64,000 bases of DNA from Chromobacterium paludis. GTDB taxonomy: Bacteria; Pseudomonadota; Gammaproteobacteria; Burkholderiales; Chromobacteriaceae. The DNA lies in NCBI RefSeq assembly GCF_008275125.1, contig NZ_CP043473.1, forward strand, positions 3,720,001 through 3,784,000. Direction: 5' to 3'. Under the pieces are notes generated by a model that saw only the letters and a program-made list of their open reading frames with translations, did no database searches and was not told the origin of the DNA. Below, piece by piece: positions 1 to 64,000 of this stretch. A program made the translations under genes and the position numbers. The stretch's first letter is position 1, and each line of letters begins with the position of its first letter.

Positions 1-743
1 TCGCCGGCCGGGAATACGTCCACGATACGGTCTATGGTCTTGGCCGCGCTGCTGGTGTGCAGGGTGCCGAACACCAGGTGGCCGGTCTCGGCCGCGGTCA
101 GCGCCAACCGTATCGTTTCCAGATCGCGCAATTCGCCCACCAGGATCACGTCCGGGTCCTCGCGCAGCGCGCTTTTCAGCGCGTTGGCGAAGCTGTGCGT
201 CTGCAGGCCCAGTTCGCGCTGGTTGATCAGGCTCTTCTTGCTCTCGTGGACGAACTCGATTGGGTCCTCCACGGTAAGAATGTGCGAAAAAGAGTTCTCG
301 TTGACATAGTCTATCATCGCCGCCAGCGTGGTGGACTTGCCGGAGCCGGTGGGGCCGGTGACCAGCACCAGGCCGCGCGGGAAGTTGGCGATGTCCTGGA
401 AAATCTTGGGCGCGGACAGCTGCTCCAGCGTCAGCACCTTGCTTGGAATCACCCGAAACACCGCCGCCATGCCGCGGTTTTGCACGAAGGCGTTGACGCG
501 GAAACGGGCGATGCCGGGCAGCTCGAACGAGAAGTCGCACTCGTAGCTGTCCTCGAAGATCTTGCGCTGGTAGTCGTTCATGATGTCGTACACCATGTCG
601 TGCACGTCATGATGGTCCATCGGCGGCAGATTGATGCGGCGGATGTCGCCGTTGACGCGGATCATCGGCGGCAGGCCGGCCGACAGGTGCAGGTCGGAGG
701 CCTTGTTCTTGACGGTGAATGCCAGCAGCTCGGAGATTTCCAT
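1..743 (-). CDS. pilT: Type IV pilus retraction ATPase PilT, C-terminus outside window
   Basis: Twitching-motility ATPase that powers pilus retraction at the inner-membrane base. The protein starts MEISELLAFTVKNKASDLHL, the typical PilT N-terminus, and contains the Walker A motif GPTGSGKST followed by the Asp-box region LTVEDPIEFVH. The gene reads leftward and is open at base 1, so the C-terminal half is missing only because the window ends. It is divergent from yggS, an arrangement common in betaproteobacteria. The start is the ATG at 741-743. PilU is the main alternative, but the N-terminus fits PilT better. Confidence 0.95.
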   Translation of the reverse strand, partial: MEISELLAFTVKNKASDLHLSAGLPPMIRVNGDIRRINLPPMDHHDVHDMVYDIMNDYQRKIFEDSYECDFSFELPGIARFRVNAFVQNRGMAAVFRVIPSKVLTLEQLSAPKIFQDIANFPRGLVLVTGPTGSGKSTTLAAMIDYVNENSFSHILTVEDPIEFVHESKKSLINQRELGLQTHSFANALKSALREDPDVILVGELRDLETIRLALTAAETGHLVFGTLHTSSAAKTIDRIVDVFPAG

Positions 744-992
744 GTCTTGACCCGTTGCGTGATTGCGGGGGCGCGCTTCGCGGCGCGGCGAATGCGTGCA
801 TTCTCAAGCGTAGCGGGGCGACGGCGCAACACATTCGCGCTTGGCGCCGGCCGACTGTGCCCGAAACGCACCCGCCGGCGGCCCGGCGTCTGCCTGCGCG
901 TGGCGGGGGCTTGATTGTGGTCCTCCGCCGCTTTCCCTACAATCGCCGTGACGACCGGCCGCGGCCGGCATACGCTCATGGACCCTCATTAC

Positions 993-1688
993 ATGACAGA
1001 TTCCCTATCTACCCGCCTGCAACAGGTGCGGGGCCGGCTGCAAGCCGCCTGCGCCGCGGCCGGGCGCCCGGCCGAGGCGGTGACGCTGCTGGCCGTCAGC
1101 AAGACCTTTCCCGCCACCGATGTGCAAGAGGCGCATGCCTGCGGTCAGCGCGCCTTCGGCGAGAACTATGTGCAGGAATTGCAGCAGAAAAGCGAGGCCC
1201 TGGCCGGCCTAGCGATAGAATGGCACTTCATCGGCCCCTTGCAGTCGAACAAAACCCGCATCGTCGCCGAACGCGCGCACTGGGCGCATTCGATAGATCG
1301 GCTGAAGATAGCCGAGCGGCTGTCGGCGCAGCGGCCGGACGAACTGCCGCCGCTGAACGTGTGCGTGCAGGTCAATGTGTCCGGCGAGGACAGCAAGAGC
1401 GGCTGCGCGCCGGAGGAGGCGTTGGCGTTGGCGCGCGCGGTGGCGGCGCTGCCCAGGCTCAGGCTGCGCGGCCTGATGTGCATCCCGGAACCGACCGAGG
1501 ACGCGGCGCGGCTGGCGGCGCAGTTCGTCGAGTTGCGCCGCTTGAAGGAACAGCTGGCGGCCGAGGGCCTGGCCCTGGACACGCTGTCCATGGGCATGTC
1601 GGCCGATCTGGAGCTGGCGGTGGCCGAGGGCGCCACCGTGGTGCGCGTGGGCTCGGCCATTTTCGGCCAGCGCAGCTACCCACTTTAA
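993..1688 (+). CDS. yggS: YggS family PLP homeostasis protein
   Basis: PLP-binding protein of the YggS/PROSC family, which buffers pyridoxal phosphate and affects amino-acid and vitamin B6 balance; it is not known to be an enzyme. The motif LLAVSKTF carries the PLP lysine, and the family signatures GENYVQE, WHFIGPLQSNK and SMGMSADLE are present. Starting at 993 (MTDSLSTRLQQV) gives 231 aa, the usual length; the in-frame ATG at 978 is the alternative, and neither has a strong ribosome site. proC follows after 53 bp on the same strand, and yggS-proC-yggT is a common gene order. Confidence 0.93.
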   Translation: MTDSLSTRLQQVRGRLQAACAAAGRPAEAVTLLAVSKTFPATDVQEAHACGQRAFGENYVQELQQKSEALAGLAIEWHFIGPLQSNKTRIVAERAHWAHSIDRLKIAERLSAQRPDELPPLNVCVQVNVSGEDSKSGCAPEEALALARAVAALPRLRLRGLMCIPEPTEDAARLAAQFVELRRLKEQLAAEGLALDTLSMGMSADLELAVAEGATVVRVGSAIFGQRSYPL

Positions 1689-1741
1689 AATACCGCGCGT
1701 CGGCAATGCGCCGGCGGGCAAGCAGACCGGGAGAGAACCGC

Positions 1742-2545
1742 ATGCGGATCACCTTCATCGGCGGCGGCAATATGGCCGGCGCCATCATAGGCGGGCTGGC
1801 CCGCCAGGGCGGCCACCAGATCCACGTGGTGGAGCATCAGCAGGACAAGCTGGACCAATTGGCGGCCAGCTTCGGCTGCAGCGGCGGCCAAGCGTTGCCG
1901 GAGCGTTTTTCGGCCGAGGACGTGGTGGTGCTGGCGGTGAAGCCGCAGCAGCTGCGCGAACTGTGCCTGGCGCTGGCGCCGCGGCTGAACGGCGCCCTGC
2001 TGGTGTCCATCGCCGCCGGCATCCGCCTGGACGCGCTGCGGCGCTGGCTGGCTTCGGACCGCATCGTGAGGGTGATGCCGAACACCCCGGCCATGGTGGG
2101 CAAGGGCGTGTCCGGCCTGTACGCCGACGCGGCGGTGTCCGCGGCTGACCGCGAGGCGGCTGAAACCGTGATGCGCGCCGCCGGCCTGACCGTCTGGCTG
2201 CAGGATGAGGTCGGCATCGACGACATCACCTGCGTCTCCGGCAGCGGCCCGGCTTATGTGTTTTACTTCATCGAGAGCATGATAGAAGCCGGCGTGAAGG
2301 CCGGTTTCAGCGAAGCCCAGGCGCGCGAGCTGGTGCTGGCGACTTTCGACGGCGCGGTGGAGCTGGCGCGGCAAAGCCCGCTGCCGGTGGCCACGCTGCG
2401 CCAGAACGTGATGTCCAAGGGCGGCACCACCGAGCGCGCCATCGCCCGCTTCGAAGCCGATGGCGTCAAGGCCGCCATCATCGCCGGCGCCATGGACTGC
2501 CGCGAGCGTTCCATCGAGATGGGCCAACAACTGAGCCAGGAGTAA
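1742..2545 (+). CDS. proC: Pyrroline-5-carboxylate reductase
   Basis: Last step of proline synthesis: NAD(P)H reduction of pyrroline-5-carboxylate in the cytoplasm. The N-terminal Rossmann motif is FIGGGNMAGAIIGGL. The C-terminal signature SGSGPAYVFYFIE and the stretch KGGTTERAI are typical of ProC. The length of 267 aa is normal. GGGAGAG lies just upstream of the ATG at 1742. It is the middle gene of yggS-proC-yggT. Confidence 0.97.
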   Translation: MRITFIGGGNMAGAIIGGLARQGGHQIHVVEHQQDKLDQLAASFGCSGGQALPERFSAEDVVVLAVKPQQLRELCLALAPRLNGALLVSIAAGIRLDALRRWLASDRIVRVMPNTPAMVGKGVSGLYADAAVSAADREAAETVMRAAGLTVWLQDEVGIDDITCVSGSGPAYVFYFIESMIEAGVKAGFSEAQARELVLATFDGAVELARQSPLPVATLRQNVMSKGGTTERAIARFEADGVKAAIIAGAMDCRERSIEMGQQLSQE

Positions 2546-2554
2546 ATCGCGATC

Positions 2555-3139
2555 ATGTTTGTCGATACCTTGCAGTTCCTGATCAAAACCCTGTCCGGCT
2601 TGTTCGTGCTGGTGCTGCTGCTGCGCTTCTACCTGCAGGTGGCGCACGCGCCGTTCAAGCACCCTTTGTGCCAGTTTGTCATGGCCGCCACTAACTTCGT
2701 GGTGCTGCCGGCGCGCAAGCTGATACCGGCCGTGCGCAGCTACGATACGGCGACCATGCTCTTGGCCTGGCTGGTGAGCCTGCTGGCCAATATTCTGATG
2801 CTGCTGCTGGGCTCGCTGCCGGAGGTGTTCGCCTTTCCGCAGGTATGGGTGGCGCTGGCGCTATTGTCCTTGCTGGAAGTGTTCAAGCAGTCGCTGACCC
2901 TGCTGATGGGTGCGGTGATCGTGCAGGCGGTGATGAGCTGGGTCAATCCCTACAACCCGATCGCGCCGGTGCTGGACAGCTTGACCCGGCCCTTCCTGCG
3001 GCCGTTCCGCCGTTTCGTGGTCGGCGGGGTGGACCTGTCGCCGCTGGTGCTGCTGCTGATCATCCAGGTGATCATGATGCTGCCGGTTCGCTGGCTGGAA
3101 GCCGGTTTCTTGACCCAACTCAAGGTGGTGATCCAGTAA
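2555..3139 (+). CDS. yggT: YggT family integral membrane protein
   Basis: Small inner-membrane protein of the YggT family (194 aa), whose members have been linked to osmotic tolerance and cell division but lack a defined activity. Two YggT-like halves are visible: residues about 1-100 (LLRFYLQV...) and about 105-194 (MSWVNPYNPIAPVLDSLTRP, then FRRFVVGGVDLSPLVLLL). Each half holds two hydrophobic segments. It starts 9 bp after proC stops, so it is probably co-transcribed. Confidence 0.92.
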   Translation: MFVDTLQFLIKTLSGLFVLVLLLRFYLQVAHAPFKHPLCQFVMAATNFVVLPARKLIPAVRSYDTATMLLAWLVSLLANILMLLLGSLPEVFAFPQVWVALALLSLLEVFKQSLTLLMGAVIVQAVMSWVNPYNPIAPVLDSLTRPFLRPFRRFVVGGVDLSPLVLLLIIQVIMMLPVRWLEAGFLTQLKVVIQ

Positions 3140-3216
3140 GGCGGGTTATTTGTCATACTTTTGATGTCCGCCGGTCATTCTGGCCGGCGGCAATGTGAAC
3201 GATAGGGAGAATCCAC

Positions 3217-3522
3217 ATGAAGAAGACCCTGCTCGCCGCCCTGCTGCTGAGCGCCGTCGCCGCGCCGGCCATGGCCAATATGCAGATGGCCCAGAAATAC
3301 GGCTGTACCGCCTGCCACGCCGTGGACAAGAAGATCGTCGGCCCGGCCTACAAGGACGTGGCGAAGAAGTACGCCGGCGACAAGGGCGCCGAGGCCAAGC
3401 TGATCGCCAAGGTGAAAAACGGCGGTTCCGGTGTCTGGGGCCCGATCCCGATGACCCCGCACCCGAATATTCCGGACGCCGACCTGAAGGCGCTGGTGAA
3501 GTGGGTATTGAGCCAGAAATAA
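3217..3522 (+). CDS. Class I c-type cytochrome (c551/c5-like), periplasmic
   Basis: Small soluble electron carrier. Residues 1-20 form a signal peptide ending AMA. The haem-binding motif is C30-T-A-C33-H34, and Met79 in GPIPMTPHP is the likely sixth iron ligand. At 101 aa it has the length of a cytochrome c551-type protein. The start has a good ribosome site (AGGGAG before the ATG). Two hairpins follow the stop, so it is probably a single-gene unit. The electron partner cannot be told from the sequence. Confidence 0.93.
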   Translation: MKKTLLAALLLSAVAAPAMANMQMAQKYGCTACHAVDKKIVGPAYKDVAKKYAGDKGAEAKLIAKVKNGGSGVWGPIPMTPHPNIPDADLKALVKWVLSQK

Positions 3523-3544
3523 ACAGCCGTGGCGGCTGTGCTGA

Positions 3545-3596
3545 GGCGGAAGCGCAACGTTTCCGCCTGCTGAAAAAGGCGGCCTTGGCCGCCTTT
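3545..3596 (+). terminator. Double hairpin after the cytochrome c gene
   Basis: Two consecutive inverted repeats: AGGCGGAA...TTCCGCCT around 3544-3567, then a perfect 10-bp stem AAAGGCGGCC / GGCCGCCTTT (3575-3596) with a TT loop. The arm itself ends in TTT; there is no long T-run. It probably ends the cytochrome transcript. Confidence 0.65.
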
Positions 3597-3663
3597 GAAC
3601 TTGTAGGGTAATGGCTTTGTCGAAAACGGCGAGTCTATTGATGTTTTATGAATTCGGGCGGAC

Positions 3664-3692
3664 TTGTTATCAATGCCGGAGCGGACTATAAA
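3664..3692 (+). promoter_or_regulatory. Sigma-70 promoter for dksA
   Basis: TTGTTA at 3664-3669, a 17-bp spacer and TATAAA at 3687-3692. This lies 115 bp upstream of the dksA start and is the best promoter match in the 285-bp gap between the cytochrome gene and dksA. Confidence 0.55.
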
Positions 3693-3807
3693 AAATGTTA
3701 GCAGTTGCGAGTGATTATTTGGAAATAAGCTCAAGACAGTTGCGCAAATATTGGCCCACCGGTAATCTTCTCCGCCTGTTGCCAACTCTATGCTGGAAGC
3801 ACCAAAC

Positions 3808-4218
3808 ATGGCCAAGCTGACCGAACAGGATATCCTCAACTGGGAAGGCGATGATTATATGAACGCCGACCACCTTGAGTTTTTCAAGGACCGGTTGTTG
3901 CAGATGCAGCAGGAGTTGCTGGTCAACGCCAACGCGACCGCCAACCATCTGCAAGAACAGGAAGCCACGCCCGATCCGGCTGATCGCGCGACGCTGGAAG
4001 AAGAGTACGCGCTGGAGCTGCGCACCCGCGACCGCGAGCGCAAGCTGCTGCAAAAGATCCAGGCTTCCATCCGCCAGATCGAAGACGGCTCCTACGGCTT
4101 CTGCGAAGACACCGGCGAACCCATCGGCCTGAAGCGCCTGATGGCTCGCCCCACCGCCACGCTGTCGGTGGAGGCGCAGGAACGCCGCGAGCGCATGAAG
4201 CGCCAGTACGCGGACTGA
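3808..4218 (+). CDS. dksA: RNA polymerase-binding transcription factor DksA
   Basis: Secondary-channel RNA polymerase regulator that works with ppGpp in the stringent response. The coiled-coil tip motif D56-P-A-D59-R-A is intact. The C-terminal globular part follows (YGFCEDTGEPIG, then ARPTATLSVEAQ). Only one of the four zinc-ligand cysteines of the E. coli protein is present (C99), which is the usual state in beta- and alphaproteobacterial DksA. The start at 3808 is chosen because GGAAG sits 8 bases upstream; an in-frame ATG at 3790 lacks this. Length is 136 aa. Confidence 0.95.
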   Translation: MAKLTEQDILNWEGDDYMNADHLEFFKDRLLQMQQELLVNANATANHLQEQEATPDPADRATLEEEYALELRTRDRERKLLQKIQASIRQIEDGSYGFCEDTGEPIGLKRLMARPTATLSVEAQERRERMKRQYAD

Positions 4219-4238
4219 TCTCCCAACCGTTTTCCATC

Positions 4239-4270
4239 AAGCGCCGCCGCCCTCGGGCCGCGGCGCTTTA
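4239..4270 (+). terminator. Terminator after dksA
   Basis: Perfect 9-bp inverted repeat AAGCGCCGC (4239-4247) / GCGGCGCTT (4260-4268), 20 bp after the dksA stop, with a short T-run inside the arm. Confidence 0.6.
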
Positions 4271-4361
4271 GCATTCCCTGCGCCGGCGGGTTGTCTAGCG
4301 CGGACAAATCCGGTTATCTTGCTGCTATGCAGAAAACGAAATAGCCACAAGGGACAACCGC

Positions 4362-5423
4362 ATGCAACGCCAGACCGACGACGTCAGAATCCGCGAGATC
4401 AAGGAACTGCTTCCGCCTATCGCCCACCTGTATGAGCTGCCGATCAGCGAATCGGCCTCCGAGCTGATCTACAACACGCGTCGCGAAATCTCGGCCCTGT
4501 TGCGCGGCGAGGACGACCGCCTGCTGGTGGTGATCGGCCCCTGTTCCATCCACGACGTCGACGCCGCCGTGGAATACGCGCAGAAGCTGGCGCCGCTGCG
4601 CCAGGCGCTGGCGGACGAACTGGTGGTGGTGATGCGCGTCTATTTCGAGAAGCCGCGCACCACGGTGGGCTGGAAGGGCCTGATCAACGACCCGCACCTG
4701 AACGAGTCCTACGACATCAACGCCGGCCTGCGCATCGCGCGCCGCCTGCTGCTGACGCTGAACAATCTGGGCATGCCGGCCGCCACCGAATTCCTCGACA
4801 TGATCACGCCGCAGTATTTCGCCGACCTGATCAGCTGGGGCGCCATCGGCGCGCGCACCACGGAAAGCCAGGTGCACCGCGAGCTGGCTTCCGGCCTGTC
4901 TTGCCCGGTGGGCTTCAAGAACGGCACTGACGGCAACCTGAAGATCGCCGTCGACGCCATTCGCTCGTCCAGCGTGCCGCACCATTTCCTGTCGGTGACC
5001 AAGACCGGCCACTCGGCCATCGTCTCCACCGGCGGCAACCCGGACTGCCACGTGATTCTGCGCGGCGGCAAGGAACCCAACTATTCGGCTGAGCACGTGC
5101 GCGCCGCCGCCGCCGAGCTGATCGCCGTCGGCCTGCCGCACAAGCTGATGGTGGATTTCAGCCACGCCAACAGCCGCAAGGACTATCGCCGCCAGATGGA
5201 GGTCAGCGCCGACGTGGCCGGCCAGATCGCCGGCGGTGACCAGAACATCTTCGGCGTGATGGTGGAGAGCCACCTGGTGGAAGGCCGCCAGGACCAGAAG
5301 CCGGGCTGCGAGCTGAAATACGGCCAGAGCATCACTGATGCCTGCCTGGGCTGGGACGATACCGAAAAACTGCTGCGTGAACTGGCCGATGCGGTCAAGG
5401 CGCGCCGGGCGCGCGCCGAATAA
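4362..5423 (+). CDS. aroG: 3-deoxy-7-phosphoheptulonate synthase (DAHP synthase, class I AroG type)
   Basis: First committed step of the shikimate pathway: PEP plus erythrose-4-phosphate to DAHP. At 353 aa it has the length of the AroG/AroF/AroH type. Signatures are VVIGPCSIHDVDAA, MRVYFEKPRTTVGWKG, GARTTESQVHRELASG, FLSVTKTGHSAIVSTGGN and the metal-binding region VDFSHANSRKDYRRQ. Which aromatic amino acid inhibits it cannot be told safely from the sequence. It is a single-gene unit bounded by terminators. Confidence 0.95.
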   Translation: MQRQTDDVRIREIKELLPPIAHLYELPISESASELIYNTRREISALLRGEDDRLLVVIGPCSIHDVDAAVEYAQKLAPLRQALADELVVVMRVYFEKPRTTVGWKGLINDPHLNESYDINAGLRIARRLLLTLNNLGMPAATEFLDMITPQYFADLISWGAIGARTTESQVHRELASGLSCPVGFKNGTDGNLKIAVDAIRSSSVPHHFLSVTKTGHSAIVSTGGNPDCHVILRGGKEPNYSAEHVRAAAAELIAVGLPHKLMVDFSHANSRKDYRRQMEVSADVAGQIAGGDQNIFGVMVESHLVEGRQDQKPGCELKYGQSITDACLGWDDTEKLLRELADAVKARRARAE

Positions 5424-5444
5424 GCCGGCGTCGTGGTAAAACAG

Positions 5445-5470
5445 CAATGCCCCGCTTAGACGGGGCATTG
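5445..5470 (+). terminator. Terminator after aroG
   Basis: Perfect 10-bp stem CAATGCCCCG / CGGGGCATTG with loop CTTAGA, 21 bp after the aroG stop. It may also serve the convergent esterase gene. Confidence 0.75.
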
Positions 5471-5497
5471 TCGTTTCCGCGCGGTCCGATGGCCGCC

Positions 5498-6490
5498 TTA
5501 GCGGGAGACCAGATGGTCGGCCATGCGCTTGATCGCCCGCATCTGTACCCCGCTCTTCCAGGCATAAGCCGGACCGGTGTAGCCGAACCAGTCCCAGCAG
5601 CCTTGCGGATTGGCGGCGGAGGTCGTGGTTTGCGGATAGAGCACCAGGATGTGGTTGCTGTCGGCCCAGTTGTTGTAGCCGGCGTGGGCGTAGAAGGCGT
5701 CGCCCACCTTGGCGGCGTATTGCTGGCAGCCGTGCAGCGCGATGTGCACGCGGCAGGCCTCGCCCTCGGCGCAGGCGCGCGGTACGTAGACGTAGCCCAC
5801 CTCGGCCATGCTGCTGCCCGCCGGCGCGTAGCGGCTTTGGCTGAAGGGAACGATGCTGCCGGTGAGCGTCTGGGATTTGGGCCGCAGCGGACCGTAGATC
5901 TGTTGCAGAATCACGCCGGCCTGATCGTAGCCCTTGCCTTGTGACTCGCAATGATTGATGTAGGGCGTGTGGGTGGCGGCGCAATCGTTGCCGTAAGCCG
6001 GGGTGATTTGGGCGTGGCCGGCCGGCAGGCTGCGCTCATAGGCGATTTGCGCGTTCGGCACGCCCGCCTGGCGGAACCACTCCGCCGCCGCGTCCACCAC
6101 CTGGGTTTTCACCGTATTGTCCTCGCTGCCGCTGAACAGATAGATGCGGCGGCTGGCCAGCTTGTCCAGCGGGTCGATATGGCCGGCTCGGGCGAACTGG
6201 CGCGCGGTGGCCAGCAAGGGGCCGACCGCGGGCGGCTGGCCGATGTTCATGCAGGGGCCGGCGCCGGCCAGGGTGCCTCTGGCGCAGTAGTACGGACCGC
6301 CTGCCACCACGCCGGCGCCCACGACAGACGCCGAATAGGCCACCTGATACTGCGCCGCCATGAAGGCGCCGGAGGACAGGCCCGATACCGATGATTGCGC
6401 GGGATCGCCGCGAAAGGCCGGCAACGGCTCAGCGGCGAGCGCCGGCAAGGCCAGCAGGGCGATGAGGCCGAACAAGGCTGGGATTTTCAT
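5498..6490 (-). CDS. Secreted PHB depolymerase-family esterase
   Basis: Probable extracellular or periplasmic polyhydroxybutyrate depolymerase or related esterase (330 aa). A signal peptide covers residues 1-20 (cut after ALAA). The lipase box is G37-L-S39-S-G41, and D124 (FSGSEDNTV) and H159 (PAGHAQITP) are likely the other catalytic residues. HGCQQY at about 253-258 resembles the oxyanion region of this family. The start at 6490 has the ribosome site GAGGAG; longer in-frame starts do not. The substrate is inferred from the family only; a short-chain esterase is possible. Confidence 0.85.
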   Translation of the reverse strand: MKIPALFGLIALLALPALAAEPLPAFRGDPAQSSVSGLSSGAFMAAQYQVAYSASVVGAGVVAGGPYYCARGTLAGAGPCMNIGQPPAVGPLLATARQFARAGHIDPLDKLASRRIYLFSGSEDNTVKTQVVDAAAEWFRQAGVPNAQIAYERSLPAGHAQITPAYGNDCAATHTPYINHCESQGKGYDQAGVILQQIYGPLRPKSQTLTGSIVPFSQSRYAPAGSSMAEVGYVYVPRACAEGEACRVHIALHGCQQYAAKVGDAFYAHAGYNNWADSNHILVLYPQTTTSAANPQGCWDWFGYTGPAYAWKSGVQMRAIKRMADHLVSR

Positions 6491-6731
6491 CTGCAACTCC
6501 TCGATAGAAAGCCGGCGGCGCCGGCGTGAAGGGGAAATCGCGAAAGCTGTTCCAATAGAACGGTTCAAGATGAAAATGGCAAACGGATAGACAAATAGCA
6601 ATGGCAATAGGCCGTTCTGCCGGGGGCCGCCGCGCAGAGCGGGTTTGGAGGAGGAATGCAGAACCGCGCTTGCGCGCGGTTTGCGTGTCCAAACCCGCCC
6701 GCGGCGCCCAGGCGCGGGAGCCTGCGCGGGT

Positions 6732-7121
6732 TTAGACGGCGGCGGGTTCCGCCAGCACCTCTTTCAAAGCCACCAGCGCGTTGCTGACCGCCGGTCCGCC
6801 GGCGTAGAAGGTCAGCTGCAGAATGGTTTCGTGTATTTGTTGCCGCGTGGCGCCGGCGCGCAGCGCGGCCTCGGCATGCGCCACCAGCTGCACCTGGGCG
6901 AAGCCCTGGGTGGCGCAGGCCGCCACCAGGATGAGTTCGCGCGTGGCCAGGTCCAGGCCGGGCCGGCTCAGGATGTGGCCGGTGGCCCAGGCGATGGTCA
7001 TGTCGGCGAAATCCGGGCTGATGTCCGCCACGGCAGCCACCCGTTCTCCTCCGGTGTGGCCGCCGTGCAAGCGTTCTATCAGTTCCAGGCCTTTTTGATA
7101 CTGCGCGTCTTGGCGAATCAT
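6732..7121 (-). CDS. Carboxymuconolactone decarboxylase (AhpD-like) family protein
   Basis: Small alpha-helical protein of 129 aa with the CMD fold. The stretch LATRELILVAACATQG and the downstream helix AGATRQQIHETILQL are typical of the family. The CxxC pair of redox-active AhpD enzymes is not present, so it is closer to decarboxylase-type or uncharacterised members. The start at 7121 follows AAGGAA with good spacing. No catabolic genes sit beside it, so the substrate is unknown. Confidence 0.85.
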   Translation of the reverse strand: MIRQDAQYQKGLELIERLHGGHTGGERVAAVADISPDFADMTIAWATGHILSRPGLDLATRELILVAACATQGFAQVQLVAHAEAALRAGATRQQIHETILQLTFYAGGPAVSNALVALKEVLAEPAAV

Positions 7122-7338
7122 GGTTGAGTTCCTTGTCGATTGGCTGATGCCCATGCATCTGGCATGCAGTGTCGCCCAGGATCGTCCCGAGATTAAGCCG
7201 GCGGCGCGACCATCACTTCAAACCCAGAGTTTTCAATACGCCGCGGCGATGCGCTCTCCTGCGCGATTCTTCCGTAATCCAGTCAAGCGCCTGAGCCGAG
7301 GCGCGCCGCCGCCGGCATGGCCTGGCTCAGGGGCGCGG

Positions 7339-8607
7339 TTAGCGGCTCTTCGTGGACGGCGCGGTGTCGCCGCCTATCAGCTTGGCGATGGAACCGGCCA
7401 GCGCGGCGTTGGGCAGCGCGAAAAACAGGCCGCCGCGGCCGTTCTGGGCGCTGGCGCAATTGCCGGCCAGCGCGCCCTCCTGGTTCATGTCGCCGAAGAT
7501 CGCGTAAGCCGTGCCGCCGCTGGTGCTGACGCCTATTTTGGCGTGGTTGTAGTTCTTGCCCAGGCCGCCCTTCAGCGAGAAAGTTTTGCCGCCCCAGCTG
7601 CCCGATGTGGCGATGGCCACCGGGCCTGGCTTGGGCAGGCTGCTGTCCCAGCAGGCCGGCGCGCCGGCCTTGGTCGTGGTCGGGATGGCGGTAGTCTTGC
7701 TGCTCTCCCACCAGGTGGCGGCGCGCAGCGCGATGCCGCCCAATTCGGCCGAAACCAGCTGCCACGGCGGCACTTGCAGCTTGGAAGGTTTGGCGATCAG
7801 GGTGACGCCGCTGGACAGCTTGCTGACCTGCGGCGCCACGCCGTCGGATTTTTGCCCCAGTTGGCTGACTGCGGCCTGGATGTCGGCCGGGCCGCCGTTC
7901 TTGGCGATCTGCGGGTTGCCCGGATCGGTCACCGCGCTGGCGTTGGCCAAGCCCTGCAGCACGGCCAGCACGTCGGCGTGGCTCAGTTTCAGCGAGAAGA
8001 AGTGCTGGCTGACTTCCACGTCGTTGTCCTGCACGCAGCCCAGGGTGTTGCCGTCGCTGGTGCGCGGGTATTGCGCGCTGCCGGACGCCGGCCAGGACGG
8101 CGTGCTGACCTGCATCACCACGCCGTTGCCTTGGTCGTCCCAAGCCAGCACGCCTTTGGAATGGCCCCACGGCGCGCCGCAGGAATTGCCGGAACAGGAG
8201 GCGATCGACGGGTCATCATAGAACTGGTCGTTCCACACCACATAGTTCAGCTTGCCGTTGTAAATCTCGCCGAAGGTGGCGCCCACCGGGTCGGCCGGGG
8301 TGTCGCCCACGCAGCCGCCGCCCTGGCTCAAGACGGGCTGGCTGCTGCTGGCGTAGACATACTGCTGGCTGTAGCTTTTGCCGCTGCTGTAGCTCTGCGG
8401 GCTGCCGCCGAACTGGCAGCTGTTGACCGGCGCGGCGCTGCCGCAGCCGGGAAAGGACGCGGCGTTGAACTTGAAGGCGAACCACCAGTTGACCGGGTGG
8501 CTGGCGTCCAGCAAGGGCGATGGGGCGGCGTGGGACAGGGGGGCGAGCGCGCTCAGCGTCAGCGCGGCGATCAGGCCGCTGCGGCGCAGGGTGGCGGGAA
8601 CAGGCAT
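7339..8607 (-). CDS. Secreted DNase II-like nuclease
   Basis: Deoxyribonuclease II family protein (phospholipase D superfamily), 422 aa with a signal peptide ending SHA at residue 27. The N-terminal stretch PVNWWFAFK matches the family start, and two HxK motifs carry the active site: H149-S-K151 (PWGHSKGVLAWD) and H355-A-K357 (YNHAKIGV). The many cysteines fit an exported protein. DNase II enzymes cut DNA without metal ions. Its role here could be nutrient DNA use or degradation of extracellular DNA. Activity is inferred from the motifs. It is transcribed alone. Confidence 0.8.
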   Translation of the reverse strand: MPVPATLRRSGLIAALTLSALAPLSHAAPSPLLDASHPVNWWFAFKFNAASFPGCGSAAPVNSCQFGGSPQSYSSGKSYSQQYVYASSSQPVLSQGGGCVGDTPADPVGATFGEIYNGKLNYVVWNDQFYDDPSIASCSGNSCGAPWGHSKGVLAWDDQGNGVVMQVSTPSWPASGSAQYPRTSDGNTLGCVQDNDVEVSQHFFSLKLSHADVLAVLQGLANASAVTDPGNPQIAKNGGPADIQAAVSQLGQKSDGVAPQVSKLSSGVTLIAKPSKLQVPPWQLVSAELGGIALRAATWWESSKTTAIPTTTKAGAPACWDSSLPKPGPVAIATSGSWGGKTFSLKGGLGKNYNHAKIGVSTSGGTAYAIFGDMNQEGALAGNCASAQNGRGGLFFALPNAALAGSIAKLIGGDTAPSTKSR

Positions 8608-8745
8608 GGCATTTCTCCGATATAGGGATTTTTTGACGTGAAGCGGCCGGCATGGGGCCGCGCGTCATGCTGATGGAATACTGTGTATGACGTGTTAAGA
8701 AGGGGCGGCAGGAAACAATTTTTAACGTATTCCTGCCATTTAACG

Positions 8746-8770
8746 AAAAAGCCCCCGCTGGGCGGGGGCT
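8746..8770 (-). terminator. Terminator after fadH
   Basis: Perfect stem AGCCCCCGC / GCGGGGGCT, followed in the leftward direction by five Ts, 21 bp beyond the fadH stop. It separates fadH from the nuclease gene. Confidence 0.85.
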
Positions 8771-8791
8771 AGTGAACGCGGGCGAGAAGGC

Positions 8792-10981
<2,190 letters not shown>

Positions 10982-11013
10982 CTAGCGCCGTCGCCAACAA
11001 AGGAGAATAAAAG

Positions 11014-11577
11014 ATGTGCCAAACGCACCACGCTCATACCGATTGCCTGACCCCGCTGCAGGAGCGCCCGTTGGGCCGCCGCGGTTTTCTTAAACTGGCC
11101 GCGCTGGGTGGCGGCGTCGCGCTGTTGGGCAGCTTCGTGCCGCGCACGGCCTGGGCGGCCGGCGGCACCGACGTGCTGCTGTTGTCCTGCATGGATTACC
11201 GGCTGGTCGACGACACCGCCGCCTTCATGAACGGCCTGGGCCTGCGCGACAACTACGACCACATCGTGCTGGCCGGCGCCTCGCTGATTTCCATCACCGA
11301 CAAGTTCCCGGCCTGGAACACCACCTTCTGGCAGCACCTGGGCGTGGCGATAGACCTGCATCACATCAAGAAGGTGGTGTTGCTGGATCACCGCGATTGC
11401 GGCGCTTACAAGGTGGTGTTCGGCGAGGACTTCGCCAAGGAGCCGGAGAAGGAGACGGCCATCCACGCCAAGGCGCTGACGGCGCTGAAGCAGGCCGTTC
11501 TGGACAAGCATCCGCAGCTGGCGGTGGACACGTATTTGATGGCCCTGGACGGCAAGGCCGAGGCGATTCCAGCCTGA
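11014..11577 (+). CDS. Tat-exported beta-carbonic-anhydrase-like protein
   Basis: Protein of 187 aa with a twin-arginine signal (G21-R-R-G-F-L-K, then a hydrophobic stretch and an A-W-A-A cleavage region near 46-49). The mature part has the beta-carbonic anhydrase zinc pattern C59-M-D61-Y-R63 and H126-R-D-C129. The usual loop between these motifs is altered (LAGASLI in place of the RNAG-type stretch), so hydration activity is not certain. AGGAG lies 8 bases before the ATG. A periplasmic location is unusual for this class. It stands alone, divergent from fadH. Confidence 0.75.
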   Translation: MCQTHHAHTDCLTPLQERPLGRRGFLKLAALGGGVALLGSFVPRTAWAAGGTDVLLLSCMDYRLVDDTAAFMNGLGLRDNYDHIVLAGASLISITDKFPAWNTTFWQHLGVAIDLHHIKKVVLLDHRDCGAYKVVFGEDFAKEPEKETAIHAKALTALKQAVLDKHPQLAVDTYLMALDGKAEAIPA

Positions 11578-11615
11578 TCGTTGCCCCCGGCTTGCGGATA
11601 GAGACGGAAGCGACA

Positions 11616-11635
11616 AGCCCGCCTGATGGCGGGCT
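11616..11635. terminator. Hairpin between two convergent genes
   Basis: Perfect 8-bp stem AGCCCGCC / GGCGGGCT with loop TGAT, between the carbonic anhydrase-like gene and the leftward GST gene, just outside both stops. It is probably a shared bidirectional terminator; T-runs are short. Confidence 0.6.
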
Positions 11636-11638
11636 GGT

Positions 11639-12250
11639 TTATTCGCCGTGTTTCTCGGCGGCGCGGCGGTAGGCCGGGCGGGCCTCGATGCGGTCGACGA
11701 AGCGCGCCAGATTGGGATAACGCTGGCGGCCGTCGCCGCGCACCGCGATCTGGGCGACGAAGGACAGCTGCACGTCCGCGCCGCTCAACTCGTCGCCGAC
11801 GAAGTAGTCGCGACCGTCCAGCTCGCGCTCCAGGTAGCCCAGGTGGTTGTCCAGCTCGCTGTGGATGCGCGGATGCAGCGGCGCGCCGGCTTCGCCCAGG
11901 AAGCCGACGTAAAGCTGCAGCAGGATGGGCAGCATGGCCGAGCCTTCGGCATAGTGCAGCAGCTGCGCGTAGCGGTTGTAATCCGGCGAGGCGATGTCGG
12001 GCGCGAAGCGGCCGTTGCCGTAGGTGCGGATCAGGTAGTCGATGATGGCGCCGGATTCGATCAATACCGTGTCGCCGTCGCGCAGCACCGGGGCCTTGCC
12101 CAGCGGGTGGATGGCCTGCAGCGCCGGCGGCGCCAGCCGGGTTTGCGGGTCGCGTTCGTAGCGCACGACGGCATAGTCTTGGCCTAGCTCTTCCAGCAGC
12201 CAGGTGATGCGGCGCGAGCGCGATTGGTTCAGGTGGTGGACTTCTATCAT
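11639..12250 (-). CDS. Glutathione S-transferase family protein
   Basis: Cytoplasmic GST-fold protein of 203 aa. The N-terminal thioredoxin-like half holds HHLNQSRSRRITWLLEELG and the glutathione-binding HPLGKAPVL...IESGAIIDYL. The C-terminal helical half ends with the N-capping motif GADVQLSF. It is the last gene of a leftward run: acetyltransferase (13778), hydrolase (13186), GST (12250), with gaps of 10 and 15 bp. The substrate is unknown. Confidence 0.88.
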   Translation of the reverse strand: MIEVHHLNQSRSRRITWLLEELGQDYAVVRYERDPQTRLAPPALQAIHPLGKAPVLRDGDTVLIESGAIIDYLIRTYGNGRFAPDIASPDYNRYAQLLHYAEGSAMLPILLQLYVGFLGEAGAPLHPRIHSELDNHLGYLERELDGRDYFVGDELSGADVQLSFVAQIAVRGDGRQRYPNLARFVDRIEARPAYRRAAEKHGE

Positions 12251-12265
12251 GACGGACTCCGGGAT

Positions 12266-13186
12266 TCAGGCGGCGGGCGCGACGCGCGCCAGCCAGGCGA
12301 GGATATCGCTTTCCACCTCGGCGCGGTTGCTCTCGTTCAGCATCTCGTGGCGGCCGCCTGGATAGACCTGGCTTTGCAGGTCCAGCGCGCCGGCGTCGCG
12401 GTAGCGGATTTCCAGCTGGCCCAGCGCCAGCTTGCCCAGGCTGACCGGGTCGCGGCTGCCGGCGAACAGCAGGATGGGGCAGCGGCGGTTGATGCCCGCG
12501 CCGGCGGCCTCGCCGGCCTCCATCTCCACGATGCCGCCGAACAGGTCGGCCCATAGGCCCGGCGTCGGATCGAAGCCGCAGTCCGGGTCGGCGAGATAGG
12601 CGTCCACCTCGGCCGCGTCGCGGCTCAGCCAGTCCATGCCGGTGCGCCAGGGCGGAAAGCCCAGGTTGAAGCTGCCGAACACCAGCGCCGCCATTAGCCG
12701 GCTGGGTTTATCCCAGCCATTGCGGCGGCCCAGGAAGCGCGCCAGCGCGCCCAGCAGCCGCGCCAAGGGGCGCTGGCGATAGCCGGTGGACGACAGCATC
12801 AGGCCGGACAGCTGGCCGCCGTAGCGCAGGAAATAGGCGCGGGCGATGAAGCTGCCCATGCTGTGGCCCAGCAGGATGATGGGCAGGCCGGGATGTTCGG
12901 CGGCGGCGTGGCGGCGCACGGCTTCCACATCGTCCACCACCTTGCGCCAGCCGTCTTCGGCGGCGAAGAAGCCGCGCGGCGCGGGCGAGGCGCCGTGGCC
13001 GCGGTGGTCGTGCGCGTACACCGCGTAGCCGGCGGCGGCCAGCGTGCGCGCGAAGCGGTCGTAGCGCGCGCCGTATTCGCTCATGCCGTGGGAGATCAGC
13101 AGCGCGGCGCGGATCGGCCCTTCCGGCCGCCAGCGGCACAGCGGAATGGCGACGCCGTCGGCGGCGGTCAGGGTGGAGCGTTGCAT
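12266..13186 (-). CDS. Alpha/beta hydrolase, monoacylglycerol lipase-like
   Basis: Serine hydrolase of 306 aa. HGMSEYGARYDRFA and DHRGHGASP mark the monoglyceride lipase/lysophospholipase subfamily. The nucleophile elbow is GHSMGS, the acid is probably in FAGSRDPVS, and the catalytic His is in PGGRHEMLNE. No signal peptide, so it is cytoplasmic or membrane-associated. It is the middle gene of the acetyltransferase-hydrolase-GST run. Confidence 0.88.
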   Translation of the reverse strand: MQRSTLTAADGVAIPLCRWRPEGPIRAALLISHGMSEYGARYDRFARTLAAAGYAVYAHDHRGHGASPAPRGFFAAEDGWRKVVDDVEAVRRHAAAEHPGLPIILLGHSMGSFIARAYFLRYGGQLSGLMLSSTGYRQRPLARLLGALARFLGRRNGWDKPSRLMAALVFGSFNLGFPPWRTGMDWLSRDAAEVDAYLADPDCGFDPTPGLWADLFGGIVEMEAGEAAGAGINRRCPILLFAGSRDPVSLGKLALGQLEIRYRDAGALDLQSQVYPGGRHEMLNESNRAEVESDILAWLARVAPAA

Positions 13187-13196
13187 GCGGTGCCTC

Positions 13197-13778
13197 TCAG
13201 CCGAGCAAGACGCGGCTGTCGAAATTAGGGTTCAGCAGTGAAGTCAGCACGTGGTCGCGCCAGGCGCCGTTCAGGAACAGGTAATCCTTGGCCTGACCCT
13301 CTACGGTGAAGCCCAAGCGTTGGAGCAGGGCCGCGCTGCGCGCGTTGGCCGGCTGGTAATTGGCCTGGATGCGATGCAGCTTCAAGTCATCGAAGGCGAA
13401 GCGTATCGCCGCCTGCAGCGCCTCGCGCATCAGGCCCTGGCCTTCGCAGGCCTGGTCTACGCCGTAGCCCAGGTGACAGGCCTGGAACACGCCGCGCACG
13501 ATATTGCTGAAGCCCACGGTGCCGATGACGCGGTCAGGTTGTTCGCGCGTCGCCAGCAGGAAGCGCGCGCTGTGGCCTTCCGTCCAGGAGCGCGCGCCCT
13601 GGCGCATCTGGGTGCGCCAATAGTCTTCGCTGTAGTACTGCGGCCCAGGCGTCGGCCCCCAGGGCTCCAGGTGGGCGCGGTTGCGGCTGTGGTAGTCCAG
13701 CGCGGCCGCCGTCAGGTCCGGGTGGGCCGGCAGCAGCTTCAGGCGCGGGGTGTCGAGTGCGGGTTGGATCAGGCTCAT
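13197..13778 (-). CDS. GNAT acetyltransferase, RimJ/RimL-like
   Basis: N-acetyltransferase of 193 aa. The start TPRLKLLPA, the central IGTVGFSNI and the acetyl-CoA-binding region CEGQGLMREALQAAIRFAF are typical of the RimJ/RimL branch. The end motif NARSAALLQRLGF is also present. Targets in this branch range from ribosomal proteins to antibiotics or peptides, and the sequence does not decide. It is the first gene of the three-gene leftward run. Confidence 0.88.
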   Translation of the reverse strand: MSLIQPALDTPRLKLLPAHPDLTAAALDYHSRNRAHLEPWGPTPGPQYYSEDYWRTQMRQGARSWTEGHSARFLLATREQPDRVIGTVGFSNIVRGVFQACHLGYGVDQACEGQGLMREALQAAIRFAFDDLKLHRIQANYQPANARSAALLQRLGFTVEGQAKDYLFLNGAWRDHVLTSLLNPNFDSRVLLG

Positions 13779-13878
13779 GGCGTGGCGGCTTTATGACAAG
13801 GCAGTAGATGGTAGTCGCAACTAGGCCTGATGCTCAAGTCATGCCGCCGGCGCGGCCGGCGGCAGCTGGGAGAGGACG

Positions 13879-14760
13879 TTAGCCGGCCAGGCGCTCCAGC
13901 GCCTCGCGGTACTTGGCGGCGGTTTTCTCGCGCACGTCCAGCGGCACGGCCGGGGCCGGGGCCTGCTTGTTCCAGCCGGAGGCTTCCAGCCAGTCGCGCA
14001 CGAACTGCTTGTCGAACGACGGTGGATTGCTGCCCGGCTGGTAGCTGTCGGCGGGCCAGAAGCGGCTGGAGTCCGGCGTCAGCGCCTCATCCATCAGCGT
14101 CAGCACGCCGTTTTCGTCCAGGCCGAACTCGAACTTGGTGTCGCAGATGATGATGCCGCGCGTGGCGGCGTAGGCGGCCGCGGTCTTGTACAGCAGGATG
14201 GCGGTGTCGCGCACCTGGGCCGCCAGCTCCGCGCCGACGATGGCTTCGCACTGGGCGAAGCTGATGTTCTCGTCGTGATCGCCCACCGCCGCCTTGGTGG
14301 AGGGGGTGAAGATGGGCTCGGGCAGCTGGTCCGCTTCCTTCAGGCCTGCGGGCAGGGCGACGCCGCAGATGGAGTTGGACTGCTGGTATTCCTTCCAGCC
14401 GGAGCCGGCCAGGTAGCCGCGCACCACGGCCTCGATCGGCACCGCCTTCAAGCGCTTGGCCACCACGGCGCGGCCTTGCACCTGCGGCAGGTCTTCCGCC
14501 GCCACCACGTCTTCCGGCTGGTCGCCGGTCAGGTGGTTGGGCACCACGTCCTTCAGTTTTTCAAACCAGAAATTGGAGATGGCGGTCAGAATCTGGCCCT
14601 TGGCCGGGATCGGGTCGTCCAGGATCACATCGAAGGCGGACAGCCGGTCGGTGGCGATCATCAGCATGCGCTGCTCGTCGATCTCGTACAGATCGCGCAC
14701 CTTGCCGGAGTAGATCTTCTTCAGGCTGGTCAGGTGGGTGGTGTTCAGTCCGGTCATCAT
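13879..14760 (-). CDS. purC: Phosphoribosylaminoimidazole-succinocarboxamide synthase (SAICAR synthase)
   Basis: Purine biosynthesis ligase joining CAIR and aspartate (293 aa). [38 protein letters not shown] and ICDTKFEFG are clear PurC motifs; the length matches the longer, yeast-like bacterial type. The start at 14760 overlaps the alkD stop as ATGA, preceded by GAAGGAAGC; the following ATG at 14757 is an alternative. purK and purE lie upstream on the same strand, with alkD between. Confidence 0.96.
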
Positions 14761-15449
14761 GCTTCCTTCGCGGGCAGGGGGTTCTGTTGGATTCGTTTCA
14801 GCGCTTCGCGCCGCGACAGCGGCGACAGCGCGGCGGACGCGACGAAGCCGCGCACGGCATCGGCGTCGGTGTAGGCGTATTCGCGCAAGGCCCAGCCTAT
14901 GGCCTTGCGGATGAAGAATTCGGTGTCGGCGGCATTGGCCGCGCAATAGCGGAACAGCCGCTCGACGTCGGTGTCGCGCTTCCAGTACAGCTGGTGCAGG
15001 ATGGCGATGCGGCGCAGCCAGAAATCGCCGTCGCCGGACAGCCTGTCCATGTCGCTCTGCAGCTCGCGCCGCGCGCGGACCTGTTCGCCTATGATCCAGG
15101 CGGCCAAGCCGTCAACGGTGTCCCACCAGGATTTGTCGCTAACCAGCGCCAGCAGCCGCGGCAAGGCGGAGGCCGGCAGCATGGCGGCGTGCCGGGCCAG
15201 CAGGTCCACCGCCACGTATTGGAATTCGCGCTCCGGCTGCCGCCACAGCGCTTCGGCTAGTTCCAGCCAGCCGTCGGGGCCGGCCGCGTCATGCGATTTG
15301 ATCCACGGCCCGGCGGCCTTGCGCCTGGCCGGCGCGGGGACGCCGAGGAAATCGAACTGCTCGCGCATATAGGCGCGCATCGCCGGCGCGCGAGATGGGT
15401 TGGCGACTGAGTTCAGCGCCGCGCGCAAAGACGAAAGTGACGTGTTCAT
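14757..15449 (-). CDS. DNA alkylation repair protein, AlkD family
   Basis: HEAT-repeat DNA glycosylase-like protein of 230 aa, expected to remove 3- and 7-alkylated bases. AlkD-type features include the tryptophan-rich [18 protein letters not shown] and the C-terminal [11 protein letters not shown]. It overlaps purC by an ATGA junction, so the two are translationally coupled. There is 132 bp to purK upstream with no strong terminator. Confidence 0.88.
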
Positions 15450-15581
15450 GCGCGGGTTTTCCGGGCAGCGGCTTCGTGGGGCAACAAAGCAAAAAGCCCC
15501 GGGGTTCGGCGCAGTTCGGGATGGGTGAACAGGCTTACTGACAGGGGCTGGATGGAACGATTATACATGGGCATTTCGGGC

Positions 15582-16712
15582 TTACAAGGTGTCCTTCAAC
15601 GCCCTGGCCTGCTCCAGCGCCTCGTCCGCCGTGGCGGCCATCACGTTGAAGTGGCCCATCTTGCGGCCCGGGCGCGCGGCTTTTTTGCCGTACAGGTGCA
15701 GCTGGGCGTTGGGCGCCTCCATCAGCACGTCCCAGTTCGGTTCGCCGCCGTCTTCTTTCCAGACGTCGCCCAGCAGGTTGACCATCACCACCGGGCTGAG
15801 CAGGTCGGTCTTGCCCGGCAACAGGCCGCATAGGGCGCGCACCTGTTGTTGGAATTGATCCGTCAGGCAGGCGGTGAGCGTGTAGTGGCCGGAGTTGTGC
15901 GGGCGCGGGGCGATTTCGTTGACCACCAGGCTGTCGTCGGCCAATACGAAGAACTCCACCGCCAGCACGCCGACGTAATCGAGCGCGTCGGCCAGCTTGC
16001 GGGCCATGTCCTGCGCCTGCGCGGCCAGCGCCGGGGCTATGCGCGCCGGCACGATGGATTCGTCCAGGATGCCGTCCTGGTGGAGGTTTTCCGCCACCGG
16101 GAACACCGCGCTTTGCGCCGCGCTGACGCGGGTGACGATGGCCGACACTTCCAGCTTGAGGTCCAGCATCTTTTCCAGCACGCAGGCCTGGCCGCCCAGA
16201 TTGGCGTAGGCGGCGCGCGCCTCGGCGGCGGTTTTCACCCGCACCTGGCCCTTGCCGTCGTAGCCCAGGCGGGCGGTTTTCAGGATGCCCGGCAGATAGG
16301 GCGCCAGGTCCACCTGGATATCTTCCACGCTCTCGATGGCCAGATACGGCGCGGTCGGCAGGCCGGCCTTGTTGATCCAGCTTTTCTCGGCGATGCGGTC
16401 CTGGGCGATGGCCACGCAGTCGCCGGACGGCGACACGCGGGTGGTCTTGGCCAGCTCGCGCATGGCGTCGGCGTTGACGTTTTCAAACTCGGTGGTCACG
16501 GCGGCACAGCTTTGCGCCAGCTCGCGCAGCGCGGCCGGGTCATTGTACGGCGCGCGGATGTGGCGGTCGGCGAAGGCCGCCGCCGGCGCGTTTTCGTCCG
16601 GGTCCAGCACGGTGACGCGGTAGCCCATGGTCTTGGCGGCCACGGCGAACATGCGGCCCAGCTGGCCGCCGCCGAGTATGCCCAGCATGGCCGGCGGCAG
16701 GATGGCGGCCAT
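15582..16712 (-). CDS. purK: N5-carboxyaminoimidazole ribonucleotide synthase
   Basis: ATP-grasp enzyme carboxylating AIR to N5-CAIR (376 aa). The N-terminus [19 protein letters not shown] is diagnostic. [20 protein letters not shown] and [18 protein letters not shown] are the ATP-grasp and substrate motifs. Its ATG overlaps the purE stop by one base (TAATG), so the two are coupled and act in sequence. Confidence 0.97.
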
Positions 16713-17200
16713 TATTCGACCTCCGGCAGCGTCATCGCCAGCACGGTTTGTTCCTGTTCCCGGCGGAAGGCCACCAGTTTCTCGGCCAGCTCCGGCCGCG
16801 TGGTGGCCAGCATGGCCACGGCGAACAGCGCGGCGTTGGCGGCGCCGGCCTCGCCGATGGCGAAGGTGGCCACCGGTATGCCCTTGGGCATTTGCACGAT
16901 GGACAGCAGCGAATCCTCGCCGCGCAGGTATTTGGACGGCACCGGCACGCCCAGCACCGGCACGTGGGTCTTGGCCGCCAGCATGCCGGGCAGGTGGGCG
17001 GCGCCGCCGGCGCCGGCGATGATGGCCGCCAGGCCGCGCGGCGCGGCCTCTTCGGCATACTGGAACAACAGGTCCGGGGTGCGGTGGGCGGAGACGACGC
17101 GGGTTTCGCAGGCGACGCCGAAGCGCTTCAGCATGCTCGCGGCGTGCTGCATCACTTCCCAGTCGCTATTGCTACCCATCACGATGCCGACTTCAATCAT
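16712..17200 (-). CDS. purE: N5-carboxyaminoimidazole ribonucleotide mutase
   Basis: Converts N5-CAIR to CAIR (162 aa, normal length). [30 protein letters not shown] and [17 protein letters not shown] are the class I PurE signatures, including the active-site Ser and His. It is first in the leftward purE-purK unit; the promoter should lie in 17201-17325, where an AT-rich stretch is seen. Confidence 0.97.
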
Positions 17201-17325
17201 GGCGGTGCTGCTCGCGTATGGTGAACGAAGACCGCGATTTTAACCGAGGCCGGCGGCTATCCGTTATGGTTTTTTATTTTCATATCAAGACAGTTAGCGC
17301 ATAAAGCCGTCTGGAATCGCACGGT

Positions 17326-18147
17326 TCACGCCAGTTTCGGATACGTGAACAGCAAGAGGTGCAGCGTGTTGAAGGCCAGGTGGGCCAGCACCGCCAGCCA
17401 CAGCTGGCGGCGCGCGGCGTAGACCAGGCCGTAGCCTATGCCGGCCAGGGTGGCCAGCGCCATCCAAGCCCAGCCGCCGGCCAGGTGGGCCAAGCCGAAC
17501 AAGAGCGAGGCCGCCAGCAGCGCGGCGAATGGCTCGGTGCGCAGCTCCAGCCAGCGTTGGACGCCGCCGCGGAAGAAAGCCTCCTCCACCAGCGAGGTCA
17601 AAAAGCAGTTGGCCAATAGCCAGGGCAGCAGCCAGGCCGGCCACTTGGGCGCGAAGCCGATGATGCCGGTGGCGGCGGCGATGCCGAGCACGAACAGCAG
17701 CGCCAGCGCGCCCACCGCGGCCGCCGGCCAGCCCAGCCGGCGCTCCGGCAGCGGCGAGGCGCTCAGGCCCAAGAGCAGCAGCAGGCCGGCCAAGCCCTTG
17801 TCGTAACTCCAGAACAGCCGGTATGGCGCGCTGTCCACGCTGGCCTTGCCCTGCCATAGCAGGGGGTTGTCGAAGCCGGGCAGTGCGTGCACCGCCAGCG
17901 CCAGCAGCAGGGCGATCCACACCACGGTCAGCTCGGCGCGGGGGGCGCGCAATTGTGCCAGCGTCAGGCCGACGGCGGCCGCGGCGAAAACCACGCCCAG
18001 CGGTTGCAGCACGCCGGCGGCCAACGCCACCACGGCGCTAGCAGACAGCGCGATCCAGGCGGGCGGCTGGTGGCGCAGGCTGGCGGAGAGCAGGCCTAGC
18101 GCCAGCAGCGCGAAGGCGGCCAGCGGCAGGGAGGACGGCAGGAACAT
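17326..18147 (-). CDS. CPBP family intramembrane metalloprotease
   Basis: Multi-pass membrane protein (273 aa, about 8 hydrophobic segments) of the CPBP/ABI family related to type II CAAX proteases. The catalytic motifs are V-E188-E189-AFFR193, FGLAH221 and a C-terminal HLAFNTLH. The start at 18147 has GGAG five bases upstream; in-frame ATG and TTG codons about 24 and 30 bp further out lack this. The target is unknown; some bacterial members act in bacteriocin immunity or envelope processing. Confidence 0.85.
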   Translation of the reverse strand: MFLPSSLPLAAFALLALGLLSASLRHQPPAWIALSASAVVALAAGVLQPLGVVFAAAAVGLTLAQLRAPRAELTVVWIALLLALAVHALPGFDNPLLWQGKASVDSAPYRLFWSYDKGLAGLLLLLGLSASPLPERRLGWPAAAVGALALLFVLGIAAATGIIGFAPKWPAWLLPWLLANCFLTSLVEEAFFRGGVQRWLELRTEPFAALLAASLLFGLAHLAGGWAWMALATLAGIGYGLVYAARRQLWLAVLAHLAFNTLHLLLFTYPKLA

Positions 18148-18298
18148 GCGGACTCCATATAGTGGGCTCATCCGCAATGATAACGGCAGCGGCGGCGGCG
18201 CGTCAGGCTAGGCGGCGCTTGGCCTTGCTGGGCAAACTTCTTTGGCGAGCCTGGGCCAAGGCGGCGCAGCGCAGAAGCCGGCCTTGGCTGGATGGGTC

Positions 18299-19396
18299 TT
18301 AGTGGTGTCCGGCCAGCGCGTCCAGCACCTTGCTGGACAGGGCCGGAGGCTGGGCGGTGACGCGCAGCAGATGGCGCAGCGCCGGGTGCGGCGGCCGGTG
18401 CACGGCCACGCCGTCGGCCAGCAGGCGGCGCTGGATGTCTTCGGCGGCGGCGGCGTTGGGGTAGAGCACGGCCACGAAATTGGTGTGGGAGGGCAGCACG
18501 GTCAGGTCGCGGCCGCGCAGCGCCGTTTCCAGCTTGTCGCGCAATTGCAGCGTGGCTTGCACCAGCTGGCGCGAGTAGTCCGGGTCATCGAATACCAGGG
18601 CGGCGGCGTGCTGGGCCAGGCCGGACAGCGCGTACTGCGGCCGGATCTGGTCCGCCTTGGCGATGATGTCGGCGGAGGCCAGCGCGAAGCCTATGCGCAG
18701 GCCGGCCAGGCCGTAGGCCTTGGACAGCGTGCGCAGCCGCAGCGTGTTGGGCAGGACGCCGGCTGGCGGCGCCTCCTGCGGCGCGACGCAGAAGTCGACA
18801 TAGGCCTCGTCCAGGATCAGCATGGTGTGGGTGGGCAGCTGTTGGCGCAGCGCCTGAATGTCGGCGGCGGACCAGTAGTGGCCGGTGGGATTATCCGGAT
18901 TGGCCAGGTACAGCGCCACCGCGCGCTCGGCCTGCGCCACCTCGCATAGCCGGGCCAGGTCAGGCCGCAGGCCTATGCCTTGCTGGCGATAGGGCACTTC
19001 CAGGATGCGGGCGCCCACACCCTCGGCGAAATAGCGGAAGGTGGGATAGGTGCCGGCGCTGCACACCACGGCGTCGCCGGCGTTGCAGCGCAGGCGCAGC
19101 GCCAGCAGGATCAGGCTGTCCGCGCCGGCATCGAACAAGACTTGGCTGGCCTCCACGCCGTGCAACCGGGCCGCGCGCTCGCGCAGCGCCAGCGCGTAGG
19201 GATCCGGATACAGCCGCGCCAGCTCGGCCAGCGCCTCGCCCCATTGCGCCAGCAGTGGGGAGTCGACGCGGACCAGGCTTTCATTGGCGCCCAGCCGGCT
19301 GGCCACCTTGTGGCCCAGCGCCGCTTCCAGCTTGGCGATGCCGGGAAACGGGTTGACGATGGTGTGGTGTTCCAGATGGCGCGCGTAATGAGGCAT
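18299..19396 (-). CDS. Histidinol-phosphate aminotransferase family (HisC-like), PLP-dependent
   Basis: Fold-type I aminotransferase of 365 aa. Family motifs are SRLGANES near the N-terminus, LANPDNPTGHYW, ILDEAYVDF and LSKAYGLAGLRIGF with the PLP lysine. HisC activity is likely, but the gene is away from the his operon and related enzymes act on other amino acids. The start at 19396 has GGGAA upstream. An LptM-like lipoprotein gene precedes it by 94 bp on the same strand. Confidence 0.82.
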   Translation of the reverse strand: MPHYARHLEHHTIVNPFPGIAKLEAALGHKVASRLGANESLVRVDSPLLAQWGEALAELARLYPDPYALALRERAARLHGVEASQVLFDAGADSLILLALRLRCNAGDAVVCSAGTYPTFRYFAEGVGARILEVPYRQQGIGLRPDLARLCEVAQAERAVALYLANPDNPTGHYWSAADIQALRQQLPTHTMLILDEAYVDFCVAPQEAPPAGVLPNTLRLRTLSKAYGLAGLRIGFALASADIIAKADQIRPQYALSGLAQHAAALVFDDPDYSRQLVQATLQLRDKLETALRGRDLTVLPSHTNFVAVLYPNAAAAEDIQRRLLADGVAVHRPPHPALRHLLRVTAQPPALSSKVLDALAGHH

Positions 19397-19490
19397 GACG
19401 GTTCCCGGTATTCCAATGGATTGAGGCCATTCTAGGCCAAGGGCCTTATCGGACAAGCAATCGTTTGGAAATATCCTTATGCTAACGGTA

Positions 19491-19610
19491 TCATCGGGCC
19501 GCGGAGGCCGCATGCTGGGGGCCGGGCTGCTGCGGCAGCACTAGCGGGCCCTTGTAGCCGCAGGCGGTCAGGAGCAGGATCAGGCCGGCGCAGGCGAGCA
19601 GGGTACGCAT
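19491..19610 (-). CDS. lptM: Small LptM-like (YifL/LppL) lipoprotein
   Basis: Lipoprotein of 39 aa. The signal peptide MRTLLACAGLILLLTAC ends in the lipobox LLTAC, and the mature sequence CGYKGPLVLP matches the conserved CGxKGPL start of the LptM family, which helps LptD maturation at the outer membrane. As in E. coli, it is divergent from cyaY. The usual neighbour lysA is absent here. Confidence 0.85.
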   Translation of the reverse strand: MRTLLACAGLILLLTACGYKGPLVLPQQPGPQHAASAAR

Positions 19611-19694
19611 ACTGGAAGTCCGTTGTGGCAAAATCGACATACTAGCAAAACCACGCCGCGCCGTGTTGCGCCGGCCAGCGCCATAGGAACCATC

Positions 19695-20012
19695 ATGACC
19701 GAAAGCGAATTTCTGCAACTTAGCGACGCCATCTTCGACCGCATCGAACAGGCGCTGGACGACCACGAGCTGGACGTCGATACCGTGCGCCAGGGCAATG
19801 TGCTGGAGATCGAGTTCGACAGCGGCGAGAAAGTGGTGGTCAACCGCCATGCGTCCAATCAGGAAATGTGGATCGCGGCCAAGAGCGGCGGCTACCACTT
19901 CGCCCGCCGCGGCGAGGATTGGATCGCCGCGCGCGACGGCTCCGAGTTCTTCTCCACCCTGGCCGAGGCGATCCGCGCCGGCAGCGGCGAAGCATTCGAC
20001 TTTGCCGTTTGA
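19695..20012 (+). CDS. cyaY: Frataxin-like iron donor CyaY
   Basis: Regulator and iron-binding partner of iron-sulfur cluster assembly (105 aa). The acidic first helix ESEFLQLSDAIFDRIEQALDD and the strand region VLEIEFDSGEKVVVNRHAS...EMWIAAKSGGYHF are typical. The start at 19695 follows AGGAAC. It is divergent from the LptM-like gene. Confidence 0.96.
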   Translation: MTESEFLQLSDAIFDRIEQALDDHELDVDTVRQGNVLEIEFDSGEKVVVNRHASNQEMWIAAKSGGYHFARRGEDWIAARDGSEFFSTLAEAIRAGSGEAFDFAV

Positions 20013-20180
20013 TTGGATATGCCAAAGCGGTTTTATGTCTTGAAAATCAATGCATTTACAAAGTGTTTACATTTGTTAATGTTCTGGTAAGAACTTGATC
20101 TGAAGCAGGTAATAGTCCAGCTACAAGCAGCAATATTCGAGCGAGACGATTTTCTAATATTGCTTTGCGAGGACTGGATC

Positions 20181-21410
20181 ATGCTCTCCCCAACCATCAA
20201 TGTCGGCAACACCGGCTTCATGCTGCTGTGCGCCAGCCTGGTCATGCTGATGACGCCCGGACTGGCTTTCTTTTACGGCGGCTTGGTCGGCCGCAAGAAC
20301 GTGCTTACCATCATGGCCCAGAGCTTCATGTCTCTGGGCTGGACCACGGTGCTGTGGTTCGCCTTCGGCTACTCGATGTGCTTCGGCCCCAGTTGGCACG
20401 GCATCGTCGGCGATCCCACCTACTACGCCTTCATGCGCGGCGTCACGCTGAACACCATGTACGCCGGCAACGACGCCGGCATTCCGCTGATCGTGCACGT
20501 GGCCTATCAGATGATGTTCGCCATCATCACCCCGGCGCTGATCACCGGCGCCTTCGCCAACCGGGTGACGGTCAAGGCTTATTTCCTGTTTCTGACCGGC
20601 TGGCTGGTGCTGGTCTATTTCCCCTTCGTCCACATGGTGTGGAGCCCGGACGGCCTGCTGGCCAAGTGGGGCGTGCTGGACTTCGCCGGCGGCATCGTGG
20701 TGCACAACACCGCCGGTTTCGCCGCGCTGGCGTCCATCCTGTATGTCGGCCGCCGCTCGCTGGTGGAAAACAAGCCGCACAATGTGCCGCTGATCGCGCT
20801 GGGCACCGGCCTCTTGTGGTTCGGCTGGTATGGCTTCAACGCCGGTTCTGAATTGAAGGTGGACGCCGTGACTGCCTCCGCCTTCCTGAACACCGACGTG
20901 GCCGCCTCCTTCGCCGGCACCGCCTGGTTCCTGCTGGAATGGTCGCACGCCAAGCAGCCCAAGTTCGTCGGCCTGCTGACCGGCGCCGTGGCCGGCCTGG
21001 CCACCATCACCCCGGCCGCCGGCTATGTGTCGCTGAGCAGCGCCGCCGTGATCGGCCTGATCGCCGCCGTGGTGTGCTACTACGCGGTGCAGCTGAAAAA
21101 CCGCCTGCAATGGGACGACGCGCTGGATGTGTGGGGCGTGCACGGCGTGGGCGGCTTGCTGGGCACCATCCTGCTGGGCGTGTTCGCCACCAAGGGCTGG
21201 AACGCCTCCGGCGCCGACGGGCTGCTGTACGGCAACGCCGGCTTCCTGTTCAAGCAAATCGTCGCCGCCGTGGTGTCCGGCGCCTGGGCGTTCGGCTTCA
21301 CCTACGGCATGCTGTGGCTGATAGACCGCGTCACGCCGGTCAAGGTGGGGGCCGCCGTGGAGCAGGCCGGCCTGGATGTCAGCCTGCACGGCGAAGAAGC
21401 CTATATCTGA
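20181..21410 (+). CDS. amtB: Ammonium transporter
   Basis: Amt/MEP/Rh channel of 409 aa with about 11 membrane segments. GFMLLCASLVMLMTPGLAFFYGG, FAFGYSM, the pore-His region LDFAGGIVVHNTAGFAAL and WGVHGVGGLLGTILLG are the expected motifs. The start at 20181 has GAGGA upstream. No glnK gene lies beside it, although glnK-amtB is the usual pair. The 168-bp upstream gap is AT-rich with two TTTACA hexamers; I see no clean sigma-54 site. Confidence 0.95.
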   Translation: MLSPTINVGNTGFMLLCASLVMLMTPGLAFFYGGLVGRKNVLTIMAQSFMSLGWTTVLWFAFGYSMCFGPSWHGIVGDPTYYAFMRGVTLNTMYAGNDAGIPLIVHVAYQMMFAIITPALITGAFANRVTVKAYFLFLTGWLVLVYFPFVHMVWSPDGLLAKWGVLDFAGGIVVHNTAGFAALASILYVGRRSLVENKPHNVPLIALGTGLLWFGWYGFNAGSELKVDAVTASAFLNTDVAASFAGTAWFLLEWSHAKQPKFVGLLTGAVAGLATITPAAGYVSLSSAAVIGLIAAVVCYYAVQLKNRLQWDDALDVWGVHGVGGLLGTILLGVFATKGWNASGADGLLYGNAGFLFKQIVAAVVSGAWAFGFTYGMLWLIDRVTPVKVGAAVEQAGLDVSLHGEEAYI

Positions 21411-21433
21411 GCGGACCCGATTTCGCTCTCCTC

Positions 21434-21458
21434 AGCCGCGGCCTGTCCGCGGCTTTTT
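21434..21458 (+). terminator. Terminator after amtB
   Basis: Perfect 8-bp stem AGCCGCGG / CCGCGGCT with loop CCTGT, then TTTT, 24 bp after the amtB stop. Confidence 0.85.
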
Positions 21459-21461
21459 GGT

Positions 21462-22268
21462 TTACGCCAGGCTGGTGGCCGCATGCCACAGCATGGAAAA
21501 CGATACCGCCGCCACCAGCGCGGCAAAGCCGCGCAACAGCTGGGAGGGTGACAGCCGGTGCACCAGCCGTCGCCCCAGCAGCATGCCGGCCATCGCCGCC
21601 AGCACGAAGCCCATGCTGGGCAGCGCGGGCAACCGCGCGCCATGCCACAGCGCGGACGCCACGCCGCCGCTGCCCACCAGGGCGATCACCAGCAAGGACG
21701 TGGCGACGATGGCGTGCATGCCCAGGTCGCTGAGCCGGCGCAGCGCCGGCACGATGACGAAGCCGCCGCCCACGCCCAGCAAGCCGGTCAGGAGGCCGGT
21801 GAAGGCGCCGACGCCGGCCAGCGCGGCCAGGCTGGCCGGGTTCCAGCGCAGGCGGCCGGTGTCCGGATTCACTTGGCAAACGGCATCCCTGTGCGGCGCG
21901 GCCGCCGTTGGCGCGGCGCGGGCCGCGCGCCAGGAACGGGCCGCCACGATCAGCATGATCAACGCGAACAGCGCGCTCAGCCAGGCCGCCGGCACCTGAT
22001 GCGCCAGGCGGATGCCCAGCGAGGTGAAGGGCACGCCGCTGACGGCCATCAGCAAGGCCGCGCGGTAGCGCACCTGCCGCCGTCGCCAGCCCTCGTAAGC
22101 GCCCAGCGCCGCGCCTGCCACCACGGCCAGCAGCGCCACCGGGGCAGCCTGCGGCAGGCTCCAGCCCTGGGACGCCATCAGGGCGGGAATGGCCAGGATG
22201 CCGCCGCCTGCGCCGGTCAGGCCCAGCACCGCCCCCACCAGTGCGCCCAGGGTCAGCGTCAGCAGCAT
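21462..22268 (-). CDS. TSUP (TauE/SafE) family sulfur-compound exporter
   Basis: Inner-membrane transporter of 268 aa with two repeated halves, each opening with a glycine-rich loop (GAVLGLTGAGGGILAIPAL near residue 10, GLLTGLLGVGGGFVIVPAL in the second half). TSUP proteins export sulfite, thiosulfate or sulfoacetate. It is divergent from the MBL-fold persulfide dioxygenase-like gene, as in bigR-type operons, which supports a sulfur role. The start at 22268 has GGAGGA upstream. A possible leader ORF overlaps the start. Confidence 0.88.
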   Translation of the reverse strand: MLLTLTLGALVGAVLGLTGAGGGILAIPALMASQGWSLPQAAPVALLAVVAGAALGAYEGWRRRQVRYRAALLMAVSGVPFTSLGIRLAHQVPAAWLSALFALIMLIVAARSWRAARAAPTAAAPHRDAVCQVNPDTGRLRWNPASLAALAGVGAFTGLLTGLLGVGGGFVIVPALRRLSDLGMHAIVATSLLVIALVGSGGVASALWHGARLPALPSMGFVLAAMAGMLLGRRLVHRLSPSQLLRGFAALVAAVSFSMLWHAATSLA

Positions 22269-22342
22269 GGCGAGTCCTCCAGGCGCGTTTGGCGCGGATG
22301 CGGGCGGCTGGCGCTGGCCAGGTAGTCTAGAGTGGATGTCAT
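22259..22342 (-). CDS. Possible 27-aa leader peptide overlapping the TSUP gene start
   Basis: Short ORF, ATG at 22340-22342 with GGAG five bases upstream, starting MTSTLDYLAS and ending EDSPCC. Its TGA lies 7 bases inside the TSUP coding sequence, so the frames overlap by 10 bases. It lies in the roughly 97-nt leader downstream of the predicted leftward promoter. The Cys-Cys end is suggestive in a sulfur-regulated unit, but length and composition alone do not prove translation. Confidence 0.35.
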   Translation of the reverse strand: MTSTLDYLASASRPHPRQTRLEDSPCC

Positions 22343-22362
22343 GATGGCTCCAGGAAGATATA

Positions 22363-22400
22363 CTTTACAATATTATATAAATAAATATAATGATGTAAAG
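22363..22400. promoter_or_regulatory. Symmetric divergent promoter/operator between the TSUP and MBL genes
   Basis: A 38-bp near-perfect inverted repeat: outer arms CTTTACA (22363-22369) / TGTAAAG (22394-22400), inner arms ATTATAT (22372-22378) / ATATAAT (22385-22391). Each strand contains TTTACA, a 16-bp spacer and TATAAT, so one palindrome carries two overlapping, opposite sigma-70 promoters. A dimeric repressor would close both at once. BigR/SqrR-like sulfide sensors control similar gene pairs; no such regulator is in this window. Confidence 0.75.
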
Positions 22401-22420
22401 GACTCAACGCGGAGAAAACC

Positions 22421-23281
22421 ATGCCCGTCCAGATCGCAAGCTTCCATGACGATGCCACCGAGACCATTTGCCATGTGGTGTACGACCAGGCAGGCGGCCA
22501 CGCCGCCATTGTCGACCCGGTGCTGGATTTCGATTCCAAATCCGGCCGCACCGCTCACCGCTTCGCCGACAGGCTGCTGGCCTTCCTCGCCGAGCAAAGC
22601 CTGACCCTGCAGTGGATATTGGAAACCCACGCCCATGCCGACCATCTGTCCGCCGCGGCCTATCTGAAGCAGCGGGCCGGCGGCCGCATCGGCATCGGCC
22701 GCCGCATCGGCGAAGTGCAGGCCGTATTCAAGCGGGTGTTCAATCTGGAAGCGGGCTTTGCTTGCGACGGCTCGCAGTTCGACCAATTGTTCGAAGACGG
22801 CGACGTGTTCCGCATCGGCCAGCTGGAAGCGCGCGTGCTGGCCCTGCCCGGGCACACGCCGGCCGACATCGGCTATCAGGTGGAAGACGCGGTTTTCGTC
22901 GGCGATACGCTATTCATGCCGGACGTGGGCACCGCGCGCTGCGACTTTCCCGGCGGCGACGCCGTTCAGCTGTACCGCTCCATCCGCAAGCTATTGGCGC
23001 TGCCGGACGCCACCCGGCTGTTCTTGTGCCATGACTACCCGCCGCCGGGCCGCCAGCCAGCCTGGTGCGTCACCGTGGCCGAACAGCGACGCGCCAATCT
23101 GCACGCGCGCGACGGCGTGGACGAGGCGGCATTTGTCGCCATGCGCCAGGCGCGCGATGCGACGCTGGACATGCCGCGGCTGATCCTGCCGGCCATCCAG
23201 GTCAATATCCGCGCCGGCCAATTGCCGCCGGCCGAGGACAACGGCGTGCGCTACTTGAAGCTGCCGCTGGACGCGCTGTGA
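22421..23281 (+). CDS. MBL-fold persulfide dioxygenase-like protein (ETHE1/Blh family)
   Basis: Metallo-beta-lactamase-fold protein of 286 aa. The metal motif T-H70-A-H72-A-D74-H75, then H145 (LPGHTPADIGY), D162 (FVGDTLFMPD) and H204 (CHDYPP), matches the ETHE1/persulfide dioxygenase branch, as does GTARCDFPGGD. These iron enzymes oxidise glutathione persulfide to sulfite. The TSUP gene opposite could export the product. Start with GGAG upstream. Its end overlaps the convergent Sel1 gene by 31 bp. Confidence 0.88.
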   Translation: MPVQIASFHDDATETICHVVYDQAGGHAAIVDPVLDFDSKSGRTAHRFADRLLAFLAEQSLTLQWILETHAHADHLSAAAYLKQRAGGRIGIGRRIGEVQAVFKRVFNLEAGFACDGSQFDQLFEDGDVFRIGQLEARVLALPGHTPADIGYQVEDAVFVGDTLFMPDVGTARCDFPGGDAVQLYRSIRKLLALPDATRLFLCHDYPPPGRQPAWCVTVAEQRRANLHARDGVDEAAFVAMRQARDATLDMPRLILPAIQVNIRAGQLPPAEDNGVRYLKLPLDAL

Positions 23282-23913
23282 GCGCGGCGCGCCGTTTCCT
23301 GGCGGGCCAGGTCCAGTGCCTTGGCGCGCGCCCCGGCATCGCCCTGCGCCGCCGCGCGCGCGTACCAGCGTATCGCCGCCGGGATGTCCTGCTTCACGCC
23401 GCGGCCGTGCTCGTACATGCTGGCGGTCAGGTATTGCGCGCCGGCGTCGCCCTGCTTGGCCGCCTCCTCGTACCAGTAGGCGGCCAGGCGGTCGTCCTGC
23501 GGCGCGCCGCGGCCAAGGAAATATTGAGTGGCCAGGTCGATCTGCGCCGGCAGATAGCCCTGGCGGGCGGATAGCTGGAACCAGCGCGTGGCCTCGGTCA
23601 GCGACTTGGGCAGGCCGTCGCCGCGCTCGGCCAACAGGCCCAGCGCATGCTGCGCCTGGGCCAGTTTGAGATCGGCGGCGCGGCGCAGCCAGTACAGCGC
23701 CTGCGTCTTGTCCACGGGCCCGGCCTCGCCTTTCCAATCCATCATCGCCAGGTCGAAGGCGGCCACGCGGTCGCCCTTTTCGGCCGCCTGCCAGAAGGCG
23801 ATGCGGGCCGCGGCCAGCCGGCCTGCCTGGTAATCGGCCCAGCCCGGCACTTCCGGCGCGGCGGCCAACGCGGCCAAGCTGAACAGCAATGGCCAGATCG
23901 CAAGACGTTTCAT
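23251..23913 (-). CDS. Exported Sel1-repeat protein
   Basis: Protein of 220 aa with a signal peptide (about residues 1-19) and four to five Sel1/TPR-like repeats of about 36 residues: AFWQAAEKGDRVAAFDLAMM, ALYWLRRAADLKLAQAQHAL, ATRWFQLSARQGYLPAQIDL, AAYWYEEAAKQGDAGAQYLT and AIRWYARAAAQGDAGARAKA. Such repeats mediate protein contacts. The start at 23913 has GGAGG six bases upstream; a GTG two codons earlier is less well placed. The partner is unknown. Confidence 0.85.
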   Translation of the reverse strand: MKRLAIWPLLFSLAALAAAPEVPGWADYQAGRLAAARIAFWQAAEKGDRVAAFDLAMMDWKGEAGPVDKTQALYWLRRAADLKLAQAQHALGLLAERGDGLPKSLTEATRWFQLSARQGYLPAQIDLATQYFLGRGAPQDDRLAAYWYEEAAKQGDAGAQYLTASMYEHGRGVKQDIPAAIRWYARAAAQGDAGARAKALDLARQETARRAHSASSGSFK

Positions 23914-24027
23914 GTCCACCCTCCCCTGTTTTCAGCTTAGTCGCCGCCGCGCCTGCATTCTGTCGGCTGACGAGCCGGCCCGCGGCAGGCTACACTAGCT
24001 GGCTAGATTTCATTTCCGGAGTCCCCG

Positions 24028-24810
24028 ATGAATGCCTCCCTGGTTGATCCGCTGTGGTCGGCCATCCGCGACGAAACGCTGGCGGCGGTCGACGATGAGC
24101 CGCTGCTGGCCAGCTTTCTGCACATGACCGTACTGCGCCACGCCACGTTGGAAGACGTGCTGGCGTTTCACTTGTCCAGCAAGCTCGCCAGTCCGGTGAT
24201 GGACCCGCGCGCGCTGCTCGAGCTGTTCCGCGAGGCCTTCCAGGCCGATCCGGCCATCAGCGCGGCGATGCGCGCGGACATCCGCGCCTGCTACGAGCGC
24301 GATCCGGCTTGCGACCGCTATTCCACGCCGCTCTTGTACTTCAAGGGCTTCCATGCCATCCAGAGCCAGCGCATCACGCACTGGCTGTGGCAGCAGGGGC
24401 GCACCACGCTGGCGCTGTTCCTGCAAAACCGCATTTCCGAGGTGACCGGCGCCGACATCCACCCGGCCGCGCGCATCGGCGAGGGCGTGATGCTGGACCA
24501 CGGCACCGGCCTGGTGGTGGGCGAAACCGCCGTCATCGGCAACAATGTGTCCATCCTGCACGGCGTGACCTTGGGCGGCTCCGGCAAGGAGCGCGGCGAC
24601 CGCCATCCCAAGATAGGCGACGGCGTGATGCTGGGCGCGGGCGCGGCGGTGCTGGGCAATATCCGCGTCGGCGAATGCGCCAAGGTGGGCGCCGGCAGCG
24701 TGGTGCTGGAGGACGTGCCGGCCCACACCACGGTGGCCGGCGTGCCGGCGCGCGTGGTGGCCCAGGCCTGTCCGGGCACGCCGGCGCTGGACATGGATCA
24801 GCGGGTGTAG
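24028..24810 (+). CDS. cysE: Serine O-acetyltransferase
   Basis: First step of cysteine synthesis, acetylating serine (260 aa). The N-terminal helical domain (WSAIRDETLAAVDDEPLLAS) precedes a left-handed beta-helix of hexapeptide repeats. ADIHPAARIGEGVMLDHGTG with catalytic Asp/His and VTLGGSGKERGDRHPKIGDG are diagnostic. GGAG lies before the ATG. It is divergent from the Sel1 gene and about 0.75 kb from the persulfide dioxygenase-like gene. Confidence 0.96.
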   Translation: MNASLVDPLWSAIRDETLAAVDDEPLLASFLHMTVLRHATLEDVLAFHLSSKLASPVMDPRALLELFREAFQADPAISAAMRADIRACYERDPACDRYSTPLLYFKGFHAIQSQRITHWLWQQGRTTLALFLQNRISEVTGADIHPAARIGEGVMLDHGTGLVVGETAVIGNNVSILHGVTLGGSGKERGDRHPKIGDGVMLGAGAAVLGNIRVGECAKVGAGSVVLEDVPAHTTVAGVPARVVAQACPGTPALDMDQRV

Positions 24811-24985
24811 CGCGCTGACAGCGTCGTGTAATTAAAGTACACCCAAGCGCCATGCCCTGGCCCGGGGCGGCGCCTGTCGAGCAGCTGGGCCGCGGGCGGG
24901 TCCCGCGCGTCCGCATGGCGCATGGCCCTTGCGCCGCAAGCGAATCCGGCGCTTGGTCGTTTTCCAACAGTCGCCATGTCGACGG

Positions 24986-25014
24986 CTTGGCCGCGTGTAA
25001 TTTAGCCGTTACAA
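24986..25014 (+). promoter_or_regulatory. Promoter for the 2OG-Fe(II) oxygenase gene
   Basis: TTGGCC (24986-24991), 17-bp spacer, TACAAT (25009-25014), 66 bp before the start codon. TGTAA-N8-TTACA (24995-25012) overlaps the -10 box, and GTGTA-N7-TACAC (24826-24842) lies further up, so a repressor site is possible. The remainder of the 269-bp gap after cysE holds nothing I can identify. Confidence 0.5.
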
Positions 25015-25079
25015 TGCGCGCGGCCGGCGACCGCCCCGATATTGCATGGCGGCGCCGGGTTCATCAGGAAAACCACCCC

Positions 25080-25922
25080 ATGAACGTCAGAGTTGTCGAC
25101 TACCGCGCCGCCGACGCCGCGGAGCAGTTCACCCGTTCCCTGCACGAAACCGGCTTCGGCGTGCTGACCAACCACCCCATCCCGCAAGACCTGGTCGAGA
25201 AGATCTACGCCGACTGGCTGGCCTTCTTCAATAGCGAAGAGAAGTTCGACTACGCCTACTCGGTGGAAAAGCAGGATGGCTGGTTCTCGCCGGAAGTGTC
25301 GGAAACCGCCAAGGGCGCCACGCTCAAGGACATCAAGGAATACTTCCACATCTACCCGTGGGGCCGCGTGCCGCCGGCGCTCAAGGCCGACGCCGACCGC
25401 TACTACGGCATCGCCAACCAGCTGGCGCAAGAGCTGCTGTCCTGGGTGCAGCAGTACACCCCGTCCGACATCGCCGCCAACTACCGCGAACCGCTGTCGC
25501 ACATGATAGAGGGCAGCGAGCAGACCCTGCTGCGCGTGCTGCGCTACCCGCCGCTGACCGGCGATGAGCCGGCCGGCTCGCTGCGCGCCGCCGCCCACGG
25601 CGACATCAATCTGCTGACCATCCTGCCGGCCGCCAACGAGCCGGGCCTGCAAGTGCAGGACAAGAACGGCGACTGGATAGACGTGCCCTGCGACTTCGGC
25701 ACCCTGGTGGTCAACATCGGCGACATGCTGCAGGAAGCGTCCGCCGGCTACTACCCGTCCACCCAGCACCGCGTGGTCAACCCGACAGGCGAAGGCGCCA
25801 AGAAGAGCCGCGTATCGCTGCCGCTGTTCCTGCACCCGCGCCCGGAGGTGGTGCTGTCCGATCGCCACACCGCCGGCAGCTATCTGGACGAGCGCCTGCG
25901 CGAGCTGGGCGTGAAGATGTAA
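25080..25922 (+). CDS. 2-oxoglutarate/Fe(II)-dependent oxygenase, isopenicillin N synthase-like
   Basis: Non-haem iron oxygenase of 280 aa. The iron triad is H173-G-D175 (AAHGDINLLTIL) and H230 (TQHRVV), and the 2-oxoglutarate-binding R-x-S is R244-V-S246. The N-terminal domain (GFGVLTNHPIP) matches the plant/IPNS-type DIOX_N region. No biosynthetic partner genes are nearby, so the substrate is unknown. An in-frame upstream extension to 24852 is unlikely: the promoter lies inside it. Confidence 0.88.
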   Translation: MNVRVVDYRAADAAEQFTRSLHETGFGVLTNHPIPQDLVEKIYADWLAFFNSEEKFDYAYSVEKQDGWFSPEVSETAKGATLKDIKEYFHIYPWGRVPPALKADADRYYGIANQLAQELLSWVQQYTPSDIAANYREPLSHMIEGSEQTLLRVLRYPPLTGDEPAGSLRAAAHGDINLLTILPAANEPGLQVQDKNGDWIDVPCDFGTLVVNIGDMLQEASAGYYPSTQHRVVNPTGEGAKKSRVSLPLFLHPRPEVVLSDRHTAGSYLDERLRELGVKM

Positions 25923-25940
25923 GTCGAGCCCGATCCATGA

Positions 25941-25969
25941 AAAAGCCGAAGCGTCGCTTCGGCTTTTTT
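25941..25969 (+). terminator. Terminator after the oxygenase gene
   Basis: Perfect 11-bp stem AAAGCCGAAGC / GCTTCGGCTTT with loop GTC and a run of Ts, 20 bp after the stop. A-rich bases on the left side make it usable in both directions. Confidence 0.9.
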
Positions 25970-26117
25970 ATTTGGGTCAAATTGTCCTAGGTGCGAGGCG
26001 CGGATTCGCCAACTACGATGACACTAGGCGCGGCGCTTTCCGCCAGAGCGGGAGGGAACAATACCGATTTGCCGCCGCCTGCGAGGCCGCCTTGCGGTTC
26101 TTACGCAAAGGGAGATT

Positions 26118-27662
26118 ATGCGCGGCGTAGTTTCGAGCATTTACCGACTGCCGGACGGGGTGGCCATCTTGCTGGCCGCGGCAGCTTACTGTCTGGCCAG
26201 CTGGCTGGGCGACCAGTTATTGACGCTGGAGCTGGGCATGGACAACGTGGTCTGGCCGCAGCCGGGCCTGGCGCTGGTGGCCATGCTGCTGCTGGGCTGG
26301 CGGGTGTGGCCCGGCGTGCTGCTGGGCGCGCTGCTCAGCGAGGCCTGGCGCTGGCGGCTGGCGCTGGCCGGCATGCACTGGCTGGAGCCGGCGCTGGGCG
26401 TGGCGCTGGGCGTGCTGGCGCAAACGCTGTTCGGCGTCTGGCTGATGCATCGTCACTTTGGCCGGCGCAATCCGCTGGATAGCTTCAGCCAGTGCATCGC
26501 GTTTTGCGTGATCATCGTGGCCATGACCCTGCTGGGCAGCCTGATCGGCACCGCCACCTTGTACCTTGCCCATCTGCTGCCGCAAAAGGAGCTGGTGGCC
26601 CGGCTATGCCTGTGGTGGCTGTGCAGCAGCTGCGGCACCCTGTTGTTCGGCAGCGTGTTCCTGAATCTCTACCACCAGGGGCGCCCGCGCCACAGCCGGG
26701 AAACCTGGTATGAAATCCTGGCCTATCTGGGCATGGTTTCCTTGCTGACCGCGGGCATCTTCATCTGGTGGCATCCCACGGTGGACACCACTTATCCGCT
26801 GGACATGCTGGCGCTGCCGCTGGTGGCTTGGGCCGCCTTCCGCTTCACCACGCGCGAGGTGTTGCTGGCCTTGCTGCTGATCATGCTGCTGGCGCTGTGG
26901 GGCACGCGCCACGGCGGTGGGCCCTATCTGGGCTATTCCGCCTACAGCACCCTGGTGATCCTGCAGACCTACCTTGGCATCCTGACCGTGGTGTCGCTGG
27001 GCGTCAGCGCGCTGATGTCCGAGCAACGCAGGATCAAGAGCGAGCTGGGCCAGCAGCAGGAGATGCTGGAACAGCAGGTGCGCATCCGCACCCTGGCCCT
27101 GGAGCAGTCGCACGCCGAGGTGCTGGCCTTGTCGCGGGTGGACCCGGTGACCGGCATCGCCAACCGCCGCTGCTTCGAGGAGAGCCTGGACGGTGAGTGG
27201 CGGCGCGCGCGACGGCTGGGGACGGCGCTGGGCATGCTGATGATAGATATCGACTTCTTCAAGCTTTACAACGATCACTACGGCCATGTCAGCGGCGACT
27301 ATTGCCTGCGCGAAGTGGCGCAGGCCATCCGCAGCAGCGTGCGCCGGCCGCAGGACCTGGTGGCCCGCTACGGCGGCGAGGAAATCATCTGCCTGTTGCC
27401 TGACACCACGCCGGAGGGAGTGGCCTATGTCGGCGAGGCGGTGCTGGAGGCGGTGCGCGAGCTGCGCCTGCCGCATGCCGGCTCCTCGGTTGCCCCCTAT
27501 GTCACCGTCAGCATCGGCGGCGCCAACATGATGCCGCGGGAAGACCTGGACAGCCGCCAGTTGATCGAAGCGGCGGACCGCGAGATGTACCGCGCCAAGC
27601 AGCAGGGCCGCAACCGCATGATCGTGGCCGGCCTGGACATGCCGGCGGCGGACGACGCCTAG
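26118..27662 (+). CDS. Membrane diguanylate cyclase (MASE1-like sensor + GGDEF)
   Basis: Probable c-di-GMP synthase of 514 aa. About eight hydrophobic segments in residues 1-300 resemble a MASE1 sensor domain (VWPQPGLALVAMLLLGWRVWPG is typical). A coiled-coil linker follows (about 305-335, EQRRIKSELGQQQEMLEQQV), then a GGDEF domain with active-site GGEEI and an RPQD inhibitory I-site five residues before it, so product inhibition is expected. AGGGAG lies before the ATG. The stop shares CTAG with the convergent MarR gene. The signal sensed is unknown. Confidence 0.9.
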   Translation: MRGVVSSIYRLPDGVAILLAAAAYCLASWLGDQLLTLELGMDNVVWPQPGLALVAMLLLGWRVWPGVLLGALLSEAWRWRLALAGMHWLEPALGVALGVLAQTLFGVWLMHRHFGRRNPLDSFSQCIAFCVIIVAMTLLGSLIGTATLYLAHLLPQKELVARLCLWWLCSSCGTLLFGSVFLNLYHQGRPRHSRETWYEILAYLGMVSLLTAGIFIWWHPTVDTTYPLDMLALPLVAWAAFRFTTREVLLALLLIMLLALWGTRHGGGPYLGYSAYSTLVILQTYLGILTVVSLGVSALMSEQRRIKSELGQQQEMLEQQVRIRTLALEQSHAEVLALSRVDPVTGIANRRCFEESLDGEWRRARRLGTALGMLMIDIDFFKLYNDHYGHVSGDYCLREVAQAIRSSVRRPQDLVARYGGEEIICLLPDTTPEGVAYVGEAVLEAVRELRLPHAGSSVAPYVTVSIGGANMMPREDLDSRQLIEAADREMYRAKQQGRNRMIVAGLDMPAADDA

Positions 27663-28087
27663 CGCGCGCTCATGCGGCGAAAGCGCGTCTCCAGCTGCCG
27701 CAGCACTTCCAGCGTCACCTCAAGCTGTTCGGGATCAATGTCCGCCAGCGCCTGGCGGAAAAATTCCTGCCTGTGGGGGGCTGCCTGCGTCAACAGGGCG
27801 CGGCCGCCTGCATCCAGGGTGACCAGGGTCTGGCGGTTGTCCGCCGGATCGGTGTCGCGCCGCACCAGCCCATCGGCCTGCAGCTGCTTCAACTGCCGGG
27901 TCAGCGCCCCTGGGTCCATCTGCAGATGGGCGGCCAGTTGCTTCTGACTGGCGGTGCGCAGCTCTTCCAGCGCCCGCAGGACGCGCCAGCGCGGCAGCGC
28001 CTCGCCCACCAGGCTTTCAAAGGCGCCGTACATGGCGCGGCTGCTGCGGCCCAGCTGCTGCAGAAGATTGGGTTGGCTGTCATTCAT
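27659..28087 (-). CDS. MarR family transcriptional regulator
   Basis: Winged-helix regulator of 142 aa. LAAHLQMDPGALTRQLKQL is the recognition helix region and DPADNRQTLVTLDAGGRAL the wing. Its ATG overlaps the end of the MFS transporter gene (ATGAATGA), so it is the second gene of the transporter-regulator unit and most likely represses it through the palindrome at 29679-29700. The inducer is probably a substrate of the pump. Confidence 0.9.
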   Translation of the reverse strand: MNDSQPNLLQQLGRSSRAMYGAFESLVGEALPRWRVLRALEELRTASQKQLAAHLQMDPGALTRQLKQLQADGLVRRDTDPADNRQTLVTLDAGGRALLTQAAPHRQEFFRQALADIDPEQLEVTLEVLRQLETRFRRMSAR

Positions 28088-29666
28088 GTTGCGGCGCCTG
28101 TGCGGAAAGGGGGGTGTCCAGTTGCACCGGCGGCACCTTGCGCACCAGCCACAAGCCCAGCAACAGCGATGCGGCCACCAGGATCTGGCTGAAGTGGATG
28201 GCGTCCACCAGCGCCAGCCGAGTGGCGGCCAGCAAGACTTCTGGCTGCGCCGCGGCGGCGGCGTGGCGGAACTGGGCCAGGATGTCGGCGTTGAGCAGGG
28301 TTTGCGGATCGGCCAGCCAGCGTTGCCATTGTCCATCGCCGCGCGTCGCCAGCATGGAGGCGACGCCCTGCTGGAAGCGGTGGCTGACCACCACGCCCAT
28401 CACCGCGGTGCCCAGCATGCCGCCCACCATGCGCGTGGATTGCAGCATGGCGGTAGACACGCCCAATTGCTGGCGCGGCGCCAGCTGCTGCACGAAGATG
28501 GTCAGATTGGGCATCAGCAGGCCCAGGCCCAGGCCGCCCGCCATCATGATGGCGATGATGGCCGCGTGCGCGGTGGACGCCTGCACGCGGCTGAGCAGGG
28601 CCGCGGTCAGCACGAACATCAAGAGTCCCAGGCCCAGCAGCCGCGCGGGATGGCGCAGCCGCTGCACGATGCGGCCGTTGACCATGCTGCCTATGGTGAT
28701 GAACACCACCAGCGGCGTCACCAGCAGGCCGGCCTGATTCGGCGACAGGCCGAAACCGGCCTGGAACATCAGCGGCGCGTAATACATCACGGCGAACATG
28801 CCGAAGCCCATCAGCAGAGACAGGCCGAACAGCGGCGCCAGGCCGGGGTGGGCCAGCATGCTGGGCGGCAGCAGCGGGTTGTCGCTGCGTTTTTCCCACC
28901 AGACCAGAATGGCGAGCGCGGCCAGGCTCAGCGCGGCCAGCAGAGCCAATAGCAGCGGCGGCTTGTGCAACGGCAGCCATTCCACCGCCAGCTGCAGCGA
29001 GCCCAGAAACAGCGCGATCAGCGCCGCGCCCTGCCAGTCCAGCCGCGACGGCGGCCGCGTGGCGTGGCGGATCACCGGCAAGAAGCGCCAGACAAAGCCC
29101 AGGCTGATCAGGCCCACCGGCAGATTGACGAAGAACACCGAGCGCCAACCGAAGTACTCGGTCAGGAAGCCCCCCAGCGAGGGGCCGACGGCGTTGGCCA
29201 GGCCGAAGGAGGCCGACAGCATCACCTGCCAGCGCAGCCGCTCCGCGGTGTGCGGAAACAGGTCCGGCACGCAGGCGAAGGTGGTGGCCACCAGCATGCC
29301 GCCGCCCACGCCCTGCAGCGCGCGCGCCAGCACCAGCTGCGGCATGGTCTGCGCCAGGCCGCAGAGCATGGAGGCGGCGGTGAACAGGACGATGGCGGTC
29401 AGCACGAAGGGCTTGCGGCCGTGGTCGTCGCCCAGTTTGCCGAAAATGGGCACAGTGATGACCGAGGTCAGCAGATAAGCGGTGCCGACCCAGGCATACA
29501 GCGCGAAGCCGCGCAGGTCGGCCACCACCGTCGGCATGGCGGTGCCGACCACGGTCTGGTCCAGCGCCACCATGATCAGTACGCAGCACAGGCCCAGCAT
29601 GGCCAGCAGGCGTTGGCGGAAATCCAAGGCGGCGGAAAGGGGAGGATGGGGTTGTGGAGCGTTCAT
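28080..29666 (-). CDS. MFS drug efflux transporter, DHA2 (EmrB/QacA-like) family
   Basis: Proton-driven exporter of 528 aa, with the number of hydrophobic segments expected for 14-TMS DHA2 pumps. LDQTVVGTAMPTVVADL (motif D1), GKLGDDHGRKP (motif A) and LQGVGGGMLVATTFACVPDLF (motif B/C region) are present. The ATG at 29666 is chosen; a TTG three codons upstream also exists, and neither has a strong ribosome site. It is transcribed with the MarR gene. No HlyD-type partner is adjacent. Confidence 0.9.
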   Translation of the reverse strand: MNAPQPHPPLSAALDFRQRLLAMLGLCCVLIMVALDQTVVGTAMPTVVADLRGFALYAWVGTAYLLTSVITVPIFGKLGDDHGRKPFVLTAIVLFTAASMLCGLAQTMPQLVLARALQGVGGGMLVATTFACVPDLFPHTAERLRWQVMLSASFGLANAVGPSLGGFLTEYFGWRSVFFVNLPVGLISLGFVWRFLPVIRHATRPPSRLDWQGAALIALFLGSLQLAVEWLPLHKPPLLLALLAALSLAALAILVWWEKRSDNPLLPPSMLAHPGLAPLFGLSLLMGFGMFAVMYYAPLMFQAGFGLSPNQAGLLVTPLVVFITIGSMVNGRIVQRLRHPARLLGLGLLMFVLTAALLSRVQASTAHAAIIAIMMAGGLGLGLLMPNLTIFVQQLAPRQQLGVSTAMLQSTRMVGGMLGTAVMGVVVSHRFQQGVASMLATRGDGQWQRWLADPQTLLNADILAQFRHAAAAAQPEVLLAATRLALVDAIHFSQILVAASLLLGLWLVRKVPPVQLDTPLSAQAPQHE

Positions 29667-29678
29667 TCTTGACAAGGC

Positions 29679-29700
29679 AATAGTTGCTTAGGCAACTATT
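29679..29700 (-). promoter_or_regulatory. MarR operator in front of the MFS/MarR unit
   Basis: Perfect 9-bp inverted repeat AATAGTTGC / GCAACTATT separated by TTAG, ending 13 bp before the MFS start. Its size and TTGC-GCAA core fit MarR-family sites, and the cognate regulator is encoded in the same unit, so autoregulation is likely. Confidence 0.75.
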
Positions 29701-29759
29701 TTGCCGCCAGCCGAGCCGGCTGTGCGAACGCAGTGGTTAAGAAATATTGCGGGACGCGG

Positions 29760-30680
29760 TCAGTAACCCTGGCGCGCCAGCCAGCTGGCCTCTTCGCTGT
29801 GGGCGACGGTATGCACCAGCCAGTCGCGGAAGGCGCGCACCTTGGGCAGTTCGGCCAACTCGTGCGGATAGACCAGATAGTAGGCCCACTCGGTTTCCAG
29901 CACGGTATCGAACGGGATCACCAGGCGGCCGCTGTCCAGGTCCTGCGTCACCATGGAGGCCTGGGCCAGGGTCACGCCCATGCCGGCCACGGCGGCGTGC
30001 AGCGCGTACTCCAGCGCGTCGAAGGTGACGCCGCTCTCCGGGTTGACGCTGTTGACGCCGGCCAGCTTCAGCCAGCGCTTCCAGGTGTTCTGGTCGCGCC
30101 AGGGGTGCAGCAGGGTGTGGTGCTTCAAGTCGTCCGGCGTGTGCAGCGGGTGCTTGCCGGCCAGGAGGCCGGGTGCGCACACCGGGATCAGCTTCTCGCG
30201 GCAGATGCATTCCAGTCGGAGGTCCGCCGCGGCTTCCGGGCTGGACAGGCCGACCACGGCCAGGTCGTACTCGGCGCGGTTGAACGGTTTGTTGTGGATC
30301 AGCTGGGTCAGCAGGTGCAGGGTGTATTCCGGGTGGCGGGCCTGGAAGTCCGCCAGGTTGGGCAGCACCCAGCGCATGGCCGGCGTCGGCGGCATGCGCA
30401 CGCGCAGGTCGCTCTGGCGCAGGCGCAGCGCTTCGCTGGCTTCGTTCAGCAACTGGAAGGCTTCGCGCGCCGGCTTGACCAGGGCCTCGCCCTCTGCGGT
30501 CAAGGCCAGGCCTCGGGCCTGGCGCGTGAACAGGGAGGCGCCGTAGTATTCTTCCAACGTCTGGACGTGGCGGCTGATCGCGCCCTGGGTCAGGCTCAGC
30601 GCCGCGGCGGCGCGGGTAAACGACAGATGTTCGGCGGCGACGACAAAAACGCGCAGGGCATTCAGCGGAGGCAGCTTCAT
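29760..30680 (-). CDS. LysR family transcriptional regulator, GcvA-like
   Basis: LTTR of 306 aa. The N-terminal HTH (FVVAAEHLSFTRAAAALSLTQGAISRHVQTLE) has the PLNALRVF start and GALFTR-like SLFTRQARGLALT stretch of the GcvA/AmpR branch. An effector-binding domain follows. There is no divergent partner gene, so its target is not evident; it is 93 bp upstream of the MFS gene on the same strand. Confidence 0.88.
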   Translation of the reverse strand: MKLPPLNALRVFVVAAEHLSFTRAAAALSLTQGAISRHVQTLEEYYGASLFTRQARGLALTAEGEALVKPAREAFQLLNEASEALRLRQSDLRVRMPPTPAMRWVLPNLADFQARHPEYTLHLLTQLIHNKPFNRAEYDLAVVGLSSPEAAADLRLECICREKLIPVCAPGLLAGKHPLHTPDDLKHHTLLHPWRDQNTWKRWLKLAGVNSVNPESGVTFDALEYALHAAVAGMGVTLAQASMVTQDLDSGRLVIPFDTVLETEWAYYLVYPHELAELPKVRAFRDWLVHTVAHSEEASWLARQGY

Positions 30681-30850
30681 GCTGTTACATGCCTTTTCTT
30701 CATAGTTTTCATGAGTTTAACTGCTTTGTGCGAATCGGCGCCACCGCTTATTCTGCTGCAGTGCCGCCGCCAGTCGCGGCGGTGGGCAGTCGCAACCGGA
30801 ATGCATGGCTGACAACGCAATCATGCATAACGGTTGATTCTGGCACAGCT

Positions 30851-30881
30851 TTGTCTGACAAGCGACAACATTGTCTGACAA
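30851..30881. promoter_or_regulatory. Tandem palindromes TTGTCTGACAA, two copies 20 bp apart
   Basis: Identical 11-mers TTGTCTGACAA at 30851-30861 and 30871-30881, each an inverted repeat TTGTC/GACAA about one central base, spaced by 20 bp (two helical turns). A degenerate third copy (TTGTCTGCC) begins at 30907. The GT-N3-AC core fits FadR-type GntR sites. They sit in the gap between the LysR and hemY genes and just upstream of the candidate sRNA on the + strand. Confidence 0.55.
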
Positions 30882-30912
30882 TGAGGCGGCTGCACTCTCG
30901 TATGATTTGTCT

Positions 30913-30962
30913 GCCAGTCCACGTTGGCATGCACGGGCTCCCCGCGGGGTCCGATTTTTTTT
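30913..30962 (+). ncRNA. Candidate small RNA with a U8 terminator
   Basis: A -10-like TATGAT at 30901-30906 would start a transcript near 30913. It would fold a 5' hairpin TGCCA/TGGCA (30912-30929) and a terminator hairpin (30935-30952, 7 bp with two G-U pairs), then eight Ts (30955-30962). A strong U-run is typical of Hfq-dependent sRNAs. There is no good -35 box, so an activator at the tandem palindromes would be needed. The rest of the 30681-31029 gap contains no gene. Confidence 0.35.
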
Positions 30963-31029
30963 GCCCGCAAGATAAAGAAAACGCCGCCGGCCGGCGAGGG
31001 CGGGCGGCGGCGGGCGCGTCGCGGCGGGC

Positions 31030-32238
31030 CTAGCAGCCCTGGTTCAGCGCCAGCTCCAGGCTCTTCTGGTAATGCAGCTGCGCCTGTTCCTCTTTGCCGG
31101 TGGCCTCGAATAGCCGCGCCAATTCGGCGTGGGCGCACAGCGTGGGCTGGATGGACACGCTGGCCTCCAGATAGGTTTGCGCCTTGCCCCACAGTTGCTG
31201 CGCCTGTGCCAGCCGGCCCAGCGCCAGCAGCAGCCAATGGTCGCGCGGGCGCTGCTTCAGCCAGTTGTCGGCTGCTTTCAGCAGTTCCAGCCGCTTGTCC
31301 ACGCTGAGGTGGGCGGCCAGCTGGCCCAGTTCGCGCGCCAGTTCCGGCAGCTCCATGTCGTCGCCGGACAGCGCCTCGGCCAGCAGGGTGGCGGCATAGT
31401 CATAGGCCTGCAGCCGGATCAGGTGGGCCACCACCTGTTGTTGCAGCTGCGGGTTGCCGCGTTCGGCGTCGGGGATGCGGCGCAGCCAGTCGCGCACCTC
31501 TCGCTCGGACAGCAGGCCACCCAGCTGCTGCTGGTAGGCCGCCAGCCGGTAGCGCCGCGCCTGCTCCGGCTCCAGCGCGTCGGCTTTCAGCAGCTTCTCG
31601 GTCAGGCCGAGGATGGCGTCGGGCTGTTTCTGCATCAGCCGCACTTTCAGCTCCAGCTTCAGCGCGTTGGTCAGGTTGGGCGACAGCGCGCGCGCGCGCT
31701 CGATGGCGGCCAGCGCGCCCAGCGCGTCCTTTTCTTCCAGCCGCAGCTCGGCGTCCAGCATGTGGCGGGCCAGTTGCAGCTTGTCCGGCATGGCGTCCAG
31801 CTGGGCGAGGTAGCCGTCTCGCTTGTCGCCGGCGCCGGCATAGCCGGCTGCGCGCGCGGCGATCAACAGCGCCAGCGCGCGGTTTTCCTGTGAGTATTCG
31901 TCATCCAGCGACTTGGCGGCTTCGCGCTCGGCCTTCTGGTAGCGGCCTTCGAAGAAGGCGATGCCGGCTTCGCGCAGGGCGTGGCGGGAAGCCTTCAGCT
32001 TCTTCTGCCGCTGGAAGCGCTGCACTTGGCGCGGCATGTCGGCGGCCAAGGCGATCAGGCGCAGCACGATATGGGTGACGACGATCAGCAGCACCACCAG
32101 CACGATCATCAGGTTGAACGACACTTCCATCCGGTACGGCGGCAAAAACAGGATGGCGTAGCCGGTATTCAGGGTGGAGGCCAGCCCCACCAGCACGGCC
32201 AGCGCGAACAGGCCGGTAATCCACAATGCGAATCTCAC
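31030..32238 (-). CDS. hemY: HemY-like inner-membrane TPR protein
   Basis: Protein of 402 aa: two N-terminal membrane segments (about 5-25 and 40-60) followed by a periplasmic TPR-rich region. LWITGLFALAVLVGLA and REAGIAFFEGRYQKAEREAAKS match the proteobacterial HemY_N family, a non-enzymatic protein encoded at the end of hemCDXY operons (not the oxygen-dependent PPO of the same name). It starts 3 bp after hemX stops. Confidence 0.92.
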   Translation of the reverse strand: MRFALWITGLFALAVLVGLASTLNTGYAILFLPPYRMEVSFNLMIVLVVLLIVVTHIVLRLIALAADMPRQVQRFQRQKKLKASRHALREAGIAFFEGRYQKAEREAAKSLDDEYSQENRALALLIAARAAGYAGAGDKRDGYLAQLDAMPDKLQLARHMLDAELRLEEKDALGALAAIERARALSPNLTNALKLELKVRLMQKQPDAILGLTEKLLKADALEPEQARRYRLAAYQQQLGGLLSEREVRDWLRRIPDAERGNPQLQQQVVAHLIRLQAYDYAATLLAEALSGDDMELPELARELGQLAAHLSVDKRLELLKAADNWLKQRPRDHWLLLALGRLAQAQQLWGKAQTYLEASVSIQPTLCAHAELARLFEATGKEEQAQLHYQKSLELALNQGC

Positions 32239-32241
32239 CGT

Positions 32242-33279
32242 TTACTCCCCGCTGTTGCCTTGCGCGTCGCGCACCGCCTTCAGGCTGGCGTTCATGTCAG
32301 GCAGGCTGATGTCCAGGGGCGCGCCTTCCAGCTCGCCCAGCGTGGCCAGCCACTGCGTGGTGGCCGCGGCGTCGCGGTCGAAGTAGCGCTGCACATAGCT
32401 GCGCGCGGCGGCGATGTCGGCGGCGTAGGTCTTGCCGTCGCGCTGCAGCAGCGCCAGGCGCGCGTCCAAGAGCCGCATCTTCAGGTTCTCGCGCAGGAAG
32501 AAGGCCTGCTCCGGCGACAGCAGCAGCGCCTCGGGCTTGTCCATGCGGCGAATGTGCACCAGCTCGCCCAGGCTGCCGCTGATTTCGGCGGACAACCGTT
32601 CCCACCACGGCGCGGTGGCCGGCGGCAGCACGGGCTTGCCGGCCTGCACGCTGGCCAGCCGGTGCGAGTCCACCGCCAGCGGCAGCGAATCCACGCCCAG
32701 CATCAGCCGGTCCAGCTTGACCGTGAGGCCGACGCTGTCCAGATAGGGCAGCGCCTTCAGTTTTTCCAGGTCCGAGGCCACGGCCTTCTTCACGCTGATC
32801 AGCTGCGGGCGGTCGAACTTGGCCAGCCGCGCGTCCACCATTTCCAGCGCGGAGATGGCGGCGCTGACGTTGCCGGCCAGCTGCAGCTGCTGGCTGGCGA
32901 TGGCCAGCGAGTGTTCGATCTCGGACAGCAGCCAGTCGGTGCGGTTCTTGGTCAGCTCCTGGTACATGCCGTTCAGGGTGGCGTACTGGCCGGCCGATTC
33001 GTTGACGCGGGCCTCAAGCAGCGCCAGTTTGCCGTCGGTGGCGCGCGCGGCCATCATGGCTTGCTCGGCGATGGCGCGCTGCTCCTTGCTGGCGCCGCTG
33101 CCTTCCGCCAGTCGGCGCGCCAGCTCCTGGCGCATCGAATCCAGTTGTTGCTGGGTGGTGAAGAATTGCCAGCCGGATATGCCCAGGGCAGCCACCGCCA
33201 CCAGGATGGCGAAGTTGTGGCGCTTGCGGGAAACGGTTGGCTGGGCCGGGATGGCTTCGTGGATCTGGGATTCGCTCAT
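32242..33279 (-). CDS. hemX: HemX-like membrane-anchored protein (formerly uroporphyrin-III C-methyltransferase-like)
   Basis: Protein of 345 aa with one N-terminal membrane anchor (about 24-42, FAILVAVAALGISGWQFF), then a coiled coil (TQQQLDSMRQELARRLAEG) and a helical domain with WLLSEIEHSLAIASQQLQLA, the HemX family signature. Despite older naming it has no methyltransferase motifs. The start at 33279 overlaps the hemD stop as ATGA. Confidence 0.9.
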   Translation of the reverse strand: MSESQIHEAIPAQPTVSRKRHNFAILVAVAALGISGWQFFTTQQQLDSMRQELARRLAEGSGASKEQRAIAEQAMMAARATDGKLALLEARVNESAGQYATLNGMYQELTKNRTDWLLSEIEHSLAIASQQLQLAGNVSAAISALEMVDARLAKFDRPQLISVKKAVASDLEKLKALPYLDSVGLTVKLDRLMLGVDSLPLAVDSHRLASVQAGKPVLPPATAPWWERLSAEISGSLGELVHIRRMDKPEALLLSPEQAFFLRENLKMRLLDARLALLQRDGKTYAADIAAARSYVQRYFDRDAAATTQWLATLGELEGAPLDISLPDMNASLKAVRDAQGNSGE

Positions 33280-34007
33280 GGGTGACGACGGAACCATTCT
33301 TTGAGGCCGGCGACCAGTGCGGCGTCGTCGGCCCGGGTTGTCACGACGCGCGCCGCGCCGAAGGCGGCCAGGCGCTCGGCAATGCGCGGATGCGGCACGC
33401 AGTACAGCAAGCATTGTAGCGCTCCGGTCCGGCTCGGACCAGCCAGACGGAACAATTGCTCTACCATTTCGCCTGAGGTGATGATGACGGCATCGGGCGG
33501 CGCGGCGTCGAAAGCCGCCCAATCCGGCGCGCCGGCGACGCGGCGATAAACTTCGGCGATGTCTATCCGCGCGCCGCGCCGGGCCAGCGTGTCCGCCAGC
33601 AGCGCGCGGCCGCCCTGGCCGCGGACGATCAGCCAGTTCTGGCCGCTGACATCGGCCAGCTCGGGCAAGGCCAGCAGCGCCTCGCTGTCGCTGTTTTCAA
33701 TAGGATGCAGCACGGCTTGGCCGGACAGAGCGGCCAGCCGTTTGGCGCTCGCCGCGCCGACGCAGGCCAGGCGCTTGCCGGCCAGATCCTGCCCTGCCAG
33801 CGCGGGCCAGCTGGCGTCGATGGCGCTGGGGCTGACCCAGAACAGCGTGTCCGCCCGCGCCGCCCTTGCCGGCAGCGCGGCCAGCGCCGCCGGCAAGGGC
33901 TCGATTTCCATCAGCGGCAGATGCTCGGCCTGCCAGCCCTCGCCGCGCAGCCTGTCCAGCAGGCCGGCGCACTGCGCCAGCGGGCGGGCGGCGAGGACGC
34001 GTTTCAT
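33276..34007 (-). CDS. hemD: Uroporphyrinogen-III synthase
   Basis: Closes hydroxymethylbilane to uroporphyrinogen III (243 aa). The family is poorly conserved, but VLAARPLAQCAGLLDRL, LFWVSPSAIDA, ACVGAASAKRL, LIVRGQGGRALLADTLARRGA and VIITSGEMVEQLF match the two-lobed HemD pattern. The start at 34007 overlaps the stop of the DUF1697 gene upstream as ATGA and the stop overlaps hemX likewise, so the three genes are coupled. Confidence 0.93.
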   Translation of the reverse strand: MKRVLAARPLAQCAGLLDRLRGEGWQAEHLPLMEIEPLPAALAALPARAARADTLFWVSPSAIDASWPALAGQDLAGKRLACVGAASAKRLAALSGQAVLHPIENSDSEALLALPELADVSGQNWLIVRGQGGRALLADTLARRGARIDIAEVYRRVAGAPDWAAFDAAPPDAVIITSGEMVEQLFRLAGPSRTGALQCLLYCVPHPRIAERLAAFGAARVVTTRADDAALVAGLKEWFRRHP

Positions 34008-34534
34008 CGCGGCAGGACCTGTTGCAGTTTGAGCGTGGTGGCCCAGTTGCGCAGGGTGAAGCGTTCGCCCAGCCGCTTGGAGAAGACGGCGGCCAGCGGG
34101 CTGTCCCGCAGGCCGTCCGGGCACCACAGATAGGCCGCGCCGTCGCCGACATGCAGTTGCTCGACGCCGCCGCGGCCGCAGTCCAGCCGCGCGCAGTCGG
34201 CCAGCGCGGCCGGCTCCAGCGGAAACGCCACCAGCAGGCGGGCGGGGTCGCCGGCTTGTCCGGCATAGGGGTTGTTCGCGACGACGGCGTCCAGCTCGGC
34301 GCCGCTCAGCGCCAGCACGCGTGCGGAAAAGCCGCAATCGCGGACGATGGCGGCTTCCAGGCCGGCGGCCAAGGTAGCCGCCGAGGCGTGGCGGCACAGC
34401 AGATTGCCGCTATTGAGCAGGGTGGCGATATCCGCCGCGCCCAGCTCCGCCGCCAGGCGGCGCAAGTCCGCCATGGCGATGCGCTTGGCCTTGCCGACAT
34501 TGACGCCTCTGAGCAGCGCGACGCAGGCTTCCAT
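34004..34534 (-). CDS. DUF1697 family protein inside the hem operon
   Basis: Protein of 176 aa recognised by VALLRGVNVGKAKRIAMADL, LLNSGNLLCRH and the C-terminal RNWATTLKLQQVL, all typical of DUF1697. The function of the family is unknown. It starts 13 bp after hemC and overlaps hemD by ATGA, so it is translated as part of the haem operon. hemC and hemD are usually directly adjacent, which makes this position unusual. Confidence 0.88.
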   Translation of the reverse strand: MEACVALLRGVNVGKAKRIAMADLRRLAAELGAADIATLLNSGNLLCRHASAATLAAGLEAAIVRDCGFSARVLALSGAELDAVVANNPYAGQAGDPARLLVAFPLEPAALADCARLDCGRGGVEQLHVGDGAAYLWCPDGLRDSPLAAVFSKRLGERFTLRNWATTLKLQQVLPR

Positions 34535-34547
34535 CGCTCGCTCCGCG

Positions 34548-35477
34548 TCAGCGCGGATCGGCCAGCACCGCCTCTATCAGCGGGCGGGCGCCGTCGTCTA
34601 TCAGTTTCTTGGCCACGGCGCGGCCCAGCGCCTCGGCGTAGTCGGCCGGCGCGCTGGCGCTGGCGGTCAGCACCACCGAGCCGTCCGGGTGCGCCACTAG
34701 GCCGCCCAGGGTCAGCGTGCCCTCGGCCAGCGTGGCGAAGGCACCCAGCGGCACCTGGCAGCTGCCGCCCAGCTCCTTGGCCAGCGCGCGCTCGGCGGCG
34801 GTGCAGGCGCGGGTGGCCGGATCATTCAGCGGCGCCAACAGCGCGGAGAGGTCGGCGCGGTCGGCGCGGGTCTCGATGCCCAGCGCGCCTTGTCCGGCGG
34901 CCGGCAGGCTTTCCGACGGCGCCAGCTCGCTGCGGATGCGCTCGGCCAGGCCCAGGCGCTTGAGGCCGGCGGCGGCCAGGATGATGGCGTCGAACTCGCC
35001 GTCGTCCAGTTTTTTCAGCCGGGTCTGCACATTGCCGCGCAAGGGTTTCACCGCCAGCTGCGGGAAACGCGCGCGCAGCTGGGCTTCGCGCCGCAGGCTG
35101 GAGGTGCCCACCACGCTGCCGGCCGGCAGCTCGGACAGGCTGTGGTAGCGGTTGGAGACGAAGGCGTCGCGCGGGTCTTCGCGCTCGCATACCGCCGCCA
35201 GCGCGAAGCCTTCCGGCAGCGTCATCGGCACGTCCTTCAAGGAGTGCACGGCCAGGTCGGCGCGTCCGTCCAGCAAGGCCTGCTCCAGTTCCTTCACGAA
35301 CAGGCCCTTGCCGCCTATCTTGGACAGCGTCTTGTCCAGAATCTGGTCGCCCTGGGTGGTCATGCCGAGGATTTCCACCGCCAGATGCGGGTACAGCGCT
35401 TGCAGGCGGGCCTGGATGTGTTCGGCCTGCCACATGGCCAGCCGGCTCTCGCGGCTGGCGATGACGATTTTGTCCAT
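34548..35477 (-). CDS. hemC: Hydroxymethylbilane synthase (porphobilinogen deaminase)
   Basis: Assembles four porphobilinogens into hydroxymethylbilane (309 aa). [44 protein letters not shown] and the dipyrromethane cysteine in [12 protein letters not shown] are all present. The start at 35477 is the conserved [11 protein letters not shown]. It is the first gene of hemC-DUF1697-hemD-hemX-hemY and divergent from ppc. Confidence 0.97.
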
Positions 35478-35588
35478 GAAAGCGGATTCCCTTGCAGTTG
35501 ATGGGCGGAATTCTACCACGCGGCCGTCATGGGCTTGTCCTACCTGTTGCTGCGATGCGGCAAGATCAAGGCGAAGCGCGGAAAAATG

Positions 35589-35608
35589 GCGTAGCGTGAC
35601 CACTACGC
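35589..35608. promoter_or_regulatory. Palindrome in the hemC-ppc intergenic region
   Basis: GCGTAG (35589-35594), 8 bases, CTACGC (35603-35608), in the 232-bp gap between the divergent hemC and ppc genes. It could be an operator for either gene. No regulator can be named, and I see no clear -10/-35 pair nearby. Confidence 0.35.
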
Positions 35609-35709
35609 GGCGCAAGCTGCTTATGATGAATGTTTGCCCTTGACCGGTGAGGCATGGCCATGGCCGCCGTGGCCATGCCTGACGAGTCAAAACCAGGGAC
35701 GACAATAAT

Positions 35710-38406
35710 ATGCACGATCAAGACAAGGATTTGCCGCTGCGGGCCGACCTGGCCTGTCTGGACCGCTTGCTGGCCGAGGTGGTGAATGAACAAGAAGGGG
35801 CGCTGGTGTCCGGCGCGGTGCAGGCCATCGCCCTGCGCCGCGGCGACGAGCGCAGCCACCCGCTGCCGCAGCTGGCGCCGCAGGCGGCCGCCTCTTTGCT
35901 GCGGGCCTGCGGCCTGTACGCCCAGCTGTTCAACATCGCCGAGGACCTGCACCACAACCGCCGCCGCCGCGCCCACCAGCAGGCCGGCTCCACGCCGCAG
36001 CAAGGCAGCGTGGCGCGGGCCTTGGCCAAGCTGCGCCAGGACGGCGTCAGCTTTCATGCGCTGCACCAGCTGCTGAGCCATGCCCAGATCGGGGCCGTCC
36101 TGACCGCGCACCCGACCGAGGTGCAGCGCCAGAGCGTGCTGGACGGCCACCGCGCGGTGCGCCGCTTCCTGTCGCAGCTGAATGCGCCGGACCTGACGCC
36201 GGAGGAGCGCGAGGAACTGGAGGCCAAGCTGAAGCGCGTGATCCTGGCCTTGTGGCAGACCTCGGAAATCCGCCATTTCAAAATGACGGTGCGCGACGAG
36301 ATCAGCAACGGCGTGGCCTACCACCCGCTGGCCTTCTTCGAGGCTTTGCCGGCGCTGTATCAGCGGCTGGAGCGCGAGATCGGCCAGCTGTGGGAGGAGA
36401 CGCCCAATCTGCCGTCCTTTATCCGCGTCGGCAGCTGGATAGGCGGCGACCGCGACGGCAATCCCAATGTCGACGCCGGTTTGCTGCGCCACGCGGTGAC
36501 GCGGCAGGCGCAGCAGGCGTTCGAATACTATCTGCAGGAATTGAAGAGCCTGTACCGCGAGCTGTCGCTGTCGTCGCGGCTGGTGGAAGCCGGCCCCGAT
36601 GTGATGGCGCTGGCGGAGGATTCGCCGGACACGGCGGTGAGCCGCGCCGAGGAGCCCTACCGCCGCGCGCTGGCGACGATACAGGGCAAGCTGCGCGCCA
36701 GCGCGCGCCTGCGCGGCGTGGAGCTGGCCTGCCGCTGGGACGAGCGCGCGCCCTACCGCGACCACCACGGTCTGGCGCGCGACCTGGCCGCGTTGTCGGC
36801 CTCGCTGCGCGCCCACGGCAGCGCCTTGCTGGCCGAGGGCCGCCTGGCCAGGCTGCTGCGCAGCGTGGACGTGTTCGGCTTCTTCCTGATGCCGCTTGAC
36901 CTGCGCCAGCACGCCGCCGTGCATGAGGGCGTGGTGGCCGAACTGTTCAGCGCCGCCGGCCTGGAGGAGTACCGCGCGCTGGACGAGGCGGCGCGCGTGC
37001 GCGTGCTGAGCCGCGAGCTGGCCACGCCGCGCCTGCTGTTCTCGCCCTATCTGCGCTACGGCGAGCAGGCCGAGAAGGAGCTGGCCATCTTCCGCGAGGC
37101 GGCGTCCATCCAGCGCGAGTTCGGCGTCGAGGCCATCGGCCAGTGCATCATTTCCAACTGCGCCAGCGTCAGCGACATCCTGGCGCTGGCCCTGCTGTGC
37201 AAGGAGGCCGGCCTGATCCGGCTGGACAATGGCGTGCCGCGCGCCAGCGTCAACCTGGTGCCGCTGTTCGAGACCATCGCCGACCTGGAAAACAGCGAGA
37301 CGGTGATGCGCGCCCTGTTCGCCCTGCCTTGGTACAAGCAGCTGCTGGACAGCCGCGAGCGGGTGCAGGAAGTGATGCTGGGCTATTCCGACAGCAATAA
37401 GGATGGCGGCTACCTGACCAGCCAGTGGCAGCTGTATCAGGCGGAAACTCGCCTGGTCAAGGTGTTCGCCGAGGCCGGCGCGCGCCTGCAGCTGTTCCAC
37501 GGCCGCGGCGGTTCGGTGGGGCGCGGCGGCGGCCCGTCCTACGAGGCCATCGTCGCCCAGCCGGCCGGCAGCGTGGCCGGCCGCATCCGCATCACCGAGC
37601 AGGGCGAGGTGATCACCGCCAAGTATTCCGACCCGGCCATCGCCGGCCGCAACCTGGAAGCGTTGGTGGCGGCCACGCTGGAAGCCAGCCTGGGGCATAT
37701 TCCGGGCGGCGAGATCGACGCCGCCTTGTTCGACGAGCTGTCGGCCAGCGCGTTTGCCGCCTACCGCGGCCTGGTGGAGACGCCGGGCTTCATGCAGTAC
37801 TTCCTGGAGGCGACGCCGGTGACGGCCATCGCCCGGCTCAATATCGGCAGCCGCCCGGCCTCGCGCAAGAGCCTGTCGTCCATCGCCGATTTGCGCGCGA
37901 TCCCATGGGTGTTCTCCTGGTCGCAGTCGCGGTTGATGCTGCCGGGTTGGTTCGGCGTGGGTTCGGCGGTGGCTGCCTATGTGCAGGCGCACGGCGACGC
38001 CGGCCTGGCCAGGTTGCAGCACCTGTACCGGCACTCGCCCTTCTTCCAGGTGATGCTGTCCAATATGGAACAGGTGTTGGCCAAGGCCGACCTGGGCATC
38101 GCGCGCCGCTTCTCTGAACTGGTGGCGGACCGCGGTTTGGCCGCGCGCTTGTTCGGCGCCATCGAGGCTGAGTGGCAGAAGACGCATGACGCCTTCTTCG
38201 CCATTACCGGCCAGCATGAGCTGCTGGAGGGCAACCCCACGCTGCGCCGCAGCCTGGAGACGCGGCTGCCCTTCCTCGACGCGCTGGGCCTGCTGCAGGC
38301 GGACCTGCTGGCGCGGCTGCGCGCCGAGCCGGACGACGAGGACACGCTGTACGCCATCCACCTGACCATCAACGGCACCTCCGCCGGCTTGCGCAACACC
38401 GGTTAA
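35710..38406 (+). CDS. ppc: Phosphoenolpyruvate carboxylase
   Basis: Anaplerotic enzyme carboxylating PEP to oxaloacetate (898 aa, normal length). [17 protein letters not shown] carries the catalytic His; [42 protein letters not shown] and the C-terminal [11 protein letters not shown] are fully conserved. It starts [14 protein letters not shown] at 35710. It is a single-gene unit, divergent from hemC. Confidence 0.98.
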
Positions 38407-38421
38407 ACCGCGTCCAGCAGC

Positions 38422-38461
38422 GGAAAAAAAACGCGGGGCCGGCTATGCCGGACCCGCGTTT
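38422..38461 (-). terminator. Terminator between ppc and the M28 peptidase gene
   Basis: Long stem AACGCGGG-g-CCGGC / GCCGG-a-CCCGCGTT with loop TAT. Read leftward it ends in eight Ts, so it mainly serves the peptidase gene; it also lies just past the ppc stop and may act on both. Confidence 0.88.
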
Positions 38462-38503
38462 CCACAAGCGCCGTGGCTGGCGCGCCACCGCGGCGGAAAA
38501 CGC

Positions 38504-39754
38504 TCAGCGTGCCTTGCCGCTTGGGCCGTCGCTGCCCAACTCCACGACGTAGGCCAGGGCCAGTTGCGAGAACTTCAGCGCGTGGCGCGCCTGGCTTCCA
38601 GAACTGGCCAGCGTGTCGTTGCGGCTGTGGATGTAGGGATTGGAATTGTCGAAGCTGGATTCGAAGGGGAAGGACGCCGCGTAACCCTGCGCGTTCCACG
38701 AGGCATGGTCCGAGCAGGCGTAGCCGCATCGGCTGTAGCCGACGCTCAGGTTGGGCAGGTAGGCCTTGGCCAGATTGGCCAGGAAGGCGTTCTGCGCCGC
38801 GTTGGTGTAATCGGTGAACAGGAAGATGTCCTGCGCGTCGCCCTGGTAGTTGGTCATGTCCAGCTGCAGCGCGCCCACCACCTTGGCCTGTTGCTGCTTG
38901 AAGCGTTTGGCGATGTCGGCCGAGCCGCGCAAGCCCACTTCTTCCGCCGCGTAGGCCATGAACTTGATGGTGCGGCGCGGCTGGTAGTTGCCGGCCAGCA
39001 GCACGCGCGCCACCTCGGTCAGGCTGGCTACGCCGGAGGCGTCGTCGTCTGCGCCCGGCGCGCGGCTGTTCTCGCCGGTGCCGCTGCCCACGGTGGAGTC
39101 CAGGTGGCCGCCCAGCACGACGGTTTCCGCCGCGTTGTCGGTGCCCTTTATGGTCAGGATCACCGATTTCTGCGGCAAGCCGGCGTGGCTGAATTGCTCG
39201 ACGGTGACGTCGGCGCGGTTGCCGGCCAGTTGCTTCCACTGGCTGGCGATCCAGTTGGACGCATTGACGCCGTGGCTGGTGGTGTAGAAGCGGTTCTGGT
39301 AGCTCGACAGCGACTGGATGGTGCCGAGGATGTTGCTGTCCTGCAGCTGCGGCAGCAGCTTGTTCACCGCGGCCTGATTGTCTATCGCGTAGCTGGGCGC
39401 GGCCAGGGCAGCCAGCGGCGCGGCCGGGCCGGCCAGCGCGGCTTGGGCCTCTTTCAGGCTGCCGTGCACGATGTAGCCGCCGCAGTGGCGCAGGTTTTGG
39501 TGGATGGCGTCGGACAGCTTGGGCAGCAGCGCGTCGTCCACTTGGACCAGATGCACGGTTTCCGCGGCGGCGCTGCCCTTGGCCAGGCGGCCGTCCGCCG
39601 CCAGCTTGCGGCTTTCCTGGCTGTGGGCCGACGCGTCGATGCCGCGCAGCAGCTGGTAGCCCTGATCGCCTACGGATATCCAGACCGGTTTGGCCTGGAC
39701 CGCGCCGGCCAGGCCCATCAGGATCAGCAGCGCGGATGGTTTGGGTTTCAACAT
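38504..39754 (-). CDS. Secreted M28 family aminopeptidase (Vibrio leucine aminopeptidase-like)
   Basis: Zinc aminopeptidase of 416 aa with a signal peptide (1-21) and a pro-region. Metal ligands sit in VVLGGHLDSTVG, PGADDDASGVASL, AYAAEEVGLRGS, LDMTNYQGD and the late His of NPYIHSRNDT. It would release N-terminal residues, favouring leucine-like ones, outside the cell. It is 84 bp downstream of the M4 peptidase gene on the same strand; the two would act in sequence on proteins and the peptides released. Confidence 0.9.
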   Translation of the reverse strand: MLKPKPSALLILMGLAGAVQAKPVWISVGDQGYQLLRGIDASAHSQESRKLAADGRLAKGSAAAETVHLVQVDDALLPKLSDAIHQNLRHCGGYIVHGSLKEAQAALAGPAAPLAALAAPSYAIDNQAAVNKLLPQLQDSNILGTIQSLSSYQNRFYTTSHGVNASNWIASQWKQLAGNRADVTVEQFSHAGLPQKSVILTIKGTDNAAETVVLGGHLDSTVGSGTGENSRAPGADDDASGVASLTEVARVLLAGNYQPRRTIKFMAYAAEEVGLRGSADIAKRFKQQQAKVVGALQLDMTNYQGDAQDIFLFTDYTNAAQNAFLANLAKAYLPNLSVGYSRCGYACSDHASWNAQGYAASFPFESSFDNSNPYIHSRNDTLASSGSQARHALKFSQLALAYVVELGSDGPSGKAR

Positions 39755-39838
39755 ATGAGGAACTCCCGAGCGAAGGCCGGCGCCTCCCGGCGCCGGCCCG
39801 TGGTCAGCCGCGGCCCGCGAAGGGCCGCGAGGCGGGGC

Positions 39839-41787
<1,949 letters not shown>

Positions 41788-41812
41788 AAAAAGCCCGGAT
41801 GATCCGGGCTTT
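41788..41812 (-). terminator. Terminator after pdxH
   Basis: Stem AAAGCCCGGAT / ATCCGGGCTTT, nearly without loop, followed leftward by Ts; 65 bp beyond the pdxH stop. Confidence 0.85.
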
Positions 41813-41876
41813 GGTTTTATTCACAGAGGGTTTTTGCAAAAAAATGACACTCGCGTCCTGGCTGGCCCGGACAGGC

Positions 41877-42518
41877 TCAGGGCGCCAGCCTAGACAGCGT
41901 CCAGCCGCCGTTTTCGCCCAAGGTGTACAGCACGCGGTCATGCAGGCGGCTGGGGCGGCCTTGCCAGAACTCCACCCGGTCCGGCACCACGGCGTAGCCG
42001 CCCCAGTGCGGCGGGCGCGGCACGTTGATGGGGTAGCGGGCGCCGTACATCGCGGCGCGCGTCACCAGCACGGCTTTGGACGAGATTTCGCTGCTCTGCT
42101 CGCTGGCCCAGGCACCCAGGCGGCTGGTGTAGGGGCGGCTGGCGAAGTAGGCGTCGGACACTTCCGGCGCCACGCGGCAGGCTTTTCCTTCCACCCGCAC
42201 CTGGCGCTCCAGCTCCGGCCAGAAGAAGGTGAGCGCGACAAAGGGATTGGCGTCCAGCGCCTGTCCCTTGCGGCTTTGGTAATTGCTGTAGAACAGCAGC
42301 TGCCCGTCTTCCACGCCCTTGAGCAGCACGATGCGCGAAGACGGCCGCCCGTCGACGCCGACCGCCGCCAGGTTCATCGCCGTGGGCTCGTGCACCTGGG
42401 CGGCGATGGCCTCGTTGAGCCAGAGCTCGAACTGGGCGACTGGATCGGGCAGGCAGTCATCCGGCGACAGCTCTTTCTTTGAGTATTCCAAACGGATGTC
42501 GGCAAGGTTCAGCGTCAT
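41877..42518 (-). CDS. pdxH: Pyridoxine/pyridoxamine 5'-phosphate oxidase
   Basis: FMN enzyme making pyridoxal phosphate (213 aa, normal length). [52 protein letters not shown] and the C-terminal signature [20 protein letters not shown] are diagnostic. AAGGAG lies before the ATG. It is the end of a leftward unit with the LysR gene 24 bp upstream, though functional linkage is doubtful. Confidence 0.97.
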
Positions 42519-42542
42519 GTATTTCTCCTTAGACCGATCATC

Positions 42543-43460
42543 TTAGTGCATCGCGCCAAGGGCGGGAATGGATGGCGCTTGCGCCGGCTCAAGCGCGGCG
42601 GCTGGCGCCTGCCGCAACAGCTCCAGCATGGCGTCCAGCGCCGGGTGGCGCACGCCGCGGCGGCGCACCAGCAGGGTCTGCGACAGCCGCAAGTCGTCCG
42701 GTAGCGGATGGACCGAGACCTGGGCCGCTTGCAGCGGCATGCTGTCCAGCAGGCTTTGCGGCAGCATGGCCAGGCCCATGCCGCAAGCGACGCAGCCTAG
42801 CATGGCGTGATAGGAGCCCATCTCGATGACGCGGCGCGGCTGCAGGCCCTGCTCCTGCAGCCAGGACTCCAGCCGCTGACGGTAGGCGCAGCCGCTGCCG
42901 AAGGCCAGCAGCGTGGAGTCCGCCAGCCAGTCCAGCGACAGGCGCTCCCGGCCGGCCGCGGCCACCAGCACGATGGTTTCCTCGAACACCGGGATTTCCT
43001 CCAGCCGCTCGTCGCCGAAGGCGCCGCTGACCAGCGCCGCGTCCAGCCTGCCTTCGCGCACGGCGTGGACCAGGTCGCGTGAGACGCCGGTTTGCAGTTC
43101 CAGCTGCACCTCGGGGTAGCGGCGGTGGTAGGCGGCCAGGGGCGGCGCCAGCCGCGCGCCGGCCGTGCTTTCCATCGATCCCAGCCGCAGGCGGCCGCGC
43201 GGCGCGCCGTCGGCCACGGCTTGGCCCGCTTCCTCGGACAGCGCCAGCAGGCGTTCGGCGTAGTCGTCCAGCCGCCAGGCGGCGTCGGTGGGGATCAGCC
43301 GCTTGCCCTCGCGCAGGAACAGCGCCACGCCCAGTTTGTCTTCGAGCTGGCGCAGCCGCGTGGTGACGTTGGATTGCACCCTGTGCAGGCGCTGGGCGGC
43401 GCGGGTGACGCTTTCTTCCTGCAGCACGGCCTGGAAGATACGCAGTTCGTCTAGCTCCAT
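42543..43460 (-). CDS. LysR family transcriptional regulator
   Basis: LTTR of 305 aa. The HTH is IFQAVLQEESVTRAAQRLHRVQSNVTTRLRQLE. The effector domain begins GRLRLGSMESTAGARLAP, like regulators of exporters and metabolite genes. Two adjacent ATGs (43463 and 43460) follow AAGGAG; the second gives the usual MELDELRIF start and better spacing. It is divergent from the EamA transporter, which it probably controls through the palindromes at 43479-43510. Confidence 0.9.
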   Translation of the reverse strand: MELDELRIFQAVLQEESVTRAAQRLHRVQSNVTTRLRQLEDKLGVALFLREGKRLIPTDAAWRLDDYAERLLALSEEAGQAVADGAPRGRLRLGSMESTAGARLAPPLAAYHRRYPEVQLELQTGVSRDLVHAVREGRLDAALVSGAFGDERLEEIPVFEETIVLVAAAGRERLSLDWLADSTLLAFGSGCAYRQRLESWLQEQGLQPRRVIEMGSYHAMLGCVACGMGLAMLPQSLLDSMPLQAAQVSVHPLPDDLRLSQTLLVRRRGVRHPALDAMLELLRQAPAAALEPAQAPSIPALGAMH

Positions 43461-43478
43461 CATTCTCTCCTTGAGATG

Positions 43479-43510
43479 ATTATTATCATAATAATTCATT
43501 TTTAATGAAT
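43479..43510. promoter_or_regulatory. Two palindromes in the LysR-EamA divergent region
   Basis: ATTATTAT-C-ATAATAAT (43479-43495) and ATTCATT-TTT-AATGAAT (43494-43510), sharing two bases. Both include T-N11-A type symmetry expected for LysR operators. They are the only AT-rich part of the 95-bp gap. Confidence 0.6.
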
Positions 43511-43555
43511 GATGGGGCGGGCTAGCATGGGCGCATTCCTCACTGGAGAACCGAT

Positions 43556-44470
43556 ATGTCCGTTCACTCTTTGCGCCGGGGCTATCTGGCGGCCTTCGGC
43601 GCCGTCGCCATCTGGACCGGCTTCAACATCGTGTCGCGCCTGGCGGGAAAGGGCGCGCTGGCCGGCACCGATGTGCTGGCGCTGCGCGTGGGCACGGCGG
43701 CGTTGGCCTTGCTGTTTGCCGGCGGCCTGCCGGCAGGCGCGCTGCGCGACGCCAGGATCTGGCTGCTGACCTTGCTGGGCGGCCTGGGCGTCAGCATCTT
43801 CGCCTATTGCGGCTTCAAATACGCGCCGGCGGCGCATGGCGGCTTGCTGCTGCCGGGGCTGCAGCCCTTTTTGGCGGCGGTGTTCGCTTGGCTGTTCGCC
43901 GGCGAGGCCTTGCAGCGCCATAAGCTGCCGGGCTATGCCTTGATCGCGCTGGGCCTGGCCATCAGCGCCATGCCGATGTTCGGCGCGGCCGGCGGCCATA
44001 CCCTGCCGGGCGACCTGCTCTTGCTGCTGTCCTCGCTGAGCTGGGCCAGTTTCGGCGTGCTGGCGCGGCGCTGGGGCTTCCAGCCCTGGCCGCTGACGCG
44101 CGCCATCACCATCATGGCGGCCCTGCTCTACCTGCCTATCTATGTCTTGTTCCTGCCCAAGCATCTGGCGGAGGCGTCCTGGGGCGCGCTGGCCTTCCAG
44201 GCCGTGTACCAAGGCGTGGGCGCGGCCATCTGCGCCATGCTGCTGTATCTGCGCGCCAGCGCCATCCTGGGCACGGTGCGCGTCAGCGCCCTGTTCGCCT
44301 TGATCCCGATTCTGGCCGGCCTGCTGGCGGTGCCGATTCTGGGCGAACCGTTGACCGGCTACTTGGCCGCGGGCCTGGTTTGCGTCAGCCTGGGCGCCTG
44401 GCTGGCGGCGCGGGAGGGCAAGCCGACGGCCACGGCTGCCCGCTTGTCGCCGGGGCTGAATCGCGCTTAG
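43556..44470 (+). CDS. EamA/DMT family transporter
   Basis: Membrane protein of 304 aa with ten hydrophobic segments in two EamA repeats (about 10-140 and 155-290). The first has AFGAVAIWTGFNIVSRLAG and LLPGLQPFLAAVFAWLFAGE; the second ends IPILAGLLAVPILGEPLTGY. Such proteins export amino acids or related metabolites. The divergent LysR gene is the probable regulator; the substrate is unknown. Confidence 0.9.
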   Translation: MSVHSLRRGYLAAFGAVAIWTGFNIVSRLAGKGALAGTDVLALRVGTAALALLFAGGLPAGALRDARIWLLTLLGGLGVSIFAYCGFKYAPAAHGGLLLPGLQPFLAAVFAWLFAGEALQRHKLPGYALIALGLAISAMPMFGAAGGHTLPGDLLLLLSSLSWASFGVLARRWGFQPWPLTRAITIMAALLYLPIYVLFLPKHLAEASWGALAFQAVYQGVGAAICAMLLYLRASAILGTVRVSALFALIPILAGLLAVPILGEPLTGYLAAGLVCVSLGAWLAAREGKPTATAARLSPGLNRA

Positions 44471-44519
44471 CGCCGATGACCGCTCCTGGTGCCGCGTTGC
44501 CGGGTTTGGTTGGCGGCCC

Positions 44520-44681
44520 TCAGTAGCGTCTGGCTTGGGGGCCGGCGATCTCTTCCACTTTCCAGCCTTCCTCGCGGCCATCCAGGAAGTGGATGATGGA
44601 GTCGACCGACACCGTCTGGATGCGGTCGGCGAAGCGCAGCTCGTTGGGATGGTCGTCGAAGGCGACGTTGGCCTTGAACAT
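44520..44681 (-). CDS. Small conserved-looking protein of 53 aa downstream of the SNF2 genes
   Basis: ORF of 53 codons starting MFKANVAFDDHPNELRF and ending EEIAGPQARRY. Almost every codon ends in G or C, like the neighbouring genes, so it looks translated. It starts 36 bp after the second SNF2 gene on the same strand; no strong ribosome site precedes it, so coupling is possible. It has no signal or membrane segment and is mildly acidic. I do not recognise the family. Confidence 0.65.
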   Translation of the reverse strand: MFKANVAFDDHPNELRFADRIQTVSVDSIIHFLDGREEGWKVEEIAGPQARRY

Positions 44682-44717
44682 GCGGCCGCCACGAGGCGTC
44701 GCGGGCAGGCGCTTCCG

Positions 44718-47447
44718 CTAACCGCCCACCCCGCGCAGCAAGGCGAGCAGCGCCTCGCCGTCCAGCCGCGCGCTGGCGTCGCCGCCGGCCAGCAGGCTGT
44801 CGGCCAACGCGCGCTTGTCGCGGTGCAGCTCGACGATTTTTTCCTCGATGGTGCCGGCCGCCACCAGCCGGTACACCGTCACCGGCCGCTGCTGGCCCAT
44901 GCGGTAGGCGCGGTCGGACGCCTGGTCTTCCACCGCCGGGTTCCACCAGGGGTCGAGATGGATCACGTAGTCGGCGGCGGTGAGGTTGAGGCCGGTGCCG
45001 CCGGCCTTCAGGCTGATCAGGAACAGGTCGCCGTCGCCGGCCTGGAAGGCGTCCATGCTGGCCTTGCGCTGCTTGGCCGGCGTCGATCCATCCAGATAAT
45101 GGAAGCGGACGCCTTGCTGCTTCAGGTGCTCGGCCACCAGCGCCAGGTGGTCGACGAACTGGCTGAACACCAGGGCCTTGTGGCCGTTGTCCAGCAGCTC
45201 CTCGCAGATCTCGGCGAAGGCCGCCAGCTTGCTGGCCGGCAGCGCGCTGTCGGGCTGTACCAGCTTGGGATGGCAGCAGAAGCGGCGCAGCCGGGTCAAC
45301 TCGGCCAGCGCCTGCATGGTCTGGCCGCCGGCGGCCGGATCGGCCTCCGCCACGCGGGCCAGCGCTTCCTGCCGCATCGCCTCGTAGACGTGGCGCTCCT
45401 GCTCGGATAGCTCGATCAGGCGCGTGGCCTCGGTCTTGGGCGGCAGCTCGGTCAGCACCTCGCGCTTGGTTCGGCGCAATAGATAAGGCTGGATCAGCGC
45501 CTTCAACTGCGCGCGCGCGGTCTCGTCGCCATCGGCTATCGGCTGGGCGTAGCGCTGCTCGAACTGCGCCAGATTACCCAGCAATCCCGGCGCGATGAAG
45601 CGGAACAGGCTCCACAGCTCGCCCAGATGGTTTTCCACCGGCGTGCCGCTGGCCGCCAGGCGGAAATCGGCGCGCAGGCTTTGCGCCACCTGGGCGCGCT
45701 GGCTCTGCGGGTTCTTGATCGCCTGCGCCTCGTCCAGCACCACGGATGCCCAATGCACCTCGCCGAACGCCTCGGCCTCGCGCTGCAGCAGGCCGTAGCT
45801 GACCACCACCAGGTCGCCGGGGCCGATATCGTCCAGCCGGCGCTGCTGGTGGTAGGCGCGCAGGCGCAGGCTGGGCGCGAAGCGGGCGGCTTCGGCCAGC
45901 CAGTTCAGCGCGACCGAGGTGGGCGCCACCGCCAGTTGCGGGCCCAGTTGGGCGCGGGTCAGCAGCAGCGCCAGCGTCTGCACCGTCTTGCCCAGGCCCA
46001 TGTCGTCGGCCAGGCAGGCCCCCACGCCCCAGTGCGCCAGCCGCGCCATCCAGGCGAAACCCTGTAACTGGTAAGGCCGCAAAGTGGCCTGGAGCGTGGG
46101 CGGCACTTGCGGTTCGAACGCCGTCGCCTCGCGCCAGCGCGAAGCCTGCCGCTGCCAGCCGGCGTCGCCGTCGAACTGGCCGGCCTCCTCGCCCAGCGCC
46201 TGCAGGCGCGGGCCGGCCAGCGGACTGATGGCCAGCCCGTCCGGGCCAGCGTGGTCCACCATCCTGGCCAACTCGCCGAGCCGCTGTTGCAGGCTGCTGG
46301 ACAAGGCCAGCCAGTCGCCGTCGGACAGCTGCAGATACTTGCCCTTCTGATTTGCCAGCGCCGCCAACAGGTGGCGCAGGGTCAGAATGCGGCCGTCGTC
46401 CAGCTCCAGCTCGCCCTCGGCTTGCAGCCAGCCGCCGCGCCGCTTCACTTTCAGTTTCAGCTGCGGCATGCCCTCGGCGGCGGCCAGGCGGATCTTGTCG
46501 CCCTGCGGCCATAGGCAGGCCACGCGCGCCTCGCCGGCCGCCTGCAATTGCGATAGCAGAGACAGCGCCGAGTGCTGGTCGGTGAACAGCCAGCCGTCGC
46601 CGTCGCGCTGGCCGCGCGCGATGGCCGGGCAAGCCTCGCGCAGCGCGCGCAGCCGGCGCGCCTCCTCGGCCAGATCGCGCGCGAACTGGCGGTAGGCGCC
46701 GTCTATGTCCAGCACCAGGCCGGCCGCGCCGCGGCCCGGCGCGCTCCAGGCGGCGGCCGGGTGCGGCTTGACCTTGAGCTGCAGGCGCAGGCCTTCCGGC
46801 TGGCGGGTCAGCAAGGCGTACAGCGTCGGATCGGCGGGTTCGCAGGGCTGGGCGGGATCGAATTGCGGGCTGGCGTCCACCAGCGGCAGGCCGGGCGCGA
46901 CCTCGCGTATCGCCTCCAGCACGCGCTGCCGCGCCTGCCAGGGCACGGTCAGGCCATTGCCCACCAGGTCGGCCAGCGCCGTCAGCTCGTCGGTCAGTTG
47001 ATAGACCAATACCCGCTCCGGCTGCGGCCGCTGCCACAACAGGCCGCCGCAGCTGGCCAGGCCCTCGGGCAGCAGCTTCAAGCGCAGCTCCGCGCCGACG
47101 CGCTCCAGCTGCAGCGCGGCCTGGCCGGCCTCGACGCGGAGGCGCCGCGCCGGCGCGTCGGCGTCGAACAGCAGCGGGTGGTCTATCAAAACCGGCAACA
47201 GCGGCGCGGCGTCGATCAAGCCGGCGTCGCCACCGTGCTGTTCCAGCCAGTGGAGCAGGCGGCGCAGCAAGGGCAAGTCGCGTTCGGCTACGGCGGCGCG
47301 CGCTTCGTTCAACAGTGAAGTCAGCGAGCAGGCGCGGCCGCGGCTCCAGCCCTCCGGGCCGGCGCTTTGCAGCAGCGGCTGCAACTGGACGCCGGATTCG
47401 GCCAGGCGCAGGCGCCAGATCAGGCGCAGGGTTTCGCTCAAACTCAC
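44718..47447 (-). CDS. SNF2-family DEAD/DEAH-like ATPase, shorter paralogue
   Basis: Swi2/Snf2-type dsDNA translocase of 909 aa. Residues 1-450 are a bacterial accessory region without a motif I can name. The ATPase core begins near 452 (TLRPYQLQGFAWMARLAHWG) with Walker A ADDMGLGKT (about 480-488), DEAQ at about 572-575, SGTPVENHLGELWSLF, then a helicase C lobe (GHKALVFSQFVDHL, SLKAGGTGLNLTAADYVI, RAYRMGQQRPV). It starts GTG at 47447, overlapping the upstream paralogue stop as GTGA, so the pair is coupled. Function unknown. Confidence 0.88.
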   Translation of the reverse strand: MSLSETLRLIWRLRLAESGVQLQPLLQSAGPEGWSRGRACSLTSLLNEARAAVAERDLPLLRRLLHWLEQHGGDAGLIDAAPLLPVLIDHPLLFDADAPARRLRVEAGQAALQLERVGAELRLKLLPEGLASCGGLLWQRPQPERVLVYQLTDELTALADLVGNGLTVPWQARQRVLEAIREVAPGLPLVDASPQFDPAQPCEPADPTLYALLTRQPEGLRLQLKVKPHPAAAWSAPGRGAAGLVLDIDGAYRQFARDLAEEARRLRALREACPAIARGQRDGDGWLFTDQHSALSLLSQLQAAGEARVACLWPQGDKIRLAAAEGMPQLKLKVKRRGGWLQAEGELELDDGRILTLRHLLAALANQKGKYLQLSDGDWLALSSSLQQRLGELARMVDHAGPDGLAISPLAGPRLQALGEEAGQFDGDAGWQRQASRWREATAFEPQVPPTLQATLRPYQLQGFAWMARLAHWGVGACLADDMGLGKTVQTLALLLTRAQLGPQLAVAPTSVALNWLAEAARFAPSLRLRAYHQQRRLDDIGPGDLVVVSYGLLQREAEAFGEVHWASVVLDEAQAIKNPQSQRAQVAQSLRADFRLAASGTPVENHLGELWSLFRFIAPGLLGNLAQFEQRYAQPIADGDETARAQLKALIQPYLLRRTKREVLTELPPKTEATRLIELSEQERHVYEAMRQEALARVAEADPAAGGQTMQALAELTRLRRFCCHPKLVQPDSALPASKLAAFAEICEELLDNGHKALVFSQFVDHLALVAEHLKQQGVRFHYLDGSTPAKQRKASMDAFQAGDGDLFLISLKAGGTGLNLTAADYVIHLDPWWNPAVEDQASDRAYRMGQQRPVTVYRLVAAGTIEEKIVELHRDKRALADSLLAGGDASARLDGEALLALLRGVGG
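44921..45023. repeat. Direct repeat copy 1, shared by the two SNF2 genes
   Basis: This 103-bp stretch matches 47641-47743 with about four mismatches. It encodes the helicase motif V-VI region (GGTGLNLTAADYVIHLDPWW). Synonymous positions are also nearly identical, unlike flanking parts of the paralogues, which suggests gene conversion. Confidence 0.75.
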
Positions 47448-50400
47448 GCGCCTTTCAGCAAGGCCAGCAGCGCGTCGGCGTCCAGCTTGGCGCTGACTTC
47501 GCCGCCTTCCAGCAGGCTGTCGGCCAGGTCGCGCTTCTTGGCGTGCAGGGCGACGATCTGTTCTTCTATGGTGTGCTCGGCCACCAGCCGGTACACCGTC
47601 ACCGGCCTTTGCTGGCCGATGCGGTGCGCGCGGTCCGAGGCCTGGTCTTCCACCGCCGGGTTCCACCACGGGTCCAGGTGGATCACGTAGTCGGCGGCGG
47701 TGAGGTTGAGGCCGGTGCCGCCGGCTTTCAGGCTGATCAGGAAGATATCGCCCTCGCCGGCCTGGAAGGCGTCCACGCGGTTCTTGCGCTCCTTGGCGCT
47801 GGTGGCGCCGTCCAGGTACTGGTAGGCGATGCCTTGTTGATCCAGATATTCGCGCACGATGGTCAAATGATCGACGAATTGGCTGAAAACCAGCGCCTTG
47901 TGGCGGTTTTCCAGCAGCTCGTCGATGATTTCCGCGCAGGCGGCCAGCTTGCTGCCAGGCAGCGCGCTGTTTTTGACGGCCAGCGAGGGGTGGCAGCAGA
48001 AGCGGCGCAGGCGGGTGATTTCCGCCAGCACCTGCAGCGGTTTGCCGTCCTCGTCGCCCAGCGCGTCCAGCTTGTCCATCGCCTCCTGGCGCAGGGCTTC
48101 GTACAGGTGCATCTCGTCGCGGCTGAGCGTGACCTTGTGGGTGATTTCGGTGCGCGGCGGCAGCTCGTCCAGCACCTGGGTCTTGTTGCGGCGCAGGATG
48201 AAGGGCTGGATCAGCGCCTTGAGCGCCTTGCGCGCGGCGTCATCGCCGTTTTCGATCGGCGCGGCGAAGCGCTGGTTGAACTGTTCCTGGCTGCCCAAGA
48301 GGCAGGGGTTGAGGAAACGGAACAGGTTCCACAGCTCGCCCAGGTGGTTTTCCAGCGGCGTGCCGCTGACGGCCAGGCGGAAGTCAGCGTTCAGCGCCAT
48401 GGCGGCCTGGGAACGCTTGGTCTGCGCGTTCTTGATGGCCTGCGCCTCGTCCAGCACCACGCTGCGCCAATGCTGGGCGGTGAAGGCGTCGGCTTCCTGC
48501 TGCAGCAGGCCGTAGCTGGTCACCACCACATCGAAGGGTCCCAGCCCGGACAGGTCGCGGTTCTGGTGGAAGGCGCGCAGGTTCAGCGTGGGGGCGAAGC
48601 GGGCGGCTTCCGCCAGCCAGTTCATCGCCACCGAGGTGGGCGCCGCCACCAGCTGCGGGCCGTCCGGCGCGCGTTCCAAGAGCAGCGCCAGGGTTTGCAC
48701 CGTCTTGCCCAGGCCCATGTCGTCGGCCAGGCAGGCGCCGACGCCCCAGCGCGCCAGCCGGGACAGCCAGCGGTAGCCTTCCTGCTGGTAGTCGCGCAGC
48801 TCGGCTTGCAGGGTGGAGGGCGCGGCGGGATGCCAGTCGCGCAGGGATTCGAGTTGCCGCAGCTGTTTTTGCCAGCCGCTGTCGGCCTCGAAGGCGCCGG
48901 CTTCCGCCTGCAGCTCGGCCAGGAGCGGCGCCGTCAGCGCATGGAAGCGCACGCCCTGCCTGCCGTCGCCATCGGCCAGCAGCGCCAGCTGTTCCAGGCG
49001 GCGGCGCAGGCTTTCGCCCAAGGCCAGCCAGTCGCCCTCGCCCAGTTTGACGAAGCGGCCGCGGCTGTGGCGCATCAGCTGCAGCAATTGACGCAGCTGC
49101 AGCACGGTGCCGTCGTCCAGCGCCACCTCGCCCGAGAGTTCGAACCAGCCGCCGTGCGACTGCAAGGCGAAGCGCATGCCGCCCATTTCGCGCCGGCCCT
49201 GGATGCGCATGCGCTCGCCTTCCGGCCAGACGCACTCCAGCAAGGCAGGGTCGATGTCGTGCAGTTGGCTGAGCATTTCCAGCGCCGCCTGCGGTTCGTC
49301 CAGCTGCCATTCGCGGCCGTCGCTGTCGGCCAGGCGCAGCGCTGGGCAGGCGGCCTCCACGGTTTTCAGCGCTTTTTTCTCCGCCTTGAGATCGCGCACC
49401 GCCTGCACCGGTTTGCCGTCCTGTTCGCCCAGCACGTTTTCCATGCCCTGGCCCGGCCGCTGCCAGCCGCCGCCAGGCAGCGGCCGCACCAGCAATTGCA
49501 GGCGCAGGCCTTCGTTCAACGGCAGCAGGTGGGCGTACAGCTTGCTGTCGGCGGGCACGCTGTCGATGTGGGCGGCCAGCTCCGGCAGGTCGGAGTGGAT
49601 GGGCAGCAAGGGGGCGATGCCGCCGATGGCGTCGATCAGCTGTTTCTTGCCTTGCGGCGGAATGCATAACTCTTTGCCGACGATGGCGGCGATCTGGCGC
49701 GCCTCGTCGCTGACGGGATAGACCAAGAGCCGGGTGGGTGTTTCCTTGTCCCAGACCAGGGCGCTATCCGGGCGGATCTTGTCCGGCATCAGCCGCAGCC
49801 GGATCTGGCTTGCCGATTCTTTCAGCTGCAAGGCGACTTGGCCGATGGCCACATCGAGCCGGGTGTCCGGCGCATCGGCCCAGAATACCGCCGGGTGGCC
49901 CGCCAGCGCCGGCAGCGCGGCCTCGCCATCCAGTTCGTAGTGGCTGCCGCCGTAGTAGTAATCATAGTTTTGCCGGATATGGCCGATGATTTCCCGGTCC
50001 TGCTCCAGCAGGTAGTCGAAGCTGTCGCTTTCCTCGCGCAGGCGCTTGAGTGCCACGGCGCGGCCCTTGCTCCACAGGCCCTTGGCGGACAGCTTCTGCT
50101 CGCGCGGCTCCAGCGTCGGGCCGCCGCGGCCCAGGGTCAGCAACCAGGCCAGGCGCGACTCCGCCGCCGGCTTGTCCGCCTGCGGAGCAGGCTTGCCCAG
50201 CAAGGCCAGGGCATTGAGCGCGTGTTGCCAGGCGGCCTGCTTCTGGTACAGCTGGAACCACGGCGCCAGCTTGCGCTGGCTATGCCAGTCCGACTGCGCG
50301 CGCGGCTGGCCGAACTGCGCTTCCATCAGCGCGTCGATTTCCTCGGCCGCCAGCGCGTAGCCATCACGGCGCAGCTGCTTGGCGAACATCTGCAGCGCCG

Positions 50401-51529
50401 CTTCCCATTGCGGCGTGTTGGCTGCCGGATCATCCAGCCAGTAGCGCAGCAGCGCGCAGACCAGGCCATCCAGGCCTTGCAAGCGCGGTTCCCGCTCCAG
50501 CGCCACCTTGGCATTGCCCTCGCTTTGCCATTGCAGCCGCAGCAACAGCGGATAGGCTTCGCCATATTGGTGCTTGATGCCGTGCTTGATCAGCTCGGCC
50601 AGGGTCTTGTTGCCGGCGATGTCGCCTTTGGCCACCAGGGCCAGCGCGTACAGCAGGTTGAGGTTGGGCGGCAGTTCCAGCTTGCGCTTGCGCGTTTGCG
50701 CGCGCACCTGGGCCAGCCAGGATTCGATGGATTGCAGGGCTTCTTCGGGTTGGCCCTGTGCCAGATGCAGGGCGATGGCCGGCACCAGGACCAGTCCTTC
50801 CGGACAGATTTCGCCCAGCAGGTCCAGCTCGCCGCGCCAGATGGCCAGCAGTCCGGCCGCGTCCTGCAGCGCCAGCTGGTCCTTGAAGTCATGCTCCAGC
50901 CTGCCGATGACGTATTGATAGGCCGGCGCGGCGGCTTGCATTTCCCAACCCTGGCTGATCAGCACCGGCAGCAGCAGCGCCGTTTGGGCCGTGGCCGGCA
51001 AGGCTGCCAACAGCTGTTGGCCGGCTGCGTCGGCCAGCAGCATCTCCGCCAGCGGCGGATGCTGCTTCATCCGGCTGTGGGATTCCCAGATCGGCAGCCA
51101 GCGTATCAGGCTGGCGACATCGCCTTCCAGCAGGGCCTGCCACATTTCGATGGGGCAGTGTTCGGTTCCGGTCTGGCCCCAGCTGGGCCGCTGGCCATCC
51201 AGATAGGCTTTGACGCCGTCTTTCCAGCGGGCAAACGCGCCGCGCCGCCACAAACCCAGCAAGGCCTCGTTGTGACGCAGCCGCCGCATGCGGTACAAAC
51301 CGGCCTGGCTGAGGCCCAGCCATTCCTGCGCCAGCAGTTCGTCCAGCGGGCCGGCCAGCGCGGCGTGATCGAGCTGGCGGGTGGCGCTGGCGCGCACGCC
51401 CATGCTTTTGAGGAGGGCGAGCAAGGCGGTCTTGTTGCGCCCGGACAGCGACATCAGCAGGGCGAACAATACCGCTTGCTGGATTTCGCTTAGGGCATCA
51501 AAGCGGGCAGTCAGGGGGGAGGCAGACAT
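47444..51529 (-). CDS. SNF2-family DEAD/DEAH-like ATPase, longer paralogue
   Basis: Protein of 1361 aa if started at 51529. Its C-terminal two thirds align along the full length of the shorter paralogue, including ADDMGLGKTVQTLALLL, LDEAQAIKN, SGTPLENHLGELWNLF and RAHRIGQQRPV. It has an extra N-terminal region of about 450 residues, rich in helices and Trp/Leu (ALLGLWRRGAFARWKDGV), without recognised domains. An in-frame ATG at 51562 also exists, but a terminator hairpin lies between; neither start has a clear ribosome site. Role unknown; DNA repair, transcription recycling or defence are all possible. Confidence 0.85.
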   Translation of the reverse strand: MSASPLTARFDALSEIQQAVLFALLMSLSGRNKTALLALLKSMGVRASATRQLDHAALAGPLDELLAQEWLGLSQAGLYRMRRLRHNEALLGLWRRGAFARWKDGVKAYLDGQRPSWGQTGTEHCPIEMWQALLEGDVASLIRWLPIWESHSRMKQHPPLAEMLLADAAGQQLLAALPATAQTALLLPVLISQGWEMQAAAPAYQYVIGRLEHDFKDQLALQDAAGLLAIWRGELDLLGEICPEGLVLVPAIALHLAQGQPEEALQSIESWLAQVRAQTRKRKLELPPNLNLLYALALVAKGDIAGNKTLAELIKHGIKHQYGEAYPLLLRLQWQSEGNAKVALEREPRLQGLDGLVCALLRYWLDDPAANTPQWEAALQMFAKQLRRDGYALAAEEIDALMEAQFGQPRAQSDWHSQRKLAPWFQLYQKQAAWQHALNALALLGKPAPQADKPAAESRLAWLLTLGRGGPTLEPREQKLSAKGLWSKGRAVALKRLREESDSFDYLLEQDREIIGHIRQNYDYYYGGSHYELDGEAALPALAGHPAVFWADAPDTRLDVAIGQVALQLKESASQIRLRLMPDKIRPDSALVWDKETPTRLLVYPVSDEARQIAAIVGKELCIPPQGKKQLIDAIGGIAPLLPIHSDLPELAAHIDSVPADSKLYAHLLPLNEGLRLQLLVRPLPGGGWQRPGQGMENVLGEQDGKPVQAVRDLKAEKKALKTVEAACPALRLADSDGREWQLDEPQAALEMLSQLHDIDPALLECVWPEGERMRIQGRREMGGMRFALQSHGGWFELSGEVALDDGTVLQLRQLLQLMRHSRGRFVKLGEGDWLALGESLRRRLEQLALLADGDGRQGVRFHALTAPLLAELQAEAGAFEADSGWQKQLRQLESLRDWHPAAPSTLQAELRDYQQEGYRWLSRLARWGVGACLADDMGLGKTVQTLALLLERAPDGPQLVAAPTSVAMNWLAEAARFAPTLNLRAFHQNRDLSGLGPFDVVVTSYGLLQQEADAFTAQHWRSVVLDEAQAIKNAQTKRSQAAMALNADFRLAVSGTPLENHLGELWNLFRFLNPCLLGSQEQFNQRFAAPIENGDDAARKALKALIQPFILRRNKTQVLDELPPRTEITHKVTLSRDEMHLYEALRQEAMDKLDALGDEDGKPLQVLAEITRLRRFCCHPSLAVKNSALPGSKLAACAEIIDELLENRHKALVFSQFVDHLTIVREYLDQQGIAYQYLDGATSAKERKNRVDAFQAGEGDIFLISLKAGGTGLNLTAADYVIHLDPWWNPAVEDQASDRAHRIGQQRPVTVYRLVAEHTIEEQIVALHAKKRDLADSLLEGGEVSAKLDADALLALLKGA
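47641..47743. repeat. Direct repeat copy 2, shared by the two SNF2 genes
   Basis: Partner of 44921-45023, exactly 2720 bp away in the same orientation. Recombination between the copies would give one in-frame fused gene and delete 2.7 kb. Confidence 0.75.
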
Positions 51530-51530
51530 G

Positions 51531-51559
51531 AAAAAGCCGTCGGACAGATGTCGGACGGC
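51531..51559 (-). terminator. Terminator after hemL, at the SNF2 gene start
   Basis: Stem GCCGTC / GACGGC continued after one mismatch by GACA / TGTC, with TTTTT leftward; 26 bp past the hemL stop. The T-run ends two bases before the ATG of the long SNF2 gene, so that gene is either transcribed by read-through or has its promoter inside hemL. Confidence 0.85.
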
Positions 51560-51585
51560 CATTATGCCAGATCAACCCGGCGGGC

Positions 51586-52869
51586 TCAGCCCGCGACGCG
51601 GGCAAAGGCCCTGCCGGCGGCGGCGACGGTCTGTTCAATCATGTCGTCGCTGTGGGCGATGGAGACGAAACCCGCCTCGTAGGCCGAGGGCGCGAAGTAG
51701 ATGCCCTCGTCCAGCATGGCGTGGAAGAAGCGCTTGAAGCGCTCGATGTCGCAGCCGGTGGCTTCGGCGTAGGACTTCGGCGCCCTGTCGCTGAAGTAGA
51801 AGCCGAACATGCCGCCCACGCTGTCGGTGGACAGCGTGACGCCGGCCTTCTTGGCCTCGTCGGCCAGGCCCTGGGCCAGGCGCGCGGTGCGGCCGCCCAG
51901 CGTCTCGTAGAAACCCGGTTGCTGGATCAGCTTCAGCGTGGCCAGGCCGGCGGCGACGGACAGCGGGTTGCCGGACAGGGTGCCGGCCTGGTAGACCGTG
52001 CCCAAGGGCGCGATCTTGCCCATGATGTCGGCGCGGCCGCCGAAGGCCGCCAGCGGCATGCCGCCGCCCACCACCTTGCCCAGCGTGGTCAGGTCCGGGG
52101 TGATGCCGTGCAGGCCCTGGGCGCAGCCCTTGGCCACGCGGAAGCCGGTCATCACCTCGTCGTAGATCAGCACCGCGCCGTGTTTTTCCGTCAGGCTGCG
52201 CAGCGCCTGGACGAATTCGCGCGACGGCTGGATCAGGTTCATGTTGCCGGCGATCGGCTCCAGGATCACGCAGGCGATCTGGTCGCCGATCTCGGCGAAG
52301 GTGCGCGCCAGCTGCTCCGCGTCGTTGTACTGCAGCACCAGGGTGTGCTTGGTGAAATCGGCCGGCACGCCGCCGGAGGACGGATTGCCGAAGGTCAAGA
52401 GGCCGGAGCCGGCTTTCACCAGCAGGCTGTCGGAGTGGCCGTGGTAGCAGCCTTCGAACTTGACGATCAGGTCGCGGCCGGTGAAGCCGCGCGCCAGGCG
52501 GATGGCGGTCATGGTCGCTTCGGTGCCGGACGACACCAGACGCACCTGCTCGACCGACGGCAGCAGCTTGCAGATCTCCTCGGCGATCACCACTTCGCCC
52601 TCGGTCGGCGCGCCGAAGGACAGGCCGCCCACGGCCGCGTCCTGCACCGCCTTCACCACCTCCGGATGGGCGTGGCCGACGATGGCCGGGCCCCAGGAAC
52701 CGACGTAGTCCAGATACTGTTTGCCGTCGGCGTCCCAGAAATAGGCGCCTTCGGCGCGGGCGACGAAGCGCGGCGTGCCGCCCACCTGGCCAAAGGCGCG
52801 CACCGGCGAGTTGACGCCGCCGGGGATCACTTGCTTGCCACGTTCGAACAGTTCCAGATTGCGGGACAT
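51586..52869 (-). CDS. hemL: Glutamate-1-semialdehyde 2,1-aminomutase
   Basis: C5-pathway enzyme making 5-aminolevulinate (427 aa). [71 protein letters not shown] and the PLP lysine in [18 protein letters not shown] are diagnostic. AAGGA lies before the ATG at 52869. The 190-bp upstream gap carries two DnaA-box sequences and a perfect hairpin. Confidence 0.97.
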
Positions 52870-52979
52870 GGTTTTTCCTTGTCTGGCGGCGTCTGCCGCT
52901 AAGTGAGAGGGCGCGGCGGCGCGACGAGGGCCGCCGTGATGCGGGCATTTTACCCGAGAGGCGGGCCGGATGGGCGGGG

Positions 52980-52988
52980 TGTGGATAA
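52980..52988 (-). promoter_or_regulatory. DnaA box (perfect TTATCCACA on the minus strand)
   Basis: TGTGGATAA on the + strand, the exact strong R-box sequence, 111 bp upstream of the hemL start. Confidence 0.6.
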
Positions 52989-53009
52989 AAACGGGAAATG
53001 GGGGGCGGG

Positions 53010-53018
53010 TGTGGATAA
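53010..53018 (-). promoter_or_regulatory. Second DnaA box (perfect TTATCCACA), 30 bp from the first
   Basis: Same 9-mer and orientation as 52980-52988, exactly 30 bp away and preceded by a similar GGCGGG stretch. Two perfect copies this close are unlikely by chance in GC-rich DNA. Confidence 0.6.
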
Positions 53019-53029
53019 GTGACGCGGTG

Positions 53030-53053
53030 CCCGTCTCCCGCTCGGGAGACGGG
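53030..53053. terminator. Perfect hairpin after the CYTH gene
   Basis: CCCGTCTCCCG / CGGGAGACGGG separated by CT, 8 bp beyond the leftward CYTH stop. There is no T-run, so it may stabilise or process RNA rather than end transcription. Confidence 0.5.
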
Positions 53054-53060
53054 ACAGGAC

Positions 53061-53522
53061 TTACCAACGGCTGAACGGGTGCTTGGACAGGTAGGCATTG
53101 GTGAAGCGGCCGTCGTGCGTCACCTCCTCGCCCAGCCAGGCCGGCTTGTCGAACGGGGTGTCCTCGCCCGGCAGCTCGATCTCGGCCAGCACCAGACCGG
53201 CGTTGTCGCCGAAGAATTCGTCCACCTCCCAGATGAAGCCGCCATGCTCGATGCGGTGGCGCAGCTTGTCCACCACCATGGGGCACATCGCGCCCATGAT
53301 GGTTTGCGCGTCGGCCAGCGGGATTTCATATTCGAACTCGTGGCGCGTGACGTCGCTGATATTGCCCTTCAGCGTCAGCCAGGCCTGCTGGCCCACCACG
53401 CGCACGCGCACGGTGCGTTCCTTTTCCACCGACAGGTAGCCCTGGCGGTATGGCACGCCGGGGGCCAGGCCGCGCCAGGCGTCGCCGCTCACGCGGAAGC
53501 GGCGTTCGATTTCGAGTGCCAT
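53061..53522 (-). CDS. CYTH domain protein (triphosphate tunnel metalloenzyme)
   Basis: Single-domain CYTH protein of 153 aa. The N-terminal EIERRF motif is exact, and alternating charged strands follow ([49 protein letters not shown]). Bacterial members of this size are usually inorganic triphosphatases. AGGAGGG lies before the ATG. It is in a tight leftward run with hemJ and the lipoprotein gene. Confidence 0.92.
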
Positions 53523-53540
53523 CGCACCCTCCTTTTCAAA

Positions 53541-53990
53541 TCACGGTTGCGGAGCCGGCGGGCAGGCCGCCAGCGGCTCCAGGTAAAAGGTCAGGCTGCT
53601 CTGCTGCGGCTCCACGCCGGAGGCCTCGTCCTGCGGATGAACCTGCAGCAGCATGGCCCCCAGCAGGGTCTTGCCTGCTTCCAGCGCAAGCTGGTTGTCC
53701 AGGCGTTGGCGCGCTTCGCCTTCTCGCTTTTCCAGATGCAGGTTCACGGTAGGCAGGGCGGTGCCGCGCGCCGCCGTCAGGCGGCCGCTGACGCTGAGGG
53801 TCATGCCGTCCTCGTGGCTGGCGCCGGCGAAGCTGCCGTCGGCGGCTAGGCACATGGTCAAGGGACGCCGCGCCTCGCCGTCGCGCTCCATGCTCAGTTG
53901 CAGGGCAGCCGGCCGCGGCGGGGCCAGCGGCGCGCGCGCGCAGGCGGTGGCGGCGATCAACAACAGGCTGGCGGCGAATAATGGTCTCAT
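53541..53990 (-). CDS. Putative lipoprotein, unknown function
   Basis: Protein of 149 aa. The signal-like start MRPLFAASLLLIAATAC may end in a degenerate lipobox (AATAC), so lipidation at C17 is possible but not certain. The remainder is predicted beta-rich (LSVSGRLTAARG, VNLHLEKREG, LTFYLEPLAACP). I do not recognise a domain. It lies 18 bp before the CYTH gene and 14 bp after hemJ. Confidence 0.7.
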   Translation of the reverse strand: MRPLFAASLLLIAATACARAPLAPPRPAALQLSMERDGEARRPLTMCLAADGSFAGASHEDGMTLSVSGRLTAARGTALPTVNLHLEKREGEARQRLDNQLALEAGKTLLGAMLLQVHPQDEASGVEPQQSSLTFYLEPLAACPPAPQP

Positions 53991-54004
53991 CCTGCTCTCC
54001 CGGC

Positions 54005-54421
54005 TCAGAACGGCTTGACCACCACCAGGATCACGATGGCCAGCAACGCGAACACCGGCAGCTCGTTGAACACGCGGAACCAGACATGGCTTTTGTGGTT
54101 ACGGCGGGCGGCGAAGTCGGCGTACAGCTTGGCGCAGTAGCCGTGATAGGCGATCAGCAGCAGCACCAGGGTCAGCTTGGCGTGCAGCCAGCCGCCGCCT
54201 ATGCCGAAGCCCAGCCATAGCCACAGGCCGCAGGCGATGGCCAGCGCGGCCAGCGGCGTCATGAAGCGCAGCAGCTTGCGCGCCATCAGCAGCAGGCGGT
54301 CATATTCCGCCGGGTGCCCGGCCTGGGCCAGGTTGACGAATAGCCGCGGCAGGTAGAACAGGCCGGCGAACCAGGACACGACGAAGAAGATGTGAAACGC
54401 TTTGAGATAGAGGTAGTTCAC
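54005..54421 (-). CDS. hemJ: Protoporphyrinogen IX oxidase HemJ (CopD-like membrane protein)
   Basis: Four-segment membrane protein of 138 aa. KAFHIFFVVSWFAGLFYLPRLFV with its conserved His, and WLHAKLTLVLLLIAYHG with the conserved Lys, match the HemJ/UPF0093 family, which carries out the penultimate haem step in many proteobacteria lacking HemG and oxygen-dependent PPO. The location 1.1 kb from hemL supports this. Other CopD-like proteins are less likely. Confidence 0.85.
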   Translation of the reverse strand: MNYLYLKAFHIFFVVSWFAGLFYLPRLFVNLAQAGHPAEYDRLLLMARKLLRFMTPLAALAIACGLWLWLGFGIGGGWLHAKLTLVLLLIAYHGYCAKLYADFAARRNHKSHVWFRVFNELPVFALLAIVILVVVKPF

Positions 54422-54497
54422 GATGCGATGACCGAGGCAGGGCAGGATTGAAGGAATGAACGATGGACCGTCGGCGCCGCTTGGTGGTTCCTGCGTT

Positions 54498-54842
54498 TCA
54501 TGGCCAGGCTCTTTGCGCCTTGGGCAGCTTTTGCAACACCAGCTCGCGCGAGCGCGCGATGCCTTGGCGCAGCGCGTCCGGCGACAGCGCCTCGGTGTCG
54601 CTGACCTGTATCCAGCGCGCGCGGGCCAGATAGGGCGCCGGCCGCGCGCCGGGCAGGCCGGACAGCGGCAGGAAGTCCTCGTCGTCCACCTTGTAGCTGA
54701 GCGCGTCGCCGCCGCAAACCAGAAACATCTTGCCGCCGATGGAAACGACGCGCTGGCCGCCCCACTTGACGTCGAAGGCCGCGCCGGGCAGCGCGCAGGC
54801 GTGGGCCAGCAGTTCGTCTAACAGGGCGGCGGGCAGCGGCAT
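54498..54842 (-). CDS. MmcQ/YjbR family DNA-binding-like protein
   Basis: Small protein of 114 aa of the YjbR/CyaY-like fold. LPGAAFDVKWGGQRVVSIGGKMFLVC, then YLARARWIQV and a C-terminal helix SRELVLQKLPKAQRAW are typical. The biochemical role is unknown. It follows the M48 protease gene by 3 bp. Confidence 0.88.
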   Translation of the reverse strand: MPLPAALLDELLAHACALPGAAFDVKWGGQRVVSIGGKMFLVCGGDALSYKVDDEDFLPLSGLPGARPAPYLARARWIQVSDTEALSPDALRQGIARSRELVLQKLPKAQRAWP

Positions 54843-54845
54843 CGC

Positions 54846-55664
54846 TCAGTCTTTCCGCGCCGCCGCTTGATACAGCGGCCACACTTGCGGAATGCGCGCC
54901 TGCAGGTCGTGAATGCGGGTGGGGCCGGACGGGTGGGTGGACAGGAACTCCGGGCCGCCGCCGTTGCCGGCCGCCTGCATCTTCTGCCAGACCTTGACCG
55001 CGGCGTTGGGGTCGTAGCCGGCGCGCGCCATCAGTTCCAGGCCCATGATGTCGGCCTCGGACTCCATGGCGCGGCTGTGCGGCTTGTTCAGCGTCACGTC
55101 GGTGACCATGGACGCCAAACGCATCTGGTCCGCGCTGAAACCGGCCAGCGCGCCCACCAGCGACAGGCCCACTTGCTGCACATAAGCCTGGCTCATGTTC
55201 TCGCGCGTGTGCTCGCGCAGCGCGTGGGAAATCTCGTGGCCTATCACCGCCGCCAGCTCGGCGTCGGTCAGCTTCAGCTGCTTGACCAAGCCGGTGTAGA
55301 CCATGATCTTGCCGCCAGCCATGGCGTAGGCGTTCATGTCGTCGGTGGACAGCACGTTCACTTCCCAGCGCCAGTTGCGCGCGTCCGGGCGGAAGGCCGG
55401 CGTCTGGGCGATCAAGCGCTGCGAGATGCGGCGCACCCGGGCCGTCAACGCCGGGTCGGCATTGAGCTTGCCGGCCGCGCGCGCCTGCTGCAGCTGCTGG
55501 GCGTAGGCCTGGGCGGACATGCGTTCCACTTCCTGGCTGGACAGCAGCATGCTCTGGCCGCGGTTGACGCCGACGGCGCCGCCCGAGGTGGTGGCCACCT
55601 GGGCGCAGGCCGCCAGGCCCGCCGCCAGCAGCGCGCCGCCCAGCCAGCGTTTCAGCGCGCCCAT
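54846..55664 (-). CDS. M48 family metalloprotease, lipoprotein (LoiP/YcaL-like)
   Basis: Zinc protease of 272 aa. The lipobox LAAC gives a lipidated Cys near residue 20. The active site is HEISHALREH, and the third ligand is in ESEADIMGLELMARAGYDP. STHPSGPTRIHDLQ is the usual C-terminal motif. It probably acts in outer-membrane quality control. It starts 3 bp after rubredoxin ends, but functional linkage is not obvious. Confidence 0.92.
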   Translation of the reverse strand: MGALKRWLGGALLAAGLAACAQVATTSGGAVGVNRGQSMLLSSQEVERMSAQAYAQQLQQARAAGKLNADPALTARVRRISQRLIAQTPAFRPDARNWRWEVNVLSTDDMNAYAMAGGKIMVYTGLVKQLKLTDAELAAVIGHEISHALREHTRENMSQAYVQQVGLSLVGALAGFSADQMRLASMVTDVTLNKPHSRAMESEADIMGLELMARAGYDPNAAVKVWQKMQAAGNGGGPEFLSTHPSGPTRIHDLQARIPQVWPLYQAAARKD

Positions 55665-55667
55665 GTC

Positions 55668-55832
55668 TTAGATTTCCACCATCTGGAAGTCGTCCTTGCG
55701 CGCGTCGCAGTCCGGACAGGTCCAGTTGGGCGGCAGGTCTTCCCAGCGGGTGCCCGGCGGAATGCCGTCTTCCGGCCGGCCGGATTCTTCGTCGTAGATG
55801 AAACCGCAGATCAGACACATCCAAGTACGCAT
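55668..55832 (-). CDS. Rubredoxin
   Basis: One-iron electron carrier of 54 aa. Iron ligands are C6-L-I-C9 and C39-P-D-C42; the core [19 protein letters not shown] and WTCPDC are canonical. The start at 55832 gives the usual MRTWMC beginning. It is divergent from thiD. The partner reductase is not in this window. Confidence 0.96.
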
Positions 55833-55906
55833 CGCTTCACCCTCGTGTTCGGATAAAATGGGTATTCTAAATCTTGCCAACGCAATAAGACAGAAGAGGT
55901 TTGCCC

Positions 55907-56752
55907 TTGACCACTCCCGCCACCCCGCCGCTGGTGTTGACCCTGGCCGGTTCCGATCCGTCCGGCGGCGCCGGCATCCAGGCCGACATCCTGACGCTGG
56001 CCAGCCTGGGCTGCCATCCGCTGTCGGTGATCACCGCGATCACGGTGCAAGACACCGTCGGCGTCAACGACCTGATGGTGATGGACGCGGACTGGGTCAA
56101 CGACCAGGCGCGTTTTCTGATGGAGGACATGCCGGTGGCGGCGTTCAAGATCGGCATGCTGGGCAGCGTGGAAAACGTCGCCGTGGTGGCGCAGCTGATC
56201 GCCGACTATCCGGACATTCCGGTGGTGCTGGACCCGGTGCTGGCCAGCGGCGGCGGCCATGACCTGGCCGACGAGGACGTGATCGCGGCCATGCGCGACA
56301 TGCTGATCCCGCAGGTGTCCATCCTGACGCCGAACAGCCTGGAGGCGCGCCGCCTGGCCAGCAACGACCCGGACGAGGACGAGGAGCTGACGCTGGACCA
56401 GTGCGCCGAGCGCATTCTGGCGCTGGGCGTTCCCTATCTGCTGATCACCGGCACGCATGAGAATTCCAAGGAAGTGATCAACAGCCTGTACGGCCAGGAC
56501 GGCGTAGTGCGCGCCGACCATTGGGAGCGGCTGCCGGGCAGCTACCACGGCTCCGGCTGCACCTTGGCCTCGGCCATCGCCGGCATGCTGGCCACCGGCC
56601 TGTTGCTGCCGGAAGCGGTGCGCGAGGCGCAGGAATACACCTACCAGACCTTGCTGAACGGCTTCCGCCCCGGCATGGGCCAGTTCTTGCCGGACCGCAT
56701 GTTCTGGGCGCGCGGCGACGACGAGGAAGACGGCGATGCCGCCAAGAGTTGA
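55907..56752 (+). CDS. thiD: Hydroxymethylpyrimidine/phosphomethylpyrimidine kinase
   Basis: Thiamine pyrimidine-branch kinase (281 aa). [46 protein letters not shown] and LITGTHE...[14 protein letters not shown] are typical ThiD motifs. The start is TTG at 55907, chosen because AGAGG lies seven bases upstream; a TTG two codons earlier is too close to it. It overlaps thiE by 17 bp, and the two act in the same pathway. Confidence 0.95.
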
Positions 56753-57359
56753 GGGGCTGTACGCCGTCACCCCGCAGTGCGACGACAGCGAGCGGCTGCT
56801 GGAATTGGCCGCCGCCGCGCTGGCCGGCGGCGCGCGCGTCTTGCAATACCGCGACAAGAGCGGCGACGCGGCGCATCGGCTGTGGCAGGCCAATCTATTG
56901 GCCGCGCTGTGCCGCAGCCACCGCGCGCTGTTCATCGTCAACGATGATGTGGAGCTGGCCAGGCGGGTCGGCGCCGACGGCGTCCATCTGGGCCGCGACG
57001 ACGGCGACATCGCCGCCGCGCGCGCGGCGCTGGGGCCGGACGCGGTGATCGGCGCCTCCTGTTACGACCAGCTGGCGCTGGCGCGGCAAGCCATGGCGGC
57101 CGGCGCCAGTTACGTGGCTTTCGGCGCGGTGTTTCCGTCGCAGACCAAGCCGCATGCGGTGGCCGCGCCCCTTTCCTTGTTTGCCGAAGCGGCGGGGCTG
57201 GGGGCGAATGCGGTGGCGATAGGCGGCATCGCGCCGGACAACGCGGCGCAAGTGATCGCGGCCGGCGCGGACGCGGTCGCGGTGATAGGCGGGCTGTTCG
57301 ACGCGCCGGACGCCGAAACGGCGGCGCGCGCGCTAGCCCGTCTGTTTACCGCACGCTGA
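56736..57359 (+). CDS. thiE: Thiamine-phosphate synthase
   Basis: Joins HMP-PP and thiazole phosphate (207 aa). GLYAVTPQ, VLQYRDKSGD, IVNDDVELARRVGADGVHLGRDD, IGASCYDQ and AFGAVFPSQTKP are diagnostic. It is translated from within the end of thiD. Its 3' end overlaps the convergent DUF4431-like gene by 14 bp. Confidence 0.96.
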   Translation: MPPRVEGLYAVTPQCDDSERLLELAAAALAGGARVLQYRDKSGDAAHRLWQANLLAALCRSHRALFIVNDDVELARRVGADGVHLGRDDGDIAAARAALGPDAVIGASCYDQLALARQAMAAGASYVAFGAVFPSQTKPHAVAAPLSLFAEAAGLGANAVAIGGIAPDNAAQVIAAGADAVAVIGGLFDAPDAETAARALARLFTAR

Positions 57360-57717
57360 TGTCGGCCAGCCGGTAAGCCACGCCGCGGTCTTCCTGACAG
57401 AACACCCGCGCCTTCACGGTGACGGCGCGGCCCTTGAGACGGGCCATGCCTTCCTGGCTCAGGGCCAGGCTGGAGACGCGGCGCCGGCCGCAGGCTCCGG
57501 CGTCGTTCAGGTCGATGGGCTGGCTCAGCTTCAGGTGGTAGGTTTCGGAAAATGTGCCTTCGGCCTTGCTGCCGCTGGCGACGGGGCCGACCACGGTGCC
57601 GCTGAGGGTGATGGCGTCGGCGGATTCGCCGACCTGAATCAGCCGGCCGGCGGCATGGCCGGCCAGGCTGCCGGTCAGCAGCAGGCTGGCCAGCATGATG
57701 CTGCGTAACTTACTCAT
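57346..57717 (-). CDS. Exported DUF4431-like protein
   Basis: Protein of 123 aa with a signal peptide (about 1-23, ending GHA). The mature part resembles DUF4431: ITLSGTVVGPVASGSKAEGTFSET, then YHLKLSQPIDLNDAG and a late VTVKARVFCQED. Two cysteines could pair. The function is unknown and the family assignment tentative. Confidence 0.7.
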   Translation of the reverse strand: MSKLRSIMLASLLLTGSLAGHAAGRLIQVGESADAITLSGTVVGPVASGSKAEGTFSETYHLKLSQPIDLNDAGACGRRRVSSLALSQEGMARLKGRAVTVKARVFCQEDRGVAYRLADISVR

Positions 57718-57826
57718 CCCTGTCTGTCTTCTTCAGTGCATTGTTTTTATTCGGATTAATCCGTCATTTGAGCAGCGCCGCGCCAGCCGGGCAATCGGGG
57801 TTATCCCCAATGCGCGGCGGCCAATG

Positions 57827-57856
57827 AAAACCGCCCCAGGCTGGCGCGAGGGGCGG
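57827..57856 (-). terminator. Terminator after pgi
   Basis: Stem CCGCCCC (57831-57837) / GGGGCGG (57850-57856) with a 12-base loop, then TTTT leftward, 23 bp past the pgi stop. The rest of the gap to 57718 shows no gene. Confidence 0.65.
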
Positions 57857-57878
57857 CGGTCAAGCAGTGGCGCGCGTT

Positions 57879-59522
57879 TTAGCCGTTGGCCTTGCGGTAC
57901 AGCTCGATCAGGCGGCGGGTGGAGCAGTCGTGCTCGGCGTGCTCCAGCTTGCCGGTCAGTTCCGCATGGATGGTCTTGGCCAGCTGCTTGCCCAGCTCCA
58001 CGCCCCATTGGTCGAAGCTGTTGATGTGCCAGATCACGCCCTGGACGAAGATCTTGTGCTCGTACAGCGCGATCAGCGAACCGAGGTTGCGCGGGTCCAG
58101 CCGACTCATCAGCAGGGTGTTGGTGGGGCGGTTGCCGCCGAACACCTTGTGCGGCACCAGCGCTTCCAGCGCCTCGCCCTTCAGGCCCTGCTCGGTCAGC
58201 TCGGCGCGCACTTCCTCGGCCGTCTTGCCGCGCATGAAAGCCTCGGCCTGGGCGAAGACATTGGCCAGCAGGATCTCGTGGTGGCCCGGCAGGCTGGAAC
58301 GGTTCTCCAGCGAGGCGATCAGGTCGATAGGCGAGATGTGGGTGCCTTGGTGCAAGAGCTGGAAGAAGGCGTGCTGGCCGTTGATGCCGGTCTCGCCCCA
58401 GATGATGGGCGCGGTTTCATAATTGACCGGCTGGCCGGACAAGGTCACCTGCTTGCCGTTGGACTCCATGTCCAGCTGCTGGATGAAGGCCGGCAGGCGG
58501 TGCAGATACTGGTCGTACGGGGCGATCACATGGCTGCCGCCGCCGTAATAGTTGATGTACCAGACGCCTATCATGGCCAGCAGCACCGGCATGTTCTGCT
58601 CGAACGGCGCGTTCATGAAGTGCTGGTCCATGATGTGGGCGCCGTTGAGCAGCTCGGTGAAGTTTTCTTCGCCCAGATACAGCATGATGGGCAGGCCGAT
58701 GGCCGACCACAGGCTGTAGCGGCCGCCCACCCAGTTCCAGAATTCGAACATATTGGCCGGATCGATGCCGAATTCGGCCACGGCTTTCTGATTGGTGGAC
58801 ACGGCCACGAAGTGCTTGGCCACCGCGCCTTCGTCGCGCGCATGGGACAGGAACCACTCGCGCGCGGTCAGCGCGTTGGTCAGCGTCTCCTGGGTGGTGA
58901 AGGTCTTGGATTCCACGATGAACAGCGTGGTTTCCGGGTGCACCTTCTTCAGCGTTTCCTTGAGCTGCGCGCCGTCCACATTGGAGACGAAGTGCATGTT
59001 GAGCCGCGGATGGCCAAACGGCTTCAGCGCGCTGCAGACCATCAGCGGGCCGAGGTCGGAGCCGCCGATGCCGATGTTGACGATGTCGGTGATGGGCTGG
59101 TTGGTGAAGCCCAGCCAGTCGCCGGAGCGCACCGCGTGGGCGAATTTGCCCATGCGTTCCAGCACCGAGTTGACCCGCGGCATCACATCCTCGCCGTCCA
59201 CCATGATGGGGGCGTTGGTGCGGTTGCGCAGCGCGATGTGCAGCACCGAGCGGTTTTCCGTGCGGTTGATCTTCTCGCCCTTGAACATGGACTTGATGCG
59301 CGAGGGCAGGCCGGCTTCGCGGGCCAGCTCCATCAGTCCCATCAGCGTGGCGTCGGTGATGCGGTTCTTGGAATAGTCGAGGAACAGTCCGCCCACTTCC
59401 AGCGAGTAGCGCTCCGCGCGCTCCGGGTCCGCCGCGAACAGCTCGCGCATGTGCAGGTGCTTGGCCTCGGCGAAGTGGTCCCACAGGGCCTGCCAGGCCG
59501 GCAGTTCGGTCAGTTCACTCAT
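57879..59522 (-). CDS. pgi: Glucose-6-phosphate isomerase
   Basis: Interconverts glucose-6-P and fructose-6-P (547 aa). [14 protein letters not shown], the sugar-phosphate SIS motifs [15 protein letters not shown] and [14 protein letters not shown], and the C-terminal [15 protein letters not shown] are canonical. It is the last gene of the leftward zwf-pgl-glk-hexR-pgi unit, 11 bp after hexR. It links the fructose-6-P pool to the Entner-Doudoroff branch. Confidence 0.98.
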
Positions 59523-59533
59523 GATATCTCGTC

Positions 59534-60382
59534 CTATTCCGGTTGTTTATTGTCCAGCCTGCGGTTCTTCAGGCTGTGCTTGGTCTTTTCCAGCTGGCGG
59601 ATCAGCCCCGGTCCGCGGCGCAGGGCCACGCTGACCGCCAAAATGTCGATCTGCACCAGGTGCACGATGCGCGAAATCATCGGGCTGTAGGTTTCATTGT
59701 CTTCCAGCGTGTCGGCGATCAGCGACACGGTGGCGCGGCGGGCCAGTGGCGAGCCGCTGGTGGTCAGCGCGATCACCTTGGCGCCGGAGGCGATGGCCAC
59801 GTCCACCGCTTCCAGCAATTCCAGCGTGCGGCCGGAACTGGAGATGGCCACCAGCACGTCGTCCGGTCCCAGCACCGACGCCGCCATCATCTGGATGTGG
59901 GTGTCGGAATAGGCCACGGTGGGGATGCCGAAACGGAAGAACTTGTGCTGAGCGTCGGCGGCGATGATGCCGGAGTTGCCCAGGCCGTAAAACTCGATGC
60001 GATGGGCATCGGTCAGCAATTGCACCGCGGCTTCTATCGCCTGCGGGTTGACGTCGTTGCGGCACTTCAAGAGCGCGGACACGGTGTTGTCGAACACCTT
60101 GGCCACGATCTCGGACGTCGGGTCTTCCGGGCGCACGCTGGAGTGGACGTAGGGCACGCCCGTCACCAGGCTGCCGGCCAGCTTCAGTTTGAAGTCCGGC
60201 AGGCCGGAACAGCCTACGGTGCGGCAGAAACGGATCACGGTGGGCTGGCTGACGCCGGCGCTCTTGGCGATATCGGCCACGGCGGCCTGGATGACGGTGT
60301 AGGGTTGCTCCAGCACCAGTTCGGCCACCTTGCGTTCGGCCGAGGACAGCATCTCCAGTTGGCCACGGATGCGATCAAGCAT
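59534..60382 (-). CDS. hexR: HexR transcriptional regulator (RpiR family)
   Basis: Repressor of glucose-catabolism genes, released by KDPG (282 aa). The N-terminal [23 protein letters not shown] and the SIS domain with [21 protein letters not shown] and [14 protein letters not shown] match HexR. It overlaps glk by 8 bp and has AGGAG before the ATG. HexR-box sequences lie before zwf and edd at the far end of the same cluster. Confidence 0.94.
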
Positions 60383-61421
60383 GCATGTCTCCTGCTGAGC
60401 CGCCGCGAGGAGGGGTGGAGACGTCCACCCGGGGAGGGTTGCTGCGCGGCGCCAGATGGTCCGCCAAGTGGGCGGCCACGCCCGGCAGGGCGGGATAGGC
60501 GCTGGTGATCAGATATACCGGGATGCCGGCCAGGAAGTCCGACATCCGTCCCTTGTCCTCGAAGCGGCGGCGAAATGGGGATTGTTCAAAAAAACCGCTT
60601 AGACGCGGCACAATACCACCACCTATGTATACCCCGCCACGGGCGCCTAGGGTCAAGGCCAGATTTCCGGCGGCCGAACCGAGCGCGCCGCAGAAGATTT
60701 CCAGCGTTTCGCGGCAGCGCGCGTCCTGTCCGGATAAACCCTGCGCGGTGATCCAGGCGGGTTCACGCGGCGCGTCGTCCTCGCCGTCTCGCGCGCACAG
60801 CGCCTGGTGAATCAGGGCGAGACCGGCGCCGGACAGCAGCCTTTCGGTCGAGACATGGCCGAAGCGCGCCTGGGCATAGCGCCAGATGCGCGCTTCGTTT
60901 TCATCTTGCGGGGCGAACGAGGCATGGCCGCCCTCGCCTGCCAGCGCGCGCCAGCCGCCTTCATGCGGCACCAGCGCCGACACGCCCAGCCCGGTGCCGG
61001 GGCCGATCAGCGCCAGCGGCGCATCCGCCCGCGCCGCGCCGCCGCCGATTTGCGACAGTTCGCCGCGCGGCAGCCGCGGCAGCGCCAAGGCCAGGGCGGT
61101 GAAGTCGTTGAGCAGCAGCAGGGTGGTGAACCCCAGGGCCTGGCGCACGGCCTCGATGGAGAAGGACCAGGGGCAATTGGTCATCTGCACCCAGTCGCCG
61201 TTCAGCGGATTGGCGATGCCGATGGCGGCGTGGGCCACCCGGCGCGCGCCCACCTGGGCCAGGAAGTCGCGCAGCGCGTCTTCCAGCGTGGGATAGCGCG
61301 CGGTGGGCAGGGTCAGGATATCTTCGATGACGCCGGGCGCGGTTTCCAGCGCGAAGCGCGCGTTGCTGCCGCCCACGTCGCCTAAGAGGCGCGGCCAGGC
61401 TTCAGGCAGTCCAGTAGACAT
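60375..61421 (-). CDS. glk: Glucokinase
   Basis: ATP-dependent glucose phosphorylation (348 aa). LLGDVGGSNARFALE is the ATP site; AAIGIANPLNGDWVQMTNCPW and LLNDFTALALALP mark the bacterial Glk family (proteobacterial type), and GGGIVPRLSGFFEQSPFRRRFEDKG is the C-terminal signature. It overlaps pgl by 20 bp and hexR by 8 bp. Confidence 0.96.
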   Translation of the reverse strand: MSTGLPEAWPRLLGDVGGSNARFALETAPGVIEDILTLPTARYPTLEDALRDFLAQVGARRVAHAAIGIANPLNGDWVQMTNCPWSFSIEAVRQALGFTTLLLLNDFTALALALPRLPRGELSQIGGGAARADAPLALIGPGTGLGVSALVPHEGGWRALAGEGGHASFAPQDENEARIWRYAQARFGHVSTERLLSGAGLALIHQALCARDGEDDAPREPAWITAQGLSGQDARCRETLEIFCGALGSAAGNLALTLGARGGVYIGGGIVPRLSGFFEQSPFRRRFEDKGRMSDFLAGIPVYLITSAYPALPGVAAHLADHLAPRSNPPRVDVSTPPRGGSAGDMHA

Positions 61422-62079
61422 CGAGCGGCACCTTGTCCTGGGCCAGGAAATGGCTGATCGGCAGCGTATCGCTGACGGCGCGGCGGGCGGCGTCCAGCAC
61501 TTCGCGTTTCTTGGCGCCCTGCACCGACAGGATCAGGCTGCCGCTCTGCAGCAGCGCGGCATAGCTCATGGAGACGCGGCGGTGCGGCGCGGTTTGCGGC
61601 GTGACCGCCAGGATGGGCTGCGCGCCCGCCGGGTCCAGGCCGGCGCTCAGTTCCGGCGCGCCCGGGAACAGGGACGCGGTGTGGCCGTCTTCGCCCATGC
61701 CCAGGATGGCCACGTCCGGCGCGGCGAAGTCGCGGCTGGCGGCGGCCACTTCGGCCTCGATGTCCAGCGCTTCGCGCACCAGCGGCAGGAAGCGGGCCGG
61801 CGCGGCGCGGTCTTGCAGCAGGTATTGGCGCACCAGGCCGGCGTTGCTGTCCGGGTGGTCCGGCGCGACGAAGCGTTCGTCCACCAGCGTCACGGTGACG
61901 CGCTCCCAGTCTATGGCCATGCTGGACATCAGCTGGAAAAACGGAATGGGCGACTTGCCGCCGGAGACGGCCAGCACCGCGTTGCCGCGGCTCTCGATGG
62001 CGGCGGACAGCCGCGAGGCCACGCTGTTGGCCAGGGCATCGATCTGTTGCTTGGTGTCGGGGAATTCCAACCAGTTCAT
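61402..62079 (-). CDS. pgl: 6-phosphogluconolactonase
   Basis: DevB-type lactonase of 225 aa hydrolysing 6-phosphogluconolactone made by Zwf. LAVSGGKSPIPFFQ, VTLVDERFV, NAGLVRQYLL and AILGMGEDGHTASLFPG are diagnostic. The start at 62079 has GAGGT upstream; a longer reading to 62220 would run through the inverted-repeat region and is rejected. It lies between zwf and glk. Confidence 0.96.
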   Translation of the reverse strand: MNWLEFPDTKQQIDALANSVASRLSAAIESRGNAVLAVSGGKSPIPFFQLMSSMAIDWERVTVTLVDERFVAPDHPDSNAGLVRQYLLQDRAAPARFLPLVREALDIEAEVAAASRDFAAPDVAILGMGEDGHTASLFPGAPELSAGLDPAGAQPILAVTPQTAPHRRVSMSYAALLQSGSLILSVQGAKKREVLDAARRAVSDTLPISHFLAQDKVPLDVYWTA

Positions 62080-62106
62080 GCGCGTACCTCGGTCTTTGTC
62101 TTGCTC

Positions 62107-62121
62107 GGGGCGTTCCGCCCC
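62107..62121. repeat. Short palindrome GGGGCG-TTC-CGCCCC
   Basis: Perfect 6-bp arms about TTC, between zwf and pgl. The same core (GGCG-TTC-CGCC) recurs at about 62158-62168 and, inverted, at 62194-62204, giving three copies in 100 bp. Confidence 0.6.
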
Positions 62122-62134
62122 GGTCTTGTCATCT

Positions 62135-62225
62135 GTCGGGCGGAAGCCCGTTGCGCGGGCGTTCCGCCATGTGCTGCTATGGATGTGAAAAAAGGCGGAA
62201 CGCCCCGGAGGGGCTTCCACCCGAC
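62135..62225. repeat. Nested inverted repeat between zwf and pgl
   Basis: Outer arms GTCGGGCGGAAGCCC (62135-62149) and GGGCTTCCACCCGAC (62211-62225) pair at 14 of 15 positions; inner arms GGGCGTTCCGCC (62157-62168) and GGCGGAACGCCC (62194-62205) pair perfectly; the loop is 25 bases. It begins one base after the zwf stop (62227). It could be a repeat element or an mRNA-stabilising structure within the operon. Confidence 0.75.
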
Positions 62226-62226
62226 A

Positions 62227-63705
62227 TCAACACTCTTCGTGCCAGCTGATGCCGTCGCGCGACAGCAGCGCGCTGGAGGCGGCCGGACCCCAGCTGCCGG
62301 CGGTGTACTGCTTGGGCGGGTTGCTGCTGCTGTTGGCCCAGGTTTCCATGATCGGCTCCACCCAGCGCCAGGCTTCGATCAGCTCGTCGCGGCGCATGAA
62401 CAGCGCCAGCTTGCCGCGGATCACGTCCAAGAGCAGGCGCTCGTAGGCGTCGGCGCGGCGCACCTTGAAGGCCTTGTAGAAGTCCAGGTCCAGGTAGGCC
62501 GGCTGCAGGCGCATGGTGTCGCCCGGCTCCTTGGCCAGGAAGTACAAACGTATGCTTTCGTCCGGCTGCAGGCGGATCACCATGCGGTTGGCGTGGTGGT
62601 TGCCGCCCATGGGGCCGGCGAACACCTGGTGCGGCACGTCGCGGAAATTGATGACGATCTCGGCCAGGCGTTCCTGCATGCGCTTGCCGGTGCGCAGGAA
62701 GAAGGGCACGCCGGCCCAGCGCCAGTTGTCGATCTCGGCTTTGATGGCGACGAAGGTTTCAGTCTGGCTGTGCTCCGGAATGCCGGCCTCTTCCAGATAA
62801 CCCACCACCGGCTGGCCGCCGCTGGCGCCGGCCTTGTACTGGCCGCGCACGGTCTTGGTGACCACGTCTTGCTCGGTGAAGGGGCGCAGCGCCTTCAGCA
62901 CCTTCAGCTTTTCGTCGCGCACGGCGTCGGCTTCCAGGTTGGCCGGCGGCTCCATGGCCACGATGCAAAGCAGCTGCAGCAGGTGGTTCTGCACCATGTC
63001 GCGCAGCGCGCCGGTGCCGTCGTAGAAGTCGCCGCGGCTGCCCACGCCCAGCTCTTCGGAGATGGTGATCTGCACGTCGTGTATCCACTCGCGGCGCCAC
63101 AGCGGCTCGAACAGCGCGTTGGCGAAGCGGATGGCCATCAGGTTTTGCACCGACTCCTTGCCCAGGTAGTGGTCGATCCGGTACAGCTGTTCTTCCTGGA
63201 AGAAGCGGGCCACGTCGTCGTTGATCTCGTTGGACGACTCCAGGTCGGTGCCCAGCGGTTTTTCCAGCACCACGCGCACGTTGTCGCGGTTGAGGCCGAC
63301 GGCGGCTAGGTTCTCGCAGATGCCGGCGAACAGATTGGGCGCGGTGGCCAGGTAGCACACCACTACCTTGCCGCCGTCGGCGCCGATCTTCTCGGCCAGC
63401 GCCGGGTAGTCCGCGGCCTGGGAGGCATCCACCTTGAGGTAGTCGATGCGCGCGCAGAAACTCTGCCAGGCGGCGTCGTCAAAGTGGGACTTGATGTGGA
63501 TGCGGGATTGTTTCTCGACGGCAGCCAGGTAGTCCGCGCGGCTCAGGTCCTTGCGGCCCAACGCCAGGATGCGTCCTTGCTCGTTGAGCAGACCGGCGTT
63601 GTGTGCCTGATAAAGGGAGGGCAATAACTTGCGCATCACCAGATCGCCGGCGCCGCCGAACAACACCATGTCGAAGGCCGGGGTAGGGGTAGAACGAGTC
63701 TCCAT
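62227..63705 (-). CDS. zwf: Glucose-6-phosphate 1-dehydrogenase
   Basis: First enzyme of the oxidative pentose phosphate and Entner-Doudoroff routes (492 aa). The nucleotide site is LFGGAGDLVMRKLLPSLY; the substrate motif RIDHYLGKESVQNLMAIRFAN and FFLRTGKRMQERLAEIVI are canonical. GGAAG lies before the ATG. It is the first gene of the leftward cluster and has a HexR box 30 bp upstream. Confidence 0.98.
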   Translation of the reverse strand: METRSTPTPAFDMVLFGGAGDLVMRKLLPSLYQAHNAGLLNEQGRILALGRKDLSRADYLAAVEKQSRIHIKSHFDDAAWQSFCARIDYLKVDASQAADYPALAEKIGADGGKVVVCYLATAPNLFAGICENLAAVGLNRDNVRVVLEKPLGTDLESSNEINDDVARFFQEEQLYRIDHYLGKESVQNLMAIRFANALFEPLWRREWIHDVQITISEELGVGSRGDFYDGTGALRDMVQNHLLQLLCIVAMEPPANLEADAVRDEKLKVLKALRPFTEQDVVTKTVRGQYKAGASGGQPVVGYLEEAGIPEHSQTETFVAIKAEIDNWRWAGVPFFLRTGKRMQERLAEIVINFRDVPHQVFAGPMGGNHHANRMVIRLQPDESIRLYFLAKEPGDTMRLQPAYLDLDFYKAFKVRRADAYERLLLDVIRGKLALFMRRDELIEAWRWVEPIMETWANSSSNPPKQYTAGSWGPAASSALLSRDGISWHEEC

Positions 63706-63734
63706 CCTGATCTTCCATCTCGAAGTTTAATTAA

Positions 63735-63749
63735 TGTAGTTATATTACC
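63735..63749 (-). promoter_or_regulatory. HexR box upstream of zwf
   Basis: TGTAGTTATATTACC matches the palindromic HexR consensus TGTARTWWWAYTACA at 14 of 15 positions, 30 bp from the zwf start. Confidence 0.8.
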
Positions 63750-63914
63750 ATCCAGCACTCGGCTGTCTACGGGAAAGCCGCGCGCGGGGCCGCTTTTGCA
63801 ACACCTTTTGCCTTGGCTCAAAATTTGGGCAAATTGGCTGGAAATCGTTCATGGAAAAGAGGATAGTCGCCACTGGACGCCGCAGGCGGCGCGTAGTTCG
63901 CCTTGCCTTTTGCG

Positions 63915-63929
63915 TGTAGTAAAACTACT
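63915..63929 (+). promoter_or_regulatory. HexR box upstream of edd
   Basis: TGTAGTAAAACTACT matches the HexR consensus at 14 of 15 positions, 31 bp before the edd start. It is 180 bp from the zwf box, so one repressor could hold both divergent promoters. Confidence 0.82.
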
Positions 63930-63959
63930 ATCAGATTCTATTCAACACGGAACGTCACC

Positions 63960-64000
63960 ATGGCTTTGCATCCCACCCTGTCCGCCGTTACCGACCGCAT
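63960..64000 (+). CDS. edd: Phosphogluconate dehydratase, N-terminus only (right window edge)
   Basis: Only 13 codons are visible: MALHPTLSAVTDR, which resembles the Edd N-terminus (LxxVTxRI pattern). The position opposite zwf with a HexR box supports Edd, the first committed Entner-Doudoroff enzyme. The gene runs out of the window, so the call rests on context and a short peptide. Confidence 0.7.
   Translation, partial: MALHPTLSAVTDR

Follow-up and report, generated by a model that had tools for sequence, protein, structure and literature searches.

The 38-bp palindrome at 22363-22400 of the window, the whole 64-kb stretch of Chromobacterium paludis DNA analyzed here, is very probably (we estimate about 85%) a BigR operator laid over two divergent sigma70 promoters, from which BigR acting in trans would silence both adjoining genes and persulfide or sulfide would release both. 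In this model each operator half-site holds the -10 box of one promoter. When sulfane sulfur is lacking, a BigR dimer bound to 22370-22393 would cover both -10 boxes and both genes would be silent. Oxidation of the two BigR cysteines by persulfide or sulfide would make the repressor leave the DNA, and a dioxygenase converting GSSH to sulfite would then be made together with a TSUP exporter, which probably carries sulfite out. BigR would be supplied by a bigR-yeeE-yeeE gene group 82 kb away, the promoter of which appears to have a similar operator over an overlapping divergent promoter pair. BigR binding, repression, the nature of the inducer, the transcription starts and the substrates are all predictions from sequence comparisons.

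The palindrome reads CTTTACA-AT-ATTATAT-AAATAA-ATATAAT-GA-TGTAAAG. Its 16-nt arms (22363-22378 and 22385-22400) are separated by 6 nt and are 88% complementary, with two mismatched pairs (22370-71 versus 22392-93). As an earlier sequence-only reading had stated, both strands read TTTACA-N16-TATAAT and each -10 box lies inside the 16-bp spacer of the opposite promoter. The sigma70-like promoter of the persulfide dioxygenase gene spans 22364-22391 on the plus strand (TTTACA 22364-22369, TATAAT 22386-22391), and that of the TSUP gene spans 22372-22399 on the minus strand (TTTACA 22399-22394, TATAAT 22377-22372). Each has one mismatch to consensus, and transcription would be expected to start at about 22398 for the dioxygenase and about 22365 for the TSUP gene. 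A search of the whole window for TTGACA/TATAAT that allowed up to two mismatches over both boxes together and spacers of 15-19 gave six promoter-like matches (two on the plus and four on the minus strand), and the sole mutually nested pair was that at 22363-22400. To assess chance expectation, dinucleotide shuffles were made both for the full 152 bp between the genes and for the 49-bp AT-rich island alone. A nested promoter pair as good as the natural one was found in 0/5000 shuffles of either kind. Any nested pair within the mismatch limit appeared in 0/5000 intergenic and 3/5000 island shuffles, and the palindrome score was equalled in 1/2000 and 7/2000, respectively. The symmetric nested promoter pair is real and goes beyond chance.

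The sequence-only reading had also named the genes served as a TSUP exporter and a persulfide dioxygenase-like metallo-beta-lactamase protein, and both assignments held. The TSUP/TauE-type exporter (268 aa) is encoded at 21462-22268 on the minus strand and matches PF01925 with 155 bits (E 3e-45). The plus-strand gene at 22421-23281 encodes an ETHE1-like persulfide dioxygenase of 286 aa with a metallo-beta-lactamase fold, which matches NF040641, the Blh model, at profile positions 143-423 only, with 396.9 bits and thus below the cut-off of 625; for comparison, the Blh of S. medicae reaches 776.5 bits over positions 2-423. The C. paludis protein lacks the sulfur-transferase part found at the N-terminus of Blh and is thereby distinct from bifunctional Blh, in which a sulfur-transferase is fused to ETHE1. 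Nearly full-length alignments were obtained with PDB entries 9g8t (390 bits) and 4ysk (378 bits), the latter of which we take to be the persulfide dioxygenase of P. putida. The closest named relatives are the proteins of Chromobacterium sinusclupearum (83%) and C. vaccinii (79%). Further downstream, a Sel1-repeat gene on the other strand lies between the dioxygenase gene and a serine acetyltransferase gene (PF06426, 24028-24810, plus strand) that begins 0.75 kb past the dioxygenase gene.

On the TSUP side, transcription from the presumed start would reach a leader ORF of 27 aa (22259-22342, minus strand) after about 23 nt, and the stop codon of this ORF overlaps the beginning of the TSUP gene. 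Leader ORFs of 11-27 codons, sharing frame and stop position relative to TSUP, were present in 10 of 11 Chromobacterium TSUP loci (all except L110). Among congeners, the leader begins at different distances from the TSUP start (74, 56, 50, 47, 44 and 26 nt) and the peptide sequence is not conserved, with 6 of 11 ending in Cys-Cys. This arrangement suggests a translated leader that is coupled to TSUP.

The proposal of a BigR/SqrR-type switch with a regulator encoded elsewhere gained support from the comparative evidence. Among nine HTH_5 matches in the genome, the search for an ArsR-type BigR/SqrR homologue found one at 3824533-3824835 of the same contig (1429-1734 of locus L001), some 82 kb from the palindrome. 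Over 98 residues its product aligns with BigR of X. fastidiosa (3pqj, E 3.6e-25), and both sensor cysteines (Cys42 and Cys108 in X. fastidiosa) are aligned with 3pqj and with 13ct, an ArsR chain that is presumably SqrR. This product is the BigR homologue considered below. By sequence the homologue is an ArsR winged-helix protein (PF01022, 50.2 bits, cut-off 22), and it scores 103.6 bits against the NCBIfam equivalog NF040642, below the cut-off of 155. We therefore class it as BigR-like by sequence and outside NCBI's narrow equivalog. Both cysteines are kept in 70 of 72 dioxygenase-linked BigRs, the alignments of the remaining two ending early, and the string RQPTLSQQLGVLR of the C. paludis protein, which we take to be the BigR-family recognition helix, is the commonest variant (32 of the 72). 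Two YeeE/YedE-type genes come after bigR, and a YgaP-like membrane gene is divergent from it. The genome also encodes a protein with an ArsR-type domain and a C-terminal part resembling a rhodanese domain by eye (L003, 1264-2055), which is possibly another sulfur sensor.

The surroundings of the dioxygenase gene were compared in 110 loci, 80 named and 30 others (12 from the genus and 18 from the family, these covering a portion of the family matches). As some regions are present in both locus collections, the 110 loci are not all independent. In 73 of the 110, bigR is the nearest divergent neighbor of the dioxygenase gene (within 450 bp). A TSUP gene takes this position in 20, of which 13 are Chromobacterium records, and neither gene does so in the remaining 17. 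In five of nine plasmid clusters the dioxygenase gene is divergent from bigR-yeeE-yeeE, followed in one of the five by TSUP. In Chromobacterium the cluster appears to have been split into bigR-yeeE and a divergent dioxygenase-TSUP pair at separate places. Five Pseudomonas loci (L048, L057, L063, L070, L080) have divergent TSUP and dioxygenase genes and no bigR in the stretch examined. A block like GGCTGGTCAGCGCAGGGAAAATGAAACTACCCTC upstream of the dioxygenase gene is common to all five by eye and is perhaps the site of another regulator.

An operator motif was learned by palindromic expectation-maximization from the AT-rich islands of 61 non-redundant bigR-dioxygenase intergenic regions, none from Chromobacterium; 12 of the 73 bigR-linked intergenic regions were left out as near-duplicates (L037, L045, L046, L136-L140, L142-L144, L152). 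An attempt with whole intergenic regions and an AT-rich background was discarded, having learned GC-rich coding composition. The resulting motif, aACAnTATATnnatnnATATAnTGTt (ACAnTATAT-N6-ATATAnTGT), reached a log-likelihood of 457 versus 29 with shuffled islands and gave negative scores to 2 of the 61 islands used in training. Applied to the window, it placed its best match at 22369-22394 with 18.7 bits, the next places having 7.8 and 0.3 bits, and this score was equalled in 0/1000 island shuffles. The candidate BigR-type operator core defined by this motif from other genera, ATATTATAT-N6-ATATAATGA, covers 22370-22393 with half-sites at 22370-22378 and 22385-22393. Both -10 boxes fall within half-sites, so that the putative operator covers the -10 region as judged from predicted starts. 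The second-best position in the window (start 22354, 7.8 bits) would correspond to a possible third half-site at 22354-22363, 15 bp upstream. This match is weak, as the operator resembles itself in part when displaced by 15. With the third half-site included, the plus-strand -35 box would fall in the N6 gap between half-sites. The motif matches support the view that the palindrome owes its symmetry to a BigR-type operator, the two -10 boxes being parts of its half-sites.

After a second training on 48 loci without presumed Neisseriales (identified by record title or family search), the site at 22363-22400 was still the top of the window (17.3 bits versus 6.3 for the next), and the best place lay upstream of bigR in 17/17 congener loci whose BigR homologue is 67% identical or more (14.2-19.6 bits). 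The bigR locus L169 gave 17.4 bits when scored as a whole. Beyond the training set, 19 plasmid-borne bigR loci were hand-picked from 497 records, several of them close kin to one another or to training genera. In 16 of these 19 the top-scoring place in the full locus was positive (6.6-18.9 bits) and lay in the bigR or blh-bigR promoter region; the three plasmid loci lacking a positive motif site are all alphaproteobacterial. The positive loci include S. medicae, the BigR of which lies above the NCBIfam cut-off (176.4 versus 155). The motif is AT-rich and matches do occur in AT-rich DNA, for example 12.2 bits in L185. Used as a pattern with at most three mismatches, it found three places in the 4.28 Mb of the genome and none when the pattern was reversed. 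The three are the dioxygenase/TSUP palindrome, the bigR promoter, and position 4231917, rejected as an operator with 1.4 bits in the weight matrix. Two other genome places with two mismatches were likewise dismissed (-0.2 and 4.9 bits).

That the element is a chance resemblance in an AT-rich intergenic island is extremely improbable. AT-rich promoter regions do yield weak palindromes and -10 boxes, and the island shuffles produced the occasional nested pair, but none as good as the natural one and none with its motif score; conservation of the core in relatives and the motif sites at congener bigR promoters already contradict such an origin as well. Nor is the palindrome likely to be the operator of another regulator, such as a FisR-type activator or the second small ArsR protein of this genome (L002, 1396-1692). 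The latter is 36% identical to BigR and has one cysteine near its C-terminus, and ArsR matches of this type (35-37% identical to BigR) are found in 19/19 congeners. However, the motif was learned where BigR itself adjoins and recurs at the congener bigR promoters, the 3.1-kb locus of the second ArsR protein has no such site (best -7.9 bits), and the intergenic DNA contains good sigma70-like promoters.

The BigR operator reading was followed through the genus set of 19 species, 12 of which have the dioxygenase, with TSUP divergent in 11 of the 12. The operator core, ATTATAT-N6-ATATAAT, is kept in 7 of the 12 (13.1-18.7 bits); the lowest value, that of L115, was obtained on the whole intergenic region and became 11.7 bits with the motif trained without Neisseriales. 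Exact TTTACA on both strands was found in C. paludis and its nearest relative (G002) only, that is, in 2 of the 12. The conserved symmetry is thus that of the operator and the -10 boxes, and it is probably functional. Hence the exact strand symmetry emphasized in the sequence-only reading stands for the operator core and the -10 boxes and falls for the outer -35 arms; a functional role for exact -35 symmetry was dropped, as relatives do not keep these arms. Four congeners (G007, G008, G017 and G018) have a different palindrome upstream of the dioxygenase gene (L109, L112, L113, L114), AATATACT-TATAAC-AGTATATT or a near variant. With -1.2 to -5.5 bits it is rejected by the motif, although the bigR promoters of these four keep a motif site. 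This palindrome may reflect a regulator switch or an altered register. Of the 12 genomes with the dioxygenase, 11 encode a BigR of at least 76% identity; one of the seven other genomes does so too, and five of these seven have a 67% homologue. The species with the dioxygenase and no TSUP gene in its 3.9-kb locus (G011) has neither a close BigR (best 36% identity) nor an operator, and may be regarded as one natural test in favor of the BigR operator.

The E. coli biotin operator is a single palindromic operator over two overlapping divergent promoters and is served by BirA. It differs from the C. paludis palindrome in its regulator, BirA instead of ArsR/BigR, and in its operator sequence. A bidirectional promoter without a dedicated repressor, in which a near-symmetric -10 element gives the symmetry and polymerase competition sets the output, would also account for the layout. 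Such promoters are common in E. coli and, according to the available text of Warman et al. (2026, PMC12825309), are likewise pseudo-symmetric and fire divergently with mutually exclusive polymerases. In that class a single -10 element serves both directions and the distance between starts is commonly 18, 10 or 23 bp (PMC12825309), whereas the palindrome has two -10 boxes 14 bp apart and predicted starts about 33 bp apart. Moreover, the palindrome accompanies bigR across genera and its core is kept among congeners while the -35 boxes drift, and we consider this explanation very unlikely. Mutual exclusion of the polymerases is sterically plausible from the geometry; it may matter little, since in the same account none of the five bidirectional promoters tested had enough basal activity for polymerases to compete (PMC12825309).

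The system closest to a BigR operator of this kind is the bigR operon of X. fastidiosa and A. tumefaciens (bigR, blh and a TauE-type exporter). In the available text of PMC5823870, the two-cysteine ArsR-family protein BigR recognizes the -10 region of its own operon, loses DNA binding on exposure to H2S or polysulfide, and has a sulfur dioxygenase and TauE as targets, the TauE proteins of bigR operons being sulfite exporters. The motif also lies upstream of three plasmid blh-bigR operons, two of them rhizobial by name. C. paludis differs in that bigR is unlinked, the targets are divergent, the dioxygenase is without the sulfur-transferase part and one site would serve two genes. SqrR of Rhodobacter capsulatus, YgaV of E. 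coli and HlyU of Vibrio resemble the C. paludis BigR in regulator family and in the two cysteines, as far as the text of PMC12423496 describes them. The sites given for two of them differ from the palindrome, the deduced SqrR site being ATTC-N8-GAAT (PMC9774250, available text) and that of HlyU TAATTCAGACTAAATTA (PMC4330345, available text).

The relation between operator and promoters was considered across genera. The half-site ATATAnTGT includes a -10-like hexamer. Flanks were counted in 67 of 68 loci entered, one being left out with less than 8 bits or too little flank. Both half-sites provide a -10 box within one mismatch in 41 of the 67, a descriptive figure that is partly built into the motif, and a -35 box within two mismatches is present on both sides in 23, versus 7.1 expected with shuffled flanks. 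This -35 count and the registers described next serve as the actual tests. Among 62 loci (the 61 of the training set plus C. paludis), the best divergent pair has a distance between its -10 boxes of 29 bp in 21 and of 14 bp in 15, C. paludis being one of the latter; other distances occur in 13, and 13 have no divergent pair. Shuffled islands gave, per 62-locus set, 0.45 loci at 29 bp and 0.72 at 14 bp, and no pair in 37 of 62. The register of a single locus depends on scoring (29 or 14 for L146, 16 or 29 for L060); totals alone were used. The bigR promoter region of C. paludis has the 14-bp register too (TTGATT-N17-TATATT and TTGACT-N16-TATTAT).

Outside the site, 27% of flanks have an extra half-site in the same orientation at an offset of exactly 15 bp, other offsets from 1 to 25 accounting for at most 1% each, and half-sites in the opposite orientation reach 7-8% at offsets 1, 11 and 14. 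Plasmid loci with a second-best place 15 bp away were not counted here, as a shifted site partly matches itself. Half-sites 15 bp outside the site are common, and half-sites therefore tend toward a 15-bp grid. As we read the sequences, two half-sites bordered on the outside by the -35 boxes would make up the 14-bp register, and three half-sites with the -35 boxes in the 6-bp gaps would make up the 29-bp register. As a tentative idea, somewhat short of an even chance in our estimate, BigR and RNA polymerase might share the 15-bp grid, with -10 boxes in the half-sites and -35 boxes in adjoining 6-bp gaps, divergent promoters being limited to the 14- and 29-bp registers and promoters fitted to the grid being silenced on both strands; once BigR has gone, polymerases would compete, coupling persulfide oxidation and sulfite export from one 38-bp element. 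The open-licence papers searched yielded no description of a BigR half-site grid or of BigR in Chromobacterium; the original BigR papers of 2007 and 2011, outside that scope, may already describe the operator. The new part is the coincidence of half-site and -10 box with two preferred registers across genera.

Taken at this strength, the comparison provides a concrete and testable model of the BigR operator that would reach beta-, gamma- and some alphaproteobacteria and offers a reason for the strand symmetry of these promoters. The occurrence of two discrete registers makes co-evolution of repressor and promoter on one palindrome directly testable. For Chromobacterium, the model predicts a BigR regulon comprising the dioxygenase, TSUP, bigR-yeeE and the YgaP-like gene, despite the lack of linkage between the regulator and its targets.
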